Positions 1-64,000 of a stretch of DNA of 64,000 nt are shown piece after piece (within the stretch, counting starts at the first letter, position 1; the number at the start of each line of letters is the position of its first letter). Below the pieces are notes generated by a model. It worked only from the letters and a program-made list of their open reading frames with translations. It did not search any database and had not been told where the DNA came from. The stretch lies in contig CAIOAO010000074.1 in assembly GCA_903855985.1 (NCBI GenBank), positions 124,001-188,000 on the forward strand, written 5' to 3'. The translations under genes and the position numbers were made by a program. This stretch comes from an uncultured Opitutia bacterium (GTDB lineage: Bacteria; Verrucomicrobiota; Verrucomicrobiia; Opitutales; Opitutaceae).

Positions 1-436
1 AGTAGCTGAACGGCACGCCGAAGGTGCCGTCCCGCTGCCGCCACGCATCCAGCGCCCCGGGCAGAAAGGCCTCACCCCAGGGGGCGTCGCCCTCCCAGTT
101 TTTATCCTGCGCGAGGTAGGGCGCCAGGTTGAGGAGCCGGCCGGCGCGGATCAGCTGCGGCCAGAGAATGTCCGGGACCGAGGCTGCATCCGGGGGCGAG
201 CCGTCGATCAGCCGGATGCGCAGCTGGTCCGCAATGCGCGGGTCGCCGTAAACGCGGATCCGGACATCCGGCCGTTGTTTTTCAAACTGCCGCGCCGTCT
301 CCTCGTAAAACGCGATGCCGTAGCCGCCGGCGAAAACCGGAATCTCCAGCTCCGTGACCGCCGGGAGCCGGAGGGTGACCGCCAGCAGGCACAGCAATCC
401 GCACAGGAGGCGGCGGGCCTGGGGAATCCTCGTCAT
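1..436 (-). CDS. extracellular solute-binding protein, ABC sugar-type (3' end beyond window)
   Basis: This open frame reads leftward off the window edge, so the C-terminus is missing. The first ~25 residues form a signal peptide (MTRIPQARR then a Leu-rich stretch). The mature part begins with a beta strand and GYGIAFYEETARQFEK, then RPDVRIRVYGDP and DILWPQLIRAGRLLNLAPYL, which is the usual N-lobe pattern of family 1 solute-binding proteins. Its ATG overlaps the threonine dehydratase stop in an ATGA, so the two are probably co-translated. The ligand cannot be told from this fragment. No permease or ATPase of the importer is visible, though they could lie to the left. The family call is by pattern recognition. 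Confidence 0.72.
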   Translation of the reverse strand, partial: MTRIPQARRLLCGLLCLLAVTLRLPAVTELEIPVFAGGYGIAFYEETARQFEKQRPDVRIRVYGDPRIADQLRIRLIDGSPPDAASVPDILWPQLIRAGRLLNLAPYLAQDKNWEGDAPWGEAFLPGALDAWRQRDGTFGVPFSY

Positions 437-1647
437 TTCGCCACGACGAGCGGAAAGCCGTTCTTTTTCAAGGCGCGGTGCAGCGCCGCGATGTGCGCGC
501 GGTCGCGCGTCTCCACCGTGCAGACGGCGTGCACCGCGGACACGTCGGGTCCGCTGAACGCGCGGTCGTGGGCGATATCCTTGATGCTGGCGCCGGCGTC
601 GGCGATGACTCGGCAGAGCACCGCCAGCCCGCCCGGCCGGTCGCTGATGATCGCGGTGAAACGCGTGAGCCGGCCGTCGTGCACCAGGCCTTTTTCAATC
701 ACGCGGCTGAGGATGGCGGGGTCGATGTTGCCGCCACCCACCACGAGCACGACCTTCTGGCCGCGCAGCTTGGGCAGCAGGCCGGCCATCATCGCCGCCA
801 GCGGCGTGGCGGCCGCGCCCTCGACCACGGTTTTCTCGAGCTCGAGCATCCGGAGAATGGCGAGGGAAATGGCGTCCTCGGACACGCTCACCACCTGGTC
901 CACATGCCGGCGCGCGAGGGCAAAGGCGTTCACGCCCACCGTGAGCGTCGCGAGGCCGTCGGCCAGCGTGGGATGCCGCGAGACCGTGACCGGCTTGCCG
1001 GCGCGCAGGGCCGCGGCGTAGTTGCCGGTGGATTCGCTTTCAACCCCGATGATTTTCACCTTGGGGCGCAGCGATTTCACCGCGAGGGAAAGCCCGGCGA
1101 GCAGCCCGCCGCCACCCACCGGGCAGACAATGGCGTCAACATCGGGGACCTGCTTCAGGATCTCCAGGCCGATGGTGCCCTGGCCCGCGATGATGGCGGG
1201 GGCGTCAAAGCCGTGGATGTAGGTGAGTTCGCGGGTGGCGACGAGATCGTCGGCCAGCGCGCGGGCCGCGGTAAAATCCTGCCCGTGCACGATCACGTTG
1301 GCGCCGAGCCGCTGGCAGGTGGTGATTTTGATCAGCGGCGCGTAATCCGGCATGACCACCGTGACGGGGATGCCGAGCAGCCGGCCGTGGTAGGCGAGGC
1401 CGAGCGCATGGTTGCCGGCGCTGGCGGCAATCACGCCGCGGTGCTGGGCGGCGGGCGGGAGCTGGAGCAGCGCGTTGCGCGCGCCGCGTTCCTTGAACGA
1501 GCCGGTGCGCTGCACATTGTCGAGTTTGCAGGCGATGTTCGCGCCGGTGATCTCGGACAGGGGAATGGAAGGGGGACACGGCGAGACGATGACTCCACCG
1601 GCAATGCGGCGGGCGGCGGCGCGGATGTCGGACAGGGTGACGGGCAT
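433..1647 (-). CDS. ilvA: threonine dehydratase (threonine ammonia-lyase), PLP-dependent
   Basis: The enzyme deaminates L-threonine to 2-oxobutanoate and ammonia, in isoleucine synthesis or threonine catabolism. The 404-residue protein has the fold-type II PLP core: SFKERGA with the Schiff-base lysine at residue 52, the SAGNHALGLAY loop, and the glycine-rich phosphate loop VGGGGLLAGL. After VVGGGNIDP the last ~75 residues contain an ACT-like domain (RFTAIISDRPGGLAVL), as in the shorter one-ACT enzymes rather than the 514-residue two-ACT IlvA of E. coli. No other ilv genes are nearby, so a biosynthetic or catabolic (tdcB-like) role is open. The partial solute-binding gene overlaps its stop codon. 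Confidence 0.92.
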   Translation of the reverse strand: MPVTLSDIRAAARRIAGGVIVSPCPPSIPLSEITGANIACKLDNVQRTGSFKERGARNALLQLPPAAQHRGVIAASAGNHALGLAYHGRLLGIPVTVVMPDYAPLIKITTCQRLGANVIVHGQDFTAARALADDLVATRELTYIHGFDAPAIIAGQGTIGLEILKQVPDVDAIVCPVGGGGLLAGLSLAVKSLRPKVKIIGVESESTGNYAAALRAGKPVTVSRHPTLADGLATLTVGVNAFALARRHVDQVVSVSEDAISLAILRMLELEKTVVEGAAATPLAAMMAGLLPKLRGQKVVLVVGGGNIDPAILSRVIEKGLVHDGRLTRFTAIISDRPGGLAVLCRVIADAGASIKDIAHDRAFSGPDVSAVHAVCTVETRDRAHIAALHRALKKNGFPLVVAK

Positions 1648-1713
1648 GTCCGCAGGTCTAGCCCGCCGGCCTCGGCGTGGGAACCAGAAAGATGCCGTTC
1701 CACGCGGGCCGCC

Positions 1714-2160
1714 CTATTTGTTCTTAAACTTGCCGGCCTTGGTGTCAGCCTTGAGCTGCCCGCGCATGGCGGCGCGCTCCTCCTCGTCGAGCTGGCCGTC
1801 ATGATTGGTGTCAAAGCGGTCCAGAAAATATTTCCTCATCGCGGCCTTCTCGTTTTCATCCAGCTGGCCGTCACCGTTCCGGTCGAAGCGCTTGAGCATC
1901 GCCGCGCGGAACCGCTGACCGCGCTCCCCGCCGGCCAGGCCGGTGAAATTCTGCTTCAACAGGCCCTCGTGCGCCGCGGCCAGTTCGTTTTCGTCGAGTT
2001 TGCCGTCGCGGTTCGCGTCGTAGCGCTGCAGCAATTCAGCCGCGGCGGCGTCCATCGCCGGCGGGGCGGCGGGCGGGGGCGTTTTGGGGCCGTCGGCCCG
2101 GGCCGCGGCAAGGAATAGCGTTGCCGAGCAGAGGGTGGCAGATAGAACCGTTTTTTTCAT
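1714..2160 (-). CDS. secreted EF-hand calcium-binding protein
   Basis: A 148-residue protein starting at MKKTVLSA with a signal peptide of about 21 residues (cleavage near AAARA-DG), then a Pro/Ala-rich linker and three canonical 12-residue EF-hand loops. These are DANRDGKLDENE (48-59), DRNGDGQLDENE (93-104) and DTNHDGQLDEEE (117-128). All have Asp at positions 1, 3 or 5 and Glu at 12, so calcium binding is likely. The tail is basic. Upstream in-frame starts exist but would put 15 residues before the signal peptide, so the 2160 start is preferred. It stands alone and its partner is unknown. Confidence 0.8.
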   Translation of the reverse strand: MKKTVLSATLCSATLFLAAARADGPKTPPPAAPPAMDAAAAELLQRYDANRDGKLDENELAAAHEGLLKQNFTGLAGGERGQRFRAAMLKRFDRNGDGQLDENEKAAMRKYFLDRFDTNHDGQLDEEERAAMRGQLKADTKAGKFKNK

Positions 2161-2219
2161 GGGCAACCGGTGCCAATTTTCGAAGTCAGAGGCTACTTCC
2201 ATCAAGACGCCCCGGGGCG

Positions 2220-2249
2220 CGTGGGGTTACGCCACCGCCTGAACCCACG
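2220..2249. repeat. hairpin just upstream of the RelE-like gene
   Basis: CGTGGGGTT at 2220-2228 can pair with AACCCACG at 2242-2249 with one bulged base. The right arm ends two bases before the ATG at 2252, so if it forms in RNA it covers the ribosome-binding zone. No Shine-Dalgarno sequence is visible there. Confidence 0.35.
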
Positions 2250-2251
2250 CC

Positions 2252-2602
2252 ATGTACCAGGTCACTTTTTCCGAGCAGAGCATGCAAGAACTGAACCGGC
2301 TGCCCAAGCTGGACCAGCTCACCATCATTGAGCCGATCAGCAGCCTGAAGCCGTCGGACCTGGCCACGCCGCGCGAGCCGCTCGGGCGCTTCCACCGCGG
2401 GGAGCGCGAGTACTACCGGCTGCGCTCGGGTGAGTACCGGTTCTATTTTGAGGTCTCGGGCGAGACGCTGCACACGCACTACATCCTGCACAAAAACTCG
2501 CTCGAGGATTTCCTGCTGCGCAACAAGCTCCCGGTGTCGGAGCAGCAGCTGGTCGAGCAGCACTCGAAATTCTGGAAATACCTGGAAAGCCTCACGAAAT
2601 GA
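2252..2602 (+). CDS. RelE/ParE-fold-like protein, no antitoxin partner
   Basis: A 116-residue protein. Residues 1-75 look like the RelE/ParE toxin fold: MYQVTFSEQSMQELNRLP, a helical segment, then RGEREYYRLRSGEYRFYFEV and LHTHYILHK, which matches the usual R-x-G-x-YR-x-x-Y/F strand pattern. The ~35 C-terminal residues form an extra helical tail. No small antitoxin gene lies on either side. The gene overlaps the start of phosphatidylserine synthase by four bases (ATGA), so the pair is probably co-translated. It may be a domesticated RelE-family protein; toxicity is not implied. Confidence 0.62.
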   Translation: MYQVTFSEQSMQELNRLPKLDQLTIIEPISSLKPSDLATPREPLGRFHRGEREYYRLRSGEYRFYFEVSGETLHTHYILHKNSLEDFLLRNKLPVSEQQLVEQHSKFWKYLESLTK

Positions 2603-3483
2603 ATTCCCGCCCGCCCTATCCCGACGACCTCGAGGCGCACGAGGACCCTTACAACGTCACCCAGGCGAGCCGGATTTATTTCCTGCCGAACCTGATGACG
2701 GCGGGCAACCTGTTCTGCGGCTTTGTCGCGGTGATCCATTGCATCCAGGCCCGGCTGGCCGAGTTGGTGCCGACCGGGGAATACATGAACCAGTCCTCCG
2801 CGGGCCACTACACGCTGGCGGTGTGGTTTATCTTCGGCGCCGCAGCCTTTGACACCCTCGACGGCCGCCTGGCGCGCATGGGTGGGCGCGAGTCGCTGTT
2901 TGGGGCTGAGTTTGACTCGCTGGCCGACGTCATCTCCTTCGGCATCGCCCCGGCGCTGATGGTGTTCTTCCTGATCCTCTCCCCCACGCAGGGCTACGAG
3001 ATTTTCCGCAGCATCGGCTGGTTTTTGGGCTTCATTTACCTGCTGTGTGCGGCGGTGCGGCTGGCCCGGTTCAACGTCATCACCAACCCGCTGCTCCACG
3101 GGAAGAAAAAGGAGACCAACAAGGACTTCGTCGGCCTGCCGGTGCCCGCCGCCGCCGCGACCGTGGCCTCGCTGGTGCTTTTCCTCCTCCACCTCTCGGC
3201 GATGGACAAAACCCTGCGCCTCTGGGCCCTCGCCCTGCCGCCCCTGATGCTCCTGATCGCGATCCTGATGGTCAGCACCGTGCGCTACCCCAGCGGCAAG
3301 AACCTCAACCTCCAGACCAAGGCCCGCCTGCAATTCCTGGTCGCCTTCGTCGTTTTGGCCGGACTGGTCGTTCTCTTCAAGGAGTACGCCCTGGTCTGCG
3401 CCTGCCTGGGCTACATTTTCTACGGGCTGGTCCGCCAGTGGCGCCGGCCAGGCCGCCCCAAGGTGACGGCCAATAGCGTGTGA
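2599..3483 (+). CDS. pssA: CDP-diacylglycerol--serine O-phosphatidyltransferase
   Basis: An integral membrane enzyme that makes phosphatidylserine from CDP-diacylglycerol and L-serine, the precursor of phosphatidylethanolamine. The 294-residue protein carries the full CDP-alcohol phosphotransferase signature between residues 88 and 110: DGRLAR, eight residues, GAEFDSLAD, giving the required D-G-A-R-G-D-D set. Several hydrophobic segments follow (around 118-135, 145-160, 185-200, 210-225, 245-275). There is no phosphatidylserine decarboxylase next to it. It starts inside the stop of the RelE-like gene. Confidence 0.92.
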   Translation: MNSRPPYPDDLEAHEDPYNVTQASRIYFLPNLMTAGNLFCGFVAVIHCIQARLAELVPTGEYMNQSSAGHYTLAVWFIFGAAAFDTLDGRLARMGGRESLFGAEFDSLADVISFGIAPALMVFFLILSPTQGYEIFRSIGWFLGFIYLLCAAVRLARFNVITNPLLHGKKKETNKDFVGLPVPAAAATVASLVLFLLHLSAMDKTLRLWALALPPLMLLIAILMVSTVRYPSGKNLNLQTKARLQFLVAFVVLAGLVVLFKEYALVCACLGYIFYGLVRQWRRPGRPKVTANSV

Positions 3484-3522
3484 ACAACCTGCCGGTGACT
3501 TGCGGGCAACTTGGCCCCTGCG

Positions 3523-3608
3523 AATAACCCCGGGTTTAGCCACCCTTCAACCGGTTCTTTTTAACAGGCCAAAGCCGGCCTCCCACCGAGGGAAAATCCC
3601 GGGTTATT
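3523..3608. repeat. distant inverted repeat upstream of dnaN
   Basis: AATAACCCCGGG at 3523-3534 is the inverted complement (one extra C) of CCCGGGTTATT at 3598-3608. The arms are 63 bases apart, within the 228-base gap between pssA and dnaN. The right arm overlaps the candidate -35 element, so an operator role is possible. This is from sequence symmetry only. Confidence 0.4.
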
Positions 3609-3630
3609 GGGCTTTCTCACCGCCTATAAT
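3604..3630 (+). promoter_or_regulatory. candidate sigma-70-type promoter for dnaN
   Basis: A perfect -10 hexamer TATAAT lies at 3625-3630, with TTATTG at 3604-3609 as a poor -35 at 15-base spacing. The surrounding 3605-3680 is markedly AT-rich against the high-GC background. The dnaN ATG follows 81 bases after the -10. The -10 is convincing; the -35 is not. Confidence 0.5.
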
Positions 3631-3711
3631 AATACTGCTTTAATTACTTATTGAACCCTTATCCTATTAGACTTTGTTAGCTACTCCCAGAAGGTCCCCC
3701 GTTCCGTCCTC

Positions 3712-4836
3712 ATGAAATTCAAAATCAACCGCGATCACTTCGCCAACGGCCTCGCCCAGGTGCTCAACGTCGTCGGCTCCAAGGCCACGATGCCCATCCT
3801 GAGCAATGTGCTGATCGAGGCGGAGAAGGACCAGATTTCGCTGACCACCACCAACCTCGACCTCGGCATCCGCTGCAAGATCAAGGCCGAGGTGAAGGAA
3901 AAGGGTTCGGTCACGCTGCCCGTGAAGCGCCTCGCCACCATCGTGCGCGAGCTGCCCAACGTGGATGTCACCTTCGACGCCTCGCCCAACCACCAGGTGA
4001 AGCTGACCTCCGGCGGCTCCAATTTCCGCATCATGGGCATCGCGAAGGACGAGTTCCCGCCGCTGCCCGAGTTTGGCGACGAAAAGGCCTACACCCTCGA
4101 GCAGGCAGAGCTCACGGCGATGCTGAAGAGCGTGGCCTACGCGCAGTCGAGCGACGAGACGCGCTACATCCTCAACGGCGTCTATTTCAACTTCAAGGAC
4201 AGCAAGCTCTCGCTCGTCGCCACCGACGGCCGCCGCCTCGCGCTGGTCTCGAAGGAGATGGATGTGCCCGCCGCCTCGGCCGGCGCCATCATCCTGCCGG
4301 CGAAGACCGTCAGCGAGCTCACCCGCCTCCTCGACAAGGGCGAAAAGCTGAAGATCAACTTCAACGAGCGCCGCGCGGCTTTCCAGATCGCGACCGACAA
4401 GGACACCAGCGGCCTGATCGACCATGTTTACCTCTACTCGAAGGTCGTCGAGGGCAGCTACCCGAACTACAACCAGGTCATCCCGAAGGAGACCCACCAG
4501 CGCATCAAGCTCGAGCGCGAGCTGTTCCTGCAGTGCGTGCACCGCGCCGCGCTGGTCTGCTCCGAGAAGTCGAATTCCGTGAAGATCAAGCTGTCGAGCA
4601 ACCTGCTCGAGATCACCGCGCAGAGCCCGGATTTCGGCGAGGCGCACGAGTCGATGGCCATCGGCTACAGCGGCCCCGAGCTGCAGGTCGCCTTCAACCC
4701 GGTCTTCGTGATGGATCCGCTCCGCGCGCTGACCAAGGACGAGATTTTCTTCGAGCTGAAGGACGAGGTGAGCCCCGGCGTGTTCAAGACGCTGGACAGC
4801 TTCATCTGCGTGATCATGCCCGTCCGGCTCAGTTGA
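3712..4836 (+). CDS. dnaN: DNA polymerase III beta sliding clamp
   Basis: The ring-shaped processivity clamp that tethers replicative polymerase to DNA and recruits other replication and repair proteins. At 374 residues it matches the family length of three clamp domains. The start [20 protein letters not shown] and [14 protein letters not shown] are typical of domain 1, and the C-terminus [10 protein letters not shown] is the classic terminal IMPMR-L motif. The gene is not flanked by dnaA or recF here, which departs from the common dnaA-dnaN-recF order. A TATAAT element upstream suggests its own promoter. Confidence 0.96.
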
Positions 4837-4879
4837 GATTTTGATTCGCGCAGGCTAGGTTTTGGGCGTCTCGTCCGTC

Positions 4880-5788
4880 ATGCCCTTGGCCGGCCCGCCG
4901 GCTACCGCCGTGGAAATCCCCTACTTCATCATTGCCGCGATTGTGCTCTCGCTCGCGCTGGGGCAGTTCAACCAGCGGCTCGCGTCCCCCGGGCTCGCCA
5001 TTGCCGAGCGCTGGCTGCGCTGGTTCGTGTTTGCCTTCGGCGCCGCGCAGATCTGCCAGGATTTCGCGCTGATCGACCGGCCCTACTGGGTCCTGGCCAC
5101 GGTGTTTTTCCTCGTCTGGTTCCTCGGCGAAACCGCGGTGAACTGGCTGAGCATCCACGCGCTGAGCGTGAGCCCGCTGCCGCTGTTTCCGCGCTATGTG
5201 GTCAACCAGGCCGGCGATGAATGGCCGACCCAGCCCCGGCCGCTGCGGCTCCGGGACTGGCTGCGGGCGCAGGGCTTCAAGCAGGTCCAGGCGCTGAAGG
5301 CCGAGATCGGCGGCGGGATTTACCTGCGCGTCTCCGTCTACCAGGATCCGGAGGTCACCACGCGGGTGCAGGTGACGTTTATTCCGCGGTCCAGCGGCGC
5401 GGTGAACATCTGCTTTGTCGTCACCTCCATGACCACCGGCGGCAGCCGCTTCGTGACCGACAATCTCTACGTGCCCTTCGCCGGCTTTTACCCCGAGCAC
5501 TGGTTCGTGGAGCGGATCCCGCTGGCCCGCTCGCTGCCGCGCCTGCTGGCCCGCCACCGGGCCCGGCTGGCCCGCGCCGGTGAAACGGTGGTGCCGTTCA
5601 CCGTAGAGCCCCACGCCGACCTCAATTCCACCCAGGGTGAACTTGACCGGATCAACACCGAGCTCGGTTTCCTGCATTCGCAGGCGGACCGCGAGGACCT
5701 GGGCAAGATCACCCACGAGGGCTGCTATCGCGTCTGGAAGGAAATCTGGACGCTGAACTACCTCGGGCGGGCGGCGCGGTACGAATAG
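4880..5788 (+). CDS. hypothetical membrane-anchored protein
   Basis: A 302-residue protein that I do not recognise. The N-terminal ~100 residues hold three hydrophobic segments (IPYFIIAAIVLSLALGQF, then LRWFVFAFGAAQI and YWVLATVFFLVWFLG). The rest looks soluble, alpha/beta, with LRLRDWLRAQGFKQVQALKAE and a conserved-looking GCYRVWKEIWTLNYLGRAARYE end. ATG 4880 is preferred over an in-frame TTG at 4862. It follows dnaN by 43 bases on the same strand and could share its transcript. No catalytic motif is evident. Confidence 0.6.
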   Translation: MPLAGPPATAVEIPYFIIAAIVLSLALGQFNQRLASPGLAIAERWLRWFVFAFGAAQICQDFALIDRPYWVLATVFFLVWFLGETAVNWLSIHALSVSPLPLFPRYVVNQAGDEWPTQPRPLRLRDWLRAQGFKQVQALKAEIGGGIYLRVSVYQDPEVTTRVQVTFIPRSSGAVNICFVVTSMTTGGSRFVTDNLYVPFAGFYPEHWFVERIPLARSLPRLLARHRARLARAGETVVPFTVEPHADLNSTQGELDRINTELGFLHSQADREDLGKITHEGCYRVWKEIWTLNYLGRAARYE

Positions 5789-5793
5789 TTGTC

Positions 5794-5880
5794 GGGCGGG
5801 ATCGCGGATCCCTGCCTGAGCCAGAGAATACCTTTCCGCGGAAAGGCTTGAGAACATTTGGCGGGATCAGCGATTCCGCC
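5794..5880. repeat. two REP-like hairpins flanking a perfect palindrome
   Basis: Copy 1 at 5794-5816 and copy 2 at 5860-5880 are similar stem-loops of the form GGCGGGATC-gc-GATyCCGCC, in the same orientation. Between them lies a perfect 16-base palindrome, CCTTTCCGCGGAAAGG, at 5831-5846. The cluster sits in the 152-base gap before the OPT transporter gene, on the leader side. Two related units 66 bases apart suggest a dispersed REP-type element rather than a chance hairpin. Confidence 0.6.
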
Positions 5881-5940
5881 CTACAACAGAAGCCTCGTCT
5901 TTTCACCCCGGCGCAGCACGCTCGCGCCAAAAATTACCCC

Positions 5941-7929
5941 ATGGCTCTACCCCAACTGACCGACGAACAGATCCGGACCTGGTCCCGCAGCCAAAAGGAC
6001 CAGTGGTGGTTCAAGAATGTCTATCGCGGCGACATGGCGCAGCTCACGCTGCGGTCCGCCTTTACCGGGTTCCTGCTGGGCGGCGTCCTCGCCGCGACCA
6101 ACCTCTATATCGGCGGCAAGACCGGCATCACCACCGGCGTGGGCCTGACCTCGGTGATCCTGGCCTTCGCGCTTTACCGCGCGCTCGCCAAAAGCGGCAT
6201 CGCGCAGGATTTCACCATTCTTGAGAATAACTGCACCCAGTCGATCGCCACGGCGGCCGGCTACATGACCTCGCCGCTCATCTCCGCGCTCGCGGCGTAC
6301 ATGATCGTCACCGGCCACATCATCCCGTGGTGGCACATGCTGGCGTGGATGATCGTCGTTTCGCTGCTGGGCGTGTTTCTGGCTTTTCCGATGAAGCGGC
6401 GCTTCATCAACGAGGACCAGCTGCCGTTCCCCGAGGGTCGCGCCGCCGGTGTCGTGCTGGATGCGTTGTACCACGGCGCGGCCGAGCAAGGCGTGTACAA
6501 GGCCCGGTTGCTGGGTTGGACCGCGGCGCTCGCGGCGTTCATCAACTTCATTTCGGGCGACGGCTGGATGCGGCTGTTCCAGTTTTCCATTTTACGGATG
6601 AATACCTGGCTGGGCCTGAAGGAGCCGTGGGTCTGGGCGGAACGCATCGACACCTACTATTACGACCTCGCGACCAAGTTTCACCTCTGGACCCCTTCCA
6701 TCCTCGGCACGGACATCCGCCAGCTTGGGCTCCGGCTGACGCTGGACTTCTCGATGTTCGGCGTCGGCGGCCTGATGGGCATCAGCGTGGCGACGAGCTG
6801 TCTGCTCGGGACCTTTATCAACTACGTGATCCTGGCGCCGATCATGATCCGGCACGGCGACATTGTGACGCGCGTGACCGCCGCGGGAGCCACCATCCCG
6901 ATCTCCCGCGCGGAAATCGTCAACCAGTGGTCCTTGTGGTGGGCCGTCTCGATGATGGTCGTGGGCTCGCTCGTGAGCCTGCTGGGCAAGCCCGAGCTGT
7001 TCCGCACGTTTTTCCAGCGCAAGGCCAAGGCGGTCCCCGCCGCGGATGAAGTCGACGTGCTCAAGCACATTGAGCTGCCGCTGTGGATGTCCGCCGTCGC
7101 AGTGCCAATCCTCACCGTGCTGGGCGCGACGGTCTCGCACGAGTTCTTCGGCGTGCCGTGGTTCCTGGCCTTCATCTCGTTCCCGCTGATCTTCGTGCTC
7201 ACCATCATTTGCACGAACTCGATGGCGCTCACCTCGTGGACCCCGACCGGCGCACTTTCCAAGATCACGCAGTTCACGATGGCGGCCTTCGACCGGACCA
7301 ACCCGGCGAGCAACCTGATTCCCGGCGGCATGACTTCGGAGATCTCGGCCAACGCCGCGAACCTGCTCTCGGACATCAAGCCGGGTTACATGCTGGGCGC
7401 CAAACCGCGCCAGCAGGCGATCGGTCACGTCATCGGCATCTTCGCCGGTTCCCTGGCCGCCGTGCCGCTGTTTTACCTGCTGTTTCTCCCGCCCGCGGCG
7501 GATGGGACGCGTTCGGCCGCTTCGATCGTGTCCGACCAGTTTGCCATGCCTGCCGCCGTGCAATGGCGCGGCGTCGCCGAACTCATCGCCCACGGACTGA
7601 AGTCGCTGCCCACCTCCGCGGTCGCAGCCATGATTGTCGCAGCGGTGTGCGCGGCGGCGATTGAGATCACCCGCATCGTGACCAAGGGCCGCTTCCCGCT
7701 GAGCGCGGTCTCCATCGGCCTCGGCGTGGTGCTGCCGCCCGAGTACGTCTTCGCGATGTGGATCGGAGCCGCGATCTTCTGGTGGCAGGGGCGGAAGCAC
7801 TCCACCCCGGGCACCAAGGGACACGATTTCTGGGTCGAGGGCTGCGAGCCGATTTGCGCGGGCCTGATTTCCGGCTGGGCGCTCACCGGCATCGCCAACT
7901 CGGTCATCAACGTCGTGCTCTACTCCTAG
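5941..7929 (+). CDS. OPT family oligopeptide transporter
   Basis: A polytopic inner-membrane transporter of 662 residues from the MALPQLTDEQ start; upstream in-frame codons run through the REP-like region and are unlikely to be used. About 14-16 hydrophobic helices are spread over the protein. Family-like segments include AFTGFLLGGVLAATNLYIGGKTG near the N-terminus, ENNCTQSIATAAGYMTSPL around residue 100, and NLIPGGMTSEISANAANLLSDIKPGYMLGAKPR around 460-490. These match the bacterial OPT subgroup of peptide or metal-chelate carriers. The substrate is not predictable from sequence alone. Confidence 0.88.
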   Translation: MALPQLTDEQIRTWSRSQKDQWWFKNVYRGDMAQLTLRSAFTGFLLGGVLAATNLYIGGKTGITTGVGLTSVILAFALYRALAKSGIAQDFTILENNCTQSIATAAGYMTSPLISALAAYMIVTGHIIPWWHMLAWMIVVSLLGVFLAFPMKRRFINEDQLPFPEGRAAGVVLDALYHGAAEQGVYKARLLGWTAALAAFINFISGDGWMRLFQFSILRMNTWLGLKEPWVWAERIDTYYYDLATKFHLWTPSILGTDIRQLGLRLTLDFSMFGVGGLMGISVATSCLLGTFINYVILAPIMIRHGDIVTRVTAAGATIPISRAEIVNQWSLWWAVSMMVVGSLVSLLGKPELFRTFFQRKAKAVPAADEVDVLKHIELPLWMSAVAVPILTVLGATVSHEFFGVPWFLAFISFPLIFVLTIICTNSMALTSWTPTGALSKITQFTMAAFDRTNPASNLIPGGMTSEISANAANLLSDIKPGYMLGAKPRQQAIGHVIGIFAGSLAAVPLFYLLFLPPAADGTRSAASIVSDQFAMPAAVQWRGVAELIAHGLKSLPTSAVAAMIVAAVCAAAIEITRIVTKGRFPLSAVSIGLGVVLPPEYVFAMWIGAAIFWWQGRKHSTPGTKGHDFWVEGCEPICAGLISGWALTGIANSVINVVLYS

Positions 7930-7964
7930 CCCGGCGGTATCCGGCCTGCTTCACGGTGCCCGCC

Positions 7965-9170
7965 ATGCTCACACCCGCCGAGGCCGAGGCGCGCATTCGC
8001 GCGGCCCTCGCCCCCTTTCCCACCGAGGAATGTCCGCTGTCCGCCGCGCACGGCCGGGTGTTGCGCACGGAACTCCACGCCGACCGCGACCTGCCCCCGT
8101 TTGACCGGGTGACAATGGATGGCTTCGCCCTGCGCGCCGCGGCCGTGTCGGCGGGACAACGGAAGTTTCGCATCGAGGCCACACAGGCCGCGGGCATGCG
8201 CCCGTTCCAGCTGGGCCCGGGGCGCGATGCCTGCATCGAGGTCATGACCGGGGCGGTTTTGCCGGAAGGGGCCGACTGCGTGGTGCCGTACGAGGAGACG
8301 GAGAGCAGTGCCGGCCGGATGAGTCTTTTGCCGTCCGCGATGGGGTTACCCGGCCGCTCGGTCCACCGCCGCGGCAGCGACCACCGGGCCGGTGAGGTCA
8401 TTGTTCCGGGGGGCACCCGCATCACCGGCCGGGAAATCGCCGTGGCGGCGGCGATCGGGGCCGCCACCCTGGCCGTCACGCGGCTGCCCAACATCGCGGT
8501 TGTGGCCACCGGCGACGAGCTGGTGGAGGTCGGTGACGCGGTGGCGCCCCACCAGATCCGGCGGAGCAACGACCATGCGCTGCGGGCGGCGCTCAGCCTG
8601 GCGGGTTATCCGCGGGTGGAGCGGTTTCACCTGCACGACATGCGGCATGAGATCGAGCACATGCTCTGGCACATCATCGCGGAGTTCGACGTGGTGCTCA
8701 TCTCGGGCGGGGTCTCGAAGGGGAAGTTTGATTTTCTGCCGGCGGAACTGGATGCCCAGGGTGTGAAAAAGGTTTTTCACGGCGTCGCGCAACGACCCGG
8801 CAAACCACTCTGGTTTGGACTCAATCCCGAGCGGAAGCCCGTCTTTGCCCTGCCGGGCAACCCGGTTTCCGCCTACACCTGCCTGCATCGCTACGTCCTG
8901 CCCGCCCTGGCCCAGGCGAGCGGCCGGGCGCCGGTTCCCCCGCGGCTGGCCGTCCTGGCCTCACCCGTGACATTCAAGCCTTTACTCGCTTATTTGCTGC
9001 CCGTCCGGACCGCCAGCGGGGCGCATGGGGAACTGCTGGCCACCCCGGATCCGAGCAATACCTCGGGGGATTTCTCCGGGTTGGTGGGCACCGATGGGTT
9101 TGTCGAGCTGCCGGCGGAGCAAACGGAATTTCCCGCGGGGTATGTCGCGCCTTTTTGGGCCTGGGTTTAG
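7965..9170 (+). CDS. moeA: molybdopterin molybdenumtransferase
   Basis: Catalyses insertion of molybdate into adenylylated molybdopterin to give molybdenum cofactor. The 401-residue protein shows the MoeA signature set: DLPPFDRVTMDGFAL near residue 45, PYEETE near 107, ATGDELVEVGD, SNDHALRAAL, SGGVSKGKFDF near 245 and FALPGNPVSAYTC near 300. The C-terminal ~75 residues fit domain IV. The ATG at 7965 follows the OPT stop by 35 bases. No other moa, mob or mog genes are in the window. A strong terminator-like hairpin follows. Confidence 0.94.
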   Translation: MLTPAEAEARIRAALAPFPTEECPLSAAHGRVLRTELHADRDLPPFDRVTMDGFALRAAAVSAGQRKFRIEATQAAGMRPFQLGPGRDACIEVMTGAVLPEGADCVVPYEETESSAGRMSLLPSAMGLPGRSVHRRGSDHRAGEVIVPGGTRITGREIAVAAAIGAATLAVTRLPNIAVVATGDELVEVGDAVAPHQIRRSNDHALRAALSLAGYPRVERFHLHDMRHEIEHMLWHIIAEFDVVLISGGVSKGKFDFLPAELDAQGVKKVFHGVAQRPGKPLWFGLNPERKPVFALPGNPVSAYTCLHRYVLPALAQASGRAPVPPRLAVLASPVTFKPLLAYLLPVRTASGAHGELLATPDPSNTSGDFSGLVGTDGFVELPAEQTEFPAGYVAPFWAWV

Positions 9171-9217
9171 CCGGGAAAGTCGCCGGCGTTTGGCAAAAAT
9201 CAGCTAAACTACCTAGC

Positions 9218-9260
9218 GGCCGGTTTCGGCTCGTCTCGCCGCCGCCGGCCCTTATTTTTT
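9218..9260 (+). terminator. rho-independent terminator-like hairpin after moeA
   Basis: GGCCGG (9218-9223) pairs with CCGGCC (9245-9250), with an inner CGGC/GCCG pairing, followed by TTATTTTTT at 9252-9260. The next gene's ATG is only four bases further on, so the hairpin could also act as an attenuator or occlude that start. Confidence 0.7.
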
Positions 9261-9264
9261 CGCC

Positions 9265-9585
9265 ATGCTGTTCCTCGCCGTCACGACGGGTCTGGATAAA
9301 ATCAAGGCCGTTCCCCCTGCTTTCTGGTGGAAACTGGGCGCCGCGGTCCTGTGCATCGTGGTCATCGCCATCATCCTCCAGAAGGTGGCCGCCATGAACA
9401 AAGTCGTGCTGGCGATCGTCTGCCTGGTCATCTTCACCGTGGTGGGCGTCAATTGGATCTACGAGCGCAACGAGCCGGCGTTCATGACGCCGATCGTCGA
9501 AAAGCTCGCGCCCTTTCTGCCGAGCAAGGGCAGCTACGGAGCCAAGCAGCAGCAGACGCCTGATCAGCTGCAGAAGAAGAAGTAG
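9265..9585 (+). CDS. small two-helix membrane protein, unknown function
   Basis: A 106-residue protein not recognised as a named family. Two hydrophobic helices (about 23-40, WKLGAAVLCIVVIAIIL, and 45-64, NKVVLAIVCLVIFTVVGVNW) are followed by a soluble tail ending in a Gln/Lys-rich segment (KQQQTPDQLQKKK). Start is the ATG at 9265; no Shine-Dalgarno sequence precedes it because the terminator T-run lies there. The reading is supported by the clean hydrophobic pattern and by the lack of a better frame in this interval. Confidence 0.6.
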   Translation: MLFLAVTTGLDKIKAVPPAFWWKLGAAVLCIVVIAIILQKVAAMNKVVLAIVCLVIFTVVGVNWIYERNEPAFMTPIVEKLAPFLPSKGSYGAKQQQTPDQLQKKK

Positions 9586-9698
9586 CCGCCGCCAACCACC
9601 GGCCGCCGGGACGGGAGGTCCGCGTCACCGGATTATGACAGGGCGGAGAAAAACAGGGTGGTTTTTGCCCGGGTGAAGCCATAGAAAGCGGCTCACCT

Positions 9699-11201
<1,503 letters not shown>

Positions 11202-11252
11202 GCGACACAACTGGAGACGCGGCGAGAGCGCCGCACCCCCAGCAAGGATCTT

Positions 11253-11855
11253 TCAGGCCTGTGCGGCCCGGTCGCGCGCTTTTTTCAGGATCGCCAGCAA
11301 CGCGGCGAAATCCTCGTCCCGCGTGCGGCTGTCGATGGTGAAGTCGAACTTGTGCGCCTCGCGCAGCTCGCGTTCCGCCGTCTTCATCCGGCCGGCGATC
11401 TCGGCCTCGTCGTCCTGCGCCCGGGCCCGCATGCGGGCGACGAGCCGGTCGTGATCCACAAGGATAAACACCGTCGTCATCCGCTGGCCGATCAGGGGAT
11501 AAGCCGCGGCCGCCTGGCGGAAGCTTTCCACGCCCTGCACGTCCACGCTGATGACGAGGCTCTGTCCGGCCGCCAGCGGCTCCAGGACGCTCTGGGCCAG
11601 CGTGCCGTAGCGGCGCTTCCCGTGGACCCAGGCCCACTCCAGGAAGGCGTTTTCCGCGAGCTTGGCGTCAAACTGCTCCGGCGAGAGAAAATGATAATGC
11701 ACGCCGTTGACCTCGCCTGGACGCGGGGCACGCGTGGTGGTGGTGACGACGCGGGCGAATCCCGGGACTTCCTTCACCAGGCGGTCACAGAGCGTGCTTT
11801 TGCCGGATCCGGCGGGACCGGCGACAACCAGCAGGACGGGAATTTCGGTGGTCAC
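11253..11855 (-). CDS. gmk: guanylate kinase
   Basis: Phosphorylates GMP to GDP using ATP. A GTG start at 11855 gives a 200-residue protein of usual family length; longer in-frame starts would overlap the upstream gene. The P-loop is GPAGSGKST, followed by TTTTRAPRPGEVNGVHYHFLS (the GMP-binding TR-APR-GE-G-Y pattern) and FLEWAWVHGKRYGT-like text, where one residue differs (KRRYGT). ISVDVQGVESF matches the usual DVDVQG strand. It follows a small membrane protein gene by 10 bases and is probably co-transcribed with it. Confidence 0.9.
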   Translation of the reverse strand: MTTEIPVLLVVAGPAGSGKSTLCDRLVKEVPGFARVVTTTTRAPRPGEVNGVHYHFLSPEQFDAKLAENAFLEWAWVHGKRRYGTLAQSVLEPLAAGQSLVISVDVQGVESFRQAAAAYPLIGQRMTTVFILVDHDRLVARMRARAQDDEAEIAGRMKTAERELREAHKFDFTIDSRTRDEDFAALLAILKKARDRAAQA

Positions 11856-11865
11856 GGCGGCAGGA

Positions 11866-12405
11866 TCAGTAGGTGAACGCCACGCCAGCCAGCAACAGCC
11901 CGTAAGCCAGCAGCGCACCGCCGAGTCCGCGGGCCCGGCCCGGCCGGAGGAAGAGCCAGGAAAAAAAATCGCGCAGCCGGTAGGGTTGCACGCCGAGCCA
12001 GATGGCGGCGGCAATCAGGAGATAAACCAGCGTGACCATCAGCAGGCGCTGCGGCTTGCCGTATTCCATGTACGCGGCGCTGAGCAGCGGTGAGGCCGAC
12101 AACAGCACCAGCACGGCCAGGCCGCGCACCGCCAGAAAGTCCGGCACGCACTTGAACGCCAGTCCGGCCACCGCCGCAAAACCGACGGTCAGCAACACGT
12201 GGTAATCGCCAAAATCCGCCGTCGACAGGTGCCAGACCTGCCAGAGAAACCACCCCGCGCCGCCGCCAAAGAACCAGAAGGCCGCCGTGGGGGAACGCGG
12301 GAAACCCTGCAGCGCCGCCACCACCGCCGGGCGGTTTGCCAGCAGCGCCACCCCGAGCACGGCCAGAACGAGGCCGGGAAGAAGGGTGGCGAGAAAAAGG
12401 GACAT
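11866..12405 (-). CDS. hypothetical integral membrane protein upstream of gmk
   Basis: A 179-residue protein with about five hydrophobic helices (roughly 3-20, 43-58, 68-82, 95-108, 122-138, and a last one 163-178). I do not recognise a family. Charged residues are few and cluster in short loops (RLRDFF, RPGRARG). It lies between miaB and gmk on the same strand; the gap to miaB contains a heptamer-repeat hairpin. Function cannot be inferred beyond membrane location. Confidence 0.62.
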   Translation of the reverse strand: MSLFLATLLPGLVLAVLGVALLANRPAVVAALQGFPRSPTAAFWFFGGGAGWFLWQVWHLSTADFGDYHVLLTVGFAAVAGLAFKCVPDFLAVRGLAVLVLLSASPLLSAAYMEYGKPQRLLMVTLVYLLIAAAIWLGVQPYRLRDFFSWLFLRPGRARGLGGALLAYGLLLAGVAFTY

Positions 12406-12411
12406 GGGGAG

Positions 12412-12491
12412 AGTGACGAGTGACCAGTGACGAGTGACGAGGAAATTCTGACAGCTCAGGGGCTTAAGGTTTCCCGCTGGTTACTTGTCCC
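12412..12491. repeat. heptamer-repeat hairpin between miaB and the membrane protein gene
   Basis: Left arm 12412-12439 is four tandem copies of AGTGACG (second copy AGTGACC). Right arm CTGGTTACTTGTCCC at 12477-12491 is the inverted complement of 15 bases of the left arm with three mismatches. The right arm overlaps the miaB stop codon and its last codons. It belongs to the period-7 hairpin class seen elsewhere in this window. Confidence 0.7.
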
Positions 12492-13926
12492 TTGGAACTT
12501 CGGCGAGCACCAGTTCGCCGTACAGCGTGCTCACACTTGCCCGGGTGATGTGCAGCGGCACCAGCGTCCCGATAAGGCGGGGATCGGCGTCGAAGATGCA
12601 CACGCGGTTGCCGCGCGTGCGGCCGGTGAACTTCCGGCCGGTCTTGTCCGGGCCTTCGACAAGTACTTCCTCGACCGTCCCCACCAGCGTGGCGTTGCGG
12701 CGCTCGGAGTTGGCGGTGAGCACGGCCAGCAGGGCCTGGTTGCGGGCTTCCTTCGTTTCCTCCGACACCTGCCCTTCCATCGTCGCGGCGGGCGTGCCGG
12801 TGCGGATGGAATACTTGAAGATGTAAGCCATGTCGTAGTTGCAGGCCTCGAACAGCGCGCGCGTCTCCGCGAAGTCCTCGTCGGTCTCGCCGGGAAAGCC
12901 CACGATCACGTCCGTCGAAAAATACATGTCGGACCGCACCGCCCGCAGCGCATCCACGATCTCCTGGTAGCGTTCGCGGGTGTAGGGCCGGTTCATCGCC
13001 TTGAGGATGCGGTTGCTGCCCGACTGCATGGGCAGGTGCACATAGCCGCAAAGCTTGGGCAGCCGGCCGTAGGCGTCGACGAGGTCCTGCTTGAAACCGC
13101 GCGGATGAGGCGAGGTGAAGCGGATGCGCTCAATCCCCTCGATGGCGTGCACGCGGTCGAGCAGCTGCACGAAGGGCGTCACGCCGCCGGTGTGGGCGTA
13201 ATCCCGCCGGCCATAACTGGTGACGATCTGGCCGAGCAGGGTGATTTCCTTCACGCCCTTGGCCGCGAGCGTGCGGCACTCGGCGACAATCTCCTCCATC
13301 GGCCGCGAGCGCTCGTCGCCGCGGGTCTTGGGCACGATGCAGAACGCACAGTCCATGTTGCAGCCCTGCTGGATGGAAACGAAGGCGTTGACCTGTTGCT
13401 CGGTGAGTTCGTGGTCGCGGATCGTGTTCTGCGAACCGGGCTCCTCGCCGATGTCCACGATCGTCTCGCCGAGCGGCACGCCGGCGTCGCGCGCGGCCCG
13501 GAGGTTGTCGAGGTAGTCCGGGACCTGGTGAAATTTCTGCGTGCCGACAATCAGGTCAACGTCCGGCAGCTGGTCGAGCAGTGCCGTGCCGCGGTTTTGC
13601 GCCATGCAGCCGAGGATCCCGAGGACGAAGTCCGGGTTCTTCTTTTTGCGCTGCTGCACGTTCCCGGCCTTGCCGATGGCCTTCTGTTCCGCGGCGTCGC
13701 GCACCGAACAGGTGTTAAGCAGCATGATGTCGCAGTCGTCCTCCGTCCCGACGATGCGATAGCCCCGGGCACGCAGCATCGCCGCGACGGCCTCGCTGTC
13801 GCGCTCGTTCATCTGACACCCGTAGGTTTTGATATAGACCCGGTTCACGGAGGGGGTGGTCTTGATGAAAGACGCCCCGGGGAGGGTCAAACGGTAAACT
13901 TCCCGGGCTGGCGTGCCGCGATGCAA
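12481..13926 (-). CDS. miaB: tRNA-2-methylthio-N6-dimethylallyladenosine synthase
   Basis: Radical SAM methylthiotransferase acting on isopentenyladenosine-37 of tRNAs reading UNN codons. Domains in order: N-terminal MTTase domain with three cluster cysteines (YGCQMNERDSE, LLNTCSVRDAAEQ, ILGCMAQ), radical SAM core with CNMDCAFCIVPKTRG (CxxxCxxC), and a C-terminal TRAM domain ending near GELVLAEVPRDK. At 481 residues it is slightly long; a GTG at 13848 (residue 27, just before NRVYIKTYGC) is an alternative start that removes an unconserved-looking leader. No miaA is nearby. Confidence 0.94.
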   Translation of the reverse strand: MHRGTPAREVYRLTLPGASFIKTTPSVNRVYIKTYGCQMNERDSEAVAAMLRARGYRIVGTEDDCDIMLLNTCSVRDAAEQKAIGKAGNVQQRKKKNPDFVLGILGCMAQNRGTALLDQLPDVDLIVGTQKFHQVPDYLDNLRAARDAGVPLGETIVDIGEEPGSQNTIRDHELTEQQVNAFVSIQQGCNMDCAFCIVPKTRGDERSRPMEEIVAECRTLAAKGVKEITLLGQIVTSYGRRDYAHTGGVTPFVQLLDRVHAIEGIERIRFTSPHPRGFKQDLVDAYGRLPKLCGYVHLPMQSGSNRILKAMNRPYTRERYQEIVDALRAVRSDMYFSTDVIVGFPGETDEDFAETRALFEACNYDMAYIFKYSIRTGTPAATMEGQVSEETKEARNQALLAVLTANSERRNATLVGTVEEVLVEGPDKTGRKFTGRTRGNRVCIFDADPRLIGTLVPLHITRASVSTLYGELVLAEVPRDK

Positions 13927-13955
13927 CCTGCTGGGCTGGCGGCGGTCTTGAGGAT

Positions 13956-14906
13956 ATGCGCTCCCTGTTTATTTTTCTTTTCCTAACCGCCGCCACCGGG
14001 TGGGCCGCGACGGAACCGCCGCCGGCGAAACCCCCCGTGTCCGCGGCGGAGTCGGATGAGCTCTACGACCTGGGTAAGTCGATGTTCGACCGGTACGCCA
14101 CGCCGGAGATCAAGGCGCAGTATGAGTTCCCCTCGCGCGAGCGCTGGAACACCTTCGCCACCCGCCTCCAGCAGGCGCTGGACAGCAACAAGCTGGAGGA
14201 CCTGGCGGCCTTTGAAGACGAGGCGAAGTCGGGCCTCACGGCGTTGCGGATGCTCCCGGGTTACGGCGACTACGCCGACTGGCTGTCCCAGCGCATTGAT
14301 TACATCGAGGCGGCCAAGCAGGCGCTCCACCGGCCGGCCCCGCGGCCGCCGGGTGCGCGGACGACACGCGGGCCACGGCCGCTGGATATTCCCTATTACG
14401 ACCTCTGGCTGGAGCGTATCCGCAACCGGCCCCAGCCGGCGCAGGCGGAGGAATTGATACCGATCCTGCGTGCGGCGTTTAAGGCGGAAGGCGTGCCGCC
14501 CGAACTGGCCTGGCTCGCCGAAGTGGAATCAACCCTTGATCCCGCCGCCCGCAGCCCGGCCGGGGCGAAGGGGTTGTTTCAATTCATGCCCGAGACCGCG
14601 AAGGCGATGGGGCTGAGCACATTTCTGCCCGACGAACGCGCGGATGCGGAAAAATCCGCCCGCGCCGCCGCGCGCTATCTCGGCCAGCTGCACGGAAAGT
14701 TCGGCGACTGGCCCCTGGCCTTCGCGGCGTACAATGCCGGCGAGGGCCGCGTGCGCCGCCTGCTGGCCGCACATTCGTCGAAGACATTCGCCGATATTTC
14801 CGCCGCGCTCTCGTCGGAAACCCGCATGTACGTGCCCAAGGTCTGCGCGACAATCGCGGTGCGCACGGGGGTAACGCCGGGGAAAATCGCCCGTCCACGG
14901 AGCTGA
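13956..14906 (+). CDS. periplasmic lytic transglycosylase (SLT domain)
   Basis: Cleaves the MurNAc-GlcNAc bond of peptidoglycan. A 316-residue protein with a signal peptide (MRSLFIFLFLTAATGWA-A). The C-terminal ~140 residues hold the goose-lysozyme-like SLT fold: ELAWLAEVESTLDPAARSPAGAKGLFQF with the catalytic Glu in AEVES, MPETAKAMGL, and AFAAYNAGEGRVRRLL. The N-terminal half is helical and unassigned. It is divergent from miaB with a gap of 29 bases, so promoters must overlap the coding ends. Which transglycosylase subfamily (MltD, MltE or Slt) is uncertain. Confidence 0.86.
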   Translation: MRSLFIFLFLTAATGWAATEPPPAKPPVSAAESDELYDLGKSMFDRYATPEIKAQYEFPSRERWNTFATRLQQALDSNKLEDLAAFEDEAKSGLTALRMLPGYGDYADWLSQRIDYIEAAKQALHRPAPRPPGARTTRGPRPLDIPYYDLWLERIRNRPQPAQAEELIPILRAAFKAEGVPPELAWLAEVESTLDPAARSPAGAKGLFQFMPETAKAMGLSTFLPDERADAEKSARAAARYLGQLHGKFGDWPLAFAAYNAGEGRVRRLLAAHSSKTFADISAALSSETRMYVPKVCATIAVRTGVTPGKIARPRS

Positions 14907-15032
14907 CGCCCACCTTTAACCGGTTGGTTGCGAGTCCCGGATTTAACATAAAAACCTATTTTTTACGGTTAATGGGGTGCGATTGCGCGATTTAGCGTCG
15001 CCAGCGGTCGGCCTCGCGGTTTGCTCGGGCGC

Positions 15033-16418
15033 ATGGGATTTTTTGACCGGTTCTCAGGCAAGAAACCAGCCGCGGAGTCTGCCCCCGCCACGCCTGCCGC
15101 CGTGGCGGAGTCGGTGACGGCGGGAGGGAGTCCGGTTTTGCCCCAATTGATCGAGGCCCGGCAGAAGCTGGAGGCGAAGGACCTGCCGGCGGCCCTCGCG
15201 CTTTATGAGGAAGTGCTGGTGCTCGCGGGTGAGCGCGCCGATGTGCTCGTGACGATTTCGGCCGACCTCGGGGTCAATGGCTACGTGAAGGAAATCATCG
15301 AACTCGTGGCCCCGCGCTATGATGCCGACCGCCACGGTCCCGCGACCGGGCTGAATGTCCTCCAGGCCTACCTTGCCCTGCGCAACGCCGAGGCGGCGCA
15401 GCATGTGCTCGACATCCTGTTCGCCCTGCAGCGGCCCGAACTGGAGGAGCGACTCCATGGTTTTTCCAACGCGATCGCCGAGCTCATCCAGCAGGATTTG
15501 CCGCCGCTCGATGGCGCCGGCGGACCGGCGGTCGTCGCCGAGCCGGCGAAGGTCCACCTGGTGAGCATCAGCAAGCCGATTTGGTTCTACGGGCTTGAGC
15601 CGCTGGCCGCGCAGATCCTGCCACCCAAGGCCGGCAAGCTGCGGCGCGTGGCGTTTGCCCAGCTCTCGCTGCCGGGGGTCACGGACATCGCGGAGTTGAC
15701 GCAAAAGCCCGAGAACGAGCTGGGCCGGCTGACGCGGGCGATCCCGCTGTGGCTGGCGGAGACGTTTTATTTTTCCCCGCATTACCTGCCCTTTGCGGCG
15801 GTGGGGGTGTTTGGCCAGAAGCATTACGCGCTGATGGCCCCGGAGTGGACGGTGGAGAACATCACGCAGCTCGTGAACACGACTGAGGGTGGGCTCGATT
15901 ACGTTTTCACCGGCGCGCTGCGCCAGACCGGCGGTGACTACGAGCTGCTGCTGCGCGTCTGGGAGGTCAAAAAGATGAAGGAGCGAAAGCTCTTCACGGT
16001 GCGCTGGAACGCCAGCTCCGCCGACTCCGAGCTCACGCAGCTGCACGAACAGGTCCGGATGTTCATGGAGTGGTCGCCGGAAAAGACCGGCATCACCTAC
16101 GCGCCCAACGGCCGGCCCAGCGTCTGGCTTAACACGCTCGGGGCGTCGCTCTCGCTCTTCTTCGCCGGCAAAGGGCTCCTCCCTAAGGAGCAACTCGTGC
16201 TGACCGACGCCATCATTGACGGTGCCGCGGAGCAGGCGGCGCTGGGTGAGTCGGCCTCGCTGGCTTGGCTGGTCCTGAAGCATGCCGGCACCCAGCAGGG
16301 GCTGATCGGCACCCTGGCCGAAGTCTACACCCGCCCCACCCCGGTGGTGAAGGAAGCGCAGCAGTTGCTGGCCGTCACCGGGGTTTCGCCCGACCGGCGC
16401 AGTGAATACCGGGGCTAA
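15033..16418 (+). CDS. hypothetical TPR-like cytoplasmic protein
   Basis: A 461-residue protein not assigned to a family. It begins MGFFDRFSGKK, an amphipathic opening like that of several membrane-associated cytosolic proteins, then an Ala/Pro linker. Residues ~35-150 look like tetratricopeptide-type helices (LEAKDLPAALALYEEVLVLAG, LQAYLALRNAEAAQHVLDILFAL). The remainder is mixed alpha/beta (WLAETFYFSPHYLPFAAVGVFG, DYVFTGALRQTGGDYELLLRVWEVKK), which vaguely resembles domains that build and test a computed quantity. Start ATG 15033 is preferred over TTG 15021. The 126-base upstream gap is AT-rich at 14941-14973 and probably holds the promoter. Confidence 0.62.
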   Translation: MGFFDRFSGKKPAAESAPATPAAVAESVTAGGSPVLPQLIEARQKLEAKDLPAALALYEEVLVLAGERADVLVTISADLGVNGYVKEIIELVAPRYDADRHGPATGLNVLQAYLALRNAEAAQHVLDILFALQRPELEERLHGFSNAIAELIQQDLPPLDGAGGPAVVAEPAKVHLVSISKPIWFYGLEPLAAQILPPKAGKLRRVAFAQLSLPGVTDIAELTQKPENELGRLTRAIPLWLAETFYFSPHYLPFAAVGVFGQKHYALMAPEWTVENITQLVNTTEGGLDYVFTGALRQTGGDYELLLRVWEVKKMKERKLFTVRWNASSADSELTQLHEQVRMFMEWSPEKTGITYAPNGRPSVWLNTLGASLSLFFAGKGLLPKEQLVLTDAIIDGAAEQAALGESASLAWLVLKHAGTQQGLIGTLAEVYTRPTPVVKEAQQLLAVTGVSPDRRSEYRG

Positions 16419-16494
16419 ACCCCGACCGCCGTCAAATTGACGCGCGGAAAAGGTGGCGGCGGGCCGGGCGTTTGCTACGCTCTTCCCTCCTTCC

Positions 16495-17556
16495 ATGCAT
16501 CCGTCCACCGCCGACCTGCGCATCCGTGCGACCAAGCCGCTCATGGCTCCCGCTTTGCTCGAGGAGGAGCTGCCGGTGGACGATGTTCGCGCCGCGCTGA
16601 TTGCCCGCACCCGCCGCGAGATCGAGGCGATCCTCACCGGCACGGACGACCGGTTGCTGGTGGTGGTGGGACCCTGCTCGATCCATGACACCGCGGCGGC
16701 CGTGGAGTATGCCCAGCGGCTGCACGAAGCGGCGCCCGCGTACGCGGGCGAACTCCTGCTCGTGATGCGGGTATATTTCGAAAAGCCGCGCACCGTCCTC
16801 GGTTGGAAGGGACTGATCAACGACCCGTTTCTCGACGGCAGTTTCCAGATCAATGCCGGGCTGCGGCTCGCGCGGAAACTGATGATTGATGTCACCGGAC
16901 TCGGCCTGCCGGTGGCAACGGAGTTCCTGGATACGACCCTCGGCCAGTATTACGCCGACCTCGTCTCCTGGGGCGCGATCGGCGCGCGCACGGTTGAGAG
17001 CCAGGTGCACCGCGAACTCGCGTCGGGTTTGTCCATGCCGGTGGGCTTCAAAAACCGCACCGACGGCGACCTGCAGGTCGCGGTGGATGCGATCCGCTCG
17101 GCGCGGCACCCGCACTGGTTCCCCTCGCTCACGCGCGAGGGCGCACCGGCGGTCATGGGCACGGCCGGGAATCCCAGCGGCCACCTGGTGCTGCGCGGCG
17201 GTAGCACCGGACCCAACTATTTTGCCGCCAACATCCAGACCGCGACCGGGCTGCTGACGAAAAACCAGCTGCCCCCGTACCTCATGGTGGACTTCAGCCA
17301 TGCAAACAGCGTGAAGAACCCGGAGAGGCAAACGGACGTCGCGGCTGACATTGCCGGCCAGATCTCGGCCGGGGAAAAGGCGATCGCTGCGGTCATGATC
17401 GAAAGCAACCTTCTCGGCGGATCCCAGGACTATCAGGCGAAGCCGCTGGTCTACGGCCGCAGCATTACCGACGGCTGCCTTGGGTGGGAAAAGACCCTGC
17501 CGGTCTTCGATCAGCTCGCGGGCGCGGTGAAGACGCGTCGCAAGAAGAAGACCTGA
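16495..17556 (+). CDS. aroG: 3-deoxy-7-phosphoheptulonate (DAHP) synthase, AroFGH type
   Basis: Condenses phosphoenolpyruvate and erythrose 4-phosphate, the first step of the shikimate pathway. The 353-residue protein fits the class I-alpha family: VVVGPCSIHD, MRVYFEKPRT-GWKGLINDP, ATEFLD, SWGAIGARTVESQVHRELASGL, VGFKNRTDG, and the metal-binding DFSHANS and MIESNLLGG. All expected catalytic residues (Cys in GPCS, Lys in GWKG and GFKN, His in FSH, Glu in ESN) are visible. The gene symbol could equally be aroF or aroH; feedback specificity is not assigned. Confidence 0.94.
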   Translation: MHPSTADLRIRATKPLMAPALLEEELPVDDVRAALIARTRREIEAILTGTDDRLLVVVGPCSIHDTAAAVEYAQRLHEAAPAYAGELLLVMRVYFEKPRTVLGWKGLINDPFLDGSFQINAGLRLARKLMIDVTGLGLPVATEFLDTTLGQYYADLVSWGAIGARTVESQVHRELASGLSMPVGFKNRTDGDLQVAVDAIRSARHPHWFPSLTREGAPAVMGTAGNPSGHLVLRGGSTGPNYFAANIQTATGLLTKNQLPPYLMVDFSHANSVKNPERQTDVAADIAGQISAGEKAIAAVMIESNLLGGSQDYQAKPLVYGRSITDGCLGWEKTLPVFDQLAGAVKTRRKKKT

Positions 17557-17581
17557 ACACCAGGACGAGATGGCGGGCGGT

Positions 17582-18043
17582 TCACCCCACCCGCTGCCAC
17601 TTCAGCGTCCGGGTGACCGGTTCGCCCGCAGTGGTCGCGGTCGAGAGGCGGAGAGTGAGGATGTCGCCGTCGACGCGGATCTGGCGCTGATAGGTTTGAC
17701 CGACGTTTTCCGGCGACAGCGCTGCGAGGAGCAAGGTGGAGACGCTCCCGGTCGACTCATCGACCACATAGGTCCCGAAGTACCCGTCGTAGCCGCCGCG
17801 GGCCCGGCTGTTGTTGGGCAGGGCGCTGACGGCGTCCTCCGCCGGCAGGGAGGAGCGGTCCCGCTTCATGAACTGGGCGGCGAAATTTCCTGCGCGGTCA
17901 AAGTAGAGCAAGGCGACGGGATCAGAGCCCAACGAGGGCTCCGGGCGGCGTTCACCCGCGGCGTTGTAGTCCTCGCGTGAGCGCAATGACCACGTGCCAA
18001 TGAGTTTTTCCGCGAGGGATCCGGGAGCCGCAGGGGTTTTCAT
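17582..18043 (-). CDS. lipocalin-like domain protein
   Basis: A 153-residue protein from the ATG at 18043, with the pattern KLIGTWSLRSREDYNAAGERRPEPSLGSDPVALLYFD near the N-terminus, which resembles the lipocalin-like (lipocalin_5) domain of small bacterial proteins. The body is beta-rich, including GGYDGYFGTYVVDESTGSVSTLL and ILTLRLSTATTAGEPVTRTLKWQR. There is no signal peptide. Its stop converges on the DAHP synthase gene and its start lies 19 bases after the rlmN stop, so it is likely the second gene of an rlmN transcript. The ligand is unknown. Confidence 0.7.
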   Translation of the reverse strand: MKTPAAPGSLAEKLIGTWSLRSREDYNAAGERRPEPSLGSDPVALLYFDRAGNFAAQFMKRDRSSLPAEDAVSALPNNSRARGGYDGYFGTYVVDESTGSVSTLLLAALSPENVGQTYQRQIRVDGDILTLRLSTATTAGEPVTRTLKWQRVG

Positions 18044-18062
18044 GGGGAAAGCTTGAGCTGGA

Positions 18063-19181
<1,119 letters not shown>

Positions 19182-19250
19182 CCGCGGAGGGAGTTGGAAA
19201 AATTACGGCTGGCTGATTGCCTATGGGTCTCGGAGGGCTTTCTTCGTCTC

Positions 19251-20228
19251 ATGCACTACCGCGCCCTCGGCACCAGCGATGTGAAGGTTTCGGAAGTCAG
19301 CCTCGGCTGCTGGACGATGGGCGGGCTCAACTGGGTCAACGGCCAGGCCAACGGCTGGGCCCAGGTGAACGAGGATGAGATCACCGCGGCGATCAAACGG
19401 GCGGTGGACGCCGGGGTGAACCACTTCGACAACGCCGATGTTTACGGCAACGGGAAGGCCGAGCTCATGCTGGCGCGCGTATTGAAGCGGCTCGGGCTCA
19501 AGTCCACGGACTTCGTCATCGCGACCAAGGTCGGGCACTTTCCCGGCACAGCCGCCCACGCCTACGACCCGCTGCACATCCGCCACCAATGTGAGCAGTC
19601 GCTGCAGAACCTCGGCCGCGACTACCTGGACCTCTACTACCTGCACCACGGGGACTTCGGGCCGAAGGGTGAGTGGCTGCAGGGTGCGGCGGACACGCTC
19701 AATGCCCTCGTGCGCGAGGGAAAGATCCGGCTCAAGGGCCAGAGCGCCTACAGCGAGGAGCATTTTGCCCGCGCGGTGCCGGTGGTGAAACCGATGGTGC
19801 TGCAATCGTGGGCGAATGCCCTCGCCCGCGATTTTATCCGGCCGGGCGGCGTGGTGCCGAAACTCCTCGCCGAGCACAAGATGTCCTATGTCGCGTTCAG
19901 CCCGCTCGCGCAGGGCCTGCTGCTCGACAAGTTCGACCCGGCCAAACCCCCGGTCTTTGAGGAGGGCGACCACCGCCGGAACAGCGGACGTTTCACAACG
20001 GAAAAGCTCCTCGCGCTGAAACCCAAGCTGGCACAGCTCAAGACGCGCTTTGGCGCGACAACGGAGGATCTTTCCGCCGTGGCGCAGCGTTATCTCCTCA
20101 ACCAGCCCAATCTGGCCTGTGTGATTCCCGGCTTCCGCAACGAGCGCCAGGTGGTTTGCAACCTGGCGGCCGTGAACCGCGAGCTGAGCGCGACGGACAT
20201 GACTTTTATCGAGCAAACCCTCGGCTGA
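19251..20228 (+). CDS. aldo/keto reductase
   Basis: An NAD(P)H-dependent oxidoreductase of the TIM-barrel AKR family, 325 residues from MHYRALGTSDVKVSEVSLGCW. The catalytic tetrad is visible: Asp and Tyr in FDNADVYGNGKAE, Lys in IATKVGHF, and His in LYYLHHGD. The C-terminal coenzyme-binding part has IPGFRNERQVVCNLAAV. It is closest to the potassium-channel-beta/YajO-like AKRs by eye. Start is the ATG at 19251; a long in-frame upstream extension runs antisense to rlmN and is discounted. It probably forms an operon with the next gene, seven bases away. Confidence 0.9.
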   Translation: MHYRALGTSDVKVSEVSLGCWTMGGLNWVNGQANGWAQVNEDEITAAIKRAVDAGVNHFDNADVYGNGKAELMLARVLKRLGLKSTDFVIATKVGHFPGTAAHAYDPLHIRHQCEQSLQNLGRDYLDLYYLHHGDFGPKGEWLQGAADTLNALVREGKIRLKGQSAYSEEHFARAVPVVKPMVLQSWANALARDFIRPGGVVPKLLAEHKMSYVAFSPLAQGLLLDKFDPAKPPVFEEGDHRRNSGRFTTEKLLALKPKLAQLKTRFGATTEDLSAVAQRYLLNQPNLACVIPGFRNERQVVCNLAAVNRELSATDMTFIEQTLG

Positions 20229-20235
20229 TCATCCC

Positions 20236-21210
20236 ATGAATACCGACCGTCCCCGCCGCCCGCTCAATCCCCTGGAGGATCCTGCCCGGGCTTTCCAGCA
20301 GACCCCACGGATCGTCATAGCCGGCGGCGCGGGCTTCCTGGGCCGGGCGCTGGCGCAAAACCTGGTTCAGCAGGGCCGCGAGGTGGTCATTCTTTCCCGC
20401 CGTCCGGCCCCGGCCCGCGGGCCGATCCGAACCGTGGTCTGGGATGGCAAGACGGTTGGCGAATGGGCCCGGGAACTCGACGGCGCCGAGGCGGTGGTGA
20501 ATCTCACGGGACGCAGCGTGGCCTGCATTTACACGCCGGAAAACAAGCGCGAGATCATCTCGTCGCGCGTCGATTCCGTCCGCGCCATCGCCGCCGCCTG
20601 CCAGCGCTGTGCGGTGCCCCCGCCAGTGATCGTGCAGGCGGCCTCCCTGGCCATTTATGGCGATCCCGGCGACCGCATCTGTGACGAACAGTCGCCGCAT
20701 GGCACCGGCTTTTCGGTGGACGTATGCGAGGCGTGGGAAGGGGCGTTTTTCGCCGAACCTGGCGGTCCGCGGCGGGTGGCGCTGCGCATTGGCTTTGTCC
20801 TTGGGCGTGACGGCGGGGCGCTCGAGCAGCTGGCTAAACTGGTGCGCTGGTATGTCGGCGGCGCGGCCGGCAACGGCCGGCAATACATCAGCTGGGTCCA
20901 CATTGATGATTTTTGCACCATGGTCTGCTGGTCGATTGCCAATCCCGCGGCGCAGGGGGCCTACAATGCCACCGGGCCGAATCCCGCGACCAACGCCGAG
21001 TTCATGCGCCTGCTGCGCAAAACCCTGCAACGACCCTGGAGTCCGCCGACGCCGGCGTGGGCGGTGAAGCTGGGCGCGCGCTTCATCATGGGCGCCGACG
21101 CGAGCCTCGCCCTCACCGGCCGGCGCTGCGTACCCAAGAAATTCACAGACGAGGGTTTTCAGGCCCGGCACACGGACCTCGCGGTCGCGTTCTGGGAACT
21201 GCTGCGGTGA
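20236..21210 (+). CDS. TIGR01777-family NAD-dependent epimerase/SDR protein
   Basis: A 324-residue extended short-chain dehydrogenase-like protein. It has the Rossmann loop IAGGAGFLGRALAQNL at about residues 27-42, VVNLTGRSV, TPENKREIISSRVDSVRAI and QAASLAIYGD, the standard order of the TIGR01777 (YfcH/SulA) group, and a C-terminal DUF1731-like segment. The usual YxxxK pair is not obvious (the Tyr is in AIYGD), as in many of this family. Activity is unknown. It follows the aldo/keto reductase closely and ends near a hairpin. Confidence 0.82.
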   Translation: MNTDRPRRPLNPLEDPARAFQQTPRIVIAGGAGFLGRALAQNLVQQGREVVILSRRPAPARGPIRTVVWDGKTVGEWARELDGAEAVVNLTGRSVACIYTPENKREIISSRVDSVRAIAAACQRCAVPPPVIVQAASLAIYGDPGDRICDEQSPHGTGFSVDVCEAWEGAFFAEPGGPRRVALRIGFVLGRDGGALEQLAKLVRWYVGGAAGNGRQYISWVHIDDFCTMVCWSIANPAAQGAYNATGPNPATNAEFMRLLRKTLQRPWSPPTPAWAVKLGARFIMGADASLALTGRRCVPKKFTDEGFQARHTDLAVAFWELLR

Positions 21211-21281
21211 AAGGCGGACGTCAGTGTCCCCACCGACGCTGATCGCCGATGGGACATCGGTGACCACCCATGGGCTGCCAT

Positions 21282-21312
21282 GGCAGGGCGGGACCACTGG
21301 GCCTGCCCTACC
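21282..21312. repeat. imperfect hairpin between convergent genes
   Basis: GGCAGGGCGGGACCA (21282-21296) pairs with TGGGCCTGCCCTACC (21298-21312) across a one-base loop, with three mismatches. It lies between the convergent epimerase-like and GH88 genes and may serve as a bidirectional transcription end, but there is no T-run on either side. It looks like a dispersed GC-rich repeat. Confidence 0.5.
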
Positions 21313-21321
21313 CCGGCCTCG

Positions 21322-22692
21322 TCAGAAGAACGTATAGTATTGTCCCTCGGCCATCCGGGAGATGAGCAGCGCGAGTTCCATCGCGTGGTAGTCACCCCAC
21401 ATGGACGATTCGCCGCACGGGACCTTCTGGCCCTTCGGAATGTAATCCCAGCCGTTCGGGCGGTGGTAGACGCTGTGCAGCAGCAGGCCCTGGTGCTTCG
21501 GATTGGTTGAGAGGTACGGCTCGGCGAAGAGCGTGTTCGCGACGGTCAGGCCGGCCTGCAGGTATTTCTTGCCCGCGGCTTTGTCGCCGTGCGCCGCCAG
21601 CCAGTTGCCGAGGCGGATGAAGCCCTGGGCCGCAATCGCGGCGGCGGAGCTGTCCACCGGCTCATGGTGGTTGAACGGATCGGCGGCGCGGGCCTGGTAG
21701 TTGCCGAGTTCGTGGGTGTTGAGCGCGCCGGTGTCCCAGTACGGGATGCCATCCTTCGCCGCATAACCATCGATGTAGTAATCGCTCGTGGCGCGGGCGG
21801 TCTTGACGAACAGGTCGGTCACCGCGCGGCGGCCGCCGGCGGCGTCGAGGCTGGAGCCGCTCACCGTGTCGAGGAACTCCAGTTGCTCGGCGTAGCCGCA
21901 GATGATCCAGGCGGCGCCGCGCGTCCACGTCGTGAATGGCGAGAAGCCCTGCTGGCTCGACGGGCAGCGGTAGTTGCCGTCGTTGCGGTTGAAGATGGAC
22001 TCATGCGCCACGCGGCCGCGCACGTCGTAGCTGTCGCGGCCCTCGCCGAAGTAGACATTGAAGCGGGCGGTGGTCTTGGCGTGGTCGAGCGCGCGGTGGA
22101 GCAGGTTGGTGGGCTTGTCGCCTTCACCCATCAGCACGTGTCCGAGCTGGTGCGCGACGACGAGCGAGCGCATGGAGCGGATGGTGTCGGCAAAGAGCGA
22201 GTGCGGGCCGTTGAAGGAGTAGACATAGCCCGGGCCGTAGGCGGTGGTCGAAAAACGCGCGGCCTGCACGGCGCCGGACACCTTGAGCGCGAGCTCGGTG
22301 TAGTTGAGCTCGTCCTGGTTGAAGGGAATCTTCCCCTCGAGCATCAGGCGGCGCTGGTTGCCGTAGGTGGAGACGTTGTTGAAGCCGTGGTCGTGCACGC
22401 CGATGTGCGAGACGTGCGACGCCATGTATTTGACCGTCTTGGCCTTCGCCAGGGCCAGCGACTTCTCGTCGCCGGTGGCGTCAAAGTGCAGGAACGCCAG
22501 GCCGAACTGGAAGCCCTGGGTCCACTCCGTCCAGCCGCGCGAGGTGTACTGGCCCTTCACGGTGAAGACGGGCGTGCCCTTGGCGGGATCCCAGGCCGCG
22601 TTCAGCGCGGTGATTTTCTGGCCCGCGAGTTCAAACACGCGGGAAACCTTCTTTTGGAGCCGGGCCGGAGTGAGCGTGGCGTCGATTTTCAT
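21322..22692 (-). CDS. glycoside hydrolase family 88 protein (unsaturated glucuronyl hydrolase-like)
   Basis: A 456-residue (alpha/alpha)6-barrel protein that would cleave unsaturated uronic-acid disaccharides left by polysaccharide lyases. It shows FTTWTRGAAWIICGYAE and PVDSSAAAIAAQGFIRLG, both characteristic of GH88, with candidate catalytic Asp residues in IGVHDHGF and FNRNDGNYRC. No signal peptide is apparent from the MKIDATLTPARL start, so it is likely cytoplasmic. In-frame text further upstream is antisense to marC and is not counted. No lyase or transporter gene is adjacent. Confidence 0.85.
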   Translation of the reverse strand: MKIDATLTPARLQKKVSRVFELAGQKITALNAAWDPAKGTPVFTVKGQYTSRGWTEWTQGFQFGLAFLHFDATGDEKSLALAKAKTVKYMASHVSHIGVHDHGFNNVSTYGNQRRLMLEGKIPFNQDELNYTELALKVSGAVQAARFSTTAYGPGYVYSFNGPHSLFADTIRSMRSLVVAHQLGHVLMGEGDKPTNLLHRALDHAKTTARFNVYFGEGRDSYDVRGRVAHESIFNRNDGNYRCPSSQQGFSPFTTWTRGAAWIICGYAEQLEFLDTVSGSSLDAAGGRRAVTDLFVKTARATSDYYIDGYAAKDGIPYWDTGALNTHELGNYQARAADPFNHHEPVDSSAAAIAAQGFIRLGNWLAAHGDKAAGKKYLQAGLTVANTLFAEPYLSTNPKHQGLLLHSVYHRPNGWDYIPKGQKVPCGESSMWGDYHAMELALLISRMAEGQYYTFF

Positions 22693-22747
22693 GGGATGAT
22701 CGCCGCGACGTTGCCGCCTTCGTCGGGGCAAAACAAGGGCGAAGTCC

Positions 22748-22778
22748 CTGCCCGCCGAAGCCTTGGCGACGGCGGCAG
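22748..22778. repeat. short GC-rich hairpin repeat between GH88 and marC
   Basis: CTGCCCGCCG (22748-22757) pairs with CGGCGGCAG (22770-22778) with one bulge, around the loop AAGCCTTGG. It lies in the shared 132-base upstream region of two divergent genes. It resembles a dispersed CCCGCCGAAGC-type repeat that I recall from other genomes; that recollection is not checked. Confidence 0.45.
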
Positions 22779-22824
22779 GCCCTCCCGGGCTTGCGCCAGG
22801 CGCGTCCATCGGGGAGAGTGGGCC

Positions 22825-23409
22825 ATGCCCGCTTGGCTCGAAAACTTCCTCAAGGCCTTCATCCCGCTGTTCGTGGCGATTGATCCGATCGGCCTCGCCG
22901 CGGTATTCCTGGCGATGGGCGCGGGCGTGCCCGTGGACCGGCGCAAGAAGATCGCCAACCAGGCGGCGTGGACGGGCGGACTCGTGGCGCTGATGTTTCT
23001 CATTCTGGGCCAGACGATCTTCACGGCCCTGGGTATCACCGTCAGCGACTTCCAGATCGCGGGCGGGCTCATCCTCTTCATCCTCGCTGCCAAGGATCTC
23101 ATCCAGTCGGCGGCGGTGCCGGACGTGGTGCCGGAGGATTTTGGCGTCGTGCCGCTCGGCATGCCGCTGATCGCCGGACCGGCGTCCATCACCACCCTGC
23201 TGGTCCTGGCGCAGAGCAAGACCATCAGCCTGGGCATCATTTTGGCCGCGCTGGCGGTGAATCTCGTGCTGGTGGTGCTGGCCTTCGCCTACAGCGACTG
23301 GCTGGCCCGGAAGATCGGGGCGACGGGCCTGCGCGCGATTTCCAAGATCATCGCCCTGCTGCTTGCGGCCATCGCCGTGAACATGATCCGGCAGGGGCTG
23401 GTGAAGTAA
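22825..23409 (+). CDS. MarC family integral membrane protein
   Basis: A 194-residue protein with six hydrophobic helices, of the MarC/UPF0056 family whose transport role remains unsettled (MarC itself is not a proven multidrug efflux protein). Family-like segments are FIPLFVAIDPIGLAAVFLAMG near residue 13, FQIAGGLILFILAAKDL near 77, PLGMPLIAGPASITTLLVLA near 112 and LRAISKIIALLLAAIAVNMI at the end. Start ATG 22825 begins MPAWLENFLKA. It is divergent from the GH88 gene and converges on the M20 peptidase gene. Confidence 0.87.
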   Translation: MPAWLENFLKAFIPLFVAIDPIGLAAVFLAMGAGVPVDRRKKIANQAAWTGGLVALMFLILGQTIFTALGITVSDFQIAGGLILFILAAKDLIQSAAVPDVVPEDFGVVPLGMPLIAGPASITTLLVLAQSKTISLGIILAALAVNLVLVVLAFAYSDWLARKIGATGLRAISKIIALLLAAIAVNMIRQGLVK

Positions 23410-23424
23410 GGCTCGCCCCACCCC

Positions 23425-24666
23425 TCACCCGCTGAAATTGGTCAGCAGGTCGGCGTAGATCTTCGCGGTCGCGACGAGGTCCTTGATCTTCGCCGCCTCA
23501 TCAATCGCATGCTCGTTCCGGCCACCCGGACCGTAGCCGAGCGTCGGGATCTTCAGGTGATGCGAGAAGAAGTGCATGTCGTTGAAGCCGGTCGAGACGT
23601 TGAAGGTCGTCGGCTGGCGGCGGACACTGCTCACGCTCTTCGCCATGGCGGCAAAGAACGGATGCTTCGGCGCGTGGTAGCACGGGTGGTTGTCGGAGAC
23701 CTTGGCCACGGTGATGCGGCAGTCCGGGATCCGCCGCGCGGCGGCGGCGAGGAAGGCGCGGGTCTCGCGCTCGGCGGAGGCGACGGACTCGACCGCGATG
23801 ACGCGGCGATCAATGGAGAACTTCGCCAGGGCCGGAACGGTGTTGATCTTGCCGCCCTCGCCCGCGCTGAACACGCCGCCGACGTTGATGGTGGGGCACA
23901 TGACCTTGCCCTCGGGCGTGGTGAAGGTGCGTTTCGCGAGCTGGCGCTGGTAGTCGCCGAGCAGGAGGACGAGCGCGGACATTTTTTCCAGGGCGTTGAT
24001 GCCGAGCCGCGGCATCGAGCCATGGGCGGCGCGGCCGTGGACGGTGACCTCGAGCCAGACGACGCCGTTGTGGCCGCAACAGACATGGCCGGCTTCGCCA
24101 CCCTCCATGACGATGGCGTAGTCGGGGCGAATGGGAGCGTTTTGGACGAGCCAGCCGGTGCCGAGGGCGGAGTCGGTCTCCTCATCGGCGGTGAAGGACA
24201 CCTCGACATTCATTTTCGGCGCGACACCGGTCGCGCGCAGGGCCCGCAAGGCCATCAAGAGGCTCGCGTGGGAGCCCTTCATGTCGGCGGTGCCGCGGCC
24301 GTAGATCCAGCCGCCCTCCACGCGCCCGCTGAACGGACTGCCGTGCTTCCACTGGCCGGAAACCGGCACGACATCGTAGTGGGCGTTGAAATGGACGGTT
24401 TTTTTCGCCCCGCGCACGGCGAGCTGGCCCAGGACGTTGTAGCGGGGGTAACCGCGCTGTTCCGGCGGCAGATAGCGGCGGAGTTCGGCCTTCGATAGCG
24501 TGTAGCGGCGGGCAATCAGGCCGAGGGCGCGCAACTCGCGGGTCAGCAGAGCGGTGATGTCGTCATACTGGACGCCGGGAGGGTTGACGGTCGGGAGAGT
24601 GACGAGCCGGCGCAGCAGGCCGGTGAGGTCGTCGGCATGGCGGTCGAGATAGGCGGCGGGAGACAT
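23425..24666 (-). CDS. M20 family metallopeptidase (ArgE/DapE-like)
   Basis: A 413-residue di-zinc amidohydrolase or peptidase. Metal and catalytic motifs are in order: NAHYDVVP (His and catalytic Asp), GRGTADMKG (bridging Asp), TADEETDS (catalytic Glu-Glu pair), VMEGGE (ligand position) and NEHAIDE (final His). A dimerisation domain lies in the middle, starting around WLEVTVHGRAAHGSMP. No arg or dap genes are nearby, so the substrate is not assigned; a deacylase or dipeptidase is possible. Start is the ATG at 24666. Confidence 0.88.
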   Translation of the reverse strand: MSPAAYLDRHADDLTGLLRRLVTLPTVNPPGVQYDDITALLTRELRALGLIARRYTLSKAELRRYLPPEQRGYPRYNVLGQLAVRGAKKTVHFNAHYDVVPVSGQWKHGSPFSGRVEGGWIYGRGTADMKGSHASLLMALRALRATGVAPKMNVEVSFTADEETDSALGTGWLVQNAPIRPDYAIVMEGGEAGHVCCGHNGVVWLEVTVHGRAAHGSMPRLGINALEKMSALVLLLGDYQRQLAKRTFTTPEGKVMCPTINVGGVFSAGEGGKINTVPALAKFSIDRRVIAVESVASAERETRAFLAAAARRIPDCRITVAKVSDNHPCYHAPKHPFFAAMAKSVSSVRRQPTTFNVSTGFNDMHFFSHHLKIPTLGYGPGGRNEHAIDEAAKIKDLVATAKIYADLLTNFSG

Positions 24667-24717
24667 GATGATATGCCCAGCTTACACATGGACCCTCCCC
24701 GGCCGAAGCCTAAAGGC

Positions 24718-25479
24718 TTACCGGTGGTAATTTACCCACAAAAGTCTCAGAAGCATAAGTCCAACAACGACTAGAAAAATAGGTCGGACAAAACCAGCCC
24801 CCTTCTTCAGGACCAGTCCGGCACCTAGGCGGGCTCCAATGACCTGACCCAGGCCCATGGTGATACCTGCGCCGTAATGTATGAGGCCGGCATAGGCAAA
24901 GATCGCGACCGAAACGATGTTACTGACCAGGTTCATCACCTTGGTGTTGCCCGTGGCCTTGGCGAAATTCTGGCCCTGCACGACAATCAGGATGATGGTC
25001 CAGAACAGGCCGGCCCCGGGACCGAAAAATCCATCGTAGAACCCCAGCGTCAGGCCAAAAACGACATAGAAAGAGGTGTTTCCCATCCGCGGTGGATGAT
25101 CCTGCTCCCCGACCTTGGGCCGGAACACGGTGTACACGAAGATCAGGGCGAGCAACCACGGGATGAGCCGGGCCAGGACCTGGGAGTCGATCCGTTGCAC
25201 CGTTAGCACCCCGATGAGGGCGCCGACAAACGTGGCGATGAGGCCGACCCGGCAGGCGCGAAAATCAATCAATCCCTGGCGGACATAGTGCCGCGACGCG
25301 GAGAACGTGCCGCACATGGACTGGAATTTGTTCGTGCCCAGGGCCGCGGGCACCGGCAGCCCGAGGGTCAGCAGCATCGGCAGCGCAATCAGCCCGCCGC
25401 CACCCGCAATAGAATCCACCAGTCCGGCGGCGAGGCCGGTGGCGAAGAGCAGCGGATAGATCCAGAGCGCAAATTCCAC
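24718..25479 (-). CDS. TauE/SafE family sulfite/sulfoacetate-type membrane transporter
   Basis: A 253-residue protein with seven to eight helices. Diagnostic segments are AAGLVDSIAGGGGLIALPMLL near the N-terminus, LGTNKFQSMCGTFSASRHYVRQG, and GFYDGFFGPGAGLFW near the middle, which match the two inverted repeats of TauE/SafE (DUF81). The GTG at 25479 is the likely start, because the long upstream frame is compositionally unlike a protein. These carriers are proposed to export sulfite, sulfoacetate or other organosulfonates, but the substrate here is unknown. A perfect AAGCC-TAAA-GGCTT hairpin lies just past its stop. Confidence 0.85.
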   Translation of the reverse strand: MEFALWIYPLLFATGLAAGLVDSIAGGGGLIALPMLLTLGLPVPAALGTNKFQSMCGTFSASRHYVRQGLIDFRACRVGLIATFVGALIGVLTVQRIDSQVLARLIPWLLALIFVYTVFRPKVGEQDHPPRMGNTSFYVVFGLTLGFYDGFFGPGAGLFWTIILIVVQGQNFAKATGNTKVMNLVSNIVSVAIFAYAGLIHYGAGITMGLGQVIGARLGAGLVLKKGAGFVRPIFLVVVGLMLLRLLWVNYHR

Positions 25480-25774
25480 CGGGCGAGAATCACGGAAACA
25501 CTCCGGAACGGAAGCGCGGAAAATTCCCGCGCCCCCTGTCCCGCCGGAATGACCAAAGTAACCCATGCAGGGACATTCGCCGCTGTGACGCGGGCCGGCC
25601 GGGGAAAAGAAACTGCCACCGATTGGGTGACGTTGGTTTTTGGGGCGGCGGGGCGGTTGAGTTGGGCGAAGGGTGGAATTAGGGTGGCGGGAAGGCCCCG
25701 CGCGCCAGGGCTCGGCGCCGGGCGGTGGATTTCCAGGCTTTCGCTGGACCGCGGTTCCGTGCTTCGCTGCACAC
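25480..25774. other. 295-base divergent intergenic region, nothing recognised
   Basis: This is the longest gap of the window, between the divergent TauE/SafE and cupin genes. I see no convincing ORF, tRNA, terminator or heptamer hairpin. It must carry both promoters, but no good -35/-10 pair stands out. Confidence 0.5.
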
Positions 25775-26266
25775 ATGAACCCCGAAGCGGAAAAAATCAT
25801 CGCGCAGCTCGGGCTGGCGCCCCTGCCGGGAGAAGGAGGGTTTTTCCGTGAAAGCTGGACCAGCTCGACGCGGCTGGCCAACGGCCGCGCCGCGGGCTCG
25901 GCGATCTGGTTTCTGCTCACGACGGATGATTTTTCCGCGCTCCACCGGATGCCAGCCGAGGAAATATGGCATTTTTATGCCGGTGACCCCGTGGAGCATG
26001 TGACGCTGGAAGCCGCGAACCGCGCGGCGCGGGTGACGGTGCTTGGGCCGGAACTGCTCGCGCAGCAGACTCCGCAACTCACGGTACCGGGCGGAGTCTG
26101 GCAGGGGGCGCGTTTATTGCCCGTGGGCCGGCAGCGGGGCTGGGCGCTGCTGGGCTGCACCGTGACGCCGGCGTGGGACGAACGGGAGTTTGAGCTGGGA
26201 TCACGCGCCGCGCTTCTGGGAAAATATCCCGTCGCAGCCGGGTTGATCGTCGCTTTGACGAGATGA
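25775..26266 (+). CDS. cupin superfamily protein (DUF985 type)
   Basis: A 163-residue beta-barrel protein from MNPEAEKIIAQLGLAPLPGEGGFFRESW. The family hallmarks are the EGGFFRE-W opening, SAIWFLLTTDDFSALHRMPAEEIWHFYAGDP (a cupin-like strand pair with His residues), VPGGVWQGA, and GCTVTPAWDEREFELGSRAALL near the end. The Tyr usual in EGGYFRE is Phe here. Function of DUF985 proteins is unsettled; a sugar-related or metal-binding role is plausible. It precedes pdxH on the same strand. Confidence 0.83.
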   Translation: MNPEAEKIIAQLGLAPLPGEGGFFRESWTSSTRLANGRAAGSAIWFLLTTDDFSALHRMPAEEIWHFYAGDPVEHVTLEAANRAARVTVLGPELLAQQTPQLTVPGGVWQGARLLPVGRQRGWALLGCTVTPAWDEREFELGSRAALLGKYPVAAGLIVALTR

Positions 26267-26310
26267 CTTTTGACAGGGTGGCGGCACGGGACCATCTTAG
26301 GTGAACCACC

Positions 26311-26949
26311 ATGCCACTGGCTGACCTCAGAAAAGACTACTCGCTTGCCGGGCTGACCGAAAAGGACCTCGCGCGGGATCCGTTCCGGCAGTTTGAAAAA
26401 TGGTTTCAGGAGGCGGTGGCGTCGAAGCTCGTTGAGCCTAACGCCATGATTGTCGCCAGTTCGACGCGCGACGGCCGGCCGTCGGCGCGGACGATGCTGC
26501 TCAAGGGCGTGGATGGGCGCGGTTTCGTTTTCTACACCAACTATGAGAGCCGGAAGGGCCGCGAGCTAGATGCCAACCCGAACGTGTCGCTGGTGTTTCC
26601 CTGGTTCCCGTTTGAACGGCAGGTCATCGTCGAGGGCACGGTGACGAAGGTGGCGCGCGAGGAGGCGGAGGCCTATTTTCACAGCCGCCCGCTGGCGAGC
26701 CAGCTGGGGGCGTGGGCCTCCGCGCAGAGCACGATCATCCCCGGCCGCAAGGCCCTCGAGGAGGCGATGAAGGATTTGGAAACGAAATATGCGGGCCAGC
26801 CGGTGCCCCTGCCCCCGCACTGGGGCGGCTACCGGGTGGCGCCTGCCACGGTGGAATTCTGGCAGGGCCGGCGCAGCCGGTTGCATGACCGCCTGCGCTA
26901 TCGCCGCGGAACCGACGGCAGCTGGACGGTGGAGCGGCTCTCGCCGTGA
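26311..26949 (+). CDS. pdxH: pyridoxamine 5'-phosphate oxidase
   Basis: FMN enzyme that oxidises pyridoxamine or pyridoxine 5'-phosphate to pyridoxal 5'-phosphate, the cofactor needed by threonine dehydratase and others. The 212-residue protein has the full-length signature: LRKDYSLAGL near the start, NAMIVASSTRDGRPSARTMLLKG, GFVFYTNYESRKGREL, FPWFPFERQVIVEG, FHSRPLASQLGAWAS and the C-terminal FWQGRRSRLHDRLRYRR that binds the substrate. ATG 26311. Its stop overlaps the start of the histidine kinase as GTGA. Confidence 0.95.
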   Translation: MPLADLRKDYSLAGLTEKDLARDPFRQFEKWFQEAVASKLVEPNAMIVASSTRDGRPSARTMLLKGVDGRGFVFYTNYESRKGRELDANPNVSLVFPWFPFERQVIVEGTVTKVAREEAEAYFHSRPLASQLGAWASAQSTIIPGRKALEEAMKDLETKYAGQPVPLPPHWGGYRVAPATVEFWQGRRSRLHDRLRYRRGTDGSWTVERLSP

Positions 26950-28493
26950 AAAACCCCGCCGCCGCGGGTGCCTCCCTGCCCGCCCCCGTGCTGGCGGCGG
27001 CGCTGCGGGCCCTGGACCAGGGCGTGTTCATCGCCCGCCGGGGCGGCTCGGCCGCCGGGCTGGAAATCCGGTTTGCGAACGAGGTTTTTGGCACGATCAC
27101 GGGCTATGCAGCCGCCGGGCTGGTGGGCCGCCGGCACGGTTTTCTCCACGGGGAAAAAAGCGACGTCGAAAAAATCATGCGGTGGCAGAAAACCGCGCGG
27201 CCGGGCCAGTCGTTCATTGGCGAGGGTTATCTCCAGCGCGAAAACGGCACGGTGATTTATGCGGCGTGGAATTACAGCGTCATCCCCGCGTCCTCGGGCC
27301 GGTCGGTGCTGGTGGTCGCGAACTACCGGGACATCACCGAAAAACGCCGCCTGCAGGAGGCGCTGGTGCACGCGCAGCGGCTCGACGCGGTCGGCCGGCT
27401 CGCCGGCGGGGTGGCCCACGATTTCAACAACCTGCTCTCCGTCATCAACGGCTACAGCCAGATCCTGGCGGCGGACCTGGGGGACCGGCCGCAGGCGCTG
27501 AAGGGGATCGAGGTCATTCATCGCGCCGGCCAAAAGGCCGCGACCCTGACACGGCAGCTCCTCGCCTTCGGCCGCCGCGAGCCGCTGAAAGCCCGCGTGA
27601 TCGACCTCAACGAGTTTCTCCGCAACAACGCCGAAATCCTCGCGCGGCTGCTCGGTGAAGCGGGCCGGCTGGAGCTGGAACTGGCGCCCGTGCTCGGGCC
27701 GGTGCGCACCAACCCGGCGCAATTCCAGCAGGTGCTGCTCAACCTGATCCTCAACGCCCGCGATGCCCTGCGACAGAACGGCTGCGTGACCATCCGCACC
27801 GCCCGCCGGGATATCCGCTCCGGGCTCAACCGGCGCGCCACGGATGCCCCGCCCGGCCACTACGCCTGCGTGAGCGTCACCGACAACGGCATGGGGATGG
27901 ACGAGGCCACGCAGCAGCAGCTGTTCGAGCCCTTTTTCACCACCAAGCCCGAGGGCGAGGGCACCGGCCTGGGACTCTCGCTGGTTTACGGAGTCGTGCA
28001 GCAGAGCGGCGGATTCATCACGGTGAAGAGCGAAGTCGGGGTGGGTTCCACTTTTGAAATCCTGCTGCCCGAGACCGATGAAGCGGTCTCCGCCCCGGAG
28101 CGGGCCACCCCGATCGAGGCGCTGCCCTCGACCAAGGGACACGAGGCGGTGCTCCTGGTGGAAGAGGACGACGTCGTGCGCAAAATGGTGGCGGGCATCC
28201 TGACGGCGGATGGCTACCGCGTGATTGCGGTGAAGACTGCGGCGGCCGCGCTGCGGGAATCGCGTTCGCGTCCCAAGCCCGTCCAACTGTTGATCGTGGG
28301 GCTGATCGGGGAAGGCCTGAAGCTGGCCCGCGCCTTGCAGTCCGCCGAGCCGGACTTGCGCGTGCTGTGTACGGCGATGCGGGAAAATGCCGCCGCTCCG
28401 TCCTGGCTGAAGGCCAGCCGCCGGGCCTACCTGCCGAAACCCTACGCGCTCAGCGAACTGCTGAAGGCCACCCGGCAGTTGCTGGATGCCTGA
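26946..28493 (+). CDS. PAS-domain hybrid sensor histidine kinase with degenerate receiver
   Basis: A 515-residue signalling kinase without membrane helices, so cytoplasmic. Domains: PAS (residues ~15-132, ANEVFGTITGY and VVANYRDITE), DHp with phospho-acceptor His158 in GGVAHDFNNLLSV, HATPase with the N box NLILNARDAL, G1 DNGMGMD and G2 GEGTGLGLSL, and a C-terminal receiver-like domain. The receiver keeps the acidic pocket (VEEDDVV) and a late Lys (LPKPYAL), but the phospho-acceptor Asp is replaced in LLIVGLIGEG, so it cannot be phosphorylated in the usual way. The GTG start overlaps the pdxH stop. No response regulator gene is adjacent. Confidence 0.9.
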   Translation: MKNPAAAGASLPAPVLAAALRALDQGVFIARRGGSAAGLEIRFANEVFGTITGYAAAGLVGRRHGFLHGEKSDVEKIMRWQKTARPGQSFIGEGYLQRENGTVIYAAWNYSVIPASSGRSVLVVANYRDITEKRRLQEALVHAQRLDAVGRLAGGVAHDFNNLLSVINGYSQILAADLGDRPQALKGIEVIHRAGQKAATLTRQLLAFGRREPLKARVIDLNEFLRNNAEILARLLGEAGRLELELAPVLGPVRTNPAQFQQVLLNLILNARDALRQNGCVTIRTARRDIRSGLNRRATDAPPGHYACVSVTDNGMGMDEATQQQLFEPFFTTKPEGEGTGLGLSLVYGVVQQSGGFITVKSEVGVGSTFEILLPETDEAVSAPERATPIEALPSTKGHEAVLLVEEDDVVRKMVAGILTADGYRVIAVKTAAAALRESRSRPKPVQLLIVGLIGEGLKLARALQSAEPDLRVLCTAMRENAAAPSWLKASRRAYLPKPYALSELLKATRQLLDA

Positions 28494-28511
28494 TTCAGGC
28501 GGCGGGAGGTC

Positions 28512-29216
28512 ATGATGGCGCTGGAAATTCTACCTGTGCGGACCGGTGACGCGGCGGAAAACATGGCGGTGGATTTCCTGCTGCTGCAGCGGTACCCGAA
28601 ACCGGGGGTGCCGCGTTTCCGGCACTACGGCTGGAGGGGCCCGGCGTTTACCTTTGGCTATGCCCAGAAGCTGGCGGCGGTGCGCGCGTTGCTGCCGGAG
28701 GATACCACGCTCGATCTCTGCCGGCGGGCGACGGGAGGAGGGCTGGTGGATCACCGCGACGACTGGACGTATGCGCTGGTGATCCCGCGCGGCCATCCGC
28801 TGGAGGATGTGCGGGCGACGCAGAGCTACCGCGAGGTGCATGAGGCGCTCGCCGCGGCGCTGCGGGTGCAGGGCGTGGCCTGTCTGGCCAAGACGACGGT
28901 GCCGGAAACCGAGGGCATGGGCGTTTGTTTTCAACGCGCGGAAATTTACGATGTGGTGAACGAGCACTCCGGGGAGAAAATCGCCGGTGCCGCCCAGAAG
29001 CGGAACAAGCACGGACTCCTCTTCCAGGGCTCGATCTGGCGGCCGGCGGCGGGGCCGGCGGTGGACTGGGAAAAATTCCACGACGACTTCACGGCGCGGC
29101 TGGCCGCCCTGCTCGGCACCACGGCGGAGCCCGTGCCGTGGCCCGAGTTGAACGAGGACGAGGTCAGCGGACTAACCGAACAGTACTCGTCGCCGGAGTG
29201 GCTGGACTACCGGTAA
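28512..29216 (+). CDS. lipoate-protein ligase A family protein
   Basis: A 234-residue protein of the biotin/lipoyl ligase fold. RHYGWRGPAFTFGYAQ, CRRATGGGLVDHRDDWTYALVIP and the catalytic-lysine segment EKIAGAAQKRNKHGLLFQGSI match the LplA/LipB/BPL group. It would attach lipoate or octanoate to carrier domains, though some relatives act on other acyl groups. GGGAGGT (28504-28510) precedes two adjacent ATGs; spacing favours the second, at 28515. It follows the kinase by 18 bases and may share its transcript. Confidence 0.85.
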   Translation: MMALEILPVRTGDAAENMAVDFLLLQRYPKPGVPRFRHYGWRGPAFTFGYAQKLAAVRALLPEDTTLDLCRRATGGGLVDHRDDWTYALVIPRGHPLEDVRATQSYREVHEALAAALRVQGVACLAKTTVPETEGMGVCFQRAEIYDVVNEHSGEKIAGAAQKRNKHGLLFQGSIWRPAAGPAVDWEKFHDDFTARLAALLGTTAEPVPWPELNEDEVSGLTEQYSSPEWLDYR

Positions 29217-29258
29217 TCGTGATGCGGGTGGAATAACTTCCGCGCCCCGCCAAACCGC

Positions 29259-31451
29259 TTACTTTTTCGGTTCGGCGGCCGGGGCGACCACGGCGGGCTT
29301 TTCCACCGGAGCGGGCGCGGGAAACGGCCAGGTGTGGAGCACCTTGGCGGTGATCAGGGCCGCGAGGACGATGATCACCAGCAGCAGACCCAACCGCCGC
29401 CGGTTGGCTGCAGCCTTGTCGGCGTAGGGATCCACGAGTGAGCGGCGGGCGCCGGGCGGCAGCACGGCCACCTCGGTCATGGCGGTACCAAAGGGAATGT
29501 TGATCCGGACGCGGCCGTTGATGGCCCAGCCGTTGGCCTCGAGCAGCGGCCCGATGGTGCGCTGGCGGAGCTTGAGCGCGGCGATGATGACGGCGGGCAG
29601 TGAGATCACCAGCATGAGCACCACGACCACCACCGGCAGCTGCCAGGGTTCCATGCGGGCGAGGCCGGTGGCGACGGTGGCGAGGGCGCCGCCAATGGCA
29701 CCGACGGCGACGCCGAGGGCGGCGACCGTGCCGATGTCGATTTTCTTCGGCGCGGGAGGGGCAGCCGGTCCCGGGGGCGTGCCGGCGGCCTGGGCGGCGG
29801 CGGCCAGCTGCACATTGGCCGCGGCATCCGCGGCGGCCGCGCGCTTGGCGACCTGTTCCTCGACCATGCGGACGAACTTCTTGTACGGCGACCAGAACGC
29901 CTGGCGGAGGCTGATGGGGTTATCCACGATCTTAGTGATGGTGGCATCCCAGTCGCGCCCCGCGCGGTCGTAGAACACGCCGTTGCGCCCGACAAAGAGA
30001 TAGTCGCTGTCGCCCTGCGTGAAGCAGGCGGCGAGTTTCATCGTTTCACCCCCCGACCGGCGGCAGTCGACGTACGTGATGTAAACCTTGCTCGTGGCGG
30101 CGAGGACGGAGTGGGCCGCGGGGTCGTCCACGCGGATACAGAGTTTGCAGGAACGGTTGTCGAGGTAGAGCGTGCCGGCCTGGAAGACGGCGAGACGTTC
30201 CCCGGAGTAGAAATCCGCGAAGTTGATGAAATTGTGGAGCAGCGGGCGCAGGTCGCGGTGGTAGCGGACGAGGCGGTCCACGGCGGAGATGGCGTTGAAT
30301 TCGGGCTCGAGGGCCTTGTCCTGGGCGAGCAGGCCGGTGAGGACGGCGCGGCCCTTGCCGGCGAGGAGGGCCTTGGCGCGGTCGAGGCCGAGTTTTTCCA
30401 CGACGGACCCGGCCTTGCCGCCGAGCCAGGTTTCGTAGGCGGCGAACTTGGCGTTGAGCTCGGTCCATTCCGCCTCGGTGAGGGTGTTTTTCGCGGCGCC
30501 GTACACCGGGGTGATCGCGGTGGTGTGCAGCGTGGCGAGCGCGCCGGCCCAGGCGGGATTGACCGAGTCCAGCAGCGGGAGCGCCCGGTGAGCCTCGATG
30601 CGCGCGAGGGGAAAACCGGCGACCTCCTCGGCGGTGATCTTCAGGTCCTTGGCCGCGATGGCGAGGTACTCGGTTTCCTGGCGGTTGAGTGCGGCGATGG
30701 CGCGGCTGTCGAACGCGGCGAGCCGGCAGCGGGCGAAATAGTCATCCACCTTGGCGCGGACGGCGCGGATGGCGGAGCAGGCGGCGTCGGTGCCGGTGCC
30801 GAGCACGGCGATATCCTTGGTCGCACTTTTTTCCAGCCAGGCGACATAGGCGGCGAGCGCGGTGAAAAACGTCTCGGTCATTTCCGCGGTGATACCGATG
30901 GCGCCCGTGCGATCGGCGACGCCGCCAAGGCAGGCGATGATATCCGCGATCAGGGCCTGGGCCTCCACATCGGTGGTGGCATCGGGCGGAATCACGCCGT
31001 CACCGTTGAGCGGGCTGGCCGCGAAAAGCTTCGAGGTGTCGGCGGTGGCGGAAACAAAGATGGAGCCGGCACCGGCCTTGCCGAGGCTGGCGAGGATCTG
31101 CTTCGCGCAGGCGAGGATGGTCTTGCCGTCGAGGGTGGTGTCGTCGATCGCCTCGAGCGGAAGCGAGTCAGCGCCTTGCAGCAGCACGGCCGGGTTTTTC
31201 AGTCGGGCGGCAGCCCAGTTCACCGCGGCAATCAGCTCCGGGACGCGGATGCGGCCGTCGCCGTCGGCATCGATCAGCGCGAGGGTTTTCTCGTCGAGCT
31301 CGAGACCCTTGACCGGGCAGGACAGCGCCACCCACAGCTTCTGGTCCAGCCGGTCCAGCGCGAGGAGGTCCTCGGCCGTGGTGAGCGCGACCTGGTCGAG
31401 GCCGCCGGAGCGGAAAAAGTTCCAGGAATGGGAGGAGGGTGAATTAAGCAT
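29259..31451 (-). CDS. large EF-hand membrane protein, unknown function
   Basis: A 730-residue protein that I cannot assign. It has no signal peptide. Near residue 61 is a full EF-hand loop, DADGDGRIRVPE, and near 148 a partial one (NGDGVIPPD). Residues ~150-550 look soluble and mostly helical. After an Ala/Pro linker (~560-590) come a Gly/Ala-rich hydrophobic stretch, VVVVVLMLVISLPAVIIAAL, then a charged segment, and a final helix LGLLLVIIVLAALITAKVL. The C-terminus is Pro/Ala-rich. It may be a calcium-responsive membrane protein with its bulk in the cytoplasm. It converges on the lipoate-ligase-like gene. Confidence 0.75.
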   Translation of the reverse strand: MLNSPSSHSWNFFRSGGLDQVALTTAEDLLALDRLDQKLWVALSCPVKGLELDEKTLALIDADGDGRIRVPELIAAVNWAAARLKNPAVLLQGADSLPLEAIDDTTLDGKTILACAKQILASLGKAGAGSIFVSATADTSKLFAASPLNGDGVIPPDATTDVEAQALIADIIACLGGVADRTGAIGITAEMTETFFTALAAYVAWLEKSATKDIAVLGTGTDAACSAIRAVRAKVDDYFARCRLAAFDSRAIAALNRQETEYLAIAAKDLKITAEEVAGFPLARIEAHRALPLLDSVNPAWAGALATLHTTAITPVYGAAKNTLTEAEWTELNAKFAAYETWLGGKAGSVVEKLGLDRAKALLAGKGRAVLTGLLAQDKALEPEFNAISAVDRLVRYHRDLRPLLHNFINFADFYSGERLAVFQAGTLYLDNRSCKLCIRVDDPAAHSVLAATSKVYITYVDCRRSGGETMKLAACFTQGDSDYLFVGRNGVFYDRAGRDWDATITKIVDNPISLRQAFWSPYKKFVRMVEEQVAKRAAAADAAANVQLAAAAQAAGTPPGPAAPPAPKKIDIGTVAALGVAVGAIGGALATVATGLARMEPWQLPVVVVVLMLVISLPAVIIAALKLRQRTIGPLLEANGWAINGRVRINIPFGTAMTEVAVLPPGARRSLVDPYADKAAANRRRLGLLLVIIVLAALITAKVLHTWPFPAPAPVEKPAVVAPAAEPKK

Positions 31452-31509
31452 GGCGACGGCGTCAGGTTGGAATAACGGCGAATTTTGACAATCCGCGAAA
31501 CAGGGGGAT

Positions 31510-32784
31510 TTAGGGCCGCCGGAGGGTGATCACGCACTCCAGGTGCCGGGTCTGGGGGAACAGGTCGAACGGCTGCACGGCGGAAAGGACATACCCGGCG
31601 GCAAGGAAGTCCTTCAGGTCGCGCATCTGCGTGGCCGGATCGCAGGAGACATACACCACCGCGCGCGGACCGAAGGCGAAGAGCTGGGCGAGGAAGGCGG
31701 CGTCGCAGCCTTTGCGCGGCGGATCAATGATCACCGCGGTGTCGGCGGCGGGAAACGTGAGACCGGCGAAGATCGCGGCGGCGTCACCGGCCTGGAACGT
31801 GGTGTTGGTGATGCCGTTGGCCGCGGCGTTTTGCCGGGCGAAGGTGATGCTGCTCTCGCTGATCTCGATGCCAGCCACGCGCTCGAAGGCCGGGGCGGCG
31901 GTCAAGGCGAAGAGTCCGCTGCCGCAGTAGGCGTCGACGAGGAAACGAGCCCCGCTGGCCGCGGCCTGGGCGCGGACGTAGCCGGTGAAGGCCGGGAGGA
32001 TGAACGGGTTGTTCTGGAAGAAATCGCGGGCGAGGAAGCGGAGTTTCAGGTCGCCGACGGTTTCGGTGACGATGGCATCGTAGTCGGTCGTTACCTCGCC
32101 GCTGGCCTCGCGGAGCAGCAGCGTACCGCCGCGGGTGTAGGTCGCCTGGCGGGCGTGGGCCTCGGCGCGCACGGTGGTGAGCCGCGTGTTGATGGCGGGG
32201 GTGGCGATGGGGCACTGCGGCACGTCGAGGATGTCGAAGCGCGTGCCCTGCCGCAGGAAGCCGATGGGAATCGGCCGCTCGTCGCGCGGCGGATTGAAGT
32301 GCGGCGTGATCTTGGACCGGTAGCCCAGCTCCTGGGGCGATGCGATGACGGGGGCGACGGCGAACTCGACGCCGGCCATGTGCTGCAGGAGTTCGGCGAC
32401 CTGGCGCTGTTTCCAGGCGAGCTGTTCGGGATAGGCGAAGTGCTGGTACTGGCAGCCGCCGCAGCGGCCGAAGAGCGGGCAGGAGGCGGCCACGCGGTGC
32501 GGTGAGGGCGTCAGGACCGCGACCAGGTCGGCCTCGGAGAAATTCTTGTGGTTGCGGAACACCCGCACCCGGACGCGCTCGCCGGGCAGGGCGAACGGCA
32601 CCATCACGACCCACCCGGTGGAATTTTCGATTTTCGATTCCCGATTTTCGATCTCCGGCAACCGGACCCGGCCCAGGCCGGAGCCCAGGTTGGTGAGCGT
32701 GGCGATCTCCAGCTCGAGTTCGGCATGGTACGGGAAAGGGAGGTCGTTGAATTTCTTTTTCACCACGAAAGACACGAAATACAC
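31510..32784 (-). CDS. class I SAM-dependent RNA (uracil-C5) methyltransferase, RlmD/RumA-like
   Basis: TrmA/RlmC/RlmD family enzyme making m5U in rRNA or tRNA. Order: TRAM domain (LELEIATLTNLGSGLGRV ... VVMVPFALPGERVRVRV), iron-sulfur cysteines CPLFGRCGGC plus Cys in VPQCPIA, then the methyltransferase core DAYCGSGLF, IIDPPRKGCD and the nucleophile motif VYVSCDPATQMRDL. Inside the TRAM loop an IENRESKIENS stretch (residues ~45-55) is encoded by heptamer repeats. No ATG exists at the 5' end; the only early starts are GTGs at 32784, 32775, 32766 and 32763, all within a hairpin arm. Whether the target is U747 or U1939 is not determined. Confidence 0.88.
   Translation of the reverse strand: MYFVSFVVKKKFNDLPFPYHAELELEIATLTNLGSGLGRVRLPEIENRESKIENSTGWVVMVPFALPGERVRVRVFRNHKNFSEADLVAVLTPSPHRVAASCPLFGRCGGCQYQHFAYPEQLAWKQRQVAELLQHMAGVEFAVAPVIASPQELGYRSKITPHFNPPRDERPIPIGFLRQGTRFDILDVPQCPIATPAINTRLTTVRAEAHARQATYTRGGTLLLREASGEVTTDYDAIVTETVGDLKLRFLARDFFQNNPFILPAFTGYVRAQAAASGARFLVDAYCGSGLFALTAAPAFERVAGIEISESSITFARQNAAANGITNTTFQAGDAAAIFAGLTFPAADTAVIIDPPRKGCDAAFLAQLFAFGPRAVVYVSCDPATQMRDLKDFLAAGYVLSAVQPFDLFPQTRHLECVITLRRP
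32621..32656. repeat. period-7 repeat inside the RlmD-like gene
   Basis: Degenerate tandem 7-mers based on GATTTTC (GATTTTC, GATTCCC, GATTTTC, GATCTCC in sequence order) lie in frame in the methyltransferase gene. Read on the minus strand they give a peptide with a 7-residue period, IENRESK-IENS. A related tract occurs in oleC at 36345-36375. Confidence 0.75.
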
Positions 32785-32839
32785 GAATGGCCCGGAAACG
32801 AAGATGTTTTATTTCGTGTGTTTGGTGTATTTCGTGGTG
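32761..32839. repeat. period-9 hairpin between divergent RNA methyltransferase genes
   Basis: Left arm 32761-32787 and right arm 32813-32839 are 27-base inverted complements with three mismatches. Each arm is three tandem degenerate 9-mers of the CACGAAAGA type. The left arm contains all the candidate start codons of the minus-strand methyltransferase; the right arm ends 10 bases before the GTG start of the plus-strand one. Confidence 0.85.
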
Positions 32840-32849
32840 ACCTCATCCC

Positions 32850-33653
32850 GTGACCCCCGAGAAAATCACCAGTCTCCAGAATCCGCGCGTGAAGCAGCTC
32901 GTGAAACTGCGTGACCGGCGTCCGCGGGACGAGGCGGGGGTCTTCCTCGTCGAGGGCTACCGGGAAATCCGGCGGGCGCTCGAGAAGTCGGTCCGGCTGA
33001 CCGAGCTGTATTTTTCCCCGGAGTGGTTTTTGGGCGAGAATGAGCCCGCGCTGATCGAGCAGGCCCGGGCGGCGGGGGCGCAGGTTTTTGAGCTGACCAA
33101 GGACACCTTTGCGAAGGTCGCCTACCGCGAGCGGCCGGACGGGCTGCTGGCCGTTGCACCCCAATGGCGGCGGAGCCTGGAGGAGCTGACGCTGCCGGCC
33201 GCGCCGTTCCTGCTCGTGGTGGAGGCGATCGAGAAACCGGGCAACCTGGGCACCATCCTGCGCAGCGCGGATGCCGCGGGGTGCGACGCAGTCATCGTCT
33301 GCGACCCGGTGACGGATATTTTCAATCCCAACGTGGTGCGGGCCTCCACCGGTGTACTGTTCTCCGTGCCGCTCGTCGTTGCCGAAAGCACGGCGGTGCA
33401 CGCGTGGCTCAAGGAAAAGAAGGTCCGCACCATCGCCACGACCCCGGCGGCTCAGACCCTCTACACCGCGGCGGACCTGCGCGGACCACTGGCCGTCGTA
33501 ATGGGCAGCGAGCAGTACGGGTTGAGTGAATTCTGGCTGAAAAACGCCGACCTGCCGGTGCGGATCCCGATGGCGGGGCAGGCGGATTCGCTGAACGTCG
33601 CGATGGCGACTATCATCACGCTGTTCGAAGCGGTGCGGCAGAGAAGCGTTTAG
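32850..33653 (+). CDS. SpoU/TrmH-family RNA 2'-O-methyltransferase
   Basis: A 267-residue knotted SPOUT methyltransferase. The N-terminal L30e-like RNA-binding domain has ITSLQNPRVKQLVKLRDRR and FLVEGYREIRRAL. The C-terminal SPOUT part shows EAIEKPGNLGTILRSADAAG (motif 1, with Asn and Arg), VMGSEQYGLSEFWL (motif 2) and IPMAGQADSLNVAMATII (motif 3). This matches the TrmH/RlmB/TsnR group for ribose methylation of rRNA or tRNA; the exact site is unknown. The start is GTG at 32850, 10 bases after a hairpin arm. Confidence 0.92.
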   Translation: MTPEKITSLQNPRVKQLVKLRDRRPRDEAGVFLVEGYREIRRALEKSVRLTELYFSPEWFLGENEPALIEQARAAGAQVFELTKDTFAKVAYRERPDGLLAVAPQWRRSLEELTLPAAPFLLVVEAIEKPGNLGTILRSADAAGCDAVIVCDPVTDIFNPNVVRASTGVLFSVPLVVAESTAVHAWLKEKKVRTIATTPAAQTLYTAADLRGPLAVVMGSEQYGLSEFWLKNADLPVRIPMAGQADSLNVAMATIITLFEAVRQRSV

Positions 33654-33662
33654 CCCCCGGCT

Positions 33663-34199
33663 TTAGGTGGTGAGCGGCTGCGCCCGGGTCTTGGTCAGGC
33701 GGGCGACGAGAATGCGGTAGGGCGGCAAGAGCAGCAGCGCCATGGCAAGTTTCACGCCGAGGTCGCCGGCGGCGAGGTTCCACCACGCGAACTTGCTGCC
33801 CGCGAAGGCGAGGCTGAAGAAGATGGCGGTGTCGACGATCGACGCGGCGACCGAGCCGAACAGCGGCGCCTTCCACCAGCTCTGCTGGCGCAGCCGGTTG
33901 AACAGGGCGACATCGAGCAACTGCGAGACGATGAAGGCCGAACCCGACGCCACGGCGATGCGCACGGGCGCGAGCAGTGCCGAGCAGATGAGCCCGGTGA
34001 CAAAGCCGCACCAGGCCACGCGCCGGGCGAGTTGGGGGCCGGCGACGCGGTTACAGACGTCCGTGACGAGGTAGGCCACCGGGTAGGAAAATGCGCCCCA
34101 GGTCAGCCAGGCGTTGAGCGGAAACTGCACCAGCAGATTGGAAGCCAGTACAATGGCCGCCATCGCGAGCGCAGGGAGGATGATCTGGCGGACGTTCAT
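33663..34199 (-). CDS. yhhQ: queuosine precursor transporter, VUT/YhhQ family
   Basis: A 178-residue inner-membrane protein that imports the 7-deazaguanine precursors preQ0 and preQ1 in characterised members. Segments typical of the VUT family are FSYPVAYLVTDVCNRVAGP near residue 38, ASGSAFIVSQLLDVALFNRLR near 85, and LFGSVAASIVDTAIFFSLAFAG near 113. Six helices are expected. Its ATG overlaps the oleD stop. The queC and queE genes lie 5 kb away, which supports a queuosine role. Confidence 0.88.
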   Translation of the reverse strand: MNVRQIILPALAMAAIVLASNLLVQFPLNAWLTWGAFSYPVAYLVTDVCNRVAGPQLARRVAWCGFVTGLICSALLAPVRIAVASGSAFIVSQLLDVALFNRLRQQSWWKAPLFGSVAASIVDTAIFFSLAFAGSKFAWWNLAAGDLGVKLAMALLLLPPYRILVARLTKTRAQPLTT

Positions 34200-35203
34200 G
34201 AAGTACGGCGGCCCGGACTTTGATACGACGCGACCAGCTCGGCGGTGCCGGCAGCCATGCTGATGCGGGGAGCGTAGCCGAGGTCCTGGCGCGCAGCGGA
34301 GATATCGAACCAGTGGTCCTTCGCCAATTCGGTGGCGATGAAACGCGTCATGGGCGGCTCACCCTTCAAGGGGAGAAATTTCCATGCCTGCTCGCACACC
34401 GTGCCGAGGTTGGAGGCGGAGCGCAGGCTGATGCTTTTGGTGACCGACGGCTGGCCGAGGCCGCGCAGCAGCCGGTTGATCCAATCCCAGAGCAGCACCG
34501 GTTCGCCGTTGGTGATAAAGAAAGGGCGGCCGGCGGCGGGGGACAGCTCCTGCGCGAGGGATTGGTCGGCGAGAAGGTGGGCGTCGACGGCGTTTTCGAC
34601 GTGAACCAGATCCACGCGGTTTTGGCCGGAGCCGACGATGCGCAGCCGCCCGGCGCGGGCGCGGGCGAGTACCCGCGGAACGAGATGCGGATCGCCCACC
34701 CCAAAAATCAAGTGCGGCCGCAGGGCGATGGTGCGGAGCGCAGCGGAATTGGCCGTGAGCACCTCATGCTCGGCGAGGGCCTTGGTGAGCGGGTACGGCG
34801 AAGGGCAGACCGTGGTGAGCGGGAGCGACTCGTTGGCGTTGGCGAGGGGCTGGCCGTTGTACACGACGCTGGGGGTGCTCGTATAGATCAGCCGCTGGAC
34901 GCCGTGCGCGCGGCAGCCCTCGAGCAAGGCGCGGGTGCCAAGGACGTTGGTGCGGAAGAAATCGTCGTAGCGGCCCCACACGCCGACTTTTGCGGCGGTG
35001 TGGAATACAGTTTCGATTCCGGCGCACGCGGCGCTCACCGCGGCGGCATCGTCGAGGGAGGCACGGATGAAACGCACGCCCTGGGCCTCGAGATCAGGCG
35101 CCGGCGTGCGCCCTAGAACCGTGACGGAGTCGCCGGCGGCGAGGAGGCGGGCGACGAGGCGCCGTCCGAGAAAACCGGTACCGCCGGTGACGAGGGTGTT
35201 CAT
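34196..35203 (-). CDS. oleD: OleD-like 2-alkyl-3-oxoalkanoate reductase (3-beta-HSD/SDR family)
   Basis: A 335-residue NAD(P)H-dependent extended SDR. NTLVTGGTGFLGRRLVARL is the Rossmann loop, followed by VFHTAAKVGVWG, a conserved-looking STPSVVYNG, and the catalytic pair in SPYPLTKALAE (Tyr-x-x-x-Lys). GDPHLVPRVLARARAGRLRIVGSGQN and DLVHVENAVDAHL are typical of the 3-beta-HSD branch that includes OleD. The ATG at 35203 overlaps the oleC stop (ATGA). The pairing with an OleC-like ligase is the main reason for the specific name; a general NAD-dependent epimerase is the fallback. Confidence 0.78.
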   Translation of the reverse strand: MNTLVTGGTGFLGRRLVARLLAAGDSVTVLGRTPAPDLEAQGVRFIRASLDDAAAVSAACAGIETVFHTAAKVGVWGRYDDFFRTNVLGTRALLEGCRAHGVQRLIYTSTPSVVYNGQPLANANESLPLTTVCPSPYPLTKALAEHEVLTANSAALRTIALRPHLIFGVGDPHLVPRVLARARAGRLRIVGSGQNRVDLVHVENAVDAHLLADQSLAQELSPAAGRPFFITNGEPVLLWDWINRLLRGLGQPSVTKSISLRSASNLGTVCEQAWKFLPLKGEPPMTRFIATELAKDHWFDISAARQDLGYAPRISMAAGTAELVASYQSPGRRTS

Positions 35204-36891
35204 GCGGCGGGGACCTCGTAAAATTTTGCCGTCACGGCCCACCGCGCGAGCGTGAGGCGGTGGATCTTGGCGTTATGGCGCACGTCCACGGGGAATTTCG
35301 GATGAAAATAAAACCGGCTGATGGCGGCGGTGTGCGGCTGCGACAACGCGAGCGAGCGCAGTTCGCGGGCGAAGGCCTGGCCGGCGGCGGCGTTTTTTGG
35401 GCAGGCCTCAATCACGAGTGCGGGTTGCTGCCGGCCGGATTCACCCAGGCCGATGAGGGCGCAGCGCGTGACTTGGGGATGGGCGCGGAAGACCTGCTCG
35501 CAGGGTTCCGTGAAGAGCGGGCCGGCGGCGGTTTCCACCCGCTCAGCTTTGCGTCCGCAGAACCAGAGACGCCCGGCCGGATCGAAGTAGCCGCAGTCGC
35601 CCATGCGGTGCCAGAGGCGGGCGCCGTCGCGGATTTTTGCCGCGGCGGTGGCCTCGGGGAGGGCGTCGTAGGTTTGGGTGACGACAGGACCTTGCACGAT
35701 GATTTCGCCGATCTGGCCGGCGGGAAGTTCGCGGACCTCAGCGAACGTGGCGAGGGGGGCGTCGGAGACGGCGATGATTTTGACGGTGATGCCGGGCAAA
35801 GGCCGGCCGACGCAGGCGCCGCGGACGGAGGTGGAATCGACTTCACCGGCGGAGATGGTGGCGAGGGGCAGGGCCTCGGTGGCTCCGTAAGGGCTGTGGA
35901 GTTGTCCGCGGGAAAGGAAGACCCCGGAGTTTTTCCAGAGCGTAGCGGGGACCGGGGCGCCGGCGCTGAGGACGCGGCGGAGGCTGGGCAGGGTGATCTT
36001 TTGGGCGAGACAGTGGTCGCTGATCTTGGCCCACAGCGTGGGCGAGCCGAAGGAGTTGGTGACGTTTTCCTGGAGGATGGCCTGGACAATCTTGGCGGGG
36101 TCGACTTCGGCGGGGCGGCTGGGATCAATCTCCGGGACGATGGTCGTCATCCCGAGTGCGGGGTTGAAAAGCGCGAAGATCGGCAGCATCGGCAGGTCGA
36201 TTTCGCCGGGGGTGATCCGGTAGGTGTCACGGATGAGCTGCACCTGCGCCTCGAACATGCCGTGTTTGTAGCAGACACCCTTGGGCGCGCCGGTGGAGCC
36301 GCTGGTGAACAGCACGGCTGCCAGGTCGGTGGCCGCGCTGTTCACGATTTTCGATTTTGGATTCTCGATTTTTGACGGGGGGAGGCGCGCGGTGGTGGAG
36401 CCGGGGGCCCGGACGCGGACTTGGACGGAGGCGAAGGCGGTGCGGAAAAGGTGACTCGTGATCTGGGCGAGCGGGATGCCGACGAGGGCGCGGGGTTTGG
36501 AGCGGGCGACGCAGGCGAGGAAGTTTTTCCGACCCATGCCCGGGTCGATGACGACGGGGACGGCGCCGAGGCGGAAGAGCGCGAAGACCGACGCGATGAG
36601 CGGCAGGCCCTGCCGCACCATCACCAACGTGCGGTCGCCGCGGTTGATGCCGGCGGCGGTGAGGCGGGCGCACCAGGCGCCGACCTCGGCGTCGAGCTCG
36701 GCGAAGCTGAGCGTGAGATAGTCAATGGCGCCGGCGGCGGTGCGCCCGCGGGGGATCTTGAGCGCGGGGGCCGAGGGCCGGGCCGCGGCCATGAGCGCGA
36801 GGTGACGCGCGATATTGGCGTTGCCGGCGGTCGGCGGCACGGATTCGACAGGCTCACCGCGAGCGGGCTCAGGGCTGGCGGGCGCTGGCAT
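35200..36891 (-). CDS. oleC: OleC-like AMP-dependent ligase (beta-lactone synthetase type)
   Basis: A 563-residue ANL-superfamily enzyme. Adenylation motifs are LFTSGSTGAPKGVCY, SPYGATEALPLATI (A5), GDCGYFDPAGRLWFCGRKAE (A7-A8) and HNAKIHR with the late lysine. With OleD next to it, the best fit is OleC, which activates the 2-alkyl-3-hydroxy acid to a beta-lactone in head-to-head olefin synthesis. A period-7 repeat encodes SKIENPKSKIVNS just before the A3 motif. The first ~20 residues (PASPEPARGEPVESVP) also look repeat-derived; NIARHLALMAAARP at residue 25 is where homology should begin. No oleA or oleB occurs in the window. Confidence 0.78.
   Translation of the reverse strand: MPAPASPEPARGEPVESVPPTAGNANIARHLALMAAARPSAPALKIPRGRTAAGAIDYLTLSFAELDAEVGAWCARLTAAGINRGDRTLVMVRQGLPLIASVFALFRLGAVPVVIDPGMGRKNFLACVARSKPRALVGIPLAQITSHLFRTAFASVQVRVRAPGSTTARLPPSKIENPKSKIVNSAATDLAAVLFTSGSTGAPKGVCYKHGMFEAQVQLIRDTYRITPGEIDLPMLPIFALFNPALGMTTIVPEIDPSRPAEVDPAKIVQAILQENVTNSFGSPTLWAKISDHCLAQKITLPSLRRVLSAGAPVPATLWKNSGVFLSRGQLHSPYGATEALPLATISAGEVDSTSVRGACVGRPLPGITVKIIAVSDAPLATFAEVRELPAGQIGEIIVQGPVVTQTYDALPEATAAAKIRDGARLWHRMGDCGYFDPAGRLWFCGRKAERVETAAGPLFTEPCEQVFRAHPQVTRCALIGLGESGRQQPALVIEACPKNAAAGQAFARELRSLALSQPHTAAISRFYFHPKFPVDVRHNAKIHRLTLARWAVTAKFYEVPAA
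36345..36375. repeat. period-7 repeat inside oleC
   Basis: Four tandem 7-mers (GATTTTC, GATTTTG, GATTCTC, GATTTTT) lie in frame in oleC. On the minus strand they encode a 7-residue period, SKIENPK-SKIVNS, placed between the end of one fold segment and the adenylation motif. The unit matches the tract in the RlmD-like gene. Confidence 0.75.
36841..36878. repeat. repeat-like element at the oleC start
   Basis: GGATTCGACAGGCTCACCG and the following GCGAGCGGGCTCAGGGCTGG encode residues 5-17 of the oleC reading frame, SPEPARGEPVESV. The DNA resembles a widely dispersed TTCGACAGGCTC-type bacterial repeat that I recall; that resemblance is unchecked. It may have supplied the current start codon region. 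Confidence 0.5.
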
Positions 36892-36903
36892 GACGAAGTC
36901 CGA

Positions 36904-38082
36904 TCAGGCGGGCTTTAGCGCGGGGATGTCGCGGAGCAGGTCGGCCTGCCACGGGAGCAGGAGCTCGTCGAGCTTGTCGGGCGTGCGGGCGATTTGCGCG
37001 AGGACGGCGCGGTTGGCGATCAGGGTGGCCTCGATGCCGAGTTTTTTCGCGACGACATCGCGGTCGTTCTTGATGCGGTCCTGCAGCTCGATCTCGCGCT
37101 GGGTGAGCGAGACGTGGTTGGGATCGCGGCCGGGCCGGCGCGGGAGCGTCTTCGGATCGCGGGCAAGGCCGGCGTGCAGGGCCTCGGCGAAGGAGGGAAA
37201 CAGGCGCGGGTGGCGCTTGCCGAGGTTGACGCGGTGAAGGATGGATTCCTCGGAGTCGCCCAATTCGGCGGCCTCGGCGATCTGGATCAGGAGGGCGTTG
37301 CCGCAGACCTTGAACGGCGGGGTGTCGAGGCGCTGGGCCTGCTGCTCGCGCCAGTGCCAGACGGCATGCAGGGCGCCCAGGCCGGGGCCGCGCAGGCGTT
37401 CGCTGCGGCCGATGCGCCAGTCGATGTCAGTGGCGGGGGCAAAGCCGGTGGAACCGGACTCAATCTGCGCGCGGCACTGCTGGTCGAGCCAGTCGAGGCG
37501 GCCCAGCTTCGCGAGTTCCTTGGTGAGGATGTCGCGCAACGCAGGCAGGTACCAGACGTCGAGGGACGCGTAATTGAGCAGCTTGGGCGTGATGGGGCGC
37601 GCGGACCAGTTGGCCTTCTGGCCGGACTTGTCCACGGCGACGCCAAAATGGTCCTCGAGCAGCGATGCGAGGCCGATGCGCGGCCGGCCGAGCAGCTGGG
37701 CGGCGAGCATGGTGTCGAACATGCTCTTCGGGCGGAACCCGCTGAGGTCGTGCAACAGGCGGATGTCGAAGTCGCTGCCGTGCATCAGCAGGTGCTTGTG
37801 CGCGAGGCGGGAGAGCAGCGGCTCGAGCTTCAGGCCGGGAGCCAGCACATCCACGAGGAAGACCTCCTGGCCGACGAGGAACTGCATCAGGCAGACCCGC
37901 GTCTTGTAGTGGTACATGTTGTCCGCCTCGGTATCGAGGGAGACCTCCTTGACGCGGTCGAGCGCCTTCAAAAGTGGCTCAAGGGAACCGGGCTGGTCGA
38001 GGAGTTGGTAGGAGGGCGGGCGGGAAGTCACTTTGACGCCGAGCAAACGGCGAACCGGAAGTGGAAGGAAGCGGGAAATCAT
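36904..38082 (-). CDS. rnd: ribonuclease D
   Basis: A 3'-5' exoribonuclease that trims tRNA and other RNA precursors. The DEDDy catalytic set is visible: D and E in VSLDTEADNMYHYKT, Asp in MHGSDFDIRLL, and Tyr-Asp in NYASLDVWYLP. A C-terminal HRDC-like domain covers AVWHWREQQAQRLDTPPFKVCGNALLIQIAEAAE. The ATG at 38082 is chosen because it overlaps the HDAC stop as ATGA, the pattern of the neighbouring junctions, giving 392 residues; an in-frame ATG at 38106 adds eight. The oleC gene follows after 12 bases. Confidence 0.92.
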   Translation of the reverse strand: MISRFLPLPVRRLLGVKVTSRPPSYQLLDQPGSLEPLLKALDRVKEVSLDTEADNMYHYKTRVCLMQFLVGQEVFLVDVLAPGLKLEPLLSRLAHKHLLMHGSDFDIRLLHDLSGFRPKSMFDTMLAAQLLGRPRIGLASLLEDHFGVAVDKSGQKANWSARPITPKLLNYASLDVWYLPALRDILTKELAKLGRLDWLDQQCRAQIESGSTGFAPATDIDWRIGRSERLRGPGLGALHAVWHWREQQAQRLDTPPFKVCGNALLIQIAEAAELGDSEESILHRVNLGKRHPRLFPSFAEALHAGLARDPKTLPRRPGRDPNHVSLTQREIELQDRIKNDRDVVAKKLGIEATLIANRAVLAQIARTPDKLDELLLPWQADLLRDIPALKPA

Positions 38083-38951
38083 GCGACTTGCGGGGCTTTC
38101 TCCCATGCCGCGAGGAAGGCGGCAATCAGCAAAGGAAGATCATCGCTGTAGCCGCCCTCGAGGATGGCGGCGGCGGGCAGGCCGCTGGCGCGGAGCCATG
38201 CGCCCAGGGTGGCGAAATCGTCGAGCTCGAGCGTCATGGCGGTGAGCGGGTCCTGGGCGTAGGCGTCGAAGCCGGCGGAAACGAGGACCAGATCCGGGCG
38301 AAAGGCGATGACGGCATCGAGCGATTCGCGCAGGGCGGCCATATGCCGGGCGCGCGGGGTGCGCGGGGCGACCGGCCAGTTGCGGCAGTTGGCGAAGGAT
38401 TTCGTGCCGGTGCCGGGGTAACCGGGATATTGGTGGACGGAGGTGAAGAGCAGCCCTTCCCGGCCGTGAAGGATGGCCTCGGTGCCGTTGCCGTGATGGG
38501 CGTCGAAGTCCCAGATCGCGACCCGGCCGGTCCCGCGGGTGCGTGCCGCGAGCGCGGCGATGGCGATCTGGTTGAGATAGCAGAAACCCATGGCCTGGGT
38601 GGACGTCGCATGGTGGCCGGGCGGGCGCATGAGGGTGAAAGCGCGTTCGCCGGCGAGGGCGAGTTCGGCCGCGGTCAGCGCGGCGCTGACGCCGCGGCGG
38701 GCGTGGGTCTCGATGTCCGGAAGATAAGGCGTGTCAGCGTCGAAGTCCCGGCGCTGGGTCAGGCGCTTCAGGTGGGCCGGGGTGTGGGCCAGCAGCAGGG
38801 TTTCGTCGGTCACGACCGCGGTCGGGGCGTGCCAAGTCCAATCCGGGTAGGAGGTGCGCAGGTGGGTGGCGCTGCGGGTGATCCGCGCGGGCTGCTCCGG
38901 TCGCATGGAGGAGCCGTAGTCGGCGCAGCGCGGGTCGTGGACGATGACCAT
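38079..38951 (-). CDS. histone deacetylase family protein (acetylpolyamine/lysine deacetylase)
   Basis: A 290-residue zinc-dependent deacetylase of the arginase fold. The motif set is complete: RPPGHHAT (catalytic His pair), WDFDAHHGNGTEAI (Asp and His zinc ligands), SAGFDAY (Asp ligand) and LEGGYSDD (Tyr). Bacterial members deacetylate polyamines or lysines such as that of acetyl-CoA synthetase; the substrate here is unknown. The first gene of a five-gene run with rnd, oleC, oleD and yhhQ. The ATG at 38951 lies nine bases from a long hairpin arm that occupies its leader. Confidence 0.9.
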   Translation of the reverse strand: MVIVHDPRCADYGSSMRPEQPARITRSATHLRTSYPDWTWHAPTAVVTDETLLLAHTPAHLKRLTQRRDFDADTPYLPDIETHARRGVSAALTAAELALAGERAFTLMRPPGHHATSTQAMGFCYLNQIAIAALAARTRGTGRVAIWDFDAHHGNGTEAILHGREGLLFTSVHQYPGYPGTGTKSFANCRNWPVAPRTPRARHMAALRESLDAVIAFRPDLVLVSAGFDAYAQDPLTAMTLELDDFATLGAWLRASGLPAAAILEGGYSDDLPLLIAAFLAAWEKAPQVA

Positions 38952-38959
38952 GGGTGAGG

Positions 38960-39096
38960 TGGCCACAAAGAGGCACGAAAAGGCGCAAAAAACCAAGCGA
39001 AGGATGGGAGGTGGGGCGGGCCCGGGAGTGCCCGCCCACCCCCGGTACTTTAATCGCGGTTTTCTTTTTGTGTCTTTTTGCGCCTCTTTGTGGCCA
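38960..39096. repeat. nested hairpin between divergent HDAC and queC
   Basis: Outer arms 38960-38991 and 39065-39096 are 32-base inverted complements with four differences, three of which would be G-U pairs in RNA. The arms are tandem degenerate 10-mers of the CACAAAGAGG type. Inside the loop is a second GC-rich hairpin, GGTGGGGCGGGC (39010-39021) with GCCCGCCCACC (39030-39040). The outer arms end nine and 11 bases from the two divergent start codons. Confidence 0.85.
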
Positions 39097-39106
39097 AATT
39101 CCTGAA

Positions 39107-39793
39107 ATGAAAGTCGTGGTACTCTGCTCGGGCGGGATGGATTCGGTGACGGCGCTGTATTGGGCGCGGTCGGTCCATGACGTCGTGGCGGTGGCGAGCT
39201 TTGACTACGGGGCGAAGCACAACCACCGGGAGCTGCCGTTCGCGGCGGAACATGCGACGAAGCTCGGACGGCGGCACGAGGTGATCCCGCTGGAGTTTGT
39301 GAACCGGCTGTTTGCGTCGGATTTACTGAAAAGCGGCGGCGCGATCCCGGAGGGGCATTATGCGGCGGAGAACATGAAGCAGACGGTGGTGCCGTTCCGG
39401 AACGCGATCATGCTCTCAATTGCGTGCGGTTTCGCGGAGAGCGTGGGCGCGGAGGGGCTCGTGATTGCGGCGCACACCGGCGACCACACGATTTATCCGG
39501 ATTGCCGGGAGGACTTCATGGCGGCGATGGGTGAGGCGATGCGGCTGGGCACGTATGCGGGCGTGCAGCTGCTGCGGCCGTTCATCGCACAGACCAAGGG
39601 ACAGATCGCGGCGGAGGGCGCGCGGCTCGGCGTAGACTTCGCGCGCACCTGGTCCTGCTACAAGGGCGGGGCCGTGCACTGCGGCGTGTGTGGCACCTGC
39701 GTGGAGCGGCGCGAGGCGTTTCTGGCGGCGGGGCTGGCGGACCCGACGGTTTATCTGGCGACGCCACCGCTGCCGGCGGGGCCGCAGGCATAG
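39107..39793 (+). CDS. queC: 7-cyano-7-deazaguanine (preQ0) synthase
   Basis: ATP-dependent enzyme converting 7-carboxy-7-deazaguanine to preQ0 in queuosine synthesis. The 228-residue protein has the PP-loop VVLCSGGMDSVTALYW at the N-terminus, NAIMLSIACGFAESVG, IAAHTGDHTIYPDCRE, and the zinc-binding Cys cluster CYKGGAVHCGVCGTC near the C-terminus. ATG 39107 follows the right hairpin arm by 11 bases; no Shine-Dalgarno sequence is present. The stop codon falls inside the first unit of the period-9 repeat before queE. Confidence 0.94.
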   Translation: MKVVVLCSGGMDSVTALYWARSVHDVVAVASFDYGAKHNHRELPFAAEHATKLGRRHEVIPLEFVNRLFASDLLKSGGAIPEGHYAAENMKQTVVPFRNAIMLSIACGFAESVGAEGLVIAAHTGDHTIYPDCREDFMAAMGEAMRLGTYAGVQLLRPFIAQTKGQIAAEGARLGVDFARTWSCYKGGAVHCGVCGTCVERREAFLAAGLADPTVYLATPPLPAGPQA

Positions 39794-39828
39794 GTCGTAT
39801 AGGACCCATGGGACGTATAGGACCTATA
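39790..39828. repeat. period-9 repeat between queC and queE
   Basis: Four tandem degenerate 9-mers (ATAGGTCGT, ATAGGACCC, ATGGGACGT, ATAGGACCT) followed by ATA. The tract is nearly palindromic around its centre, CCATGG. It overlaps the queC stop codon (39791-39793). Confidence 0.75.
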
Positions 39829-39846
39829 TCAAGAAGCTGAGCCACC

Positions 39847-40539
39847 ATGCTGATTTCTGAAATTTTCTACTCCTTGCAGGGCGAGGGCATGCTCACAGGG
39901 GTGCCGTCGGTCTTTGTGCGCACGAGTGGGTGCAACCTGCGCTGCAACTGGTGTGACACGCCGTATGCCTCGTGGAATCCCGAGGGCACGGCGCGTTCGA
40001 TCCCCTCGGTCATCGCCGAGATCGAAACCTACCCGGCGCGGCACGTGGTGCTGACCGGGGGCGAGCCGATGATTGCGAAGGATGTCCGCACGCTCGCGGC
40101 GGAGATCAAGAAACTCGGGCATCATCTCACCATCGAGACGGCGGCGACGGTGGCGCCCGAGGGCATCGCCTGCGACCTGGCGTCGCTGTCGCCCAAGCTG
40201 CTCAACTCGGCGCCGGATTCACGCCTCGGGGTCACGTGGCGGAAGAAACACGAGTCCCTGCGCTGGCAGCCGGCGGTGGTGCGCGCGTGGCTCGACCGGG
40301 GGGCGTATCAGTTCAAATTCGTGGTCGCACAGCCGGGGGACGTGGACGAACTGGAGGGCATGCTGGCCTCGCTGTCGCGTGAGATCCCGCGGGACCAGGT
40401 GCTGCTGATGCCGGAAGGGGTCACACTGGAGCAGATCCGCGCGAAGGCGGGCTGGCTGGGGGAGCTGTGCAAGCAGCGGGGCTATCGCTATGCGCACCGG
40501 CTGCATCTTGAGTTGTATGGTAACAAGCGCGGCACCTGA
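39847..40539 (+). CDS. queE: 7-carboxy-7-deazaguanine synthase
   Basis: Radical SAM enzyme that contracts 6-carboxytetrahydropterin to 7-carboxy-7-deazaguanine, the step before QueC. The 230-residue protein starts MLISEIFYSLQGEGMLTGVPSVFVR and has SGCNLRCNWCDTPYASW with the CxxxCxxC cluster, VVLTGGEPMIAKD, and TIETAATV. The C-terminal ~100 residues include LNSAPDS and FKFVVAQPGDVDEL. It follows queC by 53 bases across the repeat. No queD or queF is in the window. Confidence 0.93.
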   Translation: MLISEIFYSLQGEGMLTGVPSVFVRTSGCNLRCNWCDTPYASWNPEGTARSIPSVIAEIETYPARHVVLTGGEPMIAKDVRTLAAEIKKLGHHLTIETAATVAPEGIACDLASLSPKLLNSAPDSRLGVTWRKKHESLRWQPAVVRAWLDRGAYQFKFVVAQPGDVDELEGMLASLSREIPRDQVLLMPEGVTLEQIRAKAGWLGELCKQRGYRYAHRLHLELYGNKRGT

Positions 40540-40556
40540 GGGTCCCACTGACTGCC

Positions 40557-41204
40557 GTGTTTCACCAAGAACCCAACGGGATTGACCCGCTCAGGAAGCT
40601 TTCCGAGGAACTGCACCAACTGGCGGAGCGGTTTGCCGAGCGGAAGGTAACCCTGCACGAGGTGATGGACGTGCTCGGCGTGCGGGCCTCGGGGCTGCTG
40701 ATCATCATCCTCGCCCTGCCCTTCTGTGCGCCGATCTCCATCCCGGGCCTGTCGGTGCCATTTGGAATCATCATCCTGTTCATCGCCGCGCGTTTTGCCC
40801 TGGGCCTGCCGCCCTGGCTGCCCCGGCGGCTGCTGGCGACCCAGCTCCCGCCGCGGTTTTTCCGCGCGGTGCTGGAAGGCGCGAGCAAGTTCATCGGCTG
40901 GATCGAAAAGCAGCTGAAGCCACGCTGGCCGTGGTGGACGGGTTCCCCGGCCCGGCTGCGGCTGCATGCGGCGATGGTGGGCTTTTGCGGGTTCCTGCTC
41001 TTGCTGCCGCTGGTCGGCATTCCCTTCACCAACACCCTGCCGGCGCTGGTGATCGTGATCGGCATGCTCGGCATGATGGAGCGGGACGGCCTGGCGATTG
41101 CCGCGGCCTACGGGCTGCTCGTCGTCACCCTCTGCTACCTGGGGTTATTCGCCGGCGTGATGATCGAGCTGTTCAAGCGCGCGCAGCACTGGCTGACAGG
41201 CTGA
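40557..41204 (+). CDS. ExoD-family exopolysaccharide synthesis-type membrane protein
   Basis: A 215-residue protein with GTG start. The N-terminal ~40 residues are charged and helical (LRKLSEELHQLAERFAERKVTLHEVMDVLG), followed by GVRASGLLIIILALPFCAPISIPGLSVPFG and later LRLHAAMVGFCGFLLLLPLVGIPFTNTLPALVIVIGMLGMMERDG, the twin hydrophobic blocks of ExoD. ExoD was first linked to exopolysaccharide production in rhizobia, but the biochemical role is not established. It may be co-transcribed with queCE by proximity alone; it converges on nagB. Confidence 0.82.
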   Translation: MFHQEPNGIDPLRKLSEELHQLAERFAERKVTLHEVMDVLGVRASGLLIIILALPFCAPISIPGLSVPFGIIILFIAARFALGLPPWLPRRLLATQLPPRFFRAVLEGASKFIGWIEKQLKPRWPWWTGSPARLRLHAAMVGFCGFLLLLPLVGIPFTNTLPALVIVIGMLGMMERDGLAIAAAYGLLVVTLCYLGLFAGVMIELFKRAQHWLTG

Positions 41205-41210
41205 ACTAAT

Positions 41211-41294
41211 TTATGAATTAGGATTTAGGAATTATGAAGTGAACACGGCCGCGGCCGGCACTTCATCACTCATAAATCCTAACTCATAAATTCC
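41211..41294. repeat. period-7 hairpin between convergent exoD-like and nagB
   Basis: Left arm 41211-41241 is tandem degenerate 7-mers (TTATGAA, TTAGGAT, TTAGGAA, TTATGAA). Right arm 41259-41294 reads, on the opposite strand, TTATGAG, TTAGGAT, TTATGAG, TGATGAA. The loop is GC-rich with CGGCCGCGGCCG. The arms pair imperfectly over about 30 bases. Confidence 0.85.
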
Positions 41295-42080
41295 TCAGTC
41301 GTACCGCTGCCAGGGGAGCTTGTTGGCGTCGATCCAGCGGTAGTGGTCGGAGAACTGCAGGGCGGAGCCGGAGGCCTCGTCCACGACGACGGTGGCGCGC
41401 GGGTGCAGCTGCAGGGCGGAGGCGGGGCAGATGGCGGCGAGCGGGCCCTCAATCATGCGCTCGACGGCACGCGCCTTGGGCGGACCAAAGGCGAGCAGCA
41501 GGCAGCGGCGGGCGTCGAGGATGGTGCCGATGCCCATGGTGATTGCGTGGCGCGGCATGGCGGAGCGGGAGCCGAAGACATCGCTGTTATCCTGCAGGGT
41601 CTGCTCGGAGAGGATCTTGATCCACGTCCGCGAGCGGAGCGAACCGGAGGGCTCGTTGAAGCCGATGTGGCCGTTGCGCCCGAGCCCGAGCAACTGGAGA
41701 TCAATGCCACCGGCGGCGATGATGCGCTCCTCGTAGGCGCGGCACTCGGTGTGCAGGTCGGCCGCGGTGCCGTCGGGGATGTGGGTGTTGGCCGGGTCGA
41801 TGTTGATGTGGCGGAAGAGATTCTCCCGCATGAAATACCGGTAGGACTGGTCGTGCGTCGCGGGCAGGCCGACGTATTCGTCGAGGTTGAAGGTCGTGAC
41901 GCGGCTGAAATCGAGCCCTTCGTCGCGGTGCATCCGGATGAGTTCCTGGTAAAGCCGCAGGGGGGTGCGGCCGGTGGCGAGGCCGAGCACGCAGTTGGGT
42001 TTTTCGCGCACGTAGCGGGCAATGATCCGGGCGCCGAGGAGGCAGCCGGTGTCGGCGTCTTTACGGATGATGACTTCCAT
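41295..42080 (-). CDS. nagB: glucosamine-6-phosphate deaminase
   Basis: Converts glucosamine 6-phosphate to fructose 6-phosphate and ammonia. The 261-residue protein matches the standard length and motifs: LGLATGRTPLRLYQEL, TFNLDEYVGL with the proton-shuttle Asp, LLGLGRNGHIGFNEP with catalytic His, and MGIGTILDARRCLLLAFG. It follows the two exported amidohydrolase genes with a three-base gap, so it is part of their operon. No nagA is adjacent; the amidohydrolases are of a different family. Confidence 0.94.
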   Translation of the reverse strand: MEVIIRKDADTGCLLGARIIARYVREKPNCVLGLATGRTPLRLYQELIRMHRDEGLDFSRVTTFNLDEYVGLPATHDQSYRYFMRENLFRHINIDPANTHIPDGTAADLHTECRAYEERIIAAGGIDLQLLGLGRNGHIGFNEPSGSLRSRTWIKILSEQTLQDNSDVFGSRSAMPRHAITMGIGTILDARRCLLLAFGPPKARAVERMIEGPLAAICPASALQLHPRATVVVDEASGSALQFSDHYRWIDANKLPWQRYD

Positions 42081-42083
42081 GGC

Positions 42084-43325
42084 TCAGTGGGGGCCGTCGG
42101 CGAAGACCTGGCCGTTGATGATGGTGCCGGTGCAGTGCGAAGTGTATTCGAACGGATCGCCGTCGTAGAGGGCGAGGTCGGCGTCCTTGCCCTTCTCCAG
42201 CGAACCGGTGTGGTCGGCGATGCCGAGCAGCTTGGCGGCGTCGATGGTGATGCTGGCGAGGGCGGGCTCGAAGCCGAGGCCGTTGGCGGCGGCGACGGCG
42301 GCCTCGAGGAGGACGACGCGCGTCTTGGGCACGTAGGATTCGTAGCTGCTTTGCAGCGCGATCGGGATGCCGGCGGCGTGAAGCTTGCCGGCGGTTTCGA
42401 CGCTCAGGTTTTCCATGTCCTGGTAGCTGCGCTGCATGGTCGGGTGCACGACGACCGGGAAGCCGCTGGCCTTGATCTCGTTGAGGACGAGCGGCGCGTC
42501 GGCGCAGCCGTCGAGGATGAGCTTGAGCTTGAATTCCTTCGCGAGGCGCAGCGCGGCGACGATGTCCTGCTGGCGGTTGACGGTGACGAGAAACGGCTGC
42601 GTGCCATCGAGTCCGCGGAGCATCGTCTCAAGGCGGAGGTCGCGGCCGGGGCGCTTGGCCTCGTCCTTGCCCTCGCGCTTGTGGGCATATTCCTGCGCCT
42701 TGATCAGTTCCGCGCGCAGCAGGGCGACGGCCTTGGCGCGGGTGCCGGGGGACTTGGAGGCGGAGCCGGGCGAGCCATCCGGGGCGTTCAGGCCGTTGGC
42801 ACCGAGGGTGACCGAGGTCATGGCGGCGGGGTTGACGACATCCTCGTCCGTCTCGCGGCCGAGGGTCTTCACGATCATGGTCTGGCCGGAGATGAGGGCG
42901 GTGGGGGCGTGGCCGGTGTTGACGGTGGTGACGCCGAACGAGCGCACCCAGGCGACGAGCGGGTCGCGGGCGTTGTAGGCGTCGATCGCGCGCAGCTCGG
43001 GCTGAATCGGCGAGGACTTTTCCCACATATCCTGGTCCTGCGGCTGGTTCAGCAGGCCGGACAGGCCGACGGTGGCGTGCGCGTCAATGAGGCCGGGTGT
43101 CACGACGGCAGCCTGGAGCACGCGGTAGTCGGCGGGGATTTTGACCGTGTCGGCGGTGCCGATGGCCTCGATCTTGCCGTCGCGGACGAGCACCACGCCG
43201 TGGTGGAGCGCGGGGCCGGACATGGGGTAGATCGTGTCACCGGTGATCGCGAGGTTCTCGGCGCGCAAGGCGAGCGGCGCGGCGGCGAGGCAGAGGAGGA
43301 GAAGGGAGCGGAGAAAAGTTTTCAT
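42084..43325 (-). CDS. exported amidohydrolase-family protein, apparently a pseudoenzyme
   Basis: A 413-residue protein with signal peptide (MKTFLRSLLLLCLAAAPLALRA-E), so periplasmic. It is clearly a paralogue of the upstream gene in domain order and sequence (PGLIDAHATVGLSGLL, ISGQTMIVKTL, GSLEKGKDADLALYDGDPF), but the metal site is broken: HxH is HAT, the central His-His is replaced (LKLILDGCADAPL) and the TDDP Asp position reads SSYE. It likely has lost hydrolase activity and may be a structural or regulatory partner. The ATG overlaps the upstream stop (ATGA). Confidence 0.85.
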   Translation of the reverse strand: MKTFLRSLLLLCLAAAPLALRAENLAITGDTIYPMSGPALHHGVVLVRDGKIEAIGTADTVKIPADYRVLQAAVVTPGLIDAHATVGLSGLLNQPQDQDMWEKSSPIQPELRAIDAYNARDPLVAWVRSFGVTTVNTGHAPTALISGQTMIVKTLGRETDEDVVNPAAMTSVTLGANGLNAPDGSPGSASKSPGTRAKAVALLRAELIKAQEYAHKREGKDEAKRPGRDLRLETMLRGLDGTQPFLVTVNRQQDIVAALRLAKEFKLKLILDGCADAPLVLNEIKASGFPVVVHPTMQRSYQDMENLSVETAGKLHAAGIPIALQSSYESYVPKTRVVLLEAAVAAANGLGFEPALASITIDAAKLLGIADHTGSLEKGKDADLALYDGDPFEYTSHCTGTIINGQVFADGPH

Positions 43326-44659
43326 TGGTTGCCCTCGTTGGCGGACATGATCAGGTCCCAGGCGCTGGTGAAGCAGCAGAGCTGGGCGCGGCGGGAATCG
43401 CCGGCCCCCACCCCGCCGACGGCGTAGAGATGGTCCTGCGGGTTGGTGAGATCGAAGACCTTCTGGCCCTCGACCCAGGTCTGCTCGACGTGGGTGTAGA
43501 CGCTAAGGGGATCCGCGGAGAGGACGATGAAGTCGGCGTCCTTGCCGGCCGCGAGCGAGCCGGTGCGGCCGTCGAGGCCGAGGATCTTCGCATTGGCGAT
43601 CGTCACGCCCTCGAGGGCGCCCTTGCGCGTCATCCCGGCGCGCACGGCGAGGCCGGCGGAGCGGAGGAAGCGGCGGGAGTCGCAGATGGGGTCGTCGGTG
43701 TGGAAACCCACGAGCACGCCGGCTTTTTCCAGGATGGCGGGCGTACGCCAGTCGGCGTCGCGCGTCTCGAGTTTGCCGCCGGGCGAATCCACCATGATGA
43801 CGGAGCACGGCACTTGGGCGGCGGCGATTTCGTCGGCGACCTTCCAGCCCTCGCTGACGTGGTGCAGCACGACCTTGAAGCCGAACTCCTTGGAGAGCCG
43901 CAGGACGGTGAGGATGTCGTCGTGGCGGTGCGTGTGATTCTGAACGATGCGCTTGCCGTCGAGGATCTCGACGAGCTCCTCGAGGCCAAGATCACGCGGG
44001 GGCAGCTTGTCGGGGTCGCCCTTGGCGCGGGCGATCTTGTCGCGGTATTCCTGGGCCTTGATGTACTGTTCGCGGACGAGGGCGGCGGACTTGGCGCGGG
44101 TGCCGGGGAACGGGGCGGTCTTGATGGAGTTGGTGCCGTTGGCCATCTTGAGGCCGCCGGCGTTGGTGCCGTCGGGCAGCTTGATCAGCAGGTCGTCGAT
44201 GGTGCGCGCGGTGCGCAGCTTGAGATAAAGGGTCTGGCCGCTGATGAGATGCCCGGAGCCGGGCATGACATTGACGGAGGTGATGCCACCGGCGCGGGCC
44301 TTTTGGATGGAGGCGTCGCGGACGTCGAGGGAGTCGAGCACGCGGGCGTCGGGCTGGATGGGCCCGGAGCCGTCGCCGCCCGAGCCGGAGCCGACATGGC
44401 TGTGGGAGTCAATCAGGCCGGGCATGAGCACCTTGCCGGTGACGTCGTGGATCTCGGCGCCGGCGGGGAGGGTCACCTGGCCGACTTCGCCGACGGCGAG
44501 GATTTTACCGCCCTGGACCACGAGCACGCCGTGGGCGATGGGCTCGCCGGCGATGGGGATGATCTGGGCGCCCGTGAAAACCTGGGGCTTTTCCTGGGCG
44601 CCGAGGCCTAGGGCCAAGCCGAGCCACAACACCATGCCAAACAGGGGACGATAAGACAT
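43322..44659 (-). CDS. exported metal-dependent amidohydrolase (imidazolonepropionase-like)
   Basis: A 445-residue periplasmic enzyme with signal peptide (MSYRPLFGMVLWLGLALGLGA). The metal and catalytic set is intact: PGLIDSHSHVGSGSG (HxH), IVQNHTHRHDD, FKVVLHHVSEG (His), and VGFHTDDPICDS (Asp), within a beta sandwich plus TIM barrel (GSLAAGKDADFIVLSADPL). The substrate is unknown; dipeptides or cyclic amides are common for this group. First gene of an operon with a degenerate paralogue and nagB. The upstream gap carries a 12-base direct repeat, GCCGGGGGCGGC. Confidence 0.87.
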   Translation of the reverse strand: MSYRPLFGMVLWLGLALGLGAQEKPQVFTGAQIIPIAGEPIAHGVLVVQGGKILAVGEVGQVTLPAGAEIHDVTGKVLMPGLIDSHSHVGSGSGGDGSGPIQPDARVLDSLDVRDASIQKARAGGITSVNVMPGSGHLISGQTLYLKLRTARTIDDLLIKLPDGTNAGGLKMANGTNSIKTAPFPGTRAKSAALVREQYIKAQEYRDKIARAKGDPDKLPPRDLGLEELVEILDGKRIVQNHTHRHDDILTVLRLSKEFGFKVVLHHVSEGWKVADEIAAAQVPCSVIMVDSPGGKLETRDADWRTPAILEKAGVLVGFHTDDPICDSRRFLRSAGLAVRAGMTRKGALEGVTIANAKILGLDGRTGSLAAGKDADFIVLSADPLSVYTHVEQTWVEGQKVFDLTNPQDHLYAVGGVGAGDSRRAQLCCFTSAWDLIMSANEGNQ

Positions 44660-44726
44660 AGGCCGGCAAGCGTAGGCGGGCCGGGGGCGGCGGCAAACGG
44701 GAAATAAGCCGGGGGCGGCCGGGAGA

Positions 44727-44894
44727 CTATTTCCGGCGCGGCAGGGAAGCGGCCGCGGCCTTGACCTCGGACGCCGGGCAGCCGCAGTCCCCGCCGCAGC
44801 CGGCCTGCTTTTTGGCCAGCGAGCGCCGCACCAGCCAGATCACCGCGAAGGCGACGACGGCGAGGGCCAGGATGCTTTGGAGGGCGGGGTTCAT
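44727..44894 (-). CDS. FeoB-associated Cys-rich membrane protein
   Basis: A 55-residue protein: one N-terminal helix (ILALAVVAFAVIWLV), a basic RRSLAKKQ boundary, then CGGDCGC and a short basic tail. It begins one base after the feoB stop and fits the small cysteine-rich proteins that often follow feoB. The function of this group is not established; roles in iron handling at the membrane are proposed. It is shorter than the usual annotation cut-off. Confidence 0.8.
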   Translation of the reverse strand: MNPALQSILALAVVAFAVIWLVRRSLAKKQAGCGGDCGCPASEVKAAAASLPRRK

Positions 44895-44895
44895 G

Positions 44896-47022
44896 TCAGA
44901 AGCCGAGCGCGGTGCCGGCCTGGTACAGAATGAACGACAAAACCCACGCGGTGCCAGTCATGTAGAGCGTTTGGAAGACCGGCCATTTCCAGCCGTTGGT
45001 CTCCCTTTTCACGACAGCGATGGTGCTCATGCATTGCATGGCAAAGACATAGAACACCATGAGCGAAAGGCACACGAGCGGGGTGAATAACACACGGCCA
45101 TCCGGCCAGCGGGCGGCCTTGAGGGCGTCGCGCAGGGGGGCGGTGTTTTCCTCGGTGGACTCGGCGTTGAAAACGACGCCCATGGTGGAAACGAAGACCT
45201 CGCGGGCGGCGAAGGAGCTGATGAGGCCGATGCCGATCTGCCAATCAAAGCCCAGCGGCTTGATGACGGGCTCAAGGGCGTGGCCGGCGCGGCCGGCGAA
45301 GCTTTGGGCGAGCTGCTGGGTGGGTGTCGCGCCGACGGGGGCCTTCGGATAGGCGGCGAGGAACCAGAGCACGATGCTGATGCCGAGAATGACGGTACCC
45401 GCGCGGCGGAGAAAGATCCAGGCGCGCTCCAGCATCTGCAGCGCGACGTCCTTCAGGCCCGGCAGCCGGTAGGGCGGCAGTTCCATGATCATCATCGGCG
45501 GGGCGCCCTTGAGCAGCGTGCGCTTGAACAGCCAGGCAAAGCCAAAGGCGCCGAGCGTGCCGAGGGCGTACATCAACAGCATGAGGCCGACCTTGGCGCC
45601 GAGGGAAACCCGGTCGTTGGGCAGCAGGGCGGCGATCATCAGCAGATAGACGGGCAGCCGCGCGGAGCAGCTCATGAGCGGGGCAACGAGGATGGTGACG
45701 AGCCGGTCCTTCGAATCCTCGATGGTGCGCGTCGCCATGATGCCGGGGATGGCGCAGGCGTAGGAGCTCAGCAGCGGGATGAAGCTTTTCCCGTTGAGGC
45801 CGACGCGGCTCATTAACCGGTCCATGATGAACGCCGCGCGCGCCATGTAACCTGTGCTCTCGAGCAGCCCGATGAAGAAGAACAGGATCATGATCTGCGG
45901 CAGGAACGTGACGATGCTGCCCACGCCGCCGATGGCGCCGTCGGTGATCAAGTCGCGCAGGTCTCCGGCCGGCATGTGCTGCTGCACCCAGTCGGCGAGG
46001 AGCGCGGTGTGGTTGCCGATCCAGTCCATCGGGGCCTGCGCAAAGACGAAGATAGAGACAAAGAGCGCGGTCATGACCGTACCGAGCACGAGCCAGCCCC
46101 AGACGGGATGGGTGACGACGGCGTCAATCTTGTCGGAGGTGGTCGGGCCCACGGTGCCGGCGCGTAGCACGACCTCCGAGGCGAGCTGGCCGATGGACTC
46201 GTAGCGCGAGTTCACGAGGATACCCGCCCAGTCGGTCCCCTCACCTTCCCAGCGCTTTTGCCAGCCCTGGAGGATGTCCGTGGTGCGGGCGCTGAGCGGG
46301 AGGGAGCCGGAAACGCGGACGGAATCCTGGTCGGTCAGCAGGAGCAGCGCCTCGGCGCGGGCGGTGAGCGGGAGTTTGCCGTCGTTTTCGGTGAGCGACG
46401 CCGCGAGCTCGGACACGGCGGGTGCGATGGGCGAGGGCACACCCCACGCATGGCGCGCGAGCGGCAGGTCGGGCCGGCTCATGGTCACGCGCAGCTCGAC
46501 GAGCCCCTTGCCGTTGACGGCCTCGCAGGCGATGACGGGGATGCCGAGTTCCTTTTCCAGCCGGGCGACGCGGACGTTGAGCCCGGCCTGCGCGGCAAGG
46601 TCCATCATGTTCAGCACCAGGATGACGGGCCGGCCGAGGTCGAGAATCTGGTGAACGAGGTAGAGATTACGCTCGAGGTTCGTGGCATCCACGATGCAGA
46701 GGATGCGGTCGGGCTGCGGCGTATCGCTACGGCGGCCGAGGAGCACGTCGCGGGTGACGGCCTCGTCGGGCGAGCGGGCGGCGAGCGAGTAAGTGCCGGG
46801 CAGGTCGATGACGGTGATCGGCTGGCCGTGCTGGGAATAGGTCGTGCCGACCTTTTTCTCGACGGTGACACCGGGATAGTTGCCGACCTTTTGTTTCAGG
46901 CCGGTGAGGGCGTTGAACAGCGTGCTCTTGCCGCAGTTCGGATTGCCGACGAGCGCGTAGACCGGCGCGCGGGACGACGCGGCGGGAGAGGGATTTGGGG
47001 AAAGGTGGGAAGGCAGCGCCAT
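44896..47022 (-). CDS. feoB: ferrous iron transport protein B
   Basis: Inner-membrane Fe(II) transporter with an N-terminal GTPase, 708 residues from MALPSHLSPN. G1 GNPNCGKST, G3 DLPGTYSL, G4 VLNMMD are present, followed by the helical GDI-like spacer and the transmembrane core with Gate motifs (IMILFFFIGLLESTGYMARAAFIMDR, SYACAIPGIMATRTI, MSCSARLPVYLLM). The C-terminus ends at GTALGF. The ATG overlaps the feoA stop (TGATG). Longer in-frame text upstream overlaps feoA and is not counted. Confidence 0.96.
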   Translation of the reverse strand: MALPSHLSPNPSPAASSRAPVYALVGNPNCGKSTLFNALTGLKQKVGNYPGVTVEKKVGTTYSQHGQPITVIDLPGTYSLAARSPDEAVTRDVLLGRRSDTPQPDRILCIVDATNLERNLYLVHQILDLGRPVILVLNMMDLAAQAGLNVRVARLEKELGIPVIACEAVNGKGLVELRVTMSRPDLPLARHAWGVPSPIAPAVSELAASLTENDGKLPLTARAEALLLLTDQDSVRVSGSLPLSARTTDILQGWQKRWEGEGTDWAGILVNSRYESIGQLASEVVLRAGTVGPTTSDKIDAVVTHPVWGWLVLGTVMTALFVSIFVFAQAPMDWIGNHTALLADWVQQHMPAGDLRDLITDGAIGGVGSIVTFLPQIMILFFFIGLLESTGYMARAAFIMDRLMSRVGLNGKSFIPLLSSYACAIPGIMATRTIEDSKDRLVTILVAPLMSCSARLPVYLLMIAALLPNDRVSLGAKVGLMLLMYALGTLGAFGFAWLFKRTLLKGAPPMMIMELPPYRLPGLKDVALQMLERAWIFLRRAGTVILGISIVLWFLAAYPKAPVGATPTQQLAQSFAGRAGHALEPVIKPLGFDWQIGIGLISSFAAREVFVSTMGVVFNAESTEENTAPLRDALKAARWPDGRVLFTPLVCLSLMVFYVFAMQCMSTIAVVKRETNGWKWPVFQTLYMTGTAWVLSFILYQAGTALGF

Positions 47023-47270
47023 CAGGAGACGGGGACAGGCTCGACCAGGATGTGGGCGGCGTCGACCTTGCGCAGGGTGAGATGATAGCCGCGGACCTTG
47101 ATCTCGAGCGGATCGCCGAGCGGCGCGGTGCGCACGAGGGTCACCTGCGTGCCGGCGAGCAGTCCCATTTCGCGCAGGCGCAGGAACGCGGCGCCCTGCT
47201 TGGGATATTCGACCACGCGGGCGCTGGCGCCCACGGCGAGTTCGGAAAGTTTGATGGCGGGGGCGGCCAT
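47022..47270 (-). CDS. feoA: FeoA domain protein, copy adjacent to feoB
   Basis: An 82-residue SH3-like protein that assists FeoB. MAAPAIKLSELAVGASARVVEYP, then FLRLREMGLLAGTQVTLVRTAPLGDPLEIKVRGYHLTLRKVDAAHILVE follow the FeoA pattern. The stop overlaps the feoB ATG, implying translational coupling. It is the nearer of two FeoA genes and their sequences differ substantially. Confidence 0.88.
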   Translation of the reverse strand: MAAPAIKLSELAVGASARVVEYPKQGAAFLRLREMGLLAGTQVTLVRTAPLGDPLEIKVRGYHLTLRKVDAAHILVEPVPVS

Positions 47271-47275
47271 GGGGT

Positions 47276-47542
47276 TCAGGCGCGCGTGGCGCGGATGAGT
47301 TCGACGATGATCTGTTGGGCGGCGCCGTGGCTGAGGGCGATGCGCGTGTTGCTGATCTGGCAGAGCAAGGTCCCCTGCCCTGACACGCGTTCGATGATGA
47401 TGGATTCGCCGACGCCCATCTCGCGGAGCCGCTGGCAAAATTCCGCGTCACCCGTGAGCTCGCAAACCCGGCCGGCGGCGCCGTTGGGAATTTCAGCCAA
47501 CTTCATGCGCTGCGGGCGGAAAGGTTCGCGCGGGGTGTTCAT
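47276..47542 (-). CDS. FeoA domain protein, first gene of the feo operon
   Basis: An 88-residue FeoA-like protein: MKLAEIPNGAAGRVCELTG, FCQRLREMGVGESIIIERV, then TRIALSHGAAQQIIVELI. A start at MKLAEI (47506, 76 residues) would match the usual FeoA N-terminus, and the extra NTPREPFRPQR may not be translated. It precedes the second feoA by five bases. The two FeoA copies suggest a heteromeric arrangement with FeoB or divided roles. Confidence 0.82.
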   Translation of the reverse strand: MNTPREPFRPQRMKLAEIPNGAAGRVCELTGDAEFCQRLREMGVGESIIIERVSGQGTLLCQISNTRIALSHGAAQQIIVELIRATRA

Positions 47543-47564
47543 TGCCGTGGGGTGAGTGGCCAAC

Positions 47565-47577
47565 GAGACTCAGTTTC
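47565..47577 (-). promoter_or_regulatory. possible operator palindrome upstream of feo genes
   Basis: GAGACTCAGTTTC is an imperfect 13-base palindrome (5 of 6 half-site pairs), 23 bases before the first feoA start. An iron-responsive regulator would be expected here, but the sequence does not match the standard Fur box. Weak support. Confidence 0.22.
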
Positions 47578-47591
47578 AGTAGGGGTGCAAG

Positions 47592-47620
47592 AAAAAGGCC
47601 CGGGTGTGAAGCCCCGGGCC
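47592..47620 (-). terminator. rho-independent terminator of the ATP synthase operon
   Basis: On the minus strand GGCCCGGG (47620-47613), an eight-base loop, CCCGGGCC (47604-47597) and then five U residues (47596-47592). The eight-base perfect GC stem plus T-run, nine bases after the atpC stop, is a textbook intrinsic terminator. Confidence 0.88.
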
Positions 47621-47628
47621 GGAGAAAA

Positions 47629-48036
47629 TTAACGGCGGCGCCGTTTGACGGCGAGCTGGACGCCGGAGTAACGCACCAGGCTTTGCAGGTGCTCGTATTG
47701 CTGCGGATCGCTGTCCTTGGCGGCGGCGAGTTGTTCCTCGGCGCGCTTGAGGGCGGCCTCGACGGCGTGCTCGTCGATCTTTTCCTCGTTGATGGCGTTC
47801 TCGGCCAGCACGTGGACGCGGTCGCCTTCGACCTCGGCAAAGCCGCCGCTGACGGCGAGCCACTGCGTCACGCCGTTTTTCGTCACGCGCAACTCGCCAT
47901 GCTCAATCTGGGTGAGCAGCGCGATGTGGCCGGGGAGGATGCCAACCTCGCCGTCCAGCGTCGGGATGACGACGGTGTCGACGGTGTCGGAATAGACCCG
48001 GGCCTCGGGCGTGACGATTTCGAGCGTGAGAGCCAT
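47629..48036 (-). CDS. atpC: F1Fo ATP synthase subunit epsilon
   Basis: Regulatory central-stalk subunit, 135 residues. The N-terminal beta sandwich is MALTLEIVTPEARVYSDTVDTVVIPTLDGEVGILPGHIALLTQIEHGEL, and the C-terminal two-helix domain begins near INEEKIDEHAVEAALKRAEEQLAAAK. The tail ends in KRRRR. The last gene of the operon, followed by a strong terminator; the atpD stop lies five bases upstream. Confidence 0.94.
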   Translation of the reverse strand: MALTLEIVTPEARVYSDTVDTVVIPTLDGEVGILPGHIALLTQIEHGELRVTKNGVTQWLAVSGGFAEVEGDRVHVLAENAINEEKIDEHAVEAALKRAEEQLAAAKDSDPQQYEHLQSLVRYSGVQLAVKRRRR

Positions 48037-48041
48037 GGTGA

Positions 48042-50377
<2,336 letters not shown>

Positions 50378-50388
50378 TGGATTAAGTC

Positions 50389-50472
50389 AGAAGGAAGAAG
50401 GAAGAATTAAGAAGTGGCGGAGGTCGGAAGTGGGAATTTATTTCTTACTTCTTCCTTCTGCCTTCTTGCTTG
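50389..50472. repeat. period-7 hairpin between atpA and atpG
   Basis: Left arm from 50389 is tandem 7-mers of the AGAAGGA type (AGAAGGA, AGAAGGA, AGAATTA, AGAAGTG). Right arm 50441-50472 is the inverted counterpart (AGAAGGC, AGAAGGA, AGAAGTA, AGAAATA on the minus strand), matching about 25 of 30 bases. It lies inside the ATP synthase operon. Confidence 0.85.
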
Positions 50473-50475
50473 GTT

Positions 50476-52002
50476 TCAGGCGGTGTAGCCGGATTTCCAC
50501 TCGTCGCAGGCGGCCTGGAGCTTGGCCTCGAGGTCCTTGTCGAGGGCGGCCTTGGTGCGGATTTCCGTGAGGAGGGCGTCCTTGCGGGTGGCGAAGAATT
50601 CCTTCATCGCGGCCGCAGCGGCGACGACCTTCTTGGTGTCGATGGCGTCGAAGAAGTTCTTCTGCATCGCGAAGAGGATCGCGACCTGCAGCTCGATCGG
50701 CACGGGGCTGAACGCGGGCTGCTTGAAGAGCTCGACGATGCGGGCGCCGCGCTCCAGCTGGCCCTTGGTCTTGGCGTCGAGGTCGGAACCGAACTGGGCG
50801 AAGGCCGCGAGTTCGCGGAACTGGGCGAGCTCGCCCTTGAGTTTGCCGCCGACCTGCTTGGTGGCCTTGATCTGCGCGGCGGAACCGACGCGCGAGACGG
50901 AGAGGCCGACGGACACGGCGGGGCGGATGCCCTGGTTGAAGAGGTCGGTCTCGAGGAAGATCTGGCCGTCGGTGATCGAGATCACGTTCGTCGGGATGTA
51001 GGCGGACACGTCGCCGGCCTGCGTCTCGATGATCGGGAGCGCGGTGAGCGAGCCCTTGCCGTCAAGGCGGGCGGAACGCTCGAGGAGGCGGGAGTGCAGG
51101 TAGAACACGTCGCCCGGGTACGCCTCGCGGCCGGAGGGGCGCTTGAGGATCAGCGAAATCTGGCGGTAGGCCACGGCGTGCTTGGAGAGATCGTCATACA
51201 CGATCAGCGCGTCCATGCCGTTTTCCATGAACCACTCGCCCATCGCGGCGCCGGAGAACGGCGCGAGGTATTGGTTGGCGGGGTTGTCCGCGGCGGGGGC
51301 GCCGACGATGATGGTGTACTCGAGCGCACCGGCGGCCTCGAGGGCCGTCATCGTGCGGACGATGTTGGAATTCTTCTGACCGACGGCGACGTAGATGGAA
51401 TAGACCGGGCGGAACTTCGGGTCGCCGCTGGCGAGGCCGACCTTGTTGATCTTGGCCTGGTTGATGATCGTATCGATGCAGATGGTGGTCTTGCCGGTGC
51501 CGCGGTCGCCGATGATGAGCTCGCGCTGGCCGCGGCCGATCGGGATCATGGAGTCGATCGCCATGATGCCGGTGAAGAGCGGCTGGGAGACGGATTTGCG
51601 GACGATGATGCCGGGGGCGATCTTCTCGACGGGATAGGTTTCCGTCGCACCGATCGGGCCCTTGCCGTCCACGGGATTGCCGAGGGCGTCAACCGCGCGG
51701 CCGAGGAGGGCCTTGCCGACGGGCACGGAGAGGAGCTTGCCGGTGGTGGTGACCTCGTCGCCTTCCTTCAGCTGGGAGACGTCGCCGAGGACGACGCAGC
51801 CGACCTCGTCCTCCTCGAGGTTGAGGGCGATGCCGATGGCGCCGCCGGGGAACTGCACCATCTCGTTGTACATCACGGCGGACAGGCCGTCGATTTTGGC
51901 GACGCCGTCGGCGACGGTGCGGATGTTGCCGGTGTTCTTCTTGACGGCCTTGCTGGAGAGCTTGGCGATCTGCTGTTCGATTTGTTCGAGGACGGTGCTC
52001 AT
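50476..52002 (-). CDS. atpA: F1Fo ATP synthase subunit alpha
   Basis: Non-catalytic nucleotide-binding F1 subunit, 508 residues. The P-loop [10 protein letters not shown], the [24 protein letters not shown] stretch and the [12 protein letters not shown] motif are conserved. The start [17 protein letters not shown] gives the N-terminal extension that contacts the delta subunit. It lies between atpH and atpG. Confidence 0.97.
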
Positions 52003-52038
52003 CGGGAAATGCGGGGTTGGAGGCGGGAGGTCTGGAAA

Positions 52039-52434
52039 TTAAACGGCGGTGGCGAGCGCGGCCAGCTGGCCGGCGACGGAGGATTCGTAGATGTCATCGC
52101 CCACATGCACGCGCAGGCCGGCGAGGAGCGCGGCGTTGGGCCGGGCGGTGGCGGTGACGGGGCGGCCGTATTTTTTGGTCATCGCGGCGGCGATGGCGGC
52201 CAGCGTGGCGGCGTTGATGGCGCCGGCGTGCTCGACGACGGCCTCGCCCTTGGCGAGTTCGGCGGCGACGTAGCGGGCATAGGCCTTGAGCACCATGACC
52301 GGGTTGGCGGGTTGGTGTTTCTCGACGTAGGCCAGGACCCCGGACACGCGTTCAGCCGAGATGACGCCGTCCGCCAGGCTCAGCTTGAAGAGCTGGCGGG
52401 AGAACAGCTGGGCTTTTTTGGCGTGGGAGGGCAT
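52039..52434 (-). CDS. atpH: F1Fo ATP synthase subunit delta, short form
   Basis: Peripheral stalk subunit that links F1 to the b subunits. The C-terminal signature is intact (NAALLAGLRVHVGDDIYESSVAGQL), but the protein is only 131 residues against ~175-180 in typical bacteria, and the frame cannot be extended in this sequence. The loss is in the N-terminal helical domain, which normally binds the alpha subunit N-terminus: only about 60 residues precede the mid-protein segment HAGAINAATLAAIAAAM. Position in the operon fixes the identity. Confidence 0.88.
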   Translation of the reverse strand: MPSHAKKAQLFSRQLFKLSLADGVISAERVSGVLAYVEKHQPANPVMVLKAYARYVAAELAKGEAVVEHAGAINAATLAAIAAAMTKKYGRPVTATARPNAALLAGLRVHVGDDIYESSVAGQLAALATAV

Positions 52435-52449
52435 CGGGAAATTTTGGAG

Positions 52450-52534
52450 TTATGATTTAGGAATTATGAAGTGGGCGGCGCTTGGCTGCCGGGGATGGAG
52501 ACTTCTTAACTCTTAAATCTTAATTCCTAACTGG
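52450..52534. repeat. period-7 hairpin between atpF and atpH
   Basis: Left arm 52450-52472 is TTATGAT, TTAGGAA, TTATGAA units. Right arm 52501-52534 is the inverted set (TTAGGAA, TTAAGAT, TTAAGAG, TTAAGAA on the minus strand). About 19 of 23 bases pair in the inner section. It lies within the ATP synthase operon. Confidence 0.85.
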
Positions 52535-52535
52535 C

Positions 52536-53123
52536 TTAGGCGTTCGTGAGTTCGCGGGAGGCGGCGTCGTTGTAGGCGCTGCGATCGGCGTCGGTGAGTT
52601 TCTTGGCGAGGACGCGCTCGGTGGTGACGACGACGAGGCGGGCGATCTCGGTGCGGGCCTCGGCGAGCATCTTCTTTTTCTCGAGCTCGATGGCCTGCTG
52701 GGCCTTGGCGATGATGTCGTTGGCCTTGGCGGCGGTTTCCTGGGTCTGCTTGTCGAGGAAGTCCTTCGCGGACTTGCGGGCCTCGTCAATGATGCGGGAG
52801 GCCTCGACCTGGGCGCGCTTGGCGCTGGCGGCGCTTTCTTCCTGCGCGGCGGCCAGCTTGGTCTTCATCTCCTCGGCATAGCTCAGGCCGGACGAGATCC
52901 TGGCCTGGCGCTCGTCGAGGGTGGCGAGGACGGGCTTGAACGCGAATTTCCACAGGACGAAGGCGACGATGGAAAAGCTGAGGACCTGCGCGAGGATGAG
53001 CGGCACGCTGATGCCGAAATCGTGCGTGATCTTCGTGATGCCGCTGGGGGCTTCGCCATGGGCAGCCACCGCCTCGACGGCGTGGCCGGTGGTTTCAGCG
53101 AGAACGAGCAGGGTGGAGAGCAT
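52536..53123 (-). CDS. atpF: F1Fo ATP synthase subunit b
   Basis: Peripheral stalk subunit, 195 residues from [13 protein letters not shown]. One transmembrane helix ([20 protein letters not shown]), then [38 protein letters not shown] and a long Ala/Lys/Glu-rich coiled coil, as expected. The ~30-residue leader before the helix is longer than in E. coli and may be a periplasmic or signal-like extension. Confidence 0.93.
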
Positions 53124-53149
53124 GGGAAAGGCGCCGGGAATGGAAAGGG

Positions 53150-53176
53150 TCGCGCCGGCGCGGGGCGCCGGCGCGA
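53150..53176 (-). repeat. perfect 12-bp hairpin between atpE and atpF
   Basis: TCGCGCCGGCGC (53150-53161), loop GGG, then GCGCCGGCGCGA (53165-53176): a perfect 12-base inverted repeat. There is no U-run, so it is not an ordinary terminator. It falls 14 bases after the atpE stop in the transcript, where it could stabilise the atpE 3' end or slow transcription. Confidence 0.8.
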
Positions 53177-53189
53177 GCAACGGAAGGAA

Positions 53190-53399
53190 TTACTTAACGA
53201 GGAAGATCGCGTAGAACGCGACGGCTTCGGCGAGGGCCATGCCGATGATGGACTGGACGAGGATCTTGCCGGACGCGCCGGGATTGCGGCCGACGCCCTC
53301 GACGGCCTTGGCGCCGACGAGACCGACGCCGATGGCGGCGGCGAGACAACCGAAGGCGGCATGGAGACTGCCGGTGATTTCTGCGAACTGGGTGATCAT
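53190..53399 (-). CDS. atpE: F1Fo ATP synthase subunit c
   Basis: Proton-translocating ring subunit, 69 residues: two helices joined by the polar loop GRNPGAS. The ion-binding carboxylate is Glu58 in GMALAEAVAFYAIFL. The Gln in helix 1 and Ser/Thr after the Glu that mark sodium-binding rings are absent (Val and Ala instead), so proton coupling is inferred. Flanked in the transcript by two hairpins. Confidence 0.96.
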   Translation of the reverse strand: MITQFAEITGSLHAAFGCLAAAIGVGLVGAKAVEGVGRNPGASGKILVQSIIGMALAEAVAFYAIFLVK

Positions 53400-53424
53400 G
53401 GTGGTGGGTGTTGTTTTGGTTGGA

Positions 53425-53464
53425 TTTCCGCCGTGCGCACGCGGGGCACGCTCCCGGCGGGAAA
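53425..53464 (-). repeat. hairpin between atpB and atpE
   Basis: TTTCCGCCG (53425-53433) pairs with CGGCGGGAAA (53455-53464) with one bulge around a GC-rich 21-base loop. It lies in the 68-base gap, just after the atpB stop in the transcript. Together with the atpE-atpF hairpin it brackets atpE. Confidence 0.6.
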
Positions 53465-53467
53465 GGG

Positions 53468-54361
53468 TCAGTGGGCGGCCTTGCCGGCTTCCCCGTGGCC
53501 GTGGCCGGCCTCGTGGTCGTCGCCGTGGTTGCAGATCAGGCCGATGTAGACGCTGACCAGCAGCGTGAACACGAGGGCCTGGACAAAGCCGATGAGCAGC
53601 TCGAGGAAGTAGAACGGCACCGGCAGCACCCAGGGCGTGATGGCCGACATGGAGTGCAGGAGGTTCTCCCCGCCGAAGACGTTGCCGAAAAGACGGAAGG
53701 AGAGAGAAATCGGCCGGAAGAGAATCGAGACGATCTCGATCAGGCCCACCGCGAAGAAGAGGCCGAACAGCGGGTAATAGATGATGGCGGGGACCTCGCG
53801 CTTGTCCGCCTTGTTGCCGAAGATATCCTTCAGCACCAGCTTCGGGCCGGCGTAGCGCAGGATGAAATAGAGCCAGCCGATGAAGGAGACGACCGCGAGG
53901 GCGATGGTGCCGTTCATGTCGGCGTTGCCGGGACGAATGAACTCCATCCACTCGCCGCTGGCGTGATCGACCATGAAAATGGTGCCGACGCCGGGAAACA
54001 AACCGCTCCAGTTCTGGATCAGGATGAAGGTGAACAGCGCGACGAGCAGGGGAAAGGTGTGCTTCGCGACCTTTTTCCCGACGATGGGCGAGGTTAGATC
54101 GAGGATGCCTTCCACCAGGTTTTCCACCATGGCCTGCCCGCGGGACGGGACGAGCTGCGGTTTTTTGATGGCGAGACGAATGACGATGATGAGCACCGCG
54201 GCGACGATCCAGCTGGTCACCATGCTGTTGGTCACCGGCAGCGGGCCGACCTGAAACAGCGCCTCGGCGGCCGGAGCCACGCCATGCGACTCAGCGGCAA
54301 AGGCCGTGAGGGCGGTGGCGATAAAAACGGCGGGCAAAGCGAGTTTTTTGACTCGAAACAT
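53468..54361 (-). CDS. atpB: F1Fo ATP synthase subunit a
   Basis: Membrane stator subunit forming the proton half-channels, 297 residues. MFRVKKLALPAVFIATALTAFA looks like a signal-type N-terminal helix. The essential Arg is in RPISLSFRLFGNVFGGENLLH. The C-terminal tail HGDDHEAGHGHGEAGKAAH is His-rich, which is unusual. First gene of atpBEFHAGDC; no atpI is seen in the 135-base gap upstream, and no clear promoter either. Confidence 0.95.
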   Translation of the reverse strand: MFRVKKLALPAVFIATALTAFAAESHGVAPAAEALFQVGPLPVTNSMVTSWIVAAVLIIVIRLAIKKPQLVPSRGQAMVENLVEGILDLTSPIVGKKVAKHTFPLLVALFTFILIQNWSGLFPGVGTIFMVDHASGEWMEFIRPGNADMNGTIALAVVSFIGWLYFILRYAGPKLVLKDIFGNKADKREVPAIIYYPLFGLFFAVGLIEIVSILFRPISLSFRLFGNVFGGENLLHSMSAITPWVLPVPFYFLELLIGFVQALVFTLLVSVYIGLICNHGDDHEAGHGHGEAGKAAH

Positions 54362-54496
54362 GGGTTCAGGAAGCAGGAGTGGCCTAACGAAAAGAAAACA
54401 GAAAGGCGGCCGCCCCAGCCACCGTCAACCCCTGAAATGCTGCTCCCGCAGGCGAAAACGAAGAATTAAGCCCGCCACCCTCGCGCGGCGGCAAAC

Positions 54497-55102
54497 TTAT
54501 GCGCCGGCCGCGCGCCGCCGGGCGGTCAGTGAATGGTGCTGCGCAGCCCGGCTCTGAAAAACCGTCAACTGCTCAAACGGCCAGGGCTCGGCCGCAATCT
54601 GCCACGCGGGATGAGTGGCGATGACCTGGGTGGCCTCCTTGAAGTAAGGCTCGTAGTCGGTGCGAAAGTGCAGCCGCGCGCCCTGCCCCGCCCTGACGGC
54701 CACGGCGGACAGAAAATCCGCCTGAAGGATGCGGTTTTTGTGATGACGCCGCTTGGGCCAGGGATCGGGAAACAGGATATAAACAGAGGAGAAGGTCACT
54801 CCCGCCGGGAGCGCCCGGAGAAAGTTGTTCGCCTCGGCGTGGATGAAGTGAAGCTTGGTTAACTTGGCCCGGTTGCGCTTGCGGATGCCACGCTCGATCC
54901 GGTCCCGGGTGATATCCACCCCGACGCAGATCCGGTCCGGATGAGCCGCAGCGTAGGCAGTGAGAAAATGGCCGTGACCACTCCCCACCTCCCAGACGAT
55001 GACGGACTTGGCCGGGATGAGTGAAGCGAGTTCTTCGCGTAAATCATTATGCCGCTGATCTATACGGGCCAAATGCTCGGCGGTGCGGGTTGGGTTCTCC
55101 AT
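54497..55102 (-). CDS. trmB: tRNA (guanine-N7-)-methyltransferase
   Basis: Class I SAM methyltransferase that forms m7G46 in the tRNA variable loop, 201 residues. VIVWEVGSGHGHFLTAYA is motif I, GVDITRDRIERG motif II, and YILFPDPWPKRRHHKNRIL the family hallmark. It sits between mnmG and atpB, where rsmG-parA-parB usually stand in the classic gene order. The start is at 55102, 17 bases after the mnmG stop. Confidence 0.93.
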   Translation of the reverse strand: MENPTRTAEHLARIDQRHNDLREELASLIPAKSVIVWEVGSGHGHFLTAYAAAHPDRICVGVDITRDRIERGIRKRNRAKLTKLHFIHAEANNFLRALPAGVTFSSVYILFPDPWPKRRHHKNRILQADFLSAVAVRAGQGARLHFRTDYEPYFKEATQVIATHPAWQIAAEPWPFEQLTVFQSRAAQHHSLTARRRAAGA

Positions 55103-55119
55103 GGCGGCGATAAGAATGC

Positions 55120-57000
55120 TCAGGAAGCTTCAGGTCCCCTGCCCGCTCCCGCGCCGATCAGGACCATCAAAATGCTGATATCGGCCGGATTTACCCCGCT
55201 GATGCGGCTGGCCTGGCCGAGAGTCATAGGCCTGAATTCAGCGAGTTTCAGCGCGCTCTCGCGGCGAAGTCCGCGAACGGCGGGGTAATCGAAGTCGGCT
55301 GGGATACGGATCTTTTCGATCTGGGAGAGCTTTTCCACCTGGCGTTGCTCCCGGGCTAGGTAGCCTTGATAACTTACCCGGTAAACGACCTCGTCGCGCA
55401 CGGGCGCTGACTCCCTAGCCAGCTCCTCCGGCAATAAGGCCCCTACCCGATCACGCCGGATCGCGTCAGCCCACGTGCCTCCCGTGCTGCGGGTTTTCTC
55501 GAGATAATCCACCCAGTGCGTCACTTTGGCCTGCTTGGCCACGATGTTCTTTATTCTATTATCAGATAACAGATTATAAGCTTTTGCGTGATCCAAAAAC
55601 CGAAATTCCGCGCTCCCGTGATTGAATAAGAGCCGATATTCCGCCCGACTGGTAAACATGCGATAAGGCTCTGTGGTGCCCTTGGTTACGAGATCGTCAA
55701 TCAGCACGCCAATATAACCCTCGTTGCGCTGGATCAGCATCGGCGCGGTTGCTCGCACCTTATTCACAGCGTTTACTCCGGCGACTAATCCTTGGACGGC
55801 AGCTTCTTCATAACCTGAGGTACCATTGATTTGGCCGGCAAAAAAGAGATTCTCCACTTTCTTAGACTCAAGCGAGGGAAAGAGTTGCGTAGGATGAGCG
55901 AAGTCATACTCGACCGCGTAGGCTGGCCGAAGCAGTTGCGCGTTCTCCAAGCCCGGGATGCTATGAACCAGATCGAGCTGGACGTCAAAAGGCAGACTTG
56001 TTGACAGACCGTTGACGTAGTACTCGTTCGTTGACCTCCCCTCCGGCTCGAGAAATAACAGGTGCCGGGGCTTGTCGGCGAAGCGAACAAACTTGTCTTC
56101 GATGCTCGGACAATACCGCGGCCCTACCCCCACGATCTCCCCACTGTACATGGCGGACTTGTGGAGATTGGCCCGGACGATCTCCGCGGTCCGGGCCGTC
56201 GTGTGGGTCATCCAACAGGAAACTTGCTCAGATCCAGGGGCCCACCCGATGCGGCGTTCCCCGGATTGTTCCACATGGAACATCTCCTCCGCTCCCCGGG
56301 TGTCATGGAACGCGAACAGCGTCGGGATCGCATCGCCCTTCTGTTCCTCCATCTTGCTGAAATCGATGCTGCGGCCCAACAATCTTGGCGGCGTGCCCGT
56401 TTTGAGGCGCTCCAGCTGGATTCCCGCTTCGGTCAGGCTGCCGGACAGACTCTTGGCGCTGAAATCACCCAAACGGCCGCCTTCGTTCTTGTTTTGGCCG
56501 ATATGCATGAGACCGCGCAAAAACGTCCCGGTGGTCACGATTACGGTCTGGCCGAGAAAATCGATGTCCAGGTTGGTCTGGCAGCCGACGACTTTACCGG
56601 CCTTGAATAACAAGCCCGTGACCGTGGCCTGGAAGATCTGCAGGTTTGGTTGCAGCTCAAGCGTGTGCTTGAGCCGGAACTGGTAGGCTTTCTTGTCGCA
56701 CTGCGCGCGCGGCGCTTGGACGGCCGGTCCCTTGGATTCGTTGAGTAGCCGAAACTGGATTCCCGTGACGTCCGTGTTGATCGCCATTTCGCCGCCCAGC
56801 GCATCGAGTTCACGGACCATCTGGCCCTTGGCCTGGCCGCCGATGGCCGGGTTGCAGCTCATCTGGGCAATGGTATCAATATTGCCGGAAAGGAGCAGGG
56901 TAGAGGCGCCCATCCGTGATGCCGCCAAGGCCGCCTCGACGCCCGCATGTCCGGCGCCGCAAACGATCACATCGAACGGTATCTTATTGTATATCATCAC
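55120..57000 (-). CDS. mnmG: tRNA uridine 5-carboxymethylaminomethyl modification enzyme MnmG
   Basis: FAD-dependent partner of MnmE in wobble-uridine modification, 626 residues. FAD-binding VIVCGAGHAGVEAALAASRMG, NPAIGGQAKGQMVRELDALGG, QFRLLNESKGPAVQAPRAQCDK, TGTFLRGLMHIG, RPAYAVEYD and FAGQINGTSGYEEAAVQG are all standard, as is the C-terminal helical domain. Base composition is clearly lower in G+C than its neighbours. MFHVEQ near residue 241 is encoded by a ParB-site-like palindrome. The hydrophobic C-terminal end is intact. The mnmE gene lies upstream. Confidence 0.96.
   Translation of the reverse strand: MMIYNKIPFDVIVCGAGHAGVEAALAASRMGASTLLLSGNIDTIAQMSCNPAIGGQAKGQMVRELDALGGEMAINTDVTGIQFRLLNESKGPAVQAPRAQCDKKAYQFRLKHTLELQPNLQIFQATVTGLLFKAGKVVGCQTNLDIDFLGQTVIVTTGTFLRGLMHIGQNKNEGGRLGDFSAKSLSGSLTEAGIQLERLKTGTPPRLLGRSIDFSKMEEQKGDAIPTLFAFHDTRGAEEMFHVEQSGERRIGWAPGSEQVSCWMTHTTARTAEIVRANLHKSAMYSGEIVGVGPRYCPSIEDKFVRFADKPRHLLFLEPEGRSTNEYYVNGLSTSLPFDVQLDLVHSIPGLENAQLLRPAYAVEYDFAHPTQLFPSLESKKVENLFFAGQINGTSGYEEAAVQGLVAGVNAVNKVRATAPMLIQRNEGYIGVLIDDLVTKGTTEPYRMFTSRAEYRLLFNHGSAEFRFLDHAKAYNLLSDNRIKNIVAKQAKVTHWVDYLEKTRSTGGTWADAIRRDRVGALLPEELARESAPVRDEVVYRVSYQGYLAREQRQVEKLSQIEKIRIPADFDYPAVRGLRRESALKLAEFRPMTLGQASRISGVNPADISILMVLIGAGAGRGPEAS
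56267..56282. promoter_or_regulatory. ParB (parS)-like site in mnmG
   Basis: TGTTCCACATGGAACA differs by one base (A for G in the central CACGTG) from the palindromic parS form TGTTCCACGTGGAACA. It lies within mnmG. No parA or parB gene is in the window. Confidence 0.5.
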
Positions 57001-57030
57001 TCAACGTAACAATGAGTTGCAGGGTAGTGA

Positions 57031-57053
57031 GCGCTTGCCGGATTCGCAAGCGC
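57031..57053. repeat. 8-bp perfect hairpin between mnmE and mnmG
   Basis: GCGCTTGC (57031-57038) and GCAAGCGC (57046-57053) pair perfectly around CGGATTC. It lies in the 54-base gap of an operon, directly after the mnmE stop, with no T-run. Confidence 0.55.
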
Positions 57054-57054
57054 C

Positions 57055-58413
57055 CTATTTCCCGATGCAGAATGTGGCAAAGAGTTGATCGAGCATCCGC
57101 TCGTTATCTACCTTGCCGACGATATCACCGTAGGCCGCCAATGTTCCACGTAGATCACTGGCCAGCAGCTCGACCGGTCCGCTAGCCGATAGGTTAGCCA
57201 AGGCGGCTTGGAGGCTGATTTTGGCCCGGGTGAGGGCGTCAGCGTGGCGGGCGTTGATCGCAATAACATCTTCCTGGCCGGTGGGCTGGAAGGCGTCCGC
57301 CATCCGGGTAATCTCCGTGACTAAGGAATCAATTCCAGCTCCCGTGACGGCGGAAACATTGACCGTCTTAAAATTGGAATATGCTTTGATATCAAACGCT
57401 TGAGCCTTCAATAAATCGGTTTTATTCAGAGCAACGAGCGTCCGATTTGGGGTAAGAATTTTTGCAAGACATTCGGGTAGAGTGGGTAGGGAGGTAGTCG
57501 TGTCGAGAACCAGCAGGATTATATCCGCCTCAGCGGCTCGCTCGAGGGATTTTTCCATGCCTAGCTTCTCAATCACCCCAGGAGTGGGGTTGAGACCCGC
57601 AGTATCAATGAGCCGCAGGCAGTGAGGTCCGACGATGATTCGCTCCTCGATAAAATCCCGCGTGGTACCCGGCTCGGCGCTCACAATCGCGCGTTCGTGG
57701 CCCACCAGTCGGTTCAGCAAGCTACTCTTGCCGGCATTGGGGGCGCCGAGAATCACGGTTTTGATGCCGTCGCGGAGCAATTCCCCGTAATGGCTCGTCG
57801 CGAGCAGCCGGTCCGTCTCGGTGGCGAGTGATTCAAGGGTGCGCCGGACGATGGCCCGGTCTTCTTTCGGCAGATCCTCGTCGGGAAAATCAATATACGC
57901 CTCGATCCGCGCCAAGGCGCCGAGCAGGCGCTCCGTCAAATCGTTCAACCGCCGGCCAAGCCCGCCGCGCAATTGCTGGTTCGCCGCCGCCAGGGCGCGT
58001 TCGCTGCGGGCGTGGATCAGGTCCATCACCGCCTCGGCCTGGCTCAGATCCATGCGGCCGTTCAGAAAGGCGCGCTGCGTGAACTCACCCGCCCCGGCGG
58101 GACGCGCACCGCGCGCGAAGAGATCCTCGAGGATCGTCTGCGCGATGAAGGGGTTGCCGTGACACGAAAGCTCGAGCGAATCCTCGCCGGTAAACGAATT
58201 TCCCGCCGCAAAAAAGGTGGCCACCACGTCATCCACCAACCGGCCGTCTTTCGCCCGGTAGTCACCATGGAGCGCGTGGCGGGGCGGGGGTAGGGTGCCG
58301 AAAATCTCCTGCGCCATCCCGGCCGTATCCGGACCGCTGACACGCACGAGCGCGAGCGCGGACGTGCCCGCGGGCGTGGCGAGCGCGGCAATCGTGTCGG
58401 AGGAACGCGGCAT
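57055..58413 (-). CDS. mnmE: tRNA modification GTPase MnmE
   Basis: GTPase of the MnmE-MnmG complex that installs carboxymethylaminomethyl on wobble uridines. The 452-residue protein begins MPRSSDTIAALATPAG. The N-terminal THF-binding domain has GEFTQRAFLNGRMDLSQAEAVMDLI; the G domain GAPNAGKSS (G1), DTAGL (G3) and NKTD (G4) follows; the C-terminal FCIGK is intact. The 3' part (to about 57.6 kb) has lower G+C than the 5' part. Upstream in-frame start at 58443 is discounted. Confidence 0.96.
   Translation of the reverse strand: MPRSSDTIAALATPAGTSALALVRVSGPDTAGMAQEIFGTLPPPRHALHGDYRAKDGRLVDDVVATFFAAGNSFTGEDSLELSCHGNPFIAQTILEDLFARGARPAGAGEFTQRAFLNGRMDLSQAEAVMDLIHARSERALAAANQQLRGGLGRRLNDLTERLLGALARIEAYIDFPDEDLPKEDRAIVRRTLESLATETDRLLATSHYGELLRDGIKTVILGAPNAGKSSLLNRLVGHERAIVSAEPGTTRDFIEERIIVGPHCLRLIDTAGLNPTPGVIEKLGMEKSLERAAEADIILLVLDTTTSLPTLPECLAKILTPNRTLVALNKTDLLKAQAFDIKAYSNFKTVNVSAVTGAGIDSLVTEITRMADAFQPTGQEDVIAINARHADALTRAKISLQAALANLSASGPVELLASDLRGTLAAYGDIVGKVDNERMLDQLFATFCIGK
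57142..57157. promoter_or_regulatory. second ParB-site-like sequence, in mnmE
   Basis: TGTTCCACGTAGATCA has a perfect left half (TGTTCCACGT) and two mismatches in the right half of the parS palindrome. It lies 860 bases from the site in mnmG. Weak alone. Confidence 0.3.
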
Positions 58414-58514
58414 GCCGTGACGCAACGCGCCCCGTCCGCCCACGCCAAGACAAAATCCGGTGCCGGGCGGGGTGCCGCGGTTCCGCTACCAACCGCGCCG
58501 CATCCGCAACGGCC

Positions 58515-59759
58515 TCAGCGCGCGCCGACGCTGATCGGCGCGACGCGGGTGCCGTCGGCAACCTTGTCGCCGGGGTAAAGCACGACGGTATCGCCTTCGG
58601 CCAGGCCGGCCAGGATTTCCGTTTCTCGGCCGTTGCTGTGGCCGACCGACACGGTGCGCAGTTGGGCGCGCCGGCCGTCGAGCACGAAGGTCTGCCAGGC
58701 GCCGTCGCGCTGGAACAGCGCGCCCGCCGGGGCGCGCAACACACTGGAACTCTCCCAAGTCACCACGTGGGCCTCGACGCGGTAATTATCGCCGAGGGTG
58801 GGGCGTTTCGCGAGGGGATCGGTGAAATCCGCGACGACGTAAACGCGCTGTTCCTCGACGCCGAGCGCGGAAATTTTGGTGAAGGCCGACGGCTCGACCA
58901 GGCGCACGCGCGCGGCGAGCGGCTCCGGGCCGCCCCATTGCTCGAGCACGACTCGCGCACCGGGGCGGATGGCCACGCCGTCGCGCGAGAGCACCTCGAT
59001 GCGCACTTCCAGGTCGGTGGGGTCGCCGACTTCCATCAGCGGAAAACCGCCCGGCACCACGCGCGAGCTCTCCTGCAGCACGCGTAGGATGCGTCCGTCT
59101 ACCGGGGAGGTGATGACGAGCGGATCGGCGCTGCCGCCGGGTTGTTCGCGGGAAAGCAGGGCGCGCGCCTGTTCCAGTTCGAACTCCGCCACCTTCAAGC
59201 CGAACTCCGCGGCGCGCTCCTCCTGCACGGCGGTGGTGGCGCGCATTTGCGCGGTATCGAATTCCTGGGCGGACAGGACCTTTTGGGCGAAGAGCTGTTT
59301 CAGCCGGTCAAAATCCGCCGCGTACATTTTTGCCGCGGCGCCGGCGCGTTCGCGCTGGGCGAGGGCGGCCTCGCGGCTGGCCTCGGCGGCGCGCACGCGG
59401 GCCGCGGCCTGGGCCTGGCTGCGGGCGTCGAGAAAATCGGCACCGCTCGTTTCCAGGGTGGCCAGCACGGTCTGGCCGGCGACGACCGACGCGCCGGCTT
59501 TCCAGTCAATCCGGCGCAGCTGGCCCGCGACGGGCGCGGAGACCGCATAGCGATTCTTCACGCGCGTCATGCCCTCCTCATCCACTGTTACCACCAGCGC
59601 GCCGCGCGTGACGCGGCCGGTCTCGACCGGCACGGCGCGCGGCCAGAGGCCGATGACGATGAGCGCCACCAGCAGGGCCAGGCCGGCCCAGGGCAGGAAG
59701 CGGCGCCAGGAGCGGGTGCCGGGCTGGTTCGGGGCGGAGGGAGAGGAGGCGGCGGTCAT
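58515..59759 (-). CDS. HlyD/RND-family periplasmic adaptor subunit
   Basis: A 414-residue membrane-fusion protein. It has one N-terminal helix (FLPWAGLALLVALIVIGLWP), a barrel-sandwich lipoyl-like half (YAVSAPVAGQLRRIDWKAGASVVAGQTVLATLE), a long Ala/Glu/Arg coiled coil (~100-200), the second lipoyl half (ITSPVDGRILRVLQESSRVV), and a beta-barrel and membrane-proximal region. It is the third gene of the export operon, after ATPase and permease, separated from the permease by nine bases. An outer-membrane partner is not encoded here. Confidence 0.9.
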   Translation of the reverse strand: MTAASSPSAPNQPGTRSWRRFLPWAGLALLVALIVIGLWPRAVPVETGRVTRGALVVTVDEEGMTRVKNRYAVSAPVAGQLRRIDWKAGASVVAGQTVLATLETSGADFLDARSQAQAAARVRAAEASREAALAQRERAGAAAKMYAADFDRLKQLFAQKVLSAQEFDTAQMRATTAVQEERAAEFGLKVAEFELEQARALLSREQPGGSADPLVITSPVDGRILRVLQESSRVVPGGFPLMEVGDPTDLEVRIEVLSRDGVAIRPGARVVLEQWGGPEPLAARVRLVEPSAFTKISALGVEEQRVYVVADFTDPLAKRPTLGDNYRVEAHVVTWESSSVLRAPAGALFQRDGAWQTFVLDGRRAQLRTVSVGHSNGRETEILAGLAEGDTVVLYPGDKVADGTRVAPISVGAR

Positions 59760-59768
59760 GGAAAAGGT

Positions 59769-62135
59769 TTAGTCGAGGGCCTTGAGGGCGCTCACGAGAT
59801 CGATCGCCGCGAGCTTGCGCGCGGCGAACAGGGCCGACAATGCCGAAGCAATCGCGACGACGGAAACCGCGAACGCGTAGTTGGCCGCCGTGAGCACGAG
59901 CGGCAGCCGTACAGTCTCGGTGTTGAGCGTGCGGATGATGCCCGATGCGAAGAACGAGCCGAGCACCAGCCCGAGCGGCAGGGCCAGCAGCGTGAGCAGC
60001 ACGAGTTCGCCCACGAGCACGGCGCCCACTTCGCCGCGGCTGAACCCGAGCACGCGCAGCGTGGCGAGCTCGCGCGACCGCTCGGACAGCGAGATGCGCG
60101 CGCTGTTGTAGATGATGCCGAAGGCGACGACAGTGGCGAAGAACATGTAGATTTTCTGCAGTAGTGAGACGCTGGCGGCGGTCGTCTGCCGGAAACCCTC
60201 GCGGACGGAGTTCTTGATCATGCAGCCCGCGAGGCGCGGCGTGTTCTTCACCGCGGCCAGGAATTCCGGCCACGACCCGGCGGCCACGGTGAGATGCGCG
60301 CCGTTGATGCGGTCGCCCTCGAGAAGCAGGCGGTTGAGCGCCGGCAATTCCATGTACGCGGCGATGCCGGTGAAATCCTCCGCCAGCCCAGCCACCGGCA
60401 CCCGGAGTTCGCGTTCCTCGCCCTCGAGGACCTTGGCCACGACCTCGTCGCCGGGCCGCACCTGCAGCACGGTGGCGAGCTTGGCGGAAATAATGATGCC
60501 GCGGGGCGGAAGGGTGAGCTGGCGCGGATGCGCATCAATCACGCGGCTCAGGGTGCCGCGCGCCGGCAGGCCCTGCAGCAGCAGCCGGCGTGTGACCGGG
60601 CCGGCGCGCAGTTCGACGGGCACATAGCGAAACGGCTCAGCGAGGATCACACCCGGCAGGTGGCCGAAATCCGCCAAGCCGCGGGTGGGGCCGGGCTCGA
60701 CCAGGGTGAGGGTGACGGTCTGCCGCTGCACGACGTCCCACTGGAAATCGATGATGTACGCGACGCCGTCGCGAAACGAACTGGGCACGACAAGGATGGA
60801 GGTGGCGAGCGCCAGGGCGAGGCACGTGAGGGCGCTGCGGATGGGCCGGCGCTCGATATTGCGCAGCGACATCCGGAACGACGCGCTGAACCAGCGGGCC
60901 GCGCCGAGCCGCTCGAGCAGGGCGGGCCGGTAGCGCGCGGGCGCCTCGGGCCGCATCGCCTCGGCGGGGGGCAGCCGCACGGCACGGCGCACGGCCCCGG
61001 CCACGCCCGCAAACGCGGCGAGCGAGCTCACCACGCTGGCGGCGACGAGCACCCGGGAATCGAGTAGGAAATCCAGCTGCGGAAAACGGAAGAAAATGTG
61101 GTACAGCCCCACCAGCTGGTGGCCGAGGAAGATGCCGCCGATGGCGCCGAAACCGACCCCCACGAGCACGATGGCGAACGAGAACTTGAAATAATGCAGC
61201 CCGACCTGCGCGTTGCTGAAGCCGCAGGCCTTGAGCATCGCGATCTGCTCGCGCTGCAGGGCGACCTGCCGGCTCATCACGGAATTCGTCATGAACGCCG
61301 CCACGCTCAGAAACACGAGGGGGAAGGCGATGGAGAGTCCCGTCAGCACGCGGATCTCATCATCGAGCCGCCGGTGCGAGGGATGATTGGCGCGGCCGTA
61401 TGCGCCGCGTCCGCCGTAGGGCGCGAGCAGGCGGTCCGCGTCCGCGATGACGTCGCCCTCCGAGGCGCCGGGCGCGAGGGTGAGGGCCACGTTGTTGAAC
61501 GCGCCGTAGAGCTGGAACGCGGTGGCGAGCTCCTTGTAGGGCATCCAGAAGACGCCGTAGGTCTTGTTGTCGGGCAGGGCGGAATTGGGCGGCGCCTCGA
61601 AGACAAACTCGGGGGACAGCACGATGCCGGAGAGGCGGAAGGTCTGCTTCGTGCCGTTGAGCACGGCGGAAATCGTGTCGCCGGGTTTGAGGCCGTGCGC
61701 CTCGGCGAACGCCTCGCCGGCGGCGAGTTCATATTGCGCGCTGGGACTGAGCGGGAGCCGGCCGGAGCGGAGATAAACCCGGTTCAGGACGGCCTCGCCG
61801 CGCTCGGGCAGCGAGTTGAGCAGGCCGACGGCGGGCAGATCGAGGCCGGGCAGGTCGAGGGTGACCTGCATGGCGATGCCGGTCTCCACCGTGGCGACGC
61901 CGGGAATCGCGGCGAGCTGGTCGCGGACGGCGTTGGGCGCGCGTTTCAGCCGCGCGAAGACCTGCGCAAACCGGTGGTGCTCGTAATAGGTGTCACGGGT
62001 CGTCTCGAGCGACAGGATCAGCGACCGCGTCATGATCATCATCGCCAGCCCGCACGCCATCACGAGCGCGACCGCGAGCGCCTGCGACTTGAGCGCGGCG
62101 AGGTCGCGGAGGAGTTTGCGGTCGAGGAGGGACAT
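59769..62135 (-). CDS. ABC transporter permease, FtsX/MacB type, two FtsX domains
   Basis: A 788-residue inner-membrane permease. An N-terminal helix (AVALVMACGLAMMIM) is followed by a large periplasmic domain, then an FtsX domain (~270-390, with VFLSVAAFMTNSVMSRQVALQREQIAMLKACGFS), a central helix and second periplasmic domain, and a C-terminal FtsX domain (~670-785, ELATLRVLGFSRGEVGAVLVGELVLL). The duplicated domain plan matches the longer FtsX-type lipid/lipoprotein or peptide exporters. The substrate is not assigned. Confidence 0.9.
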   Translation of the reverse strand: MSLLDRKLLRDLAALKSQALAVALVMACGLAMMIMTRSLILSLETTRDTYYEHHRFAQVFARLKRAPNAVRDQLAAIPGVATVETGIAMQVTLDLPGLDLPAVGLLNSLPERGEAVLNRVYLRSGRLPLSPSAQYELAAGEAFAEAHGLKPGDTISAVLNGTKQTFRLSGIVLSPEFVFEAPPNSALPDNKTYGVFWMPYKELATAFQLYGAFNNVALTLAPGASEGDVIADADRLLAPYGGRGAYGRANHPSHRRLDDEIRVLTGLSIAFPLVFLSVAAFMTNSVMSRQVALQREQIAMLKACGFSNAQVGLHYFKFSFAIVLVGVGFGAIGGIFLGHQLVGLYHIFFRFPQLDFLLDSRVLVAASVVSSLAAFAGVAGAVRRAVRLPPAEAMRPEAPARYRPALLERLGAARWFSASFRMSLRNIERRPIRSALTCLALALATSILVVPSSFRDGVAYIIDFQWDVVQRQTVTLTLVEPGPTRGLADFGHLPGVILAEPFRYVPVELRAGPVTRRLLLQGLPARGTLSRVIDAHPRQLTLPPRGIIISAKLATVLQVRPGDEVVAKVLEGEERELRVPVAGLAEDFTGIAAYMELPALNRLLLEGDRINGAHLTVAAGSWPEFLAAVKNTPRLAGCMIKNSVREGFRQTTAASVSLLQKIYMFFATVVAFGIIYNSARISLSERSRELATLRVLGFSRGEVGAVLVGELVLLTLLALPLGLVLGSFFASGIIRTLNTETVRLPLVLTAANYAFAVSVVAIASALSALFAARKLAAIDLVSALKALD

Positions 62136-62150
62136 CTGGGGAGGGCGGAC

Positions 62151-62239
62151 TTATGATTTAGGATTTATGAAGGCGGAATTGAGCGGGGTGGCAGAGTCCC
62201 GGAGGAAGTACTTCCTAAATCCTAAGTCCTAATTCCGCC
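62151..62239. repeat. period-7 hairpin between the ATPase and permease genes
   Basis: Left arm 62151-62180 carries TTATGAT, TTAGGAT, TTATGAA units; right arm 62211-62239 is their inverted counterpart (TTAGGAC, TTAGGAT, TTAGGAA on the minus strand), with about 16 of 18 core bases paired. The palindrome GGAAGTACTTCC (62204-62215) lies against the right arm. Confidence 0.85.
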
Positions 62240-62248
62240 TTTCTTTCC

Positions 62249-63001
62249 TCACCACGCCAGGTCGCGGACGGAGCCGCGGCGGGCGTTGGTGCGCTCGTTT
62301 ACGATCCGGCCGTCCGAGAGCGTGAAAACGCGGTCGGCCATGTCGGCGAGGATGGCGTTGTGGGTGATGATGACGGCGAGCGTGCCGAGCTCGCGGTTGA
62401 TGCGCTCGATGGCCTCGAGGACGGTGATGCCGGTGCGCACGTCGAGGGCGCCGGTCGGCTCGTCGCAGAGCAGCACCTCGGGACGCTTGGCGATGGCGCG
62501 GGCGATGGCCACGCGCTGCTGCTCGCCGCCGGAGAGCTGGGCGGGAAAATGATCCATGCGGTCGCCGAGGCCGACGAGCTTCAGCGCCTCATCGGGGGCC
62601 ATCGGTGCGCGGCAGATTTCCGTGATCAGGGCGACGTTTTCGCGGGCCGTGAGGCTGGGGATGAGGTTGTAGGCTTGGAACACGAAGCCGACGGCATCGC
62701 GCCGGAAGCGGGTGAGCGAGGGCTCGTCGAACCGCGCCAGGTCGGCGCCGCGGTAGAGCAGGGTGCCGTGGGTCGGCGAGTCGAGTCCGCCGAGCTGGTT
62801 GAGCAGCGTGGATTTGCCGCTGCCGGACGCCCCGAGCAGCACGACGAGCTCGCTGCGGAAGAGGTCGAAGTCCACGCCGGCGAGCGCGGTGACCGCCGCG
62901 GTGCCCTCGCCGTAGATGCGCGCCAGCCCGCGCACGTGAAACACCGGCTCGCGCGGGGCAGCCGGGAGGGAACGCTCAGTGGGTGTAGGACCGGAGGGCA
63001 T
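62249..63001 (-). CDS. ABC transporter ATP-binding protein (LolD/MacB-like)
   Basis: A 250-residue ATPase that powers the FtsX-type permease downstream. Walker [11 protein letters not shown]-loop [12 protein letters not shown], signature [16 protein letters not shown], Walker [13 protein letters not shown], and the H-loop IITHN are all present in order. The DEPTGALD form is characteristic of the MacB/LolD/FtsE group. First gene of a three-gene operon, although a heptamer hairpin sits between it and the permease. Confidence 0.94.
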
Positions 63002-63059
63002 GAACAGCCATCAACCTGCCTCACCAAGCCAGCCGTCGCAACGCGCAAAAACCCGGCTG

Positions 63060-63593
63060 TCAGGAGGCCGGCAATGGCGTGCGCTCGGGGGTGCCGATGA
63101 ATCGCACGCGCTGGACCCGCCAGCCATCCGGCGTCCGCACCCAATGGTGATGCTCGCGATAACGGATCAGGAATCGCGCCACCCCGCCGGTGCCTGCGGC
63201 GCGTTCCGCGCGCACCATGGTCTGGGTGATCTCGACCTCGGCCACGTCGGCGCCGGCCGGCACAATGCTGTCCACGTGGGTCTCCAGCGACTCGATCGCC
63301 ACGACCCGCGCAAAGAGGGCCTCCGTGCGCACAATGAAGCCGGCGCGGTCAAAGCTGACCCCGTCGGGACCTGTGAATTGCCAGTCCGGGGTGCCGGACT
63401 GCACGATGCCGGCAGCCGACTTGGCTAGGATCGCCTCGCGGATTCCGGCGATTTTGGCGGCGATCTCCTGCTGGTCGGCCTCCGGCGAAGGCAATCCGCG
63501 CTGGGAAGTCGAGCAGCCGCCAAGGCAGAGAACGGCCAGCAGGGTCACAAGACTTGCTCGTTGCAGCCACCTCGGCGCCGGCTTGTTTTTCAT
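63060..63593 (-). CDS. putative lipoprotein with NTF2-like domain
   Basis: A 177-residue protein from the ATG at 63593 (a TTG at 63599 is also in frame). The lipobox LAVLCLGGC ends near residue 27, so it is likely lipid-anchored. After a linker, residues ~45-175 have the layout of an SnoaL/NTF2-like domain: EIAAKIAGIREAILAKSAAGI, then ALFARVVAIESLETHV and FLIRYREHHHWVRTPDGWRVQRVRFI. Function unknown. It is on the same strand as the exporter, 58 bases upstream. Confidence 0.7.
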   Translation of the reverse strand: MKNKPAPRWLQRASLVTLLAVLCLGGCSTSQRGLPSPEADQQEIAAKIAGIREAILAKSAAGIVQSGTPDWQFTGPDGVSFDRAGFIVRTEALFARVVAIESLETHVDSIVPAGADVAEVEITQTMVRAERAAGTGGVARFLIRYREHHHWVRTPDGWRVQRVRFIGTPERTPLPAS

Positions 63594-63645
63594 GATCAAA
63601 GGGTGGGGTGGGTCGGATGATCGGGCCGGGAAAATGATCCAGCGG

Positions 63646-64000
63646 TCACGAGGGTTTTAATATGGGCCGCCCGAGATTGAAGGCAAAGAAACAAGGATGC
63701 TCCGGTGGCGGGTCGTTGGGCTGATGTAACGTGAGGTAAATCTGGCCGTCGAACCCGGCGAAGATCATCGCGTGACCGCCGTTGTCCGGGAAGAACGCCG
63801 TGGGGTCGCAGGTCCACGGCCCGGCGAGATCGCCCGAGGCGGAGCGGGCGAGACCGGTGGCGTAATTGGTTTCATTCCAACTTGAGAACAGCAGGCCGAG
63901 CCCGCCGTTCGGCAGGCGGAAGGGCCACGCCCCGTCGGCGACATAGCAGGGTGGCTGGCCTTTTTCATCCCGTTCCTTCTGCCACGGCGGCGGGCGCACC
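63646..64000 (-). CDS. glycoside hydrolase family 43-like protein, C-terminal part
   Basis: The frame is open at the right edge, so the N-terminus lies outside the window. What remains is beta-propeller-like: CYVADGAWPFRLPNGGLGLLFSSWNETNYATGLARSASGDLAGPW, then NGGHAMIFAGFDGQIYLTLHQPND and a short end. This resembles the final blades of GH43-type arabinosidases or xylosidases. The active-site residues cannot be judged from this fragment. Confidence 0.65.
   Translation of the reverse strand, partial: VRPPPWQKERDEKGQPPCYVADGAWPFRLPNGGLGLLFSSWNETNYATGLARSASGDLAGPWTCDPTAFFPDNGGHAMIFAGFDGQIYLTLHQPNDPPPEHPCFFAFNLGRPILKPS

Follow-up and report, generated by a model that had tools for sequence, protein, structure and literature searches.

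REP sequences and REPINs, tagged by GTAG or CGTC, are described in the parts of PMC3733652 drawn on here as short interspersed palindromes that are often arranged as dimers and occur in many copies per genome. Enterobacterial RU/ERIC repeats (passages of PMC2759123) and Rickettsia palindromic elements provide a second point of reference, being non-coding repeats that join protein-coding genes. A third comes from template switching between inverted repeats, of which homogenisation of the arms and inversion of the spacer are the two stated outcomes in extracts from PMC8604942, and which, according to extracts from PMC8794818, can create and maintain hairpins.

Here we describe a hairpin from an uncultured member of the Opitutaceae that has something in common with each of these. 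Like REPs and REPINs it belongs to a set of short interspersed palindromes; however, its arms consist of 9-bp tandem units and there is no enrichment of GTAG or CGTC at the arm bases. As in RU/ERIC a non-coding repeat has joined a protein-coding gene, but here the repeat contributes a start codon; at 28 of the 80 loci tested, two divergent genes each take their start from one arm of a single palindrome at an orthologous site. Arm homogenisation and spacer inversion between relatives recall the template-switch repeats, although the systems treated in the cited parts of PMC8604942 and PMC8794818 are yeast coding DNA and RNA genes rather than a bacterial divergent start region made of 9-bp repeats. 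A text search of the literature, with most subscription journals outside its coverage, returned no earlier description of the 9-bp palindrome family; a match to the repeat string in PMC3090145 is, in the passage concerned, a Bacteroides primer. We argue, with a probability of roughly 0.55, that the hairpin is a palindrome that derives from a repeat, is old and orthologous, serves rlmD and a divergent spoU gene as their common start region in much of the Opitutaceae and is rewritten in concert.

Results

The hairpin and its neighbouring genes

The window, by which we mean the whole stretch of 64,000 nucleotides analysed, lies on contig C74 of a genome (G000) of 2.94 Mb in 110 contigs. Among the matches returned, the closest named relatives are Opitutae/Opitutaceae MAGs, the best of them (92%) an uncultured Opitutae bacterium. 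Two genes stand head to head in the window, with an inverted repeat filling the gap between them. The minus-strand gene, rlmD (31510–32766 from its likely start), encodes a 23S rRNA (uracil-C5) methyltransferase with a TRAM domain (PF01938, Pfam); its product scores 281.1 bits as the TIGR00479 RlmD equivalog, against a curated cut-off of 183.55. The plus-strand gene (32850–33653), here called spoU, opens with a GTG nine bases past the right arm and encodes an RNA 2'-O-methyltransferase with the domains PF00588 SpoU (121.9 bits) and PF22435 MRM3-like. Its product falls below the RlmB cut-off (TIGR00186, 117.4 bits versus 160.15), and we claim no more for it than membership of the SpoU/TrmH family.

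The inverted repeat comprises two 28-nt arms that are 89% complementary. The left arm (32760–32787) is made of CACGAAANA units with a period of 9 (2.7 copies); the right arm (32813–32840) ends in a TGA (32838–32840) in frame with spoU; and the 25-nt core between them (32788–32812) is the proposed site of an overlapping divergent promoter. Allowing up to three mismatches, the 25-nt left-arm sequence has two matches in the window, namely itself and the right arm, and zero in 100 dinucleotide shuffles. RNA folding predicts −39.5 kcal/mol for 32750–32850 on the plus strand (z −6.1), and a z of −3.4 for 32700–32850 on the minus strand. No sigma-70-like promoter was found in our scan. The hairpin was dropped as an intrinsic terminator, a scan of loops of 3–8 nt having found no GC-rich hairpin followed by a T run at this site on either strand. 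It was likewise dropped as a known RNA family: over 32400–33200 no match in Rfam 15 reached the gathering score, the best being to a microRNA-precursor family (29 bits versus 98).

A different repeat, with a 7-bp period (CGATTTT), occurs in frame within coding sequence at 32617–32655 and 36345–36372. The former copy encodes IENRESKIENS in a variable loop of the rlmD TRAM domain, where L034, L035 and L036 have similar inserts; the latter (SKIENPKSKIVNS) lies in an AMP-binding-enzyme gene (PF00501).

The start of rlmD

The rlmD frame is open from a TAA (32811–32809) located in the core. From there to the conserved residue N13 the only in-frame ATG, GTG or TTG codons are the minus-strand GTGs ending at 32784, 32775, 32766 and 32763 (32782–32784, 32773–32775, 32764–32766 and 32761–32763). 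This confirms the observation of an earlier note on this DNA that rlmD has no ATG and that its only starts are four GTGs, all in the left arm. In 16 aligned RlmD N-termini P16, F17, Y19 and H20 are invariant, and K10, N13 and D14 nearly so. Among 90 distinct in-group loci (defined below) the start codon is GTG in 85, ATG in three and TTG in two, and the nearest in-frame start lies six, seven or eight codons upstream of N13 in 27, 45 and 16, respectively. Two loci remain, one with a nearest start at four codons and one at five; the latter is the window, where GTG 32763 comes directly after GTG 32766. The closest relatives, L032 and L033, have a GTG six codons upstream of N13, at the position matching 32766.

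Judged by these alignments, the most likely start of rlmD is in the part of the arm nearest the gene, at GTG 32766 or alternatively 32763; the outer GTGs at 32775 and 32784 are possible starts but are not needed. A start downstream of the arm appears unlikely, because the residues just downstream are conserved in the 16 aligned sequences. The earlier note had named a CTG or TTG beyond the arm as one finding that would speak against it, and we dropped such a start since it would cut the conserved N-terminus. A start within the arm is supported, but with the gene-proximal start of the relatives the N-terminal extension YFVSFV that was to go with it need not be translated. Shine-Dalgarno-like 4-mers precede neither the rlmD nor the spoU starts (0 of 60 each, in the 60 distinct loci whose rlmD start lies inside the best inverted repeat, whatever its score). 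The called starts of the window genes show no excess of such 4-mers either (7 of 51 versus a 19% background), and the argument from Shine-Dalgarno sequences was dropped on that account.

The rlmD–spoU gap in related genomes

Loci with at least 60% RlmD identity were taken as the in-group, and identical gaps and loci present in two collections (e.g., L061 and L032) were counted once. The start of each gene was defined as the nearest in-frame ATG, GTG or TTG, with rlmD starts required to lie three or more codons upstream of N13. A divergent spoU adjoins rlmD in 84 of the 90 distinct loci, and the 80 gaps of up to 320 nt were tested; the ten loci outside the test comprise six without a divergent spoU in the stretch and four with gaps above 320 nt. 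A hairpin was called at a score of at least 15 or, in gaps shorter than 200 nt, at a score of at least 12 that also exceeded the best of six mononucleotide shuffles.

By this threshold a strong inverted repeat is present in 58 of the 80 gaps, the remaining 22 falling below it. Forty-nine of the repeats cover the rlmD start and nine cover neither start; in 28 loci, about a third of those tested, the rlmD and spoU starts both lie in arms. Wherever it lies in an arm (49 loci), the rlmD start is GTG. The other 31 loci have GTG in 27, ATG in two and TTG in two, which brings the total for GTG to 76 of the 80. Below 60% identity rlmD has ATG as its start in eight of nine loci (L051 and L053, which belong to the family of the window, and seven from its order). 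The spoU starts in arms (n = 28) are GTG in 27 cases and ATG in one, those outside arms (n = 52) GTG in 38, ATG in 13 and TTG in one; the difference in GTG frequency gives a Fisher p of 0.014, uncorrected for relatedness. CCACG is found at the rlmD start codon in nine of the 22 hairpin-negative loci, a weak sign given that CAC is the start codon itself. The shared start hairpin is not family-wide: in three deeper rows of this family (L049, L051 and L053) rlmD starts with ATG, and a divergent spoU was not found; L050, a deep row without spoU, has a GTG start.

Some individual loci deserve mention in their own right. The gap of L138 holds a palindrome of another unit, AACAGGATT, also of period 9, with the rlmD ATG outside it. 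L102 is labelled Akkermansia muciniphila, yet its RlmD groups among Opitutaceae; it is probably a mislabelled MAG. A second rlmD-like match in G018 (C1:831801–833070) is fragmented, with one piece containing an internal TGA, and may be a pseudogene.

A dispersed repeat family

The repeat unit has 74 matches in G000 (up to three mismatches), compared to two for a reversed-pattern control. Among 145 genomes sampled from the phylum, 24 contain the strict pattern (10 of the 15 that belong to the family of the window, 14 of the 130 others) and none contains the reversed control. Stretches of G000 chosen for unit matches, plus the window locus, yielded 57 groups, which simple gene calls, based on codon usage learned from the window, place between tandem (30), divergent (12) or convergent (9) genes, at a contig edge (4) or inside called genes (2). 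The start codon of a neighbouring gene lies inside the element in 14 cases, 13 of which have another start within 60 nt outside it. The sole exception is rlmD of the window; the case next nearest to it is a hydrolase gene opposite mutS, whose alternative start lies some 48 nt into the gene.

The two other copies examined are unevenly distributed among congeners. A convergent copy in G000 (C12:34682), followed by eye, is missing in the close relatives G003 and G005, while G004, G008 and G010 have other arms of similar kind at the site; no arms were seen within the 150 nt read in G009, G001, G002 and G007, and in G011 the contig ends before the site can be read. The congener G011 has only four unit matches genome-wide (up to one mismatch), of which two are the rlmD–spoU hairpin. 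What persists is one copy of a patchy repeat family, kept at one site across much of the Opitutaceae while its sequence changes.

A second hairpin with arm-borne GTG starts (L177; G000 C43:28622–28699) lies between genes for an alpha/beta hydrolase and MutS (Pfam assignments). Comparison by eye shows the hairpin with a GTG in its arm in G000, G003, G005 and G004. G007 has the GTG with a more degraded structure, and G008 a hairpin remnant with ATG; G011, G002 and G001 have no hairpin and an ATG at the matching codon. G009 is without hairpin but has GTG, and G006 and G010 have unrelated sequence upstream. The pattern is suggestive though not clean: hairpins mostly appear to go with an arm GTG and their absence mostly with ATG.

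Within 10 nt outside the base of 81 arms in the sampled G000 stretches (up to two mismatches), a scan of the outer side of the arms found GTAG, CTAC and GACG once each and CGTC not at all, against frequencies at random positions of 1.2%, 1.4%, 5.6% and 5.2% for GTAG, CTAC, GACG and CGTC, respectively. The sole match to the Y1 transposase family PF01797 in G000 is at C100:37396–37725; unit matches on that contig are at 17075–20877 and none is near the transposase. With neither tag enrichment nor a RAYT transposase flanked by units, the interpretation as a REP/RAYT element was dropped.

Turnover of arms and core

Across 99 tree rows the arm units are CACGGA in 26, CACGAA in 21, CACGGAG/CACAGAG in eight and unclassified in 33, the other 11 rows having no spoU. 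By a quick method the tree requires 43 changes among these five labels (54.9 when shuffled, minimum 4), and we conclude from this that arm units have often been replaced. The CACGAA label alone requires 18 changes and is no more clustered than expected (19.2 shuffled). The arms in the window are CACGAA and those of its nearest relatives CACGGA; in G009 nearly all of the genome copies listed are CACGGA and the arms at rlmD–spoU are not.

On average, arms pair better with their own partners: in 63 gaps not selected for pairing the own pair averages 17.2 versus 12.8 for other pairs, a value that none of 10,000 permutations reached, with no correction for relatedness. The own pair exceeds the row mean in 50 of the 63 loci and is the row maximum in only seven. 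In two pairs of loci that differ in unit (L031/L032 and L034/L035) own arms pair clearly better than crossed arms; the result is mixed for L077/L078 and L134/L130, and in L122/L125 the arms are no better paired with their own partner.

The core falls into classes. The class II core AAAAGGATTTTGTCTTTT (up to one mismatch) is found in eight of 80 family genomes, G000 not among them, with one copy in each; this single-copy result covers class II only, the window's own core being class I. It adjoins spoU in all eight, and the stretch retrieved includes rlmD as well in seven of them. L079 carries the class II core in an orientation opposite to that of six other loci (scores of 27–29 inverted versus 7 forward); its close relatives L074 and L133 have the opposite core orientation. 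The core of the window is very similar in L034 and L036, and core and right arm together are nearly identical in L031 and L036. To the eye the class I core of the window resembles class II by way of intermediates such as L105 and L125, a suggestive likeness. The changes in the arms and the inverted core are compatible with template switching, for which they are no test.

Discussion

The history that we propose begins with one copy of the interspersed 9-bp palindrome, which would have landed early at the rlmD–spoU site, its terminal GTG becoming the start of rlmD. Template switching during replication may since have kept rewriting the two arms and, in one instance, inverted the core. Overlapping divergent promoters would lie in this AT-rich core: the rlmD and spoU start codons are 65–86 nt apart, and the two promoters therefore probably overlap. 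Each mRNA leader would then correspond to roughly one arm, unpaired, and the mRNA would therefore contain no hairpin. The earlier note has translation begin in a strong secondary structure. This would require the transcript to originate on the far side of the opposite arm, within or close to the other gene, in which case the complete hairpin would extend over the start codon. A genome that lost the element would lose with it the start of rlmD, in some species also that of spoU, and probably the promoters; we propose that this accounts for the persistence of this copy while others disappear.

The earlier note had the repeat inserting over the original rlmD start, which may be read as a mobile repeat having recently landed on and replaced that start in a single lineage. 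An interspersed family in which close relatives differ in the presence of other copies would suit such an event, but most members of the genus, and many relatives farther off, have a hairpin in this very gap, core and right arm are nearly the same in L031 and L036, and one core class is specific to the locus. A one-off recent insertion is largely refuted by this orthologous occupancy; we dropped it and consider it very improbable. The accompanying claim that the repeat supplies the rlmD start fares better, in part: GTG in 76 of 80 in-group loci against ATG in eight of nine below 60% identity speaks for it, whereas the 27 of 80 loci with GTG and no qualifying arm over the start mean that the GTG may predate the hairpin. 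Both genes could have had GTG in the ancestor of the Opitutaceae, with the palindrome later abutting, or growing from, the CAC...GTG pair, and the overlap incidental. The GTG start of L050, which lacks spoU, fits this order of events too; the arm-base-like CCACG at the start codon of hairpin-negative loci tells against it weakly, as does the excess of GTG among spoU starts in arms, with its caveat of relatedness, and on balance we find it unlikely.

About equally doubtful is the idea that the hairpin is a regulatory device, an operator or RNA hairpin that controls both RNA methyltransferases, for instance by autoregulation. Long retention, paired arms, the conserved class II core and a position at both starts are what such a device might show. 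Yet the units also lie beside many other genes, in tandem and convergent as well as divergent settings, the arm sequence is not conserved, and template switching alone can, on the evidence of the cited parts of PMC8604942 and PMC8794818, yield covariation of the arms.

We therefore return to the old, repeat-derived palindrome as the preferred reading. A stronger version, which we advance tentatively and at rather less than even odds, is that one inverted repeat gives two divergent RNA methyltransferase genes their GTG starts and probably their promoters, and that this dependence locks a repeat of otherwise fast turnover in place across much of the family, including a genome from which nearly every other copy has gone, its arms still rewritten in concert and its core free to flip. 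For annotation, the consequence is that gene callers may misplace the start of rlmD, which in most of these genomes is a GTG and frequently lies within a repeat. If the proposal is true, the locus illustrates how a repeat that could once be dispensed with can no longer be removed, because it carries start codons, and the family would offer many natural replicates of palindrome arms changing at a conserved site, in which template switching and the capture of start codons could be tested.
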